Shown in pieces: positions 1-32,766 of a DNA stretch of 32,766 nucleotides. Every line of letters begins with the position of its first letter. Positions within the stretch are counted from its first letter, which is position 1. The notes below the pieces were generated by a model that ran no database searches, was not told the origin of the DNA, and was given only the letters and a program-made list of their open reading frames with translations. This DNA comes from Eubacteriales bacterium (GTDB taxonomy: Bacteria > Bacillota > Clostridia > Saccharofermentanales > UBA5734). The DNA is taken from positions 1-32,766 of the forward strand of contig JAQVJP010000016.1 of assembly GCA_028695145.1 (NCBI GenBank). Reading direction: 5' to 3'. The position numbers and the translations under genes are program-made.

Positions 1-1521
1 CTTCGAGGATTGCGCCGCACAGCAGCAGAGGGTGGTGCCGATCCTGGGAACCGACTAACTTCAGAACAGGTTGTGCGAGAGTTTATTTACTATCAACAGT
101 ATATTTATTCAATTCATTTGCGTGCTGTAAATGGTATTGAATTCGATTCAGCCTTCGCGACAAACCCTATAGATGAAACAGTATATGATGGACTTGAGTA
201 TAATGAATACAGTCTTGATTTCAACACGCTGATTGATTACTCACACCGGAATCTCAATGTATTTTCAATTAACACCATAATTTATGATATACGCGACTTT
301 TCCACCGAGCTTGCCCGTATCAAAATTAATATCCCGGAAGAGGATGTCGCCGGCATTTACAATGACACTACTTTTACTACCAAAGGCAACTACTATATCA
401 TTAATCCATCAGGTACTATTGTCTCATCAACAGATCTGGATAGTGTCGGTGAGACACTCGGTACTGTTATGAACTATAGCGCTGGAAATATCGAGGAGAA
501 ATTTCAAAATCAGGAAGGGTACATCGATCTCAATATTGATCGTGAGGAATGGCATATTACCTGGAATGAACTGATATTTCCGGGCTGGGTGCTGATCAAT
601 ACAGTTTCTTTTACCGATTTATATGAAGATTACGCTCTGATTGAAACTGTTACCGTCGCGGCAGTTCTTGTCAGTCTGCTTATCTGTGTTTTCTTCATTA
701 TTTTCTTCACTGTCAAGGTTCTTGGGCCACTCAAGAAGCTGCGTGGCGCTATGTCAGAAATCGGTGAACAGAACTTCAAAATATCCTTGCCGGTCGAGGG
801 TAAGGATGAGATCTCAGAGCTGGCACGGCATTTCAATATCATGTCTGCTCAGCTGGACGGACTAATTAACGAAATATATACAGGTCAGATAAAACAGAGA
901 GAGGCTGAACTACGAGCTCTGCAGGCACAAATAAATCCGCATTTTCTCTATAATACGTTGGACACAATTTACTGGATGTGCCGGCTTGACGGTTCCGTTG
1001 AGGCGGCCGGATTGGTACAGAGCCTGTCTCGACTGTTTCGTCTGAGTCTCAACAGCGGCAACGAAGTTACAACAGTCAGACGCGAGGTGGAATTACTGCA
1101 GAACTATATCGACATTCAGAAAAAACGCTACGAGAACTCAATTAATTTTTCAATTAGTGTAGATGATGAACTGCTCGATTGCCAAACCGTCAAACTGGTA
1201 TTGCAGCCACTGGTTGAAAACGCCATAATACACGGAATTGAAGAGGGTGATGGTCAGGGCGAAATTCGAGTTGATATTCAACGTGAGGATGATAAACTTG
1301 TGTACCGTATCAAAGATGATGGTGCCGGTGTTGATGTTGATGAAATCAATCATTTGCTCAAGGAAGTCGGCAAGGATAACCGCGGCTTCGGTATCAGCAG
1401 TGTTCATGAGCGGATAAGACTTAACTTCGGTGAGCAATATGGAATTGAATTTGTAAGTGAACAAGAACATGGTACCGAAGTAATAGTAAGACAACCTTAT
1501 AAACCGGGAGGATTGGCCTGA
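1..1521 (+). CDS. Sensor histidine kinase, YesM-like (HAMP + His_kinase + HATPase_c), 5' end outside window
   Basis: The open frame runs in from the window start. Motifs: TM 'VTVAAVLVSLLICVFFIIFF', HAMP-like region, 'LQAQINPHFLYNTLDTIYWM' (typical of the His_kinase/YesM class), 'LVLQPLVENAIIHGI' N-box and 'GFGISSVHERI' G-box. Confidence 0.9.
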   Translation, partial: LRGLRRTAAEGGADPGNRLTSEQVVREFIYYQQYIYSIHLRAVNGIEFDSAFATNPIDETVYDGLEYNEYSLDFNTLIDYSHRNLNVFSINTIIYDIRDFSTELARIKINIPEEDVAGIYNDTTFTTKGNYYIINPSGTIVSSTDLDSVGETLGTVMNYSAGNIEEKFQNQEGYIDLNIDREEWHITWNELIFPGWVLINTVSFTDLYEDYALIETVTVAAVLVSLLICVFFIIFFTVKVLGPLKKLRGAMSEIGEQNFKISLPVEGKDEISELARHFNIMSAQLDGLINEIYTGQIKQREAELRALQAQINPHFLYNTLDTIYWMCRLDGSVEAAGLVQSLSRLFRLSLNSGNEVTTVRREVELLQNYIDIQKKRYENSINFSISVDDELLDCQTVKLVLQPLVENAIIHGIEEGDGQGEIRVDIQREDDKLVYRIKDDGAGVDVDEINHLLKEVGKDNRGFGISSVHERIRLNFGEQYGIEFVSEQEHGTEVIVRQPYKPGGLA

Positions 1522-3149
1522 TGAGCTATCAAATTTTAATAGTAGATGACGAACCAATCATCAGGAAAGGCATAATGGCCTCAATTAATTGGCAACAGGA
1601 GGACGTTAACTTCTGTGGTGAAGCCTCTAACGGCAAAGAAGCGCTTGAGCTTATACCTGAGCTGCGTCCAGATATTATCATCACGGATATCCGTATGCCG
1701 ATTATGGATGGATTGAAACTGGTAAAAGAAGTTCGTCAGAATTATCCCTCCATGCGCATTATCATTCTCAGCGGCTATGACGATTTCGAGTACGCTCAGC
1801 AAGCGATTCAGTCCGGTGTCGAAAGCTATCTGCTTAAGCCTGTTGGAGCGGAACAACTAATAATTGAAGTACGTCAGCTGATAGAACGAATAAAAGTCGA
1901 TAGAGCCCGTATCCAGTCCGAGGAACGCAATATGAAGCTGATTCGCGAGCACTATCAGAGCCTCAAACGTGCTTATTCCGACGATCTGCTGCGCGGACGT
2001 TTTCAAGATATGGAACAACTGCATAATCAGGCAACTGCCCTGGGGCTTGACATCGGTGCTGATGCCTGGTTGGCGATTGTCTTTAGTATTGATGATTTTC
2101 TACTCTGGTCAGAAATGGAGAGTGAGCTTGATCAGGACTCACTTCGTTATCTGGTTTTGAATATCATCGAAGAAGTTTTACAAGGCGAGAGCAAGGCCTT
2201 CGGTGTTATGGGCGACCTTGACCAGTTGATAGCTTTTGCCGGTGTTTCTGAGAACAGTATGTCAATAGATCAAGTTAAGCTAAGGTTTGATGGCAGATTA
2301 CAAGAAATTCAGCAGCATGTAGAACGATATTTGAATTGTACTCTGACCATCGGCGTCGGTCGACCGGTGCATCAACTGACAGAAATCGCTGTATCCTGGA
2401 AGCAGGCAGCAAGTTCGGTCAGACAGAAGGCTTATCTGGGCAAGAATTCGTTAATTTACTACCGCGATGAATTTGATTCAAGTGAAAGTATCAGTGAATA
2501 CCCCAGCGAGAGCGAACGTCAGATTATAGCTCATCTGCGACTGGCAGACCGTCAGGCCATGTGCGATGCGGTTAGTGACTACTTCGCGGTTCTTAGAGAA
2601 AATAGAGCAGGAATCGCTGTCTACCGCAGGCATTGCCAGCGTCTTCTACTGATGTCAGTTGGCGGACTTGAGGATTCCGGCATTACATCGCGCAGTCTGC
2701 ACCAAGAACAAAACAATACAGCCAATCGCCTGAACCAGCTGGAAACAGCAGATGATTTTGAGAGTACACTTTGTGATTTTTTCGACTTTCTGCTGACACT
2801 GGTAGCTGAGAGTAAAGAAGAGCGCTATACCGGCTTCGTTCGCACAACAATGGATTATGTGCGAGATCATTATCAGGAAGAGCTCTCGTTGACTACACTT
2901 GCTCAGGCCATCCATATTACGCCCAATTATCTCAGCAAACTATTTAAGAAGGAGACTGGCACAAATTTTGTCGATTGGCTGAATCAGTACAGAGTTGAAA
3001 TGGCAAAAGACCTGCTTATTAGCCATCCCGAGCTCAAAGGCTACGAGATCGCTGAACAAACAGGCTTCCACGACTATAAATATTTCACATATGTATTTAA
3101 AAAATTTGCCAAAACAACGCCGATGGAGTTCCGATCTGAGAAAATTTGA
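1521..3149 (+). CDS. Response regulator, YesN-like (REC + AraC-type HTH)
   Basis: N-terminal REC 'ILIVDDEPIIRKGI...DIIITDIRMPIMDGL'; C-terminal AraC HTH 'LTTLAQAIHITPNYLSKLFKKETGTNFVDWLNQYRVEMAKDLL'. Start overlaps the kinase stop (ATGA) and is preceded by GGGAGG. Confidence 0.92.
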   Translation: MSYQILIVDDEPIIRKGIMASINWQQEDVNFCGEASNGKEALELIPELRPDIIITDIRMPIMDGLKLVKEVRQNYPSMRIIILSGYDDFEYAQQAIQSGVESYLLKPVGAEQLIIEVRQLIERIKVDRARIQSEERNMKLIREHYQSLKRAYSDDLLRGRFQDMEQLHNQATALGLDIGADAWLAIVFSIDDFLLWSEMESELDQDSLRYLVLNIIEEVLQGESKAFGVMGDLDQLIAFAGVSENSMSIDQVKLRFDGRLQEIQQHVERYLNCTLTIGVGRPVHQLTEIAVSWKQAASSVRQKAYLGKNSLIYYRDEFDSSESISEYPSESERQIIAHLRLADRQAMCDAVSDYFAVLRENRAGIAVYRRHCQRLLLMSVGGLEDSGITSRSLHQEQNNTANRLNQLETADDFESTLCDFFDFLLTLVAESKEERYTGFVRTTMDYVRDHYQEELSLTTLAQAIHITPNYLSKLFKKETGTNFVDWLNQYRVEMAKDLLISHPELKGYEIAEQTGFHDYKYFTYVFKKFAKTTPMEFRSEKI

Positions 3150-3161
3150 GAGAATTTGATT

Positions 3162-4220
3162 TTATATTTTCATTTTTGCTATTGAGCTACCTTGAGTCAG
3201 TTTTCCCGCCAACATTATTTCTCTTTTTGGTATCATATCCGCATCTGATCCGTATATCGAACTCTTGCCGGAGTCAGATTTGTTATTGGCTGTAAGTCTG
3301 CCAAGCAGCAGTTTCGCGGCCTGTTCACCTATTTGCTGTACCGGCTGCAGTGCCATAGTAAGCTCGGGCTTGATTAGAGTTGACATATCCAAACCATCGA
3401 AACCGACAAAAGACAAATCTCCGGGAATCCTGAGACCGGCTCTGTTAATGGCCATTATCGCGCCGATAGTGGTCTCGTAATTAGTAGCCAGCACAGCGGT
3501 CGGCGGTTCTGTTAGAGACATCAGCTTCTCAAGTGACTTATATCCGCCTTCAAGACTATAATCGCTGAAGCTTATGCAGTCAGAGGCTACTTGCGTGTTA
3601 TCTGCCTCATATGCTTCATAATATCCACTAAGACGCTGTTTGGTTGTGTAAATATCCTCCGGTCCGCAGATTACACCAATCCGCTGATGTCCGGCTCGCA
3701 GCAGCTCGGTTGTAGCAGCTTTTGCCAATGTCATATTGTCTACAAGAACGCTGTCGGCAGCAATATCGGGCAATGGCCGATCTACAAGAATTAGAGGTAT
3801 CCCGGCAGCAAGAGCCATTCGTGCGGCAACTGAAGAGCTTGATGAAGGCATCATGATGACCCCATCCACCTGTTTTTCCAGTAAAAAAGCCATTTTACGC
3901 TCTTCCTGTTCCGGTCTTCCCTGACAGTCACAGATCAAGGTGCTGAAATCCTCACGGCTCAATTCATCCTCAATAGCGGAGATCATATCCATACAGAAAA
4001 TCATCCTGACACTTGGTATCAACACTCCTATACTCTTGGTACGCCTGGTCTTAAGACCCCTGGCCATTGTGTTCACACGATAGTCAAGCTGCCTGATTGC
4101 TTCCTCAATAGCGACACGATTAGCATCTATAACATGACCGCCATTAATATATTTAGATACTGTCGCGATTGATAAATTAGCCATGCGGGCGACATCTTTG
4201 ATAGTTGCAGCCATTTTCAA
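3162..4220 (-). CDS. LacI-family transcriptional regulator
   Basis: N-terminal 'ATIKDVARMANLSIATVSKYINGGHVI' HTH, followed by a periplasmic-binding-protein-like sensor domain with 'IGVLIPSV' and 'DLSFVGFDGLDMSTLIKPELT'. Confidence 0.93.
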   Translation of the reverse strand: MKMAATIKDVARMANLSIATVSKYINGGHVIDANRVAIEEAIRQLDYRVNTMARGLKTRRTKSIGVLIPSVRMIFCMDMISAIEDELSREDFSTLICDCQGRPEQEERKMAFLLEKQVDGVIMMPSSSSSVAARMALAAGIPLILVDRPLPDIAADSVLVDNMTLAKAATTELLRAGHQRIGVICGPEDIYTTKQRLSGYYEAYEADNTQVASDCISFSDYSLEGGYKSLEKLMSLTEPPTAVLATNYETTIGAIMAINRAGLRIPGDLSFVGFDGLDMSTLIKPELTMALQPVQQIGEQAAKLLLGRLTANNKSDSGKSSIYGSDADMIPKREIMLAGKLTQGSSIAKMKI

Positions 4221-4229
4221 CGCCCGTCC

Positions 4230-5549
4230 TTATTTGCTATCCGGAATAACAGCATAGAGATATTCATCAATATAATGACCAATATGTTCCATTATTAATT
4301 GTTCAGGAGCCGCACTTATTCGACCGGCTCTATGCGCCTGATAAGACCAAGGCATGTACTGGCTGAGGATCGAAAGCGGAATCTTATTTTGTGACATATT
4401 GGTAAACAGACGTCTTATAGAAGCATCCACTTCCGGATCAGGCAGATAATAACGTGCTCTGTCAGAGAAGCTGTAAGCCCTGGCAAAAGCCAGCTGCTTT
4501 GAATCTCCGTGATAATGCTTCTGCCAGTTGCCGGGATTTGCCAGCATCTGTTTCTCAAGAACAGCTCTGAAATCAGATAGACCGCCGGGGGCATCTTCGG
4601 CAGTCAACAGTTCACGCTCGATTGCTTCGAGGGCGAACAACGCCTCGCGCAAAGCAAACGTCAGCGCAGGACCTACTTTGAGAATCGCTATGCCATCTTC
4701 AACCATTTCGCGCAGACCTTGTGGTGTCTGATAATCTGTGGAATGTCCTTCAAAAACACCCTGTTGCCAATCCTTAAGAGAAGCTGTCAGTTCAGCAGCT
4801 TTTTTTCTGTCATATTCATGAACTTCACTATCACCAAATTCAACGCCGGGCTGTACTACCAGACCGATTACGCGTTCCCAGGCTGAATCAAGACCAAGAC
4901 TGCGGAATTTATCTTCAAAAGTGGTCAATGTTGTCCGGCAATCCTCAGGAGTAGTAACGCTAATACTCTCTTCAGCTGACTGCGCGCCACCGGGTATCGG
5001 AACTTCACTGCCAATGATATAAACAGGCTGCTCAACTTCAGGCTTAACCTTCTTAAGTTCCTGCCAGGTATCTTCCGCCACCTTGCATAATCTGGCGCCG
5101 CGAGCCGCGATAACCTCATCAGACAATCTCGCATGCTGGTCATCATCTGCCAGACGCATTGATGTATCAAGATGAATTTTTGTAAATCCCGCAAGAACGT
5201 ATTGGCGTACCAGTTCATCAGCATAGGCCATGGCTTGTTCCTCAGACTGAGAAGTTCTGGTCAGAGGACCCAGATGGTCACCTCCAAGAATCAAACGTTC
5301 TTTTGGGAAACTCATCTCATCTGCCAAGTTGTAAACATAGGCAGCGAAGTCAGCCGGCTTCATACCTGTATAACCACCGTTTTGGTCAACCTGATTAGCT
5401 GTTGCCTCAATCAAAGCTGGCTGATCGCAAGCAAGAGCTCTCTGCAGCACAGATCTCAGTACAATCTCATTTGCTGTACAGGCAGAATAAATGCCAACGG
5501 CCTGCCCCTGTTTCTGCTTACGAACCATATCAATCATCAAACTACTCAT
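4230..5549 (-). CDS. GatZ/KbaZ-like D-tagatose-(bis)phosphate metabolism protein (non-catalytic aldolase subunit / tagatose-6-phosphate 4-epimerase family)
   Basis: 439 aa. 'KQGQAVGIYSACTANEIVLRSVLQRA', 'LILGGDHLGPLTR', 'GFTKIHLDTSMRLADD', 'YIIGSEVPIPGGAQ' and 'GLREMVEDGIAILKVGPALTFALREALFAL' are typical of GatZ/KbaZ. RBS-like GAGGATACA before ATG. Confidence 0.85.
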   Translation of the reverse strand: MSSLMIDMVRKQKQGQAVGIYSACTANEIVLRSVLQRALACDQPALIEATANQVDQNGGYTGMKPADFAAYVYNLADEMSFPKERLILGGDHLGPLTRTSQSEEQAMAYADELVRQYVLAGFTKIHLDTSMRLADDDQHARLSDEVIAARGARLCKVAEDTWQELKKVKPEVEQPVYIIGSEVPIPGGAQSAEESISVTTPEDCRTTLTTFEDKFRSLGLDSAWERVIGLVVQPGVEFGDSEVHEYDRKKAAELTASLKDWQQGVFEGHSTDYQTPQGLREMVEDGIAILKVGPALTFALREALFALEAIERELLTAEDAPGGLSDFRAVLEKQMLANPGNWQKHYHGDSKQLAFARAYSFSDRARYYLPDPEVDASIRRLFTNMSQNKIPLSILSQYMPWSYQAHRAGRISAAPEQLIMEHIGHYIDEYLYAVIPDSK

Positions 5550-5564
5550 TGTATCCTCCAGAAA

Positions 5565-6611
5565 TCAATCATTTGTCAATAGGATTTTCCCTTTAACAGC
5601 GCCGGGTATACGATACATGTCAAAAGCATCGGCGATATTGGCCAGAGGCATTCTCTTAAACACCATGCTATCCTCAAGACGCAGCTCACCTGTACCGAAA
5701 TAATGGGCTGTCAGAGTCCATTCACGCCCGGGGAACGGAGCTGAGTAACTCATCCATGAACCAGTCACCTTAAACTCGCGTCGGTTCATCTTCTCCCAGA
5801 GCTCAGCACTGAACTCAACAGGTCTGGTAGGTGTGCCGATACAGCAGAATGTACCTTTACCTGCGGTAAGATCGAAACCCATCTTGATGGTTACAGGCTG
5901 GCCTGCGGTTTCAAAAACGAAATCAAAACCTCTGCCATTTGTCAGTGCCATTGCCTGTTCCAGATAATCACTATCTTTTGTATTGATAGTATTAGCTGCT
6001 CCCAGTCTCGAAGCAAGAGCCAGACGATCATCATCAATATCGAACACGGTTACACTTCTGGCGCCAAGGATATTAGCCCATTGCATAGCCAGAATACCGA
6101 TATTACCCCCGCCAAGAACAGCAACATCTGTCGCTCCGCGAAAATCAGCCTGGAACAAGCCATGAAGAGCAACTGTAGCCGGCTCAAAAAGGGCACCTTG
6201 CTCGAAGGTTACATTTTCATTAAAAACAATTGCATTGCGTTCAGGCAACTCTACATACTCGGCAAAAGCTCCCGGCTGTCTGGAGCCGACAAAACCATAA
6301 TGGCGGCATAGAGCGTAATTACCTTTTTGACAGTCTTCACATTTAAGGCAAGGCATAAGAGGGGCTCCGGCCACACGATCTCCTACCTTGATTGTTTCAA
6401 CACCTTCACCTACTTCAACGACTTCTCCGGCAAACTCATGTCCGAGAATAACCGGATAAAAATGTGCGGCATCACCCAAAACACGCGGCAAATCACTGCC
6501 ACAAATACCACAAACACGCATGCGAACTTTTACCATGCCTGCACCTGGTGTAAAATCAGGCCAATCCGCATATCTGATATCATCCTTGGCGTACAGTACT
6601 CCAGCTTTCAT
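5565..6611 (-). CDS. Zinc-dependent alcohol/polyol dehydrogenase (galactitol-1-phosphate 5-dehydrogenase/sorbitol dehydrogenase-like MDR family)
   Basis: 'RVCGICGSDLPRVLG', 'GHEFAGEVVEVGEGV', structural Zn site 'CLKCEDCQKGNYALC', Rossmann 'VAVLGGGNIGILAMQWANILGA'. Confidence 0.88.
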   Translation of the reverse strand: MKAGVLYAKDDIRYADWPDFTPGAGMVKVRMRVCGICGSDLPRVLGDAAHFYPVILGHEFAGEVVEVGEGVETIKVGDRVAGAPLMPCLKCEDCQKGNYALCRHYGFVGSRQPGAFAEYVELPERNAIVFNENVTFEQGALFEPATVALHGLFQADFRGATDVAVLGGGNIGILAMQWANILGARSVTVFDIDDDRLALASRLGAANTINTKDSDYLEQAMALTNGRGFDFVFETAGQPVTIKMGFDLTAGKGTFCCIGTPTRPVEFSAELWEKMNRREFKVTGSWMSYSAPFPGREWTLTAHYFGTGELRLEDSMVFKRMPLANIADAFDMYRIPGAVKGKILLTND

Positions 6612-6622
6612 AATTCAATACC

Positions 6623-8149
6623 TCACTTATTTTTCAAGTCAGCCAGCTTATGCATGGCGTCCTTAAGACTCGGATATAATGATTCGTATATTTCATAATA
6701 TGGTTCATAGGCATCATGTTTATCCATGTCTGGCTGATGACGACGCTGAATGCTAACAGTCATGTCTACGGCTTGTTCATAGGATTTATAAACTCCAGCG
6801 CCCACACCGGCAACCATAGCCGCACCCCAGGTGGTAGCTGTATCAGCAGAGGGCACAACAAATTCTGTGCCTGTAATATCAGCTTTTATCTGAGTCCAGA
6901 TACGAGAATTTGCGGCACCGCCCATTGCTCTGAACTCGGATATCTCAGCACCAACTTCTCTTGCTATTCTGACATTATGTTCAAGCGCGAAAGCTGTGCC
7001 TTCAAGAATAGATCTGATAAGATCACCACGTTTCTTATCGTAACCAAGACCAAAAAACACACCCTGAGCCTTGGCATCCCAAATCGGACTTCTCTCACCG
7101 GCCATATATGGAAGATAGATTAATCCACGACTGCCAAGTGGAGATTCTGAGGCCTCATCATCCATAACAATAAACGGAGATAAGCTATTTTCACGACCGA
7201 TCTGCTCTTCGGCAGCGCCAAGCTCACGCGAAAACCAGGCAAGAGTTCCACCGCCGCCAACCGTACCACCCTGCAGCAGCCATTGACCCGGAACAAGATG
7301 AGGACTTAATATCAGCTGCGGATGTGCCAATGCGCTATCGACACAAATTGACATACCGCCTGCCTGGCCACCCTGCTCCTGAGTCTGTCCAGGTTTACAG
7401 ACACCTGCACCAAGAGTCCCACAGGCAGCGTCGAGACCACCTGCAACTACAGGTGTCCCCTGCTTAAGTCCGGTCTGTGCGGCAGCAAGCTCTGTAACCT
7501 TCCCAACGACAGCATCTGAAGGTACAAGTTCCGGCAATAAACGCGTCTCTATTTCCAGATCACGTGCCAGGTCATAATCATATTCAAGCTTAGCTTCATT
7601 GAAAAAATGCCAAGCATAACCTTGAGAATAATCATGCGTAACAGCACCGGTAAGTCTATAAGCTATAAAGGCGTTACTGCCAAGTATTTTGTCAGTTTTT
7701 AAAATCAAATCTGGATGATTCTTCTGCAGATACAGCAGCTTAGGCGTTACATAGCTCGGTTTGAATGGATTTCCGGAAACCGCGAAAATTCGCTCAGCAC
7801 CAATTTTCGCTTCCGTTTCTGCTGCCAGCTGATCCGCACGGGTGTCCATCCAAATCGGGTTTCTGGCCAGCACATTACCCTCGCTGTCAATTGGAATACA
7901 AGACCAGCTCTGTCCGTCAATACCAACAGCGGCTATAGTCGAGACATCAACTCCACGGTCAATAATATCACGAATTCCGACGCATACAGCGTCCCACCAG
8001 TCATTTACATCCTGCTCCACATGTCCCGGTTTGGGATGATAAACAGGATAGTCCTGTGTACTTGAGGCAATGACACTACCATTATCGGCATTAAAAGCAG
8101 CTATTTTGCAAGCTGAAGTACCGATATCAATACCAAGTAAAACTACCAT
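6623..8149 (-). CDS. FGGY-family carbohydrate kinase (xylulokinase-like)
   Basis: 'MVVLLGIDIGTSACKIAAFNADNG', 'AVGIDGQSWSCIPID', 'PIWMDTRADQ', 'GLDAACGTLGAG', 'YLPYMAGERSPIWD', 'AMGGAANSRIWTQIKADITG'. The ORF track extends to 8245, but ATG at 8149 (preceded by gatgaggtg) is preferred because the upstream part contains a promoter. Confidence 0.9.
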   Translation of the reverse strand: MVVLLGIDIGTSACKIAAFNADNGSVIASSTQDYPVYHPKPGHVEQDVNDWWDAVCVGIRDIIDRGVDVSTIAAVGIDGQSWSCIPIDSEGNVLARNPIWMDTRADQLAAETEAKIGAERIFAVSGNPFKPSYVTPKLLYLQKNHPDLILKTDKILGSNAFIAYRLTGAVTHDYSQGYAWHFFNEAKLEYDYDLARDLEIETRLLPELVPSDAVVGKVTELAAAQTGLKQGTPVVAGGLDAACGTLGAGVCKPGQTQEQGGQAGGMSICVDSALAHPQLILSPHLVPGQWLLQGGTVGGGGTLAWFSRELGAAEEQIGRENSLSPFIVMDDEASESPLGSRGLIYLPYMAGERSPIWDAKAQGVFFGLGYDKKRGDLIRSILEGTAFALEHNVRIAREVGAEISEFRAMGGAANSRIWTQIKADITGTEFVVPSADTATTWGAAMVAGVGAGVYKSYEQAVDMTVSIQRRHQPDMDKHDAYEPYYEIYESLYPSLKDAMHKLADLKNK

Positions 8150-8197
8150 ATTAGACACCTCATCATGTTTATAAATTGGGGTTAATACTATATTCCC

Positions 8198-8227
8198 ATA
8201 ATAGCGCGAAACGTTTAGCTCTGTCAA
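8198..8227 (-). promoter_or_regulatory. Candidate sigma70-type promoter for the FGGY kinase/dehydrogenase/gatZ-like/lacI operon, with an embedded LacI-type palindrome
   Basis: On the minus strand TTGACA (8227-8222), 18-bp spacer, TATTAT (8203-8198). The spacer holds the palindrome AAACGTTT (8209-8216) with a central CG, typical of LacI-family operators. Confidence 0.72.
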
Positions 8228-8290
8228 CGGCAGAAGAGAATACACCAGACCGGATAAATGTCATAGACTGATTGTTCGTGTTGCGGCATA

Positions 8291-8323
8291 GCAAAAAACC
8301 GCACCGGGATTCTCCCGATACGG
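8291..8323 (-). terminator. Intrinsic terminator downstream of secDF
   Basis: On the minus strand: CCGTATCGGGAGAATCCCGGTGCGG hairpin followed by TTTTTT. Confidence 0.8.
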
Positions 8324-8359
8324 TCTCTTTAAACATACTATACTGCTTTCTTATTCAAT

Positions 8360-8387
8360 TTAGACGATCAACATTAGACGATCAACA
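8360..8387. repeat. Perfect 14-bp tandem duplication (ttagacgatcaaca x2)
   Basis: 8360-8373 and 8374-8387 are identical, between the secF stop and its terminator. Confidence 0.95.
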
Positions 8388-8395
8388 CGTTAAAA

Positions 8396-9319
8396 TTAAT
8401 GTTCGTATCCTGTTCTGCCGCCACGTGTTTTCCACATGACCCATAGTGGACCGGCCAGGAATATTGTTGAATAAGTACCACTGATCACACCAATCATCAT
8501 TGGCAGCGCGAAATCTGTAATACTGTCAATGCCATAAATGACAGAGAAGATATAGGCAACAAGAATCGCACCGAAGGTACACAGCGAAGTATTGATTGAT
8601 CGTGTCAGAGACTGATTGATCGACAGATCAACCAGATCTGCCAGCGGCATACTGCCTTTGGTCAAACGCTCATTCTCACGGATACGGTCGTAGATAACGA
8701 TTGTATCGTTGATTGAGAAACCAAGTATTGTCAAAACAACTGCCACAAGAGCTTCATTTACCGGTGTCTGTACAAAAACAAAGACGAAGAAAGCTATCAG
8801 AATATCATGCAGCAATGCTACCAGAGCCATAACACCGGCAGAAGGGCCTGACATGCTGCGGAATCTGATCCAGACATATATAACAATTAAAACTGAAGCT
8901 ATCAGAATAGCGATAACACCATTTTGCAGCAATTCTTTACCGATAAACGGATTTACAATCAAGGCGTTTTCAAACTTAAAATTATTTTCTGCATAATTCT
9001 CATTCAAAGCGGCTATTAAACTGGCCATACCCTCTGGCGCAAGGGCCTCCTCACCAGCTACGTTTACAACCAGGTTTGTTGCTTCATCAGCAATACTGTT
9101 TGTAATCTGGCAAGTAACATTCTGTCCAATGGCATCACCAATTACCTGCTCAGCCTCAGCCAGATTGACCTCGCCATCGAAACTGTATTTCAGAATACTG
9201 CCACCCTTGAACTCAATGTCAAGCTGTACACCACTAATTAGAGAAACAACAATACCAGCGATAATAATCAGCAAAGACAAGCCGAAGAACCAGCGGCGAT
9301 TTTTATAAAAATTAAACAT
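8396..9319 (-). CDS. secF: Protein translocase subunit SecF
   Basis: 'GVQLDIEFKGGSILKYSF', 'ALVALLHDILIAFFVF', 'VLTILGFSINDTIVIYDRIREN'. Start placed at MFNFYKNRRW (9319), preceded by GAGGAGGG. Confidence 0.93.
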   Translation of the reverse strand: MFNFYKNRRWFFGLSLLIIIAGIVVSLISGVQLDIEFKGGSILKYSFDGEVNLAEAEQVIGDAIGQNVTCQITNSIADEATNLVVNVAGEEALAPEGMASLIAALNENYAENNFKFENALIVNPFIGKELLQNGVIAILIASVLIVIYVWIRFRSMSGPSAGVMALVALLHDILIAFFVFVFVQTPVNEALVAVVLTILGFSINDTIVIYDRIRENERLTKGSMPLADLVDLSINQSLTRSINTSLCTFGAILVAYIFSVIYGIDSITDFALPMMIGVISGTYSTIFLAGPLWVMWKTRGGRTGYEH

Positions 9320-10628
9320 TTGCAGCTGCCCTCCTCTTACCATATAGCCAAACTTTTCTGAAAGGTTTCATCGAGCTCAGCGCGCCGATCATCAAACGAG
9401 ATGCTGTAACACCTGTCAGGGCATTCAGGATAACACCAGTCAATAGAGAATATCCAAATGACAGCATTGAACCAGAGCCGAATATCATCAGAATAATTGC
9501 CGCGATGGCAACAGTTACATTGCCGTCAAGAACAGCGGAAAAAGCTCGGGTGAAGCCGTTTGATATCGCTGTAGGCAATGAACAGCCAGCATTCAATTCT
9601 TCTTTGATTCTCTCAGCGATAATAACATTGGCGTCCACGCCCATGCCAATTGAGAGAATAATACCGGCAATACCTTGAAGAGTTAATGTCTGCTGAGGAA
9701 TAGCTATTGCCAGCAGAATACCAGTCACCTGACCAAGCAACGCCAAGCAGGCAACGAAGCCCGGCAATCTATAATACAGAAGCATAAACACACAGATAGC
9801 GATAAAAGCGATCAGACCGGCCTGCAGCATAACATTAAGTGCATTGCGGCCCATGGTTGGGCTGATTGTGCTGCTGCTTACTGCTTCAAGCCCGAACGGC
9901 AGAGCACCGGCATTGATTTTCTCAGCCAGATCAATTGCCTCTTCTGCCGAACCGATATTCTCGATAACAGCTTTGCCATTATAAATAGCCTGATTAACAG
10001 TCGGTGAAGAAATCATAGTTTCATCCATATAAATGGAAATAGGCTGGCCAATTAGTTTTTCAGTAGCTTCACCAAACTTATTTGCACCTTCGCTGGTCAT
10101 TTCCAACGAAACAATTGGCTCATTATTATCCGGGTTATACGCAGCCATACTCTTGGAAATGTCAGCTCCATCAAGAACAACATTTCCATCTGGATCTCTG
10201 AATGTCAGTTTAGCCATCTCGCCAAGTTCCATCAGAGCCTCTTCAGGATTGAATTCAGTCTCACCTGATTTCCAGGGGAAACGAACAATAATACGACCCT
10301 TGCCGCGCTCTACGGTAATCTCGCGATCAAGAATCTGCAGACTATCCATACGTAATTCAAGTACACTGCGGGCGGAAGCCAGATCCTCGGAGCTGGGTGT
10401 TCCTTCGAAGTCCTCAGGAGCGAAGACTGCCTCAACACCTCCGACGATATCGATTCCGAATCGAATATCCTTCGCACCATACAGTTCGATGAAATCATCA
10501 GAACCAGGTACGGGAATGGTCAGGCCCGTCCACGTTAGCAGCAGAGCCAGAAGAATTATGCCTGAGACGATGAAAAATGTTACAGGTTTTGCCTTAACAC
10601 CGGCTCTGGCAAACGATCTTTTTGCCAT
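9312..10628 (-). CDS. secD: Protein translocase subunit SecD
   Basis: 'RFGIDIVGGVEAVF', 'GRNALNVMLQAGLIAFIAICVFMLLYYRLPG', 'ILSIGMGVDANVIIAERIKEEL'. Start probably MAKRSFARAG (10628), not the ORF-track 10658. Confidence 0.92.
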   Translation of the reverse strand: MAKRSFARAGVKAKPVTFFIVSGIILLALLLTWTGLTIPVPGSDDFIELYGAKDIRFGIDIVGGVEAVFAPEDFEGTPSSEDLASARSVLELRMDSLQILDREITVERGKGRIIVRFPWKSGETEFNPEEALMELGEMAKLTFRDPDGNVVLDGADISKSMAAYNPDNNEPIVSLEMTSEGANKFGEATEKLIGQPISIYMDETMISSPTVNQAIYNGKAVIENIGSAEEAIDLAEKINAGALPFGLEAVSSSTISPTMGRNALNVMLQAGLIAFIAICVFMLLYYRLPGFVACLALLGQVTGILLAIAIPQQTLTLQGIAGIILSIGMGVDANVIIAERIKEELNAGCSLPTAISNGFTRAFSAVLDGNVTVAIAAIILMIFGSGSMLSFGYSLLTGVILNALTGVTASRLMIGALSSMKPFRKVWLYGKRRAAANV

Positions 10629-10672
10629 AATCCTCTTGCACGTCCTTTCTTGTGTCATAACAACATCTACTT

Positions 10673-10701
10673 ATTATAGTGAAAGCTTAGCAATTGCTCA
10701 A
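10673..10701 (-). promoter_or_regulatory. Candidate sigma70-type promoter for secDF
   Basis: On the minus strand TTGAGC (10701-10696), 17-bp spacer, TATAAT (10678-10673). Confidence 0.65.
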
Positions 10702-10709
10702 TAGATTTC

Positions 10710-12260
10710 TCATTTTAATTTTATAATATCCAAACAACTATTAATTTGAGGTCTGCGGCGATATATAGTATTTAGTCTTAACAGCCATTTTTGATCAATT
10801 TTCGCAAGATCTTGTGCGGTAACACGATAACGCCACTGCTCGCTGCCCAGTCCCGGAGTATTCATACGCGTATCACCACCATAACCCAGCAGGTCTTGAA
10901 CCGGCACTATAGTAAGTTCGGCAGCAGTTGCCCAGACAGTGCGTACAAAAGCACGAATAACCCTTGCATCAGGTCCACCTTGTCCCCAATCAACTTCTTG
11001 AGAGTAAAAGCCAATATAATCAAGAGCGAAACGTCGTTGACGCTCGTCTATATCCCAGAGCCAGCCAAGAAGAGTATTGTTGTCATGTGTACCAGTATAG
11101 GCCACACAATTACGCGGGTAGAAGCATGGCAAATGCGTACTGTCAGAATCGGGATCAAAACCGAACTGAAGAACACGCATTCCAGGAAGATTTATATCTC
11201 TTAGCAAAGCATCGACTGCTTCATCAATCTCTCCCAGATCTTCAGCGATAAATACTTCCCGACCGAAATCCGCGAACAGAAAATCAAAAATGCGTGTTCC
11301 CGGACCATCTACCCATTCGCCTTTGATCGCGTTTTTCGCATCTGCAGGCACAGCCCAATAAGCAGAAAAACCTCGGAAATGATCAAGTCTGATCTTATCA
11401 AACCATTGCAGCGACTGAGCCACACGCTGACGCCACCACCGATAGTCTTCTCGGTTATGCACTTGCCAGTCATATAATGGGTTTCCCCAGAGCTGACCTT
11501 CCTCGGTAAAATAATCAGGCGGAACTCCAGCGATTCTTATTGGTCTTAATTCTTCATCAAGTTCAAACAATTCAGAATTTGCCCAAACATCACTACTGTC
11601 AGCAGAAACGTAAATAGGCATATCTCCAATTAAACGAATGCCAAGCTCATGAATAGCTTCTCTTGTTTCCTGCCATTGCAAGTCAAAAATGTATTGGACA
11701 AAACAATGATAATTAATCTCTTCAGCCTGCAAATCCACATAAGCGGCAATTGCTTCCCGCTCATGTCGTCTAAGTCGCTCATCAGTCCATTGCCACCAAG
11801 GCAGACTATCATTATCAGTTCGCAGCGTCATATAGACAGCATAATCAGGAAGCCAATTTTTCTGAACTGCAGTGAAATTTTGCACATCGGCCATCATAGA
11901 ATCGCCTGCACGCTTATAAGCCTGTCTCAGCATCCAATCAGTTTTTGACTCCAACCAGACAAAATTACAACTATGTGGCGAACCGTGATATTGGCAGCTT
12001 GCGACTTCATCTGCTGTAAGTAAATCATGTTCAAACAGCCATTCAGGATCAATGAGCATAGGATTACCTGCATATGCTGAATAACACTGATAAGGTGAGT
12101 ACCCTGCCGCCGGCGGACCAAACGGCAATACCTGCCACCAGGAGAACCCGCATTCAGCCAACATCGAGGCGAAGCTGAGCGCGTTTATACCAAGTTTACC
12201 AATACCGTAGTTACCTGGTAAACTTGTTATATGAAGTAATACACCGGCTTCTCTTGCCAT
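10710..12260 (-). CDS. malQ: 4-alpha-glucanotransferase (amylomaltase)
   Basis: 'REAGVLLHITSLPGNYGIGKLG', 'WWQVLPFGPPAAGYSPYQCYSAYAGNPMLID', 'RLIGDMPIYVSADSSDVWAN', 'IRLDHFRGFSAYWAVP', 'VAYTGTHDNNTLLGW'. Start placed at 12260; the ORF-track extension to 12308 crosses an intrinsic terminator. Confidence 0.93.
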   Translation of the reverse strand: MAREAGVLLHITSLPGNYGIGKLGINALSFASMLAECGFSWWQVLPFGPPAAGYSPYQCYSAYAGNPMLIDPEWLFEHDLLTADEVASCQYHGSPHSCNFVWLESKTDWMLRQAYKRAGDSMMADVQNFTAVQKNWLPDYAVYMTLRTDNDSLPWWQWTDERLRRHEREAIAAYVDLQAEEINYHCFVQYIFDLQWQETREAIHELGIRLIGDMPIYVSADSSDVWANSELFELDEELRPIRIAGVPPDYFTEEGQLWGNPLYDWQVHNREDYRWWRQRVAQSLQWFDKIRLDHFRGFSAYWAVPADAKNAIKGEWVDGPGTRIFDFLFADFGREVFIAEDLGEIDEAVDALLRDINLPGMRVLQFGFDPDSDSTHLPCFYPRNCVAYTGTHDNNTLLGWLWDIDERQRRFALDYIGFYSQEVDWGQGGPDARVIRAFVRTVWATAAELTIVPVQDLLGYGGDTRMNTPGLGSEQWRYRVTAQDLAKIDQKWLLRLNTIYRRRPQINSCLDIIKLK

Positions 12261-12280
12261 AACAAACCATCCATTTCTTG

Positions 12281-12317
12281 AAAAAGCTGCCGGATCGCTG
12301 TTTCGCAACCCGGCAGC
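12281..12317 (-). terminator. Intrinsic terminator downstream of the SH3-NlpC/P60 gene
   Basis: On the minus strand GCTGCCGG...CCGGCAGC followed by TTTTT. Confidence 0.75.
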
Positions 12318-12371
12318 ATTATTTATCTTTCTATTGGCTTAATATAAAACTATGCTATCTGCGGCTTCATC

Positions 12372-13682
12372 TTAGTTAACAATACGCCTTACAGAAATAG
12401 GTTTCATGCCATAAGAGCTGAGACTGGATACGTTAGTAGTGGCAATCTGCTGTCTATTCCAGGAAGCATGCAGCATCTGTCCATTGCCAACATATATTCC
12501 AACATGTGTTACCGCGGTTCTGCCGTCGCGACTATTGGCGTCCATAGCAATGATATCTCCTGGTCTTATATCGCTCATCGAAACTTCCATACCAACATTA
12601 AGATAAGAGTATGATGAACGAGGAATATTGATACCTACTTGACGATACACCCAGGATGTATAGCCTGAACAATCAAAACCACTTAGGCTTGAGCCACCGG
12701 AAACATAAGGAACTCCGATGCCTGACCAGGCAATATCAACAATAGCAGCCAAATCAGCATTGCCGATAACAGCACCGGGATTCGATGAAGGTGCCGGCTC
12801 ATTCTTCTTCTGGCTGGCAGCCTCTTGAGCCTGTTGTGCCGCGATTACAGAAGCAGGTACATCCGGCGTTAAATATTTACTGGCAACATAACCCTCAGTT
12901 CCACCTGATGTTTTTATTAGTGACCAGCCATCACCAACTCCGATACGAGTTACCTTGTCATCCTCGCTGAGTTTAGTTAAAACCTCAGCTTCGGCATTAG
13001 GTTGAGATCTCACGTTAAGGCCTGAAGCATCAACATATCTAAGTTGTTCAACAGGTATAAAAACCATTTCACTTGTAGCATATTCTGCAACTATGTAACC
13101 GGTCTTACCGTTATACTCCACACGCAGCCATTCTTCTGACTCACCATTCACATTTACCTTTTTACCCATTGGTATCTTTTCGATAACAGGCGCCTCTTCC
13201 GTGTGGTTCTGTCGCATATTTAATTCAGAAGCACTGATATAGAGAGTTTTCTGTACCGGTTCAAAAATTGACTCAACAACAATTTTCTCAGGTTCCGCAG
13301 ACTCATCTTCTACTGTTGCCTGAGATTCAACTCCATCAGAAATTGTCTGAGCATCAGCCTCAGTCGAATCAGCCGCTTCAGGTTCTACTGCTACAGAAGT
13401 TTCAACAACATCACCGGCAGTAAGATCCTCTGACTGACTCCTGCTTAAACCATCGCTGCCAAGATTCATACCCTCAGGAGCAGATAACATACTCTGAGAA
13501 GAATCTACTGATTGCTCATCTGCAGATTGAATAACAGGCTGTTCAATTTCTTTTGTTTCGGAAGTCACAATAGTCGTCAGACCAAGTGGCTGACTCATGA
13601 CAGGTGCCGCTATGACTACAGATAATACGGCTGCAACCATAATTGACTGCATCTGCCGGCTCTTAAGCTGTTTAAGTTTCAT
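12372..13682 (-). CDS. Secreted cell-wall hydrolase: signal/TM, two SH3b domains, C-terminal NlpC/P60 endopeptidase
   Basis: SH3b repeats ('LYISASELNMRQNHTEEAPVIEKIPMGKKV...', 'RYVDASGLNVRSQPNAEAEVLTKLSEDDKV...'); NlpC/P60 'YVSGGSSLSGFDCSGYTSWVYRQVGINIPRSS...HVGIYVGNGQMLHAS'. RBS GGGAGG. Confidence 0.93.
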   Translation of the reverse strand: MKLKQLKSRQMQSIMVAAVLSVVIAAPVMSQPLGLTTIVTSETKEIEQPVIQSADEQSVDSSQSMLSAPEGMNLGSDGLSRSQSEDLTAGDVVETSVAVEPEAADSTEADAQTISDGVESQATVEDESAEPEKIVVESIFEPVQKTLYISASELNMRQNHTEEAPVIEKIPMGKKVNVNGESEEWLRVEYNGKTGYIVAEYATSEMVFIPVEQLRYVDASGLNVRSQPNAEAEVLTKLSEDDKVTRIGVGDGWSLIKTSGGTEGYVASKYLTPDVPASVIAAQQAQEAASQKKNEPAPSSNPGAVIGNADLAAIVDIAWSGIGVPYVSGGSSLSGFDCSGYTSWVYRQVGINIPRSSYSYLNVGMEVSMSDIRPGDIIAMDANSRDGRTAVTHVGIYVGNGQMLHASWNRQQIATTNVSSLSSYGMKPISVRRIVN

Positions 13683-13755
13683 AAAACCTCCCAGACCTCA
13701 AGCATGCCGAATCAGACAGCTTGCTCAAATGAACCCTTCGGCCCAATTACCGATG

Positions 13756-13784
13756 ATTATACAGATGAGTTCTGATACAGTCAA
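13756..13784 (-). promoter_or_regulatory. Strong candidate promoter for the SH3-NlpC/P60 gene
   Basis: On the minus strand TTGACT (13784-13779), 17-bp spacer, TATAAT (13761-13756). Confidence 0.72.
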
Positions 13785-13797
13785 TGCAACCTGAAGA

Positions 13798-13829
13798 AAT
13801 TTGTAACACAACTGTTATAATTTGTAACA
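13798..13829 (+). promoter_or_regulatory. Candidate WalR(YycF)-like binding site upstream of the hydrolase promoter
   Basis: TGTAAC-N5-TGTTAT (13802-13818) matches the published WalR consensus TGTWAH-N5-TGTWAH. A third TGTAAC lies at 13823-13828. The direct repeat aatttgtaaca occurs at 13798-13808 and 13819-13829 (21-bp period). Confidence 0.5.
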
Positions 13830-13866
13830 AATACACAAACTTTACAATACAGTTTTCAACAGGTTT

Positions 13867-14574
13867 TCAGATGTGAATGCGGCGATTGATACGATCACGC
13901 CAACTACGGCGTCTGGCAATGGCCAATAAAGCAGCAGCTATTGCTCCAAGTGGAATCGCAGCGTAAAATGACCAGTCCATCTTAACACTACCGTAAGCAT
14001 AGCTCTCAGTAAGAAACTCAACAGCAAAAGTTATCATTGCCATAACAAACATGATGACTGAAGCTGCATAATATGAACGCAGCTTATTCTTCTCAATTAA
14101 CCAGCCGATAATGGCAAAAGGTACTGCCACCAGACATAATACCGGTAGAGCAAGCTTCAGATACCAACCGGATCCGGGATTTAAATACTCCATGAATCTC
14201 AAAAAACCTGCCAGAGCGATAACCGCGGGAATCACAACACGCAAAAAACTCAGACGCTGCCATAGGAACAAAGGCACAATAAAAAACCAGAGAAGAACCA
14301 TCGATGAAGCAACATAAGCGCTCCAACCGGCTTCTCCACTATAAATGTAATTAATAGATAATGTTAATACAGCTGGAAAAGCGATGATTATACTCAATAT
14401 AACCGCGATAAACCGGCGGTTCATACGAGCGTTTATCGGATCAAGTCTTGCAGGATATGGCCTGGGCGCACCTTCAACATAAGGCATGCGTGGGTTGATC
14501 ACTTCAACACCACAAAGCGGACAATTTTTCTCCGATTCTTCAAGTTCAACACCGCAATTTACACAATATGACAT
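13867..14574 (-). CDS. Zinc-ribbon multi-pass membrane protein of unknown function
   Basis: N-terminal zinc ribbon 'YCVNCGVELEESEKNCPLCGVEV', followed by about six hydrophobic segments. Confidence 0.8.
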   Translation of the reverse strand: MSYCVNCGVELEESEKNCPLCGVEVINPRMPYVEGAPRPYPARLDPINARMNRRFIAVILSIIIAFPAVLTLSINYIYSGEAGWSAYVASSMVLLWFFIVPLFLWQRLSFLRVVIPAVIALAGFLRFMEYLNPGSGWYLKLALPVLCLVAVPFAIIGWLIEKNKLRSYYAASVIMFVMAMITFAVEFLTESYAYGSVKMDWSFYAAIPLGAIAAALLAIARRRSWRDRINRRIHI

Positions 14575-14667
14575 CTATTTTCACCTGCTTCCCTGCTTCT
14601 TTACATTTAAGAATACTACAATGTAGTATACATCATATTATATATCATCGAAGGGACACGGTTTTCA

Positions 14668-14696
14668 TTGATATGAAACGCTAATCCTGATATACT
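14668..14696 (+). promoter_or_regulatory. Candidate sigma70-type promoter for prfC
   Basis: TTGATA (14668-14673), 17-bp spacer, TATACT (14691-14696). Confidence 0.65.
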
Positions 14697-14791
14697 GTTC
14701 TGGCATTTTTGCAGTGATTTAAGTTTAAATCAGCGTTGTATAAATATGACAGCGCGCCAGACTTAAACCAAACCTCGGGAGGTTACTATAG

Positions 14792-16417
14792 ATGTCACAT
14801 AATCTAAGCAGCGAAATAACCAGGCGCAGAACTTTTGCCATTATTTCGCATCCGGACGCCGGTAAAACAACCATGACCGAGAAGCTGCTGCTCTACGGCG
14901 GTGCCATTCATATGGCCGGCACGGTAAAAGGCCGCAAGGCGAGCAGGCATGCCACATCCGACTGGATGGAAATCGAGAAGCAGCGTGGTATTTCGGTTAC
15001 ATCTTCAGTCATGCAGTTTGATTACCATGGTTTCTGCATTAATATTCTCGATACACCAGGGCATCAAGACTTCTCGGAAGATACCTACAGAACGTTATGT
15101 GCCGCTGATGCCGCGGTCATGATGATTGACGGAGCAAAAGGTGTCGAGGCCCAGACTATTAAATTATTCGAAGTCTGCCGCATGCGTGGTATTCCTATAT
15201 TCACTTTTGTAAACAAGATGGATCGTGCCGCACGTGATCCTTTTGAATTAATGGATGAGCTTGAGAAGGTACTGGGGATCTTCTCAGTACCGATTAATTG
15301 GCCGATCGGCATTGATGGTGATTTTAAAGGAGTATATAACCGCAAATATAATCGCATCGAGCTTTTTGATTCCAGCAAGGGAGACCACGGCGCAAGCATG
15401 GTAAAAGTCAACGTCAGCAGTCTGGATGACCCTGATCTTGCAAAAACAATCGGTAGTAATTATCAGGAGCGGCTGATGAGTGATATCGAGCTTCTTGATA
15501 TAGCCGGAGATGATCTTGACATGGATAGAGTAAGATCCGGTGAACTGACACCTGTGTTCTTCGGCAGCGCTATAACCAACTTCGGTGTCGAAGCCTTCCT
15601 CAACGAGTTTCTCGCGATGGCTCCATCCCCGGCAGCGCGCCTGACACAAGATGGACCACTCAATCCGACAGAACCTTTTTTCAGTGGTTTTGTCTTCAAA
15701 ATACAGGCCAATATGAATCCGGATCATCGCGACCGGATGGCTTTTATCAGAATCTGCTCAGGGAAATACGAGAAGGGACTTGAAGTTAAACATGTTCGTC
15801 AGAACAAACAAGTCAGACTGGCGCAGCCACAGCAGTTCATGGCACAGGAGCGAAACATTGTAGAAGAAGCGTATGCTGGCGATATCATCGGCATCTTCGA
15901 TCCAGGCGTTTTCAAAATAGGGGATTCCCTGGTTCAGGGCAGTAAGAATTTACATTTTGAAGGTATTCCCATCTTTCCTGCTGAGCATTTCGCCCGGATT
16001 TCTCCGCGCGATTCCATGAAGCGCAAGCAATTCCTCAAGGGCATTGAGCAAATCGCTGAAGAAGGAGCAATCCAGATTTATAAGCAGCCGGATATCGGTA
16101 CTGAAACGTATATAGTTGGTGTTGTCGGTGTTCTTCAGTTGGAAGTGCTTGAATACAGGCTCAAAAATGAGTATAAAGTTGAAATAAGACAGAATAATTT
16201 AAACTACCGCTATGCTCGTTGGATTGTTCCGGGAGAAAACGGTAAAATTCTTGATCCCAAAGAACTGTCAATCACAAGTACAACGATGCTTGTTCTCGAT
16301 CAGGACGAAATGCCTGTACTACTGTTTGAATCGGACTGGGCTATTGATTGGGCTCTCGATCGCAACAAGGGGCTGAAGCTGGCCAATGTAGGCCACGCCG
16401 GTGGTTTTAGCGAGTAG
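14792..16417 (+). CDS. prfC: Peptide chain release factor 3
   Basis: 'RRTFAIISHPDAGKTTMTEKLLLYGGAIHMAGTVKGRKASRHATSDWMEIEKQRGISVTSSVMQF', 'ILDTPGHQDFSEDTYRTL', 'FVNKMDRAARDPFELMDELE'. RBS GGGAGG. Confidence 0.96.
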   Translation: MSHNLSSEITRRRTFAIISHPDAGKTTMTEKLLLYGGAIHMAGTVKGRKASRHATSDWMEIEKQRGISVTSSVMQFDYHGFCINILDTPGHQDFSEDTYRTLCAADAAVMMIDGAKGVEAQTIKLFEVCRMRGIPIFTFVNKMDRAARDPFELMDELEKVLGIFSVPINWPIGIDGDFKGVYNRKYNRIELFDSSKGDHGASMVKVNVSSLDDPDLAKTIGSNYQERLMSDIELLDIAGDDLDMDRVRSGELTPVFFGSAITNFGVEAFLNEFLAMAPSPAARLTQDGPLNPTEPFFSGFVFKIQANMNPDHRDRMAFIRICSGKYEKGLEVKHVRQNKQVRLAQPQQFMAQERNIVEEAYAGDIIGIFDPGVFKIGDSLVQGSKNLHFEGIPIFPAEHFARISPRDSMKRKQFLKGIEQIAEEGAIQIYKQPDIGTETYIVGVVGVLQLEVLEYRLKNEYKVEIRQNNLNYRYARWIVPGENGKILDPKELSITSTTMLVLDQDEMPVLLFESDWAIDWALDRNKGLKLANVGHAGGFSE

Positions 16418-16446
16418 CAACAAGTTAATAACCTTGTATAATAAAC

Positions 16447-16477
16447 AGCCCGCTTGATCAAAAAGATCAGGCGGGCT
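16447..16477. terminator. Intrinsic (probably bidirectional) terminator between convergent prfC and the small Cys ORF
   Basis: 13-bp stem AGCCCGCTTGATC / GATCAGGCGGGCT with one G-U wobble and an AAAAA loop, with short T-rich tracts on both sides. Confidence 0.75.
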
Positions 16478-16519
16478 TAATATATTTATTCCATGTTTCA
16501 AACGATCAAGTTAACAAAT

Positions 16520-16753
16520 TTAATTCAGGTTCATCTCCGGCTGGGCAAACGGATCGGAATCAACAGAATTCATATTTTCACAAATCCTACATTGAAGAAT
16601 CCAACGCTCGGTGAGCTCCTCTTCGAGCAGACGGGGTACAAACTCCGCATTTCCCTGCATCTGATAATCCTGACAGAGATCCACATCCAAGCCTTTTATA
16701 TCGCGTGGACAGGACAAATCTGAATTAAGCTTATCTACATCATAATATTCCAT
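16520..16753 (-). CDS. Small (77 aa) Cys-containing protein of unknown function
   Basis: MEYYDVDKLNSDLSCPRDIKGLDVDLCQDYQMQGNAEFVPRLLEEELTERWILQCRICENMNSVDSDPFAQPEMNLN. Strong RBS GAGGAGGTG upstream of ATG; placed between two terminators. Confidence 0.65.
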   Translation of the reverse strand: MEYYDVDKLNSDLSCPRDIKGLDVDLCQDYQMQGNAEFVPRLLEEELTERWILQCRICENMNSVDSDPFAQPEMNLN

Positions 16754-16793
16754 ATCTCTGCACCTCCTCAGATGTGATTGAGGTCATTGTAAC

Positions 16794-16831
16794 AAAAAAA
16801 GTCCGCCTGATCTGTCACCAGATAGACGGAC
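16794..16831 (-). terminator. Intrinsic terminator downstream of thrC
   Basis: On the minus strand GTCCGTCTATCTGGTGACAGATCAGGCGGAC followed by TTTTTTT. Confidence 0.8.
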
Positions 16832-16884
16832 GTTTCACAGCTTACTACTGTACCTTGCATTACAATTGGCAGATTAACAGCGAA

Positions 16885-18390
16885 CTATTTCGCGAGAATC
16901 GCTTCAACAGTTTCTTTCATCTGTTCCTTTGAGATCTGCCTGTCATGTAATACTGATTTTTTATCAAGGCCAGCGATAGTAGCGGGGATCTCAAGCCCGC
17001 TCTCATTTGACAGCTCTTCTATCATGACAGCTTCACTACGGCCTTTACTGTAGCCCTGACCATAGACAGCATCACCAACCGCGCCGGAAAACTTAAAAGG
17101 ACTGGCAGTTGATACGAAAATCACTTTGCTATCATCACCTGAACGTCCGGCATATCTACTATAAACATTGAAGCCAACAGCAGTGTGTGTATCAATCAGA
17201 TGATCACAACGATCATAAATATCTCTGATGGTTTTTGCGGTACCATGGTCATCGGCAAAACCACCAACAAAAACTTCCTGCAGTAGTCTTAAGGCCTGGG
17301 GATCTATCTTATATGATCCTTCTTCCTGCAGTTGTGACATCCAGTCATTCAATTTTCCTGAGTTACGGCCTGTAAGCTCAAACAATAGTCTCTCAAGATT
17401 TGATGAAATGAGAATATCCATTGACGGCGAGCTGGTTTTATAGAAATCTCTGCGTCTGTCATAAACGCCATCACGGATGAAATCTGATAAAACCTTGTTT
17501 CTGTTTGAGGCACATACAAGTTTATGAATCGGTAGTCCCATACTGCGTGCGTACCAGGCAGCTAATATATTACCGAAGTTCCCGGTAGGCACTACAACAT
17601 TTATCTGCTCTCCGGCTTCAAGCTTCTCAGATTTCAGCAATTCAGCATATGCTGAAAAATAATAGACAATCTGCGGAACCAGACGACCCCAATTTATAGA
17701 ATTGGCGGAAGACAGCAGATATCCACGCTCACGCAAACGCTGGGCCAATTCAATGTCATTGAAAATCTGCTTAACACCTGTCTGAGCGTCATCAAAACAG
17801 CCATCTACCGCTATTACATGAAGATTATCACCCTCTTGTGTAACCATCTGCAGCTTCTGAGCCGGACTTACACCTTGTGAAGGATAAAAAACAACAACCG
17901 AAGTGCCTTCTATATTCTTGAAACCCTCGAGTGCGGCCTTGCCCGTGTCGCCTGAAGTAGCTGTCAGAATACAAACCTCAGCAGTCTCACCTGTCTTACG
18001 TATAGCTGTAGTCATAAGATGTGGCAGCAACTGCAAAGCCATATCCTTAAACGCAGCAGTCGGACCGTGCCAGAGTTCAAGCATGAACTCACGTTCATTG
18101 TACTTATTCAGCTGCACGAGAGGCGCCGGTATCTCACCAAACTTCTCTTCATCATATGCGGCTGCAACGGCATCCTGCAGTTCTTCACGCGAATAATCTG
18201 TCAGGAAGAGTGATAGAATTCTGACTGCTCGCTCCTGATAATTCTCGGTAGTCATGAGCATGATTTCGTCCATACTTACTGATGGTATCTCTTCAGGCAC
18301 AAACAGACCGCCATCAGGTGCGATGCCCTGCTTGATAGCCATTGCTGAAGAATATTTAGTGTTATCTCCTCTGGTACTGATGTAGTTCAT
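16885..18390 (-). CDS. thrC: Threonine synthase
   Basis: 'MNYISTRGDNTKYSSAMAIKQGIAPDGGLFVPEEIP', 'LWHGPTAAFKDMALQLLPHLM', 'ILTATSGDTGKAALEGF', 'VPTGNFGNILAAWYARSMGLP'. Confidence 0.95.
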   Translation of the reverse strand: MNYISTRGDNTKYSSAMAIKQGIAPDGGLFVPEEIPSVSMDEIMLMTTENYQERAVRILSLFLTDYSREELQDAVAAAYDEEKFGEIPAPLVQLNKYNEREFMLELWHGPTAAFKDMALQLLPHLMTTAIRKTGETAEVCILTATSGDTGKAALEGFKNIEGTSVVVFYPSQGVSPAQKLQMVTQEGDNLHVIAVDGCFDDAQTGVKQIFNDIELAQRLRERGYLLSSANSINWGRLVPQIVYYFSAYAELLKSEKLEAGEQINVVVPTGNFGNILAAWYARSMGLPIHKLVCASNRNKVLSDFIRDGVYDRRRDFYKTSSPSMDILISSNLERLLFELTGRNSGKLNDWMSQLQEEGSYKIDPQALRLLQEVFVGGFADDHGTAKTIRDIYDRCDHLIDTHTAVGFNVYSRYAGRSGDDSKVIFVSTASPFKFSGAVGDAVYGQGYSKGRSEAVMIEELSNESGLEIPATIAGLDKKSVLHDRQISKEQMKETVEAILAK

Positions 18391-18438
18391 TTATAACCCT
18401 CCTGGTATTTATACAATACTTATATCATAAATCCAAAC

Positions 18439-19941
18439 TCAAAAACCCATACTGCTGAGTCTGTTGGCTGCATATCCAGCCAGTTCGCCGTTGGGAAAAT
18501 TCTCAACAACATATTCGAAATAGGGTTTTGCCTCGTCATATTTCTCAAGTTCCTGATAGCAGCGGCCACAATAATATGCCACATGCCCGTTATAATTGTC
18601 AGGATCATAATCATAAGCCTGCAGATAATCCGCAAGAGAAGCTTCATAATCCCCTGCGGAAAACAGCTTCCTACCAGATAATCTCAGTGAATCTGCTGCG
18701 GTAGTGGCAACGGAAGAATACAAAGAATCAATATCCTCTTTGAGTTGCGAACTGACAATGGCAATAATATCACCACTTGGTTCATCCTGCAGCTCAACCA
18801 TTCTTGCGTCAGGTATGTCAGATATCTCATCTGACAGAGGCTTAAGAAGGTCAGCCGCCTGAAATATATCCTGACTTTGTATTTCAAAAGCCTCCGTATA
18901 AGTTTCATAAGCAGTCAATAAACGCTGCCGTTCCAAATCTTCAGGTGCGATAGTTGACTCAGTAGTAGTTTCCAAAGCCGTAGTAGTAGTTGTTGTAGTT
19001 GTTTCAGAAACAGTAGGCTTAGTCGACGGTTCAGTTGGTTCAGAAGTGTGACCACTGTCATCGACTGGATTTATATATTCATTATACTCCTGCAGCAGAG
19101 CAAGAACTTCATCGTTATCATTAGCCAGATCACCAAGACGTCCTTCAAGCCATTCAAGGCGGCTATTCATATCAGGGCTCTGCTCTTCTCTGCCTATAAG
19201 GCCTGCGATCATAAATCCGCCCCACACAAGAAGTCCAATGCCTAAAACAATAACAAATATAGGTATGAAACGGCGCAGACGTTCAAATAAAGATATTTCA
19301 AAAACAATATGTGTCTCTTCCTGTTCAGGAAAATCAGCCCGACGCATAACATCTTGTTTTTCCTTCTCACTGGCCATTCTGACCCGCTGCCTGCGTCCGG
19401 TTGGTTGTAAAATCTGAGCACCGGTACCCGGAATACTGCTGATAACCGACGCTGACATTTCATCCTCAGAAATTATCTGTTCAAGATCATCATCTGAACT
19501 ATTCTTATTGATATTTTTCTTAGCACTTTTGTTTTTCCTGCTATTTTTATCAGACCTTCTATTTTTTTGATCCTGTAGTCTCTGCTGTTCAATGATCTGC
19601 AGTTGTTTTCGCGCTTCTGATAAACACCTGACAACCTTATCATGCTCTTCTTCTGACATGTCAAGAAGTCTTGCGTGTTCAAGGTGTTCAGCAGCTTCCG
19701 CGTATTGTCCAACTTGCATCTGGCAGCATCCAAGCAAAAATGCCGCATGCGCGAACAGAGGATATGTATTTGCCAGTCTCTTAAGGGCAATCAAAGCGAT
19801 ATCGAAACTATCAAGACCAAGCAGATCAACAGCCTTATTATAGGTTGAAACAGCTTGCTCCATCTCACGAGGCGGCGCAAACATGCCGATATCATCGATA
19901 TTAAGATGACCAAACCGCTCAATTTCCTTCTGCCAGTCCAC
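18439..19941 (-). CDS. TPR-repeat single-pass membrane protein
   Basis: N-terminal TPR-like repeats, basic low-complexity region, TM 'FIPIFVIVLGIGLLVWGGFMIAGLI', Thr-rich linker (TTTTTTTT), C-terminal TPR 'DYDPDNYNGHVAYYCGRCYQELEKYDEAKPYFEYVV'. GTG start at 19941 (RBS GGAG, 5-nt spacing) preferred over the ATG at 19977, which overlaps folC. Confidence 0.8.
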   Translation of the reverse strand: MDWQKEIERFGHLNIDDIGMFAPPREMEQAVSTYNKAVDLLGLDSFDIALIALKRLANTYPLFAHAAFLLGCCQMQVGQYAEAAEHLEHARLLDMSEEEHDKVVRCLSEARKQLQIIEQQRLQDQKNRRSDKNSRKNKSAKKNINKNSSDDDLEQIISEDEMSASVISSIPGTGAQILQPTGRRQRVRMASEKEKQDVMRRADFPEQEETHIVFEISLFERLRRFIPIFVIVLGIGLLVWGGFMIAGLIGREEQSPDMNSRLEWLEGRLGDLANDNDEVLALLQEYNEYINPVDDSGHTSEPTEPSTKPTVSETTTTTTTTALETTTESTIAPEDLERQRLLTAYETYTEAFEIQSQDIFQAADLLKPLSDEISDIPDARMVELQDEPSGDIIAIVSSQLKEDIDSLYSSVATTAADSLRLSGRKLFSAGDYEASLADYLQAYDYDPDNYNGHVAYYCGRCYQELEKYDEAKPYFEYVVENFPNGELAGYAANRLSSMGF

Positions 19942-19957
19942 GCTATCTCCTCCGAAA

Positions 19958-21445
19958 CTATTGTTCAGTATTCTCACCCTGCAGCAACCGCTGCCTTACA
20001 GCACCAATCAAATAAAGCGAACCAAAAACACATAGCACCTTATCTGAGCTGTCATTGAGGCTCACGGCGTAATCTGTCGCGATTCCCGCATCCTCTGAGT
20101 AAAATACCAGATCTGCATTATTATAACTGTTGCGATGCATTGTTGGCAATGAAAACAGCTCACGATCTGTAATAGCAGCAATATATTCTGCCAACTCATA
20201 AGCAGGCATCGCACGAACACTAAGTGGTGTCGTGCAAATAACAGAATCCACTACATAGCGATCACTCATAAGTAAAGGTTTGAGCATTAACTCAACATCC
20301 TTATCAGCAAGCATGCCAACAAGAAAAATAATTCGCCTGTTTGCGGTAAGCTCACCAAGAGTATCGGCCAGTGCCTGACATCCTTGTGGATTATGTGCAC
20401 CATCCAAGATAATTGAACCATGCGCTTCAGAGGCACCGGCCAACAATTCGAAGCGCCCCGGCCAGCGCGCCAATCTGATAGCCGGAAGAATGATATTCTG
20501 TAACAGCTTCGCCGAAGATTTATCATTGATAAAACTGTTGCCGAAGTCCAATTCATTTTTAAATAAGTATAAACAAACCGCAATAGCCATCGCTGCTAAT
20601 TGGGGCTGATAAACCGCTGGCATCAAAATATCAAAAGAGATTTCGCCAAAACTTTTCAAGCGAAAACTCTGTCCGTAAATGTCACGACTTATTACTTCAT
20701 AGTCATTTGAAGACATAATATTCAGAACAGCTTTTTTTTCGCCACATACCCGCTGAATAACCGCCAAGGCAGCTTCCGCCTCGTCAACACCGGCAAAAGA
20801 ATCTAACGGGTCATATAGCCAGACCGGTCTGTTCTTCTTAATAATACCAGCTTTGTGTCCGGCAACACTCACAGCATCTGAACCAAGCCAGGCAGCATGA
20901 TCAAATCCAAGAGCAGTTATAACACTTACTAATGGTGCATAAAAAATATTTGTAGCATCTTCAAGACCACCCATACCAGCTTCCATAATAACCACATCGC
21001 AATGTTCAGCTTGGAAATGCAGGCAAGCCATGGCTGTGAGCCTCTCGAACTCACTTGGAATACCAACATCAGAATTTTCCATCTTGTCAATTGCCAGATT
21101 CAGGATTTCCATATAATGCAAAACGGAAGCTTCAGAAATCTCACCATAAGTTTCATCAGTTGACAAACGCATTAAGTCTCTTGAGCCATTAACAACCCTG
21201 ATCGACTCACTGCGTCTGATAAGATGCGGTGATGAGAACCAACCAACCCTGAAATCAGCTTGAGCTAAAATTGCGTTACAATAACAGCCAAATGATCCTT
21301 TACCATTTGTTCCAGCTACCTGAATAACCTTAAAATCATGTTGTGGGTTACCAATCAGCTCCAGTAGTTTTTTTATCCTCTCAAGACCTGGTTTAATAGC
21401 CGCTGCTCCTCCCGCCCGAAAAAAATCATCAATCGATTGTTTCAT
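19958..21445 (-). CDS. folC: Folylpolyglutamate synthase/dihydrofolate synthase
   Basis: 'VIQVAGTNGKGSFGCYCNAIL', 'VGWFSSPHLIRRSESIRV', 'IMEAGMGGLEDATN', 'SIILDGAHNPQGCQAL'. Confidence 0.93.
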   Translation of the reverse strand: MKQSIDDFFRAGGAAAIKPGLERIKKLLELIGNPQHDFKVIQVAGTNGKGSFGCYCNAILAQADFRVGWFSSPHLIRRSESIRVVNGSRDLMRLSTDETYGEISEASVLHYMEILNLAIDKMENSDVGIPSEFERLTAMACLHFQAEHCDVVIMEAGMGGLEDATNIFYAPLVSVITALGFDHAAWLGSDAVSVAGHKAGIIKKNRPVWLYDPLDSFAGVDEAEAALAVIQRVCGEKKAVLNIMSSNDYEVISRDIYGQSFRLKSFGEISFDILMPAVYQPQLAAMAIAVCLYLFKNELDFGNSFINDKSSAKLLQNIILPAIRLARWPGRFELLAGASEAHGSIILDGAHNPQGCQALADTLGELTANRRIIFLVGMLADKDVELMLKPLLMSDRYVVDSVICTTPLSVRAMPAYELAEYIAAITDRELFSLPTMHRNSYNNADLVFYSEDAGIATDYAVSLNDSSDKVLCVFGSLYLIGAVRQRLLQGENTEQ

Positions 21446-21909
21446 TTCGCACTCCTGAACACGAAGAGTTTACTAAACACATAATTGCCGGCAAGCACAA
21501 GAAATTGTGTCAGCAGCTTACTTATTAGTAACTCCCACGGCCCAAACCTTAAAACAGCTTTCATCTGAAGCACATCGGTCAGAAGAAACATCGCACCATA
21601 CTCAAATGCAAGCGCGGTAAAAACCCGGGCAGCTACAAATTTACCAAGTTCTGGCCAAAATGGACCATTTGAACGAAAAACAAAAGTCCTGTTAGCCCAA
21701 AAAGCAAATAGTATAGCAGCAACGATAGCCGGGAAATTAGATATCCACCATTGATCAGAACCAAATATCCTGGTCAACAAAGTGAAGACAACCAGGTTTA
21801 CCATGGTTGTCAACACGCCGGCGATTATGTATACGATTATTTCCCGATTAAACAGGAAAGATAGTCTTTTTAACATTAATTTCGTCTCACTTCTTAGCTG
21901 TCTGATCAA
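21442..21909 (-). CDS. GtrA-family membrane protein
   Basis: About 150 aa with four TM segments; 'IVYIIAGVLTTMVNLVVFTLLTRIFG...FWANRTFVFRS'. 4-bp ATGA overlap with folC. The start codon is uncertain: TTG at 21909 or ATG at 21876. Confidence 0.85.
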   Translation of the reverse strand: MIRQLRSETKLMLKRLSFLFNREIIVYIIAGVLTTMVNLVVFTLLTRIFGSDQWWISNFPAIVAAILFAFWANRTFVFRSNGPFWPELGKFVAARVFTALAFEYGAMFLLTDVLQMKAVLRFGPWELLISKLLTQFLVLAGNYVFSKLFVFRSAK

Positions 21910-23444
21910 TCAACACGTCTAATTTTTGGCGGCTTAACATGCACATTTTCTTGGAACATACCTTCTGAATCAGGATCGGTGGGTCCCTTCGGTCCACCAC
22001 CGCCTCTATTTCTTACCGTTAACCAGACCAATAAGCCCGTAAGAATAGCTGTAATAGCAGCAAGTATGAGTGTTGATATGAAAAAAGGATTGGCAAATGG
22101 TGATTCTGATTCCGGTTCCGGTACAGGTGTGGGAGTCGCCTCCGGTGTAGGAATCGGTGTTGGTGTAGGATCAGCTTTTATCTTAGTTGCTTCATATGGG
22201 AAAATCAATCTTGTCGATTTCTGATAGAGATAGAACCCCTTGTCGCCCTGCTCGCTCATAAGATACAACAAATAGAGATCTGACTCATTTTCTTCATCAT
22301 CTTCAGAATAGTAGCGCCAGCAATCAAAATGCTCACCGTCAATCGTTATTCTGGCTTCAACAAATCCTTCAGGCAGCTCAATATTCTCTTCAGCAGGGAT
22401 TCTGGTAAATAGTGCTCCTGGAACGGTCAGCTGTGCGAAGCGATAGAAACTGCCGCTCTCTTCGTCATAAAAATAGAAACCAGATTCCGGACCTTCATTA
22501 CTCAGGTATAGCAAAATCATGCCACCACGAGTTGATTTCCAAGCTGTTACCATATTGCCATTGATCTCGATGGCAGCCTCATAAAAACCAGCTGGAACCT
22601 CAACCTCTTCCGGGAGTTCTACAATTGAAAAAGCACTGCCATCCACATCTACAGAAGGGGGTGGCGTCGGTGTCGGTTCCGGTGTTGGTGTCGGCGCCGG
22701 TGTGGGCGTCGGACCGGTTCGATTTGCTGTGATTGTATATGTTTTCGTTGATCCGTTTTCTGCTGTCACGACAATTTTTATCGTATTAGCGCCATCACGC
22801 AAGCCGGTATTACCACTGACCTGAACTGAAAGCGCTTTTGAATCTTCGGCTTTTGCAGTAATATTTATCTGACTTACACCCATGGCTACAGGCAAAGTAT
22901 AATTCTGTGTCCCTGGTGAAAATGATGGTCTTAGTGTACCCTGGTCAACAGCCAGCGATGCCAGATTAGCGTTTCCAGATTTGGGAGGAATAATTGAAAT
23001 AGATGCGCTTGATCCAGCAGGCGGCGTCTCTGATGCGACTTCTGCATCAATCACTGTAAACTTAACTTCACCGGATTTTATAGCAGTAAAATTAAATTTG
23101 CACAAGTTAGAAGCGTTTACTTCACTACCGGTTGCAACCACCCTGATATTTCCATCTCTTGGATTATCATCAACTAGTGACATTCCAACAAGATCAGAAA
23201 AGCCATCATATCTTACAAGATTCGGATCATAAGTTATTTCAACAACATAATTACCAATAGGCAGTTGAGTTGTCGCCGAGGCTGTAACACTGAAACTTCC
23301 ACCAGCTTCGATGTTTGAATGGCTTGAGCTTAAGACAACCCCGACACCTTCCGCAAATACACTTGTATTGCCAATAGTTAATGGTGCAAATACAGTTAAT
23401 ATTAGAATAATTGGAATCAGAACATTAGCTATAAGTTTTCTCAA
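21906..23444 (-). CDS. Secreted membrane-anchored protein: cohesin-like domain, cadherin-like beta-sandwich, Pro/Thr linker, duplicated unknown domain, C-terminal TM
   Basis: Signal peptide; cohesin-like 'GVVLSSSHSNIEAGGSFSVTASATTQLPIGNYVVEITYDPNLVRYDG...CKFNFTAIKSGEVKFTV'; cadherin-like 'NLASLAVDQGTLRPSFSPGTQNYTLPV...TIKIVVTAENGSTKTYTITANR'; (TP)n linkers; TM 'FFISTLILAAITAILTGLLVWLTV'. Confidence 0.8.
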   Translation of the reverse strand: MRKLIANVLIPIILILTVFAPLTIGNTSVFAEGVGVVLSSSHSNIEAGGSFSVTASATTQLPIGNYVVEITYDPNLVRYDGFSDLVGMSLVDDNPRDGNIRVVATGSEVNASNLCKFNFTAIKSGEVKFTVIDAEVASETPPAGSSASISIIPPKSGNANLASLAVDQGTLRPSFSPGTQNYTLPVAMGVSQINITAKAEDSKALSVQVSGNTGLRDGANTIKIVVTAENGSTKTYTITANRTGPTPTPAPTPTPEPTPTPPPSVDVDGSAFSIVELPEEVEVPAGFYEAAIEINGNMVTAWKSTRGGMILLYLSNEGPESGFYFYDEESGSFYRFAQLTVPGALFTRIPAEENIELPEGFVEARITIDGEHFDCWRYYSEDDEENESDLYLLYLMSEQGDKGFYLYQKSTRLIFPYEATKIKADPTPTPIPTPEATPTPVPEPESESPFANPFFISTLILAAITAILTGLLVWLTVRNRGGGGPKGPTDPDSEGMFQENVHVKPPKIRRVD

Positions 23445-23504
23445 GTAATTATTCCTCCGAGTTTATATATATCGGACATTTTAGCATGACTACTGCTTTT
23501 TTAG

Positions 23505-25973
23505 TTATTCCTGACTGATATTTGACACTTGCAATACATGATTGAATATTTTGTTCAAATCTGCCGAAGAAATCTTCGTGTTTTTATCTATATCAGCAGC
23601 AGATCCATAGACACCTTCAAGACTACTGGTTTGCAACACATGATTAAAAACCTGATTCAGATCCACAGAAGTAATACGGCCATCACCGTTCACATCACCA
23701 TATATCACGATTTTATAATCCTTTGATATCAAGTTGTCATAACTTACACGTACAACACTGCCCGTACCAAGCAGATCGGTCTCTGTGGCAGGTGTACCAT
23801 CATTCTTAAACACCTGAACCTGATAACCGGCTGTCACACCAAGATTTGCTACAAACTGCTGCACTTGATTTAACTGCTTCGCAGGATCAAGACCCGTCAT
23901 CTGATCATTGCTGACCTTAACTATCTGCTGACTGAAGTTTAGTGCCGGCACTTCCTGCTGCGGCAGATTAACATCTGATGGTACAGAACCATCCTCTGCT
24001 TTTCTGATTATGCTTACAGTATACTCACGCCTGTCCCCGGCTTCAGAAATACCTGTTATCTTAAATATATTTGTACCAGGCATAATAGGGTATGCTCCGG
24101 CACCTTCGACCTTTGCTTTTGCATTTATAGTAGTCGCGCTAATATCTACTGTCGCAAATTCATTATTTAGAGTAATCGAATACTCAGTCTTCGCGGGATC
24201 AAAAGCCTGATTCATTGCAAGTCCTGAAACATCAAGGGTTTTTAGCCATGGATTACGATTTCTGGCATCAGTTGGTAAAGAAACAGGCTCCTCAGGAATA
24301 CCAGCAATAACAGGTATGAGAAACTCAAAACTACCATTAAGCTGATTCATTGATTTGTAAGTATTATAATTTGTCTTGCCTTCAGAAAACGGCGCTAAAA
24401 TATTACCCATGTACTGATGCCAGAAAACACCATATTTTTCATCGTTGATTAAATCAAACTTTTGGAAATACAAAGTATCCTGTTTATAATCAAAATATTC
24501 ACATCCTATGAACAGCGCACCACCAACAATAGAACGCCAAGGTGAATTCCAGGGAATTAAGTATTTATTATCGGTCGCTGTCTGTTCTGCTTTTCTACCT
24601 GGACCATAAAGGGCGTATTCCAAACCATTTCTCACATTTATACCTGTTTGTGTGGCACCTATATTGTAATAGTTATATAGATTTCGCAAATCGAGTGTGC
24701 CATAGGGATCATTATATGTACCTGTTACTGATGGGCTTCGATTTCCGACTTCTTGCTTTGATCGTGATGCAAGATGGTAAGGACTAACATTAGAACGTTC
24801 GGCGGCTTCCATGAAGAAATCTATTTGAGTCCCGGTTTCAATTCCCCCAACAGGAGAATTTGAAGCATCATATCTTTGAAACTGATAAGACTCTCGTCCA
24901 TCCATAAAAGTATTTGACAAAAGTTTTTTAACACCTTCACGTGTATGCAAACCTGGTATGTAAGCAATTTTTTCAAACATAAAAATGGAATACTCATTCA
25001 ACCAATTCCTTGGGTCCATATAGTACGCTATAGTTTGTCTGCTTGCCATGACCCATTTGCTACCATCGTAAGTTTTCCACTCGTCATCTATATAGTTATA
25101 AGAACTGCTTCCATAAGATTTTAAGGCATTGTAACTATCTTTATTAAGCCCATAGTATGAAGAAAGATAATCAGTCCAATTCGATGGAATCAAACTTCTT
25201 CCCGCAACCTCTTGATTATTAAGTATTGTTTCCCAATCATATTTTGATTCAATAAAAACGGGGGTAAATTTCCAGTTAGGGTATTTAATCTTCATTTCTC
25301 TTAATGAAGACCAATAACTTGAAGGAAAACCAAGTTTTTGAAACTCAACAAAATATGGATCATCTACCGGAATATCTTCATCAATTTGGATTAAAGAAGC
25401 AACCATATATCCGGAAATCACGATTCCCTCAGGTTTCGTATATTCAATTTTATACCATTGGTCACCGTAAAGTGATGTCATTTGACCTGTTACCTTTGAA
25501 GTGACATAAACTCTAGTATTCTTTGCTAAGGTTTCAAGCTTTGTTGAATAAGAAGTTGCTTCTGCGCGCACATTAACTCCACTTCCAGTTACAGTTGCCC
25601 AACGATTAATCTCAGTTTCAGCACTTACACTGGATAAGTTCCCAAACAGAGGACCCACCTGTACAAGAGTTATTGCCAAGATCAAAAACAGCACAAGCAT
25701 TCTGAATGCAGAAGCCTTCTTCGTCGATTTGGCAAACTTATGTAACATAGTTGATATAAATCTATTGATTCCGCGGCTCGGCTTGTTTGAACTATGATCC
25801 TTCAAGACCTTCGACATGAATGAATCAGGCCAAATCACCGAAACGTCTCCCAGTGTTCGCGAAGTAGAAATAGGCTTATCATCATAATTATATTCACCTG
25901 CAACTTCACTGGTCACAGTTATATTTTCTAAATCTTTTCGATTTTTTTCTACAGATTTAACATTCACCTGCAT
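23505..25973 (-). CDS. Membrane-anchored glucosaminidase-like cell-wall protein with SH3b, cadherin-like and C-terminal dockerin-like domains
   Basis: About 90-aa cytoplasmic N-terminus, TM 'FRMLVLFLILAITLVQVGPLFG', SH3b 'WATVTGSGVNVRAEATSYSTKLETLAKNTRVYVTSK', glucosaminidase-like 'DPRNWLNEYSIFMFEKIAYIPGLHTREGVKKLLSNTFM...SPYHLASRSKQEVG', dockerin-like 'GDVNGDGRITSVDLNQVFNHVLQ...ADIDKNTKISSADLNKIFNHVLQ'. RBS GGAGG before ATG. Confidence 0.85.
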   Translation of the reverse strand: MQVNVKSVEKNRKDLENITVTSEVAGEYNYDDKPISTSRTLGDVSVIWPDSFMSKVLKDHSSNKPSRGINRFISTMLHKFAKSTKKASAFRMLVLFLILAITLVQVGPLFGNLSSVSAETEINRWATVTGSGVNVRAEATSYSTKLETLAKNTRVYVTSKVTGQMTSLYGDQWYKIEYTKPEGIVISGYMVASLIQIDEDIPVDDPYFVEFQKLGFPSSYWSSLREMKIKYPNWKFTPVFIESKYDWETILNNQEVAGRSLIPSNWTDYLSSYYGLNKDSYNALKSYGSSSYNYIDDEWKTYDGSKWVMASRQTIAYYMDPRNWLNEYSIFMFEKIAYIPGLHTREGVKKLLSNTFMDGRESYQFQRYDASNSPVGGIETGTQIDFFMEAAERSNVSPYHLASRSKQEVGNRSPSVTGTYNDPYGTLDLRNLYNYYNIGATQTGINVRNGLEYALYGPGRKAEQTATDNKYLIPWNSPWRSIVGGALFIGCEYFDYKQDTLYFQKFDLINDEKYGVFWHQYMGNILAPFSEGKTNYNTYKSMNQLNGSFEFLIPVIAGIPEEPVSLPTDARNRNPWLKTLDVSGLAMNQAFDPAKTEYSITLNNEFATVDISATTINAKAKVEGAGAYPIMPGTNIFKITGISEAGDRREYTVSIIRKAEDGSVPSDVNLPQQEVPALNFSQQIVKVSNDQMTGLDPAKQLNQVQQFVANLGVTAGYQVQVFKNDGTPATETDLLGTGSVVRVSYDNLISKDYKIVIYGDVNGDGRITSVDLNQVFNHVLQTSSLEGVYGSAADIDKNTKISSADLNKIFNHVLQVSNISQE

Positions 25974-26035
25974 GGACCTCCTTCAGGCTTCTTCCAGCCA
26001 ATGCATGAATAGTCGCGTACATTGTAGCACACAAC

Positions 26036-26052
26036 TGTTTATTTCATGTTAC
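26036..26052 (+). promoter_or_regulatory. Second WalR-like near-match, upstream of the dockerin/glucosaminidase gene
   Basis: TGTTTA-N5-TGTTAC (26036-26052): one half-site matches TGTWAH, the other has one mismatch, and the 5-nt spacing is as expected. The flanking sequence resembles the 13798-13829 site. Confidence 0.35.
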
Positions 26053-26152
26053 ATATCGATGATAATTGACTGCAGCTTGAATTCGAAAGCCGATATCGTT
26101 ATTTGTCACAGCAAACTTGAATATTTCACACGGCAGATTAGTTAATCTGATC

Positions 26153-26198
26153 AAGGCCATTCAGGGACTTCCGGTTAAGGCCATTCAGGGACTTCCGG
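26153..26198. repeat. 24-bp tandem duplication spanning the 3' end of the glucosaminidase-like CDS
   Basis: aaggccattcagggacttccgg at 26153-26174 and again at 26177-26198 (period 24 bp). Confidence 0.95.
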
Positions 26199-28958
26199 CG
26201 GCATATTCATAAATACAGGTATTTTAAAAACAAATGGTTCTGACAGAAGCTCAAGATTGTCGTATGCTCGATATGTTCTGCGCCCTTCAGCCCAAGCCAT
26301 CTGAATATTCTGTGCGTACTGGCGCAGAAATAAATCCGGATCAGCAATAAGATCAAATTTCTGACCATATAATGTATCTTGTCCAATTGCTACATAACGA
26401 TCAGCGATCCAGATAGCACCTCCGGTTATCGCTCTTTCTGGTGTATTCCACGGAATCAACCAGCGTTTTTCTTCATCGTCGAGCTCCTCAGTAGAAGGGT
26501 CTTTTCCCAGACTGGCGAAGCGTGCTCCATTGATCAGAGCTCCGTTCTCGACTTCAGGATTCGGTGTTGATCCAATATTATAAAAATTGTATATACCTTC
26601 ATAATCAGGTAGTTCGCCATGAGCAAGAAGCGATTGTCCTTGAGGACCCATTTCTTGAATAATCTTGGCCGCGATAAAAAACGGGCTGATATCCGCGGCT
26701 TGACCAGCCTCATGAATAAGTGCTGCATAATCGATACCAAATTCATTTCCAGACGCCATAAACGTGTTTTCAAGCATAGCTTCTATTCCTGCGAGGGTAT
26801 GAACCTCGGGTTCATACCGCAGAGATTCAAATTGAAATATATCAACAGTATTCAGAGCATGGCGCGGATCAGCAAAATACTCAATAACACCTATAGCAGC
26901 GGCTTTCCAGGAAGCACCGTCATATACAGGACTGTTCTCTTCTACCCAATGATAGGGGCTGTAGTTAGCGTCCACCAGATTTTTGTCATCACGATCCTGC
27001 GCGGTCATAAATTCGACCCAATCTATATTCGTGTTATTGACATCGAACTGCCAGGTTGGCTGCTGCAGGTGAACAGCCCACAGAGGAGTACGATAACTAA
27101 GCGGAAATGTTTCCAGTATTTGGTGATAGCCTTCACTGTCAGGTGTACGGAGTATTTTGAGCTCATAAACGTTAGTATCACCTTTGAAACCTGTAACGGA
27201 AATTCTCAAAGTGTTTATAGATGGTTTGATTTCAAGTGTATCCTGACCGGTCAGTTTTTGCGATGTACCATCCTCGTACAATAGATCGATCTCCAGATTA
27301 GAGGCACTTCCTTCGATGGTCCAAGTATCCATCTCGTAGGATGTAGTATCAGCTCCGGCATATAGACCATAGAGTTTATGGTCACTGCTGAACTCTGGTG
27401 CGTAGTCTATCTCAATGTTTGCTCTGCCTTTTAGATGAAGCATACCAAGACTGCTGTCAGCTGCCAGAAGCTGATAATTATCAGCTGGCTGCCATCTGCT
27501 TGTGCCAGTGTCATCCGGGATAAGCAGCTGATCATCCTCAATTGCCATGACAGCGGCGTAGCGATAAGGAGCCTGTACCGTCACAGCCACAGTCTCCGCC
27601 TGAACCAGTGAGTAATGGACAGGCAATTCATTTTTTTCAGTTGTCCTGAAAACTCTCACATAGTAGCTGGTCGCGTCGCTGATTCCGGCTTGACTATCAG
27701 GCAGAGATTGCGCACGCAATGACAGAGGCAGAAGATCCAAGTCATCACCTTGATAACGCAAGGCGGCATGAATACCCTCACGGCTGGTATTAACAGCTTT
27801 TTTCTCACCCATTACATTGTATAATTCCAGATTCAGATCGGCGTCCGCCTGATAGAGCATGAGCATAGCCAGATTGTCCGGAGAATTAATCAGATACCAG
27901 GCTTCTCTTGATTGGTCATATTCCTCGCTGTCAGGTAAACCGGCAGGAATCTCAAGCGCGGATATCATACCAATATCGAGAGAATTTATTTCCGGTACGA
28001 TAAAAGAATCAAGACTGATCCAGGTTCCGCGTCCGTCGCTTGTCTGCACGAGATAATCAAGTTTATGGCCGCCTGAGTTCTCATAACGGGTATCCCAGTA
28101 TACAGTAACAATATTGTTACCAACTTCGGTACTGTTTGAGTCAGCAGACTGAAGTCCAAGTAATTCATATGAATGATTCTGTTGCAGATGTCCATCTGAG
28201 AATAACTTTACTCTCGCGTTAGTGCCTGCCATTTTTATTTCTGCGGATATTGGCAGAAGACCGATTATGCGGTCATTATACTCAGGCAGATCAGAAACCA
28301 TGGTCATGGATCTCAATCCAGTCGGCTCAGCCTCCAATGACAGTCTGTCAGGAATCCCCTCTTGCTCGCACAGATGATCGAGCCAGACAAGTCTACTGCC
28401 CGAAGATTGCAAAAGCAGCTCAGCCTCTTTCATTCCTTCTGTACCAATCTGCTCCCCGGATATAGCGAAGTAAGAATCGCTGATAAATTTTGTATCATCT
28501 GCCTGTGATGACAAGTATGCAGGAGACGTAAAAACCCGCAATAAGTAGTCACTAAGTCCATAGCTGCCAGACTCAATCTGGGCAGTCAGACTGTTAACAT
28601 CCATATTATCTGTGTAAGACTCAAGACGATTAAGCACTTGTGTGATTTGGATACTTTTACCAGAGTCATACCAGCGTGAACCGGCTCTGCTATACCTATT
28701 CGTCGAGTCAGCATATATATAAGACGCCGCTGCCATGCCAATGCCGATAATTACAACAACAATAATTGTCATAATCAACTTCAATCTGATACGGGCATAT
28801 CGCTTCATACGAAGGCGACTCTCCACCGGATCCGGTGAAGATGGTTGTTTTTCAGGCAATCTAAACTCATATTGAGGCGGTTGAACGCCGGTATTTTCCT
28901 GATAACTGTTTTCCTGATCAGGTAGTTTATTTTCTGGTATTTCGGGCACTTGCTTCAC
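26175..28958 (-). CDS. Membrane-anchored glucosaminidase-like cell-surface protein (paralogue of the 23505-25973 product, no dockerin)
   Basis: Pro-rich cytoplasmic N-terminus, TM 'LIMTIIVVVIIGIGMAAASYIYA', cadherin-like segment 'NLEIDLLYEDGTSQKLTGQDTLEIKPSINTLRISVTGFKGDTNVYELKILRTPDS', glucosaminidase-like 'DPRHALNTVDIFQFESLRYEPEVHTLAGIEAMLENTFMASG...SPFFIAAKIIQEMG'. Confidence 0.82.
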   Translation of the reverse strand: MKQVPEIPENKLPDQENSYQENTGVQPPQYEFRLPEKQPSSPDPVESRLRMKRYARIRLKLIMTIIVVVIIGIGMAAASYIYADSTNRYSRAGSRWYDSGKSIQITQVLNRLESYTDNMDVNSLTAQIESGSYGLSDYLLRVFTSPAYLSSQADDTKFISDSYFAISGEQIGTEGMKEAELLLQSSGSRLVWLDHLCEQEGIPDRLSLEAEPTGLRSMTMVSDLPEYNDRIIGLLPISAEIKMAGTNARVKLFSDGHLQQNHSYELLGLQSADSNSTEVGNNIVTVYWDTRYENSGGHKLDYLVQTSDGRGTWISLDSFIVPEINSLDIGMISALEIPAGLPDSEEYDQSREAWYLINSPDNLAMLMLYQADADLNLELYNVMGEKKAVNTSREGIHAALRYQGDDLDLLPLSLRAQSLPDSQAGISDATSYYVRVFRTTEKNELPVHYSLVQAETVAVTVQAPYRYAAVMAIEDDQLLIPDDTGTSRWQPADNYQLLAADSSLGMLHLKGRANIEIDYAPEFSSDHKLYGLYAGADTTSYEMDTWTIEGSASNLEIDLLYEDGTSQKLTGQDTLEIKPSINTLRISVTGFKGDTNVYELKILRTPDSEGYHQILETFPLSYRTPLWAVHLQQPTWQFDVNNTNIDWVEFMTAQDRDDKNLVDANYSPYHWVEENSPVYDGASWKAAAIGVIEYFADPRHALNTVDIFQFESLRYEPEVHTLAGIEAMLENTFMASGNEFGIDYAALIHEAGQAADISPFFIAAKIIQEMGPQGQSLLAHGELPDYEGIYNFYNIGSTPNPEVENGALINGARFASLGKDPSTEELDDEEKRWLIPWNTPERAITGGAIWIADRYVAIGQDTLYGQKFDLIADPDLFLRQYAQNIQMAWAEGRRTYRAYDNLELLSEPFVFKIPVFMNMPPEVPEWP

Positions 28959-28969
28959 CTCGGGCTTAC

Positions 28970-29602
28970 TTATTCATCACTTAACTGATCAAGCGTCAGT
29001 TTATATGAAGGCAGAAAATGATCAATGAAGTGCTTGACTTCAGGCATGTCCACTTCCTGGAGATAATTTCGCAAACTGTTTCTGGCCTGTACAAACTCTG
29101 GGTTGCCAGCTTTTTCCTCATCAAGACACTTAATATACGCACTAAGCTTATCGGCAGCTTTGACAAATTTAATTGCCTCGGCCAATTCAGGAGTCTCCTG
29201 CGAAGGCAACATCAGATCGCGATAATCCGTACGTAATTCCTCCGGAAGCATTGATAATAACTTCTCAGTCGCCACTTCCTCAACCATTTTATATGAATCA
29301 CGAATCTGTGGATTAAAATATTTCACCGGAGTAGGTAAATCACCAGTTAGGATTTCACTTGCGTCGTGGAACATGCCCAGAAGCGCTGTCATTTCCGCTG
29401 AAGGACAGATACGTCCTTCGCTATAATAATGACGGCGAAACAGCACCAGAGCATGTGCTATCAGAGCAACTTGAAGTGAATGCTCCTGAATATTCTCTTG
29501 TTCTGTATTACGCATCAAGCCCCAGCGGTTGATATAGCGCATTCTGTGCAACATCGCGAAGAAGTGGAAACTATTATCTGCTGGTTCATTTGTATCTCTC
29601 AT
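28970..29602 (-). CDS. HD-domain hydrolase, YfbR-like 5'-nucleotidase
   Basis: 'MRYINRWGLMRNTEQENIQEHSLQVALIAHAL...LGMFHDASEILTGDLPTPVKYFNPQIRDSYKMVEEVATEKLLSMLP'. Confidence 0.88.
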   Translation of the reverse strand: MRDTNEPADNSFHFFAMLHRMRYINRWGLMRNTEQENIQEHSLQVALIAHALVLFRRHYYSEGRICPSAEMTALLGMFHDASEILTGDLPTPVKYFNPQIRDSYKMVEEVATEKLLSMLPEELRTDYRDLMLPSQETPELAEAIKFVKAADKLSAYIKCLDEEKAGNPEFVQARNSLRNYLQEVDMPEVKHFIDHFLPSYKLTLDQLSDE

Positions 29603-29656
29603 TTTAATTTCATCCTCATATATCCAACTATATATTCAACAAAAATACCAAATCCT

Positions 29657-30784
29657 CTATATCCAGTATATTGACTCAAATTTCCTTGTAGCGTAGCTGT
29701 CGGACATGCCGGCAATATAATCTGCTATCCTTCTGGCCGTCGGTTCATTCTCTGTTCCCGGATGACTGCGCAGATAATCAGCCAAACCGGATAGTGTGCC
29801 GTTCTTACTGCGAGCCAGTTTTTCGGGATCTATCGCTGCCTGATAGAGAGCTTCAAATAATCCCTCAATTACATTCTCGGCCATCCTCTCGTAACGGGCG
29901 ATTTTTTCTGAACGGTATATACGATTGAAATTTTCCTTCAGCAGCTCCTCCATACTAAGTCCTTTTTCCGGGCTCAATATTATAGCATCCTGCTGATAAC
30001 TATTGGCTATTATATCAGTAACAAGTGTGTTAATAATCTCACCATTTGTCTTACCAAGCGTTGTCCTGATTGCAGAAGGCAGATCATCAAACTCCATGAT
30101 ACCGGCTCTGGCGGCATCTTCAATATCACGTCCGACATAAGCGATTTTATCGGCCATGCGGACAACACAGCCTTCAAGGGTTGCCGGAGCGCCGTGACAC
30201 ATGGCAAGTGCTTCGAGCTCGTCAGAATTTTTGCTTCTATCTGGTCTCAAAGTAAACTCGTTATAACGTTCTCCGCAATGACTGGCAATGCCATCTCTGA
30301 CCTCAAAAGTCAGATTAAGACCACGCCGACCGTTTTTTTCTGCCAGAAGATCAACTACTCGCAAGCTATGAAGCTCATGCTGGAAGTATAAATTCTCATC
30401 AACTTTTTTCAGACAGCGATTCAATACTTTTTCTCCGGTATGCCCAAAAGGAGCATGTCCGAGGTCATGTCCAAGAGCGATCGCCTGTATTAAATCAGAA
30501 TTAAGCCCCAGTGCTCTGCCGATGGTATTGGCGATATAGTTCACGTAGATTACATGTTCCATACGAGTGCAGATGTGGTCATTTTGAGGATTAAAAAAAA
30601 CTTGCGTCTTATGCCTTAAACGACGGAAATCAACCGAGAAGATAATTCTTCCGGCATCTCGTTCAAAATCAGTCCTGACAGTACATTTATCCTGTTCATA
30701 TTCTCGCCCGCGACTGTCAACACTGCGCATGGCATAAGGACTGAGAAATTTCTCCTGATCTTCCTTGAGTAGTCTTGGCAGCAT
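29657..30784 (-). CDS. Deoxyguanosinetriphosphate triphosphohydrolase-like protein (HD domain)
   Basis: 'DFRRLRHKTQVFFNPQNDHICTRMEHVIYVNYIANTIGRALGLNSDLIQAIALGHDLGHAPFGHTGE', 'ASHCGERYNEFTLRP'. RBS GGGAGG. Confidence 0.92.
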   Translation of the reverse strand: MLPRLLKEDQEKFLSPYAMRSVDSRGREYEQDKCTVRTDFERDAGRIIFSVDFRRLRHKTQVFFNPQNDHICTRMEHVIYVNYIANTIGRALGLNSDLIQAIALGHDLGHAPFGHTGEKVLNRCLKKVDENLYFQHELHSLRVVDLLAEKNGRRGLNLTFEVRDGIASHCGERYNEFTLRPDRSKNSDELEALAMCHGAPATLEGCVVRMADKIAYVGRDIEDAARAGIMEFDDLPSAIRTTLGKTNGEIINTLVTDIIANSYQQDAIILSPEKGLSMEELLKENFNRIYRSEKIARYERMAENVIEGLFEALYQAAIDPEKLARSKNGTLSGLADYLRSHPGTENEPTARRIADYIAGMSDSYATRKFESIYWI

Positions 30785-30819
30785 TATAAATCCTCCCGGC
30801 TACAGTCAGCGACAGCTTC

Positions 30820-32013
30820 TCAACGTGAAGACTGCCACGGTTTACGCACACTAATCGCAGCTGCAGGACATATTTCCTGACAGCAAAAACAACGTATGCA
30901 TAAGTCATATCGGTACTTCGGCACATCTCGGTTCTCCTGATGAAGTGCCTTCGGTTCAAGTGGACAAGACGTTACACACTGGCCACAGCGAATACATGTT
31001 TTCGCATCTATGACAGGACGCTGTAAAATGAATCTTCTGGAAAAATTGCCGCTGATTCTTGTCGCTGTAGTCATCCATGATTTTTCCGTTTTCGCCTGGA
31101 TGAAATCTTCAATTTCAAGCTCAGGAAGCAGTTGCGGCAGAGCACCTTCCTTGATAGCTCCTTCATTATCACTAATTGAATTGGCATCAATAACAATCAG
31201 ATCGATTTTTTCCTGATCGACCTCACCAAAACCTGTTTGCTTAAATAATTGAAACAGAGGCATTTTATTCGTATTATGGCCGGTTATCGCTGCCATCACA
31301 GTATCTACAGCCACAGGATCTGTACCGACCAACACATATCCGGCAGACCTCGGTGTGCCGTTTCTTGGTCCATTACCTTCCATTATCGTGACAGCGTCCA
31401 TGACATATAATCGAGGTTTAAGATAACGGTTTAACTCAACAAGCATCCTGGCAAAAGCCCGAACATCGGAATAAACAGCGTGAAATCGGGCTTTTTTCAA
31501 ACCAGGTATGACTCCGTACTGATTTTTAACAGCACCCGTAATCCCGGTAAGCGCATGTGTTTTAAACTTACTGACACTGACAATGCCATCTGCGGCCAAA
31601 ACACCATTGGCAATATTCAGATGCTTGATAAAACTATCAGCAGGAAACTGAACTTCAACTCCGTTATCAAAATCCGCTGAAATGAGTCCATAATCATTGG
31701 CCATTGCTTCAAGACCAGTTATTCTGGCTGCTTTTGCCATTGATTCATGAGCTGGTGAATCTCCATAACTCAATAACAGATGAGGATTGATATTCTGATC
31801 AGCAAGAACCTCAGCCAGAGCTCCGAAAACCACAGGATTTGTCGTTACCGCCAGATCAGGCGTAACTGCGGAGAGCATATTAGGCTTAAGTAATATTTTT
31901 TCAGATGAGCTGAACAGAGCAGCATAGTTTTGCTTCTGCCAGGCAAGCCTCAGACCATTCGCGATTTTTTGCTTATTGTATTCCTGAACCTTAATGAGAC
32001 AGACAGTTGTCAT
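30820..32013 (-). CDS. DUF362 domain protein with C-terminal 2x[4Fe-4S] ferredoxin domain
   Basis: 'ILLKPNMLSAVTPDLAVTTNPVVFGALAEVL', 'VSVSKFKTHALTGITGAVKNQYGVIPG', and ferredoxin 'CIRCGQCVTSCP...CIRCFCCQEICP'. Confidence 0.9.
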   Translation of the reverse strand: MTTVCLIKVQEYNKQKIANGLRLAWQKQNYAALFSSSEKILLKPNMLSAVTPDLAVTTNPVVFGALAEVLADQNINPHLLLSYGDSPAHESMAKAARITGLEAMANDYGLISADFDNGVEVQFPADSFIKHLNIANGVLAADGIVSVSKFKTHALTGITGAVKNQYGVIPGLKKARFHAVYSDVRAFARMLVELNRYLKPRLYVMDAVTIMEGNGPRNGTPRSAGYVLVGTDPVAVDTVMAAITGHNTNKMPLFQLFKQTGFGEVDQEKIDLIVIDANSISDNEGAIKEGALPQLLPELEIEDFIQAKTEKSWMTTATRISGNFSRRFILQRPVIDAKTCIRCGQCVTSCPLEPKALHQENRDVPKYRYDLCIRCFCCQEICPAAAISVRKPWQSSR

Positions 32014-32343
32014 ATTTGCTCCTGTTGAGCCTAATATCCGCGGCTGTTTTGCTTTCGCATCGTAAAACCATCACAGCATACAGATTTTGCACTCATTTTT
32101 TGCCATATTTTGTGTTTATTATAACACAGCAGGTCTGAAATCAACTTGAAAACAGGCTATTTCTGTACTTATAATATTTATTATTTTCAAAACAAGTTAT
32201 AACCAATCTGGCAAAATCTTATTTATTTATTTCCAATGCATTGTGCCAACTTCAATTCTCCTATAAAATTGTAATCGTTTGGTTAATTCTGAATTATGCT
32301 GATATCAGCTGATTTCAAACTAAGCTATTGAAGGAGATTGTAA

Positions 32344-32766
32344 ATGGATATTCATACTCTGATTGATCTGTTCGGAGGTCTGGCGCTGTTCATTTTTGGT
32401 ATGCATCAGATGGGCGAAGGTCTACAGAAAACCGCCGGGGACAGGATGCGTAACATTCTTGCTATGCTTACCGGCACACCACTCAAGGCAGTAATTGTTG
32501 GTGCTCTGGTCACTGTCATAGTGCAGAGCTCATCAGCGACTACAGTAATGGTCGTAGGCTTCGTAAGCGCAGGTCTGATGACACTTAAGCAATCTATCGG
32601 CGTAATCATGGGTGCCAATATCGGTACCACAATTACAGCTTGGATTGTCGCAACCAAGATTGATGAATATGCCTGGCTGTTTGTAGCCATCGGTTTCGTC
32701 ATGATGTTCTTCATGAAAAAACCAAAAATCAAATATCTTGGTCAGATAATTTTTGCTTTTGGTTTG
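32344..32766 (+). CDS. Na/Pi cotransporter family protein (N-terminal part, runs off window)
   Basis: Not in the ORF track because it has no stop in the window. ATG at 32344 after GAAGGAGATTGTAA; translates to MDIHTLIDLFGGLALFIFGMHQMGEGLQKTAGDRMRNILAMLTGTPLKAVIVGALVTVIVQSSSATTVMVVGFVSAGLMTLKQSIGVIMGANIGTTITAW... with the QSSSATT and GANIGTT motifs of the family. Confidence 0.92.
   Translation, partial: MDIHTLIDLFGGLALFIFGMHQMGEGLQKTAGDRMRNILAMLTGTPLKAVIVGALVTVIVQSSSATTVMVVGFVSAGLMTLKQSIGVIMGANIGTTITAWIVATKIDEYAWLFVAIGFVMMFFMKKPKIKYLGQIIFAFGL

Follow-up and report, generated by a model that had tools for sequence, protein, structure and literature searches.

Introduction

Contacts between cohesins and dockerins are among the strongest known and have been studied mostly in the degradation of plant fibre. 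Surface proteins carrying a single cohesin are known, such as OlpA and OlpC. In cell wall metabolism, SpdC is a multi-pass membrane protein of the CAAX-protease family. In Staphylococcus aureus it holds and tunes the glucosaminidase SagB (PMC12272431). Non-cellulosomal cohesins and dockerins have been described in Clostridium perfringens and in amylosome and mucinolysome variants (PMC12997984); for C. perfringens the X82 cohesin of NagJ (GH84C) and its partners are attributed to Adams 2008, according to its citation in PMC12997984. Wall hydrolases that carry a dockerin have also been described from ruminococcal cellulosomes, under the 'lyticome' idea (PMC6403190). As to specificity, positions 10 and 11 of each dockerin repeat are determinants of binding, and the internal symmetry of the repeats supports a dual-binding mode (PMC8063739, PMC5429695). 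A search of the open-access literature returned no account of a peptidoglycan glucosaminidase that has a membrane cohesin dedicated to it.

The locus presented here encodes a predicted glucosaminidase with a dockerin (P0001) and a membrane-anchored cohesin protein (P0002). It shares with the C. perfringens system single cohesin modules, the lack of a scaffoldin array and secreted glycosidases, and C. perfringens NagJ has the closest solved cohesin to that of P0002, both by sequence and by fold. However, the C. perfringens cohesins sit on the secreted glycosidases themselves and several dockerin enzymes combine, whereas here the cohesin belongs to a membrane-anchored non-catalytic protein and the predicted partner is a peptidoglycan glucosaminidase encoded by the next gene. 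As in the case of OlpA and OlpC, a surface-anchored cohesin is predicted to recruit one dockerin enzyme, but those proteins come from a cellulosomal organism in which single-mode dockerins have been reported (PMC5429695), and the dockerins here are symmetric. A dockerin on a wall hydrolase is the feature common with the ruminococcal enzymes; these were proposed to dock on a multi-cohesin scaffoldin, whereas no scaffoldin is present here. The likeness to SagB-SpdC is an analogy of function only, the membrane partner and the contact being unrelated.

Results and Discussion

Gene organization of the locus

The window, i.e., the whole 32,766-nt stretch of DNA that was analysed, is the entire contig C91 of a 2.77-Mb draft genome in 223 contigs. 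The open reading frames of P0001 and P0002 were both confirmed at the coordinates given in Table 1; they lie on the minus strand, 60 bases apart, with good ribosome sites ahead of both. Searches with custom profiles revealed an operon that is kept across the order, in the arrangement dGTPase - YfbR - (paralogous glucosaminidase) - glucosaminidase-dockerin - cohesin-CT-TM - GtrA - FolC - TPR. The paralogous glucosaminidase is present in some families and absent in others; the cohesin protein stays throughout. In the window this 927-aa paralogue gave no Pfam match, and a Cadherin-like domain is present in it. A 'Mur ligase' identity considered for a downstream gene was rejected; the gene is FolC, and therefore the neighbours are not all wall genes. 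Elsewhere in the window, positions 12372-13682 encode an NlpC/P60-type wall hydrolase with an SH3-like domain and without a dockerin.

Table 1. Coordinates of P0001, P0002, their domains and the neighbouring genes in the window.
Feature	Position	Strand	Basis or remark
P0001, exported/membrane-proximal peptidoglycan glucosaminidase (predicted) with C-terminal type I dockerin, 822 aa	23505..25973	(-)	ATG behind AAGGAGG
P0001 hydrophobic segment aa 92-110, signal peptide or N-terminal TM	25644..25700	(-)	SVSA/ETE cleavage-like site after segment
P0001 SH3_3 domain aa 131-189	25407..25583	(-)	Pfam E=1.3e-7
P0001 GH73-like glucosaminidase domain aa 215-567	24273..25331	(-)	AtlE 4pi7 E=1.6e-5; weak SagB match
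P0001 putative catalytic Glu408 (KQEVG)	24750..24752	(-)	Aligned to AtlE ETG motif
P0001 Cadherin-like domain (PF12733) aa 577-657	24003..24245	(-)	Pfam span 581-658
P0001 conserved unnamed pre-dockerin module 'X' aa 685-756	23706..23921	(-)	Own profile; pLDDT about 96
P0001 type I dockerin aa 756-814, repeats DVNGDGRITSVDLNQVFNHVLQ / DIDKNTKISSADLNKIFNHVLQ	23532..23708	(-)	Pfam and PDB matches
P0002, membrane-anchored cohesin protein, 512 aa	21906..23444	(-)	TTG start behind GGAGG
P0002 cohesin domain aa 29-151	22992..23360	(-)	PDB profile, fold, own-genome E=2e-38, orthologues above Pfam cut-off
P0002 Cadherin-like domain (PF12733) aa 162-242	22719..22961	(-)	Pfam E=1.4e-11
P0002 unnamed duplicated beta domain 'CT' aa 270-417	22194..22637	(-)	Conserved with cohesin across class
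P0002 C-terminal TM helix aa 459-477, short cytoplasmic tail	22014..22070	(-)	Hydrophobicity
Upstream paralogous glucosaminidase without dockerin, 927 aa	26175..28958	(-)	SagB-like E=1.4e-6, weak
Downstream operon partners: GtrA-like membrane protein, FolC, TPR protein	18439..21909	(-)	
Upstream operon partners: YfbR 5'-deoxynucleotidase and dGTPase	28970..30784	(-)	

P0001 is a predicted glucosaminidase with a type I dockerin

The original prediction, made from the sequence, described the P0001 product as an SH3b/glucosaminidase-like hydrolase that ends in two Ca-loop-like repeats. Our analysis agrees on both points. The repeats form a type I dockerin: Pfam Dockerin_1 (PF00404) matched aa 758-813 with E=5.4e-10 and 39.7 bits against a cut-off of 22.9, PDB dockerins were matched at E=1e-7, and the D/N ligands are kept in both Ca loops. 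The hydrolase description is upheld by the SH3_3 domain, the match to the GH73 enzyme AtlE and the alignment of the catalytic Glu. A Pfam scan of the protein gave no glucosaminidase match, and P0001 would therefore be a divergent GH73 member. The column of its Glu408 holds E in every homologue with a residue at that position, 22 of them dockerin-bearing and 21 of the upstream type (43 altogether). P0001 is predicted to hydrolyse peptidoglycan.

P0001 had also been credited with an N-terminal TM of its own. The hydrophobic segment is there, preceded by a tail of 91 aa whose ATG has a good ribosome site, but a cleavage-like site follows it, and the segment may thus serve as a long signal peptide and not as a TM anchor. 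The X module ahead of the dockerin matched no Pfam family; it is common to the glucosaminidases, the protease encoded on contig C99 (see below) and other dockerin proteins.

The N-terminal domain of P0002 is assigned to the cohesins

P0002 consists of a signal peptide, an N-terminal beta domain, a Cadherin-like domain, the CT domain and one C-terminal TM helix. In the genome scan the N-terminal domain was not called by Pfam as Cohesin (PF00963), scoring 17.4 bits at a cut-off of 24.1. Same-locus orthologues in genomes G010, G002, G048, G040, G015 and others are above this cut-off. Comparison of a profile of 20 family sequences with the PDB ranked the NagJ cohesin of C. perfringens first (E=3.8e-10) and many cohesins from cellulosomes after it. 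The AF2 model of the domain (pLDDT about 94) gave the cohesin 2jh2 as the top Foldseek match, with E=3.9e-8 and a TM score of 0.72 on the target; 5lxv, 2vo8, 6kgf and many other cohesins followed, including 3ul4 and 4dh2, the single type I cohesins of C. thermocellum surface proteins of the OlpA/OlpC type. A second model, of the whole of P0002, again returned cohesins as best matches, and the fold matches obtained with the P0002 model were mostly to the cohesin, not to CT. Because the orthologues pass Pfam, the profile matches PDB cohesins and the modelled fold matches cohesins, we assign the domain as a cohesin of jelly-roll fold. An unrelated Ig-like fold, named beforehand as the outcome that would speak against the pairing, did not appear among the best PDB fold matches, and the downstream neighbour indeed begins with a cohesin and ends in a TM helix. 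The CT domain matched nothing in Pfam or in PDB sequences. All complete cohesin proteins start with a signal sequence and carry a TM helix at the C-terminus, and therefore the cohesin is expected to face outward at the membrane.

The genome holds two dockerin-cohesin pairs and no cellulosome

Searches of the whole genome found only two dockerins and two cohesins, and these are arranged as two adjacent pairs, so that dockerin-cohesin adjacency occurs far more than chance would give. In the second pair, on contig C99 (positions 4523-7384), the gene for a subtilisin-like protease that ends in a dockerin precedes a cohesin gene truncated by the contig end. Dockerins and cohesins occur one per protein, with no scaffoldin array in the genome, and no GH9 was found in it. 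A cellulosome combines a multi-cohesin scaffoldin with many dockerin enzymes acting on plant polysaccharides; the composition of this genome differs from this, which supports the claim that the locus is not part of one.

The gene pair is conserved across the order and the class

We surveyed 58 genomes of relatives with the Pfam cut-offs for dockerin and cohesin. A dockerin is present in 38 of them, 30 of which have exactly one. The same genomes contain 24 Pfam cohesins above cut-off. For 20 of these, a Pfam dockerin lies no more than about 700 bp away; of the remaining four, one shares its protein with a dockerin and two lie at contig ends. When our cohesin profile was used, a cohesin neighbour was found downstream in 30/33 glucosaminidase-dockerin genes that have a downstream neighbour, and in two of the three exceptions the neighbour scores E=0.004-0.006 for cohesin. 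As the profile was trained on many members of the order, independent support comes from the Pfam count and from loci of other orders, outside the training of the profile, where a cohesin neighbour was seen in 7/9 cases. The co-conservation of the pair proposed as a check is thus borne out in the order, by the conserved operon, and in the class.

A class-wide search showed that other families share this architecture. The genes that flank the pair in the order's operon were not seen there, but at loci L134-L137, L139 and L142 a hydrolase-dockerin gene still adjoins a cohesin-CT gene. In family f4 (L093, L094, L104, L106) the cohesin is a stand-alone TM protein encoded between the hydrolase and the CT protein, and at L076 the dockerin is on a different protein, yet still adjoins the cohesin. 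As both the stand-alone cohesin and the relocated dockerin remain adjacent to their counterparts, gene fission and shuffling leave the pair together. At L080 (genome G046) a dockerin is present with no recognisable cohesin next door. In family f2, comprising one genus (L084-L092), the membrane protein is retained immediately after the paralogous glucosaminidase, and its cohesin-like domain has diverged. Most f2 genomes are without any dockerin, and therefore the domain must either be capable of something else or be a relic.

Dockerin contact residues vary among lineages and follow the cohesin

At positions 10, 11, 17, 18 and 22 of 38 non-redundant dockerins, the two repeats of one protein agree at 0.68, and repeats of different proteins at 0.17 (z=17, 0/20000 permutations). 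Agreement at loop positions 2, 4, 6 and 7 is 0.39 within vs. 0.29 between, and positions 8 and 16 of the same dockerins show no excess of within-protein agreement. A second dockerin set, from other orders, gave 0.87 within vs. 0.22 between. Since contact positions agree within, not between, proteins, the comparison suggests that the contact code varies freely among lineages and that both dockerin faces change together. Dockerins without a paired cohesin are also fairly symmetric (0.60 vs. 0.78, p=0.02). Repeat symmetry was therefore rejected as proof of adjacency; it marks functional cohesin-binding dockerins and not pairs.

For 19 pairs, divergence of the dockerin contact residues tracks divergence of the cohesin (partial Mantel r=0.27, p=0.001, with species divergence measured on FolC removed), and for non-contact residues of these dockerins no such relation was found (r=0.08, p=0.24). 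The contact residues of the window dockerin are S-V/F-N vs. A-L/K-Q in the C99 dockerin, and owing to this difference cross-binding between the two pairs of the genome is predicted to be absent.

Proposed role of the pair and alternative explanations

Domain identities, co-conservation and rarity in the genome all support the core of the original prediction, a one-to-one cohesin-dockerin pair that involves a wall hydrolase. From the sequence comparisons and models we consider it quite probable that this is a private pair in which the membrane cohesin captures the exported peptidoglycan glucosaminidase. The C-terminal TM helix would display P0002 on the outer face of the cytoplasmic membrane and leave the N-terminus, which bears the cohesin, free. 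P0001 would be exported, its SH3 and glucosaminidase domains engaging peptidoglycan, and its C-terminal dockerin would dock into the cohesin; Ca2+ is probably bound in the complex, and two orientations related by 180 degrees are probably both allowed. In this way a GH73-type glucosaminidase could move no further than a given distance from the membrane, the site at which nascent glycan strands emerge; the tether would limit where the enzyme cuts and prevent its loss. We infer binding, its Ca-dependence, tethering and an effect on glycan strands; most likely the pair fixes how far from the membrane the exported glucosaminidase can reach. Both glucosaminidases of the locus weakly resemble SagB, which, together with the SagB-SpdC precedent, suggests by analogy a role in the trimming or release of nascent strands. 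An AF2 model of P0001 and P0002 as a read-through pseudo-fusion, a modelling device in which the stops are read as residues, folded both domains well and gave a pTM of 0.54 with nothing firm on the contact.

Several observations stand against parts of this reading. Given the N-terminal hydrophobic segment of P0001, a tether may not be needed; the dockerin at L080 without a recognisable adjacent cohesin and the cohesin-like domain kept in the mostly dockerin-free family f2 do not fit a private pair; and the argument from repeat symmetry is weakened by its being a general dockerin property. There is also a contrast with C. thermocellum, whose non-cellulosomal enzymes recruited directly to the surface are reported to use single-binding-mode dockerins (PMC5429695). 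The same f2 genomes, and the fact that Ca-loop modules can be structural, favour an absence of mutual binding, with the dockerin as a structural Ca-binding module and the P0002 N-terminal domain as a generic beta-sandwich kept in the operon; we regard this as very improbable, as the fold is that of a cohesin and not a generic Ig, the pair travels together outside the operon, and at the contact positions the repeats are symmetric and their divergence follows that of the cohesin. That the membrane cohesin is a general dock for several dockerin proteins, a small surface scaffold, also seems improbable: the genome does encode a second dockerin protein, the C99 subtilase, and five dockerin matches occur in genome G054, but most genomes have a single dockerin, the two dockerins of this genome differ in contact residues, and that of C99 has an adjacent cohesin of its own.

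Beyond a tether, the cohesin might also regulate the glucosaminidase, its geometry setting the position or length of cleavage as SpdC does for SagB in S. aureus. This is conceivable, in our opinion rather doubtful. The membrane partner SpdC determines how long the products of SagB are (PMC12272431), the two glucosaminidases encoded here weakly match the SagB family, and the conserved CT domain near the membrane could contribute. However, the SagB match is far below the cut-off (20.9 bits vs. 425), and P0002 is a single-pass protein, with one C-terminal TM helix and without a match to SpdC.

Returning to the proposed private pair, it is conserved over the class and in genomes with no other dockerin. 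In a wider reading, which we consider less likely than not, the cell envelope throughout this bacterial class would rely on cohesin-dockerin pairing for a housekeeping function: private pairs would hold peptidoglycan glucosaminidases at the membrane, each lineage having changed its code with the two dockerin faces kept identical, and cellulosomes may elaborate such a module. The one-to-one pair, if true, would assign a concrete function to non-cellulosomal modules that are otherwise scattered, and would offer a simple test system. Its dozens of natural versions, diverged from one another, could be used in specificity studies and in protein engineering.

Expanded and fused variants

The glucosaminidase-dockerin protein of genus g2 is an expanded form of 1492 aa (L070, 8299-12777), and the assemblies of its relatives break inside the gene. 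A separate small dockerin gene in this genus was considered and rejected: the frames are cut by contig ends, and genome G010 has the intact 1492-aa protein. At L111 (G006, contig C59, 3712-10995) one protein of 2427 aa contains both modules, the dockerin close to the N-terminal end and the cohesin close to the C-terminal end. L124 (1725-10798), from an Erysipelothrix-labelled MAG, encodes a 2419-aa Cadherin-like array with a dockerin, in which no hydrolase domain was recognised, directly upstream of a cohesin-Cadherin-TM protein. At L109 (G054, contig C40, 768-8067) a dockerin protein of 1937 aa is followed by a protein with two cohesin-like domains.
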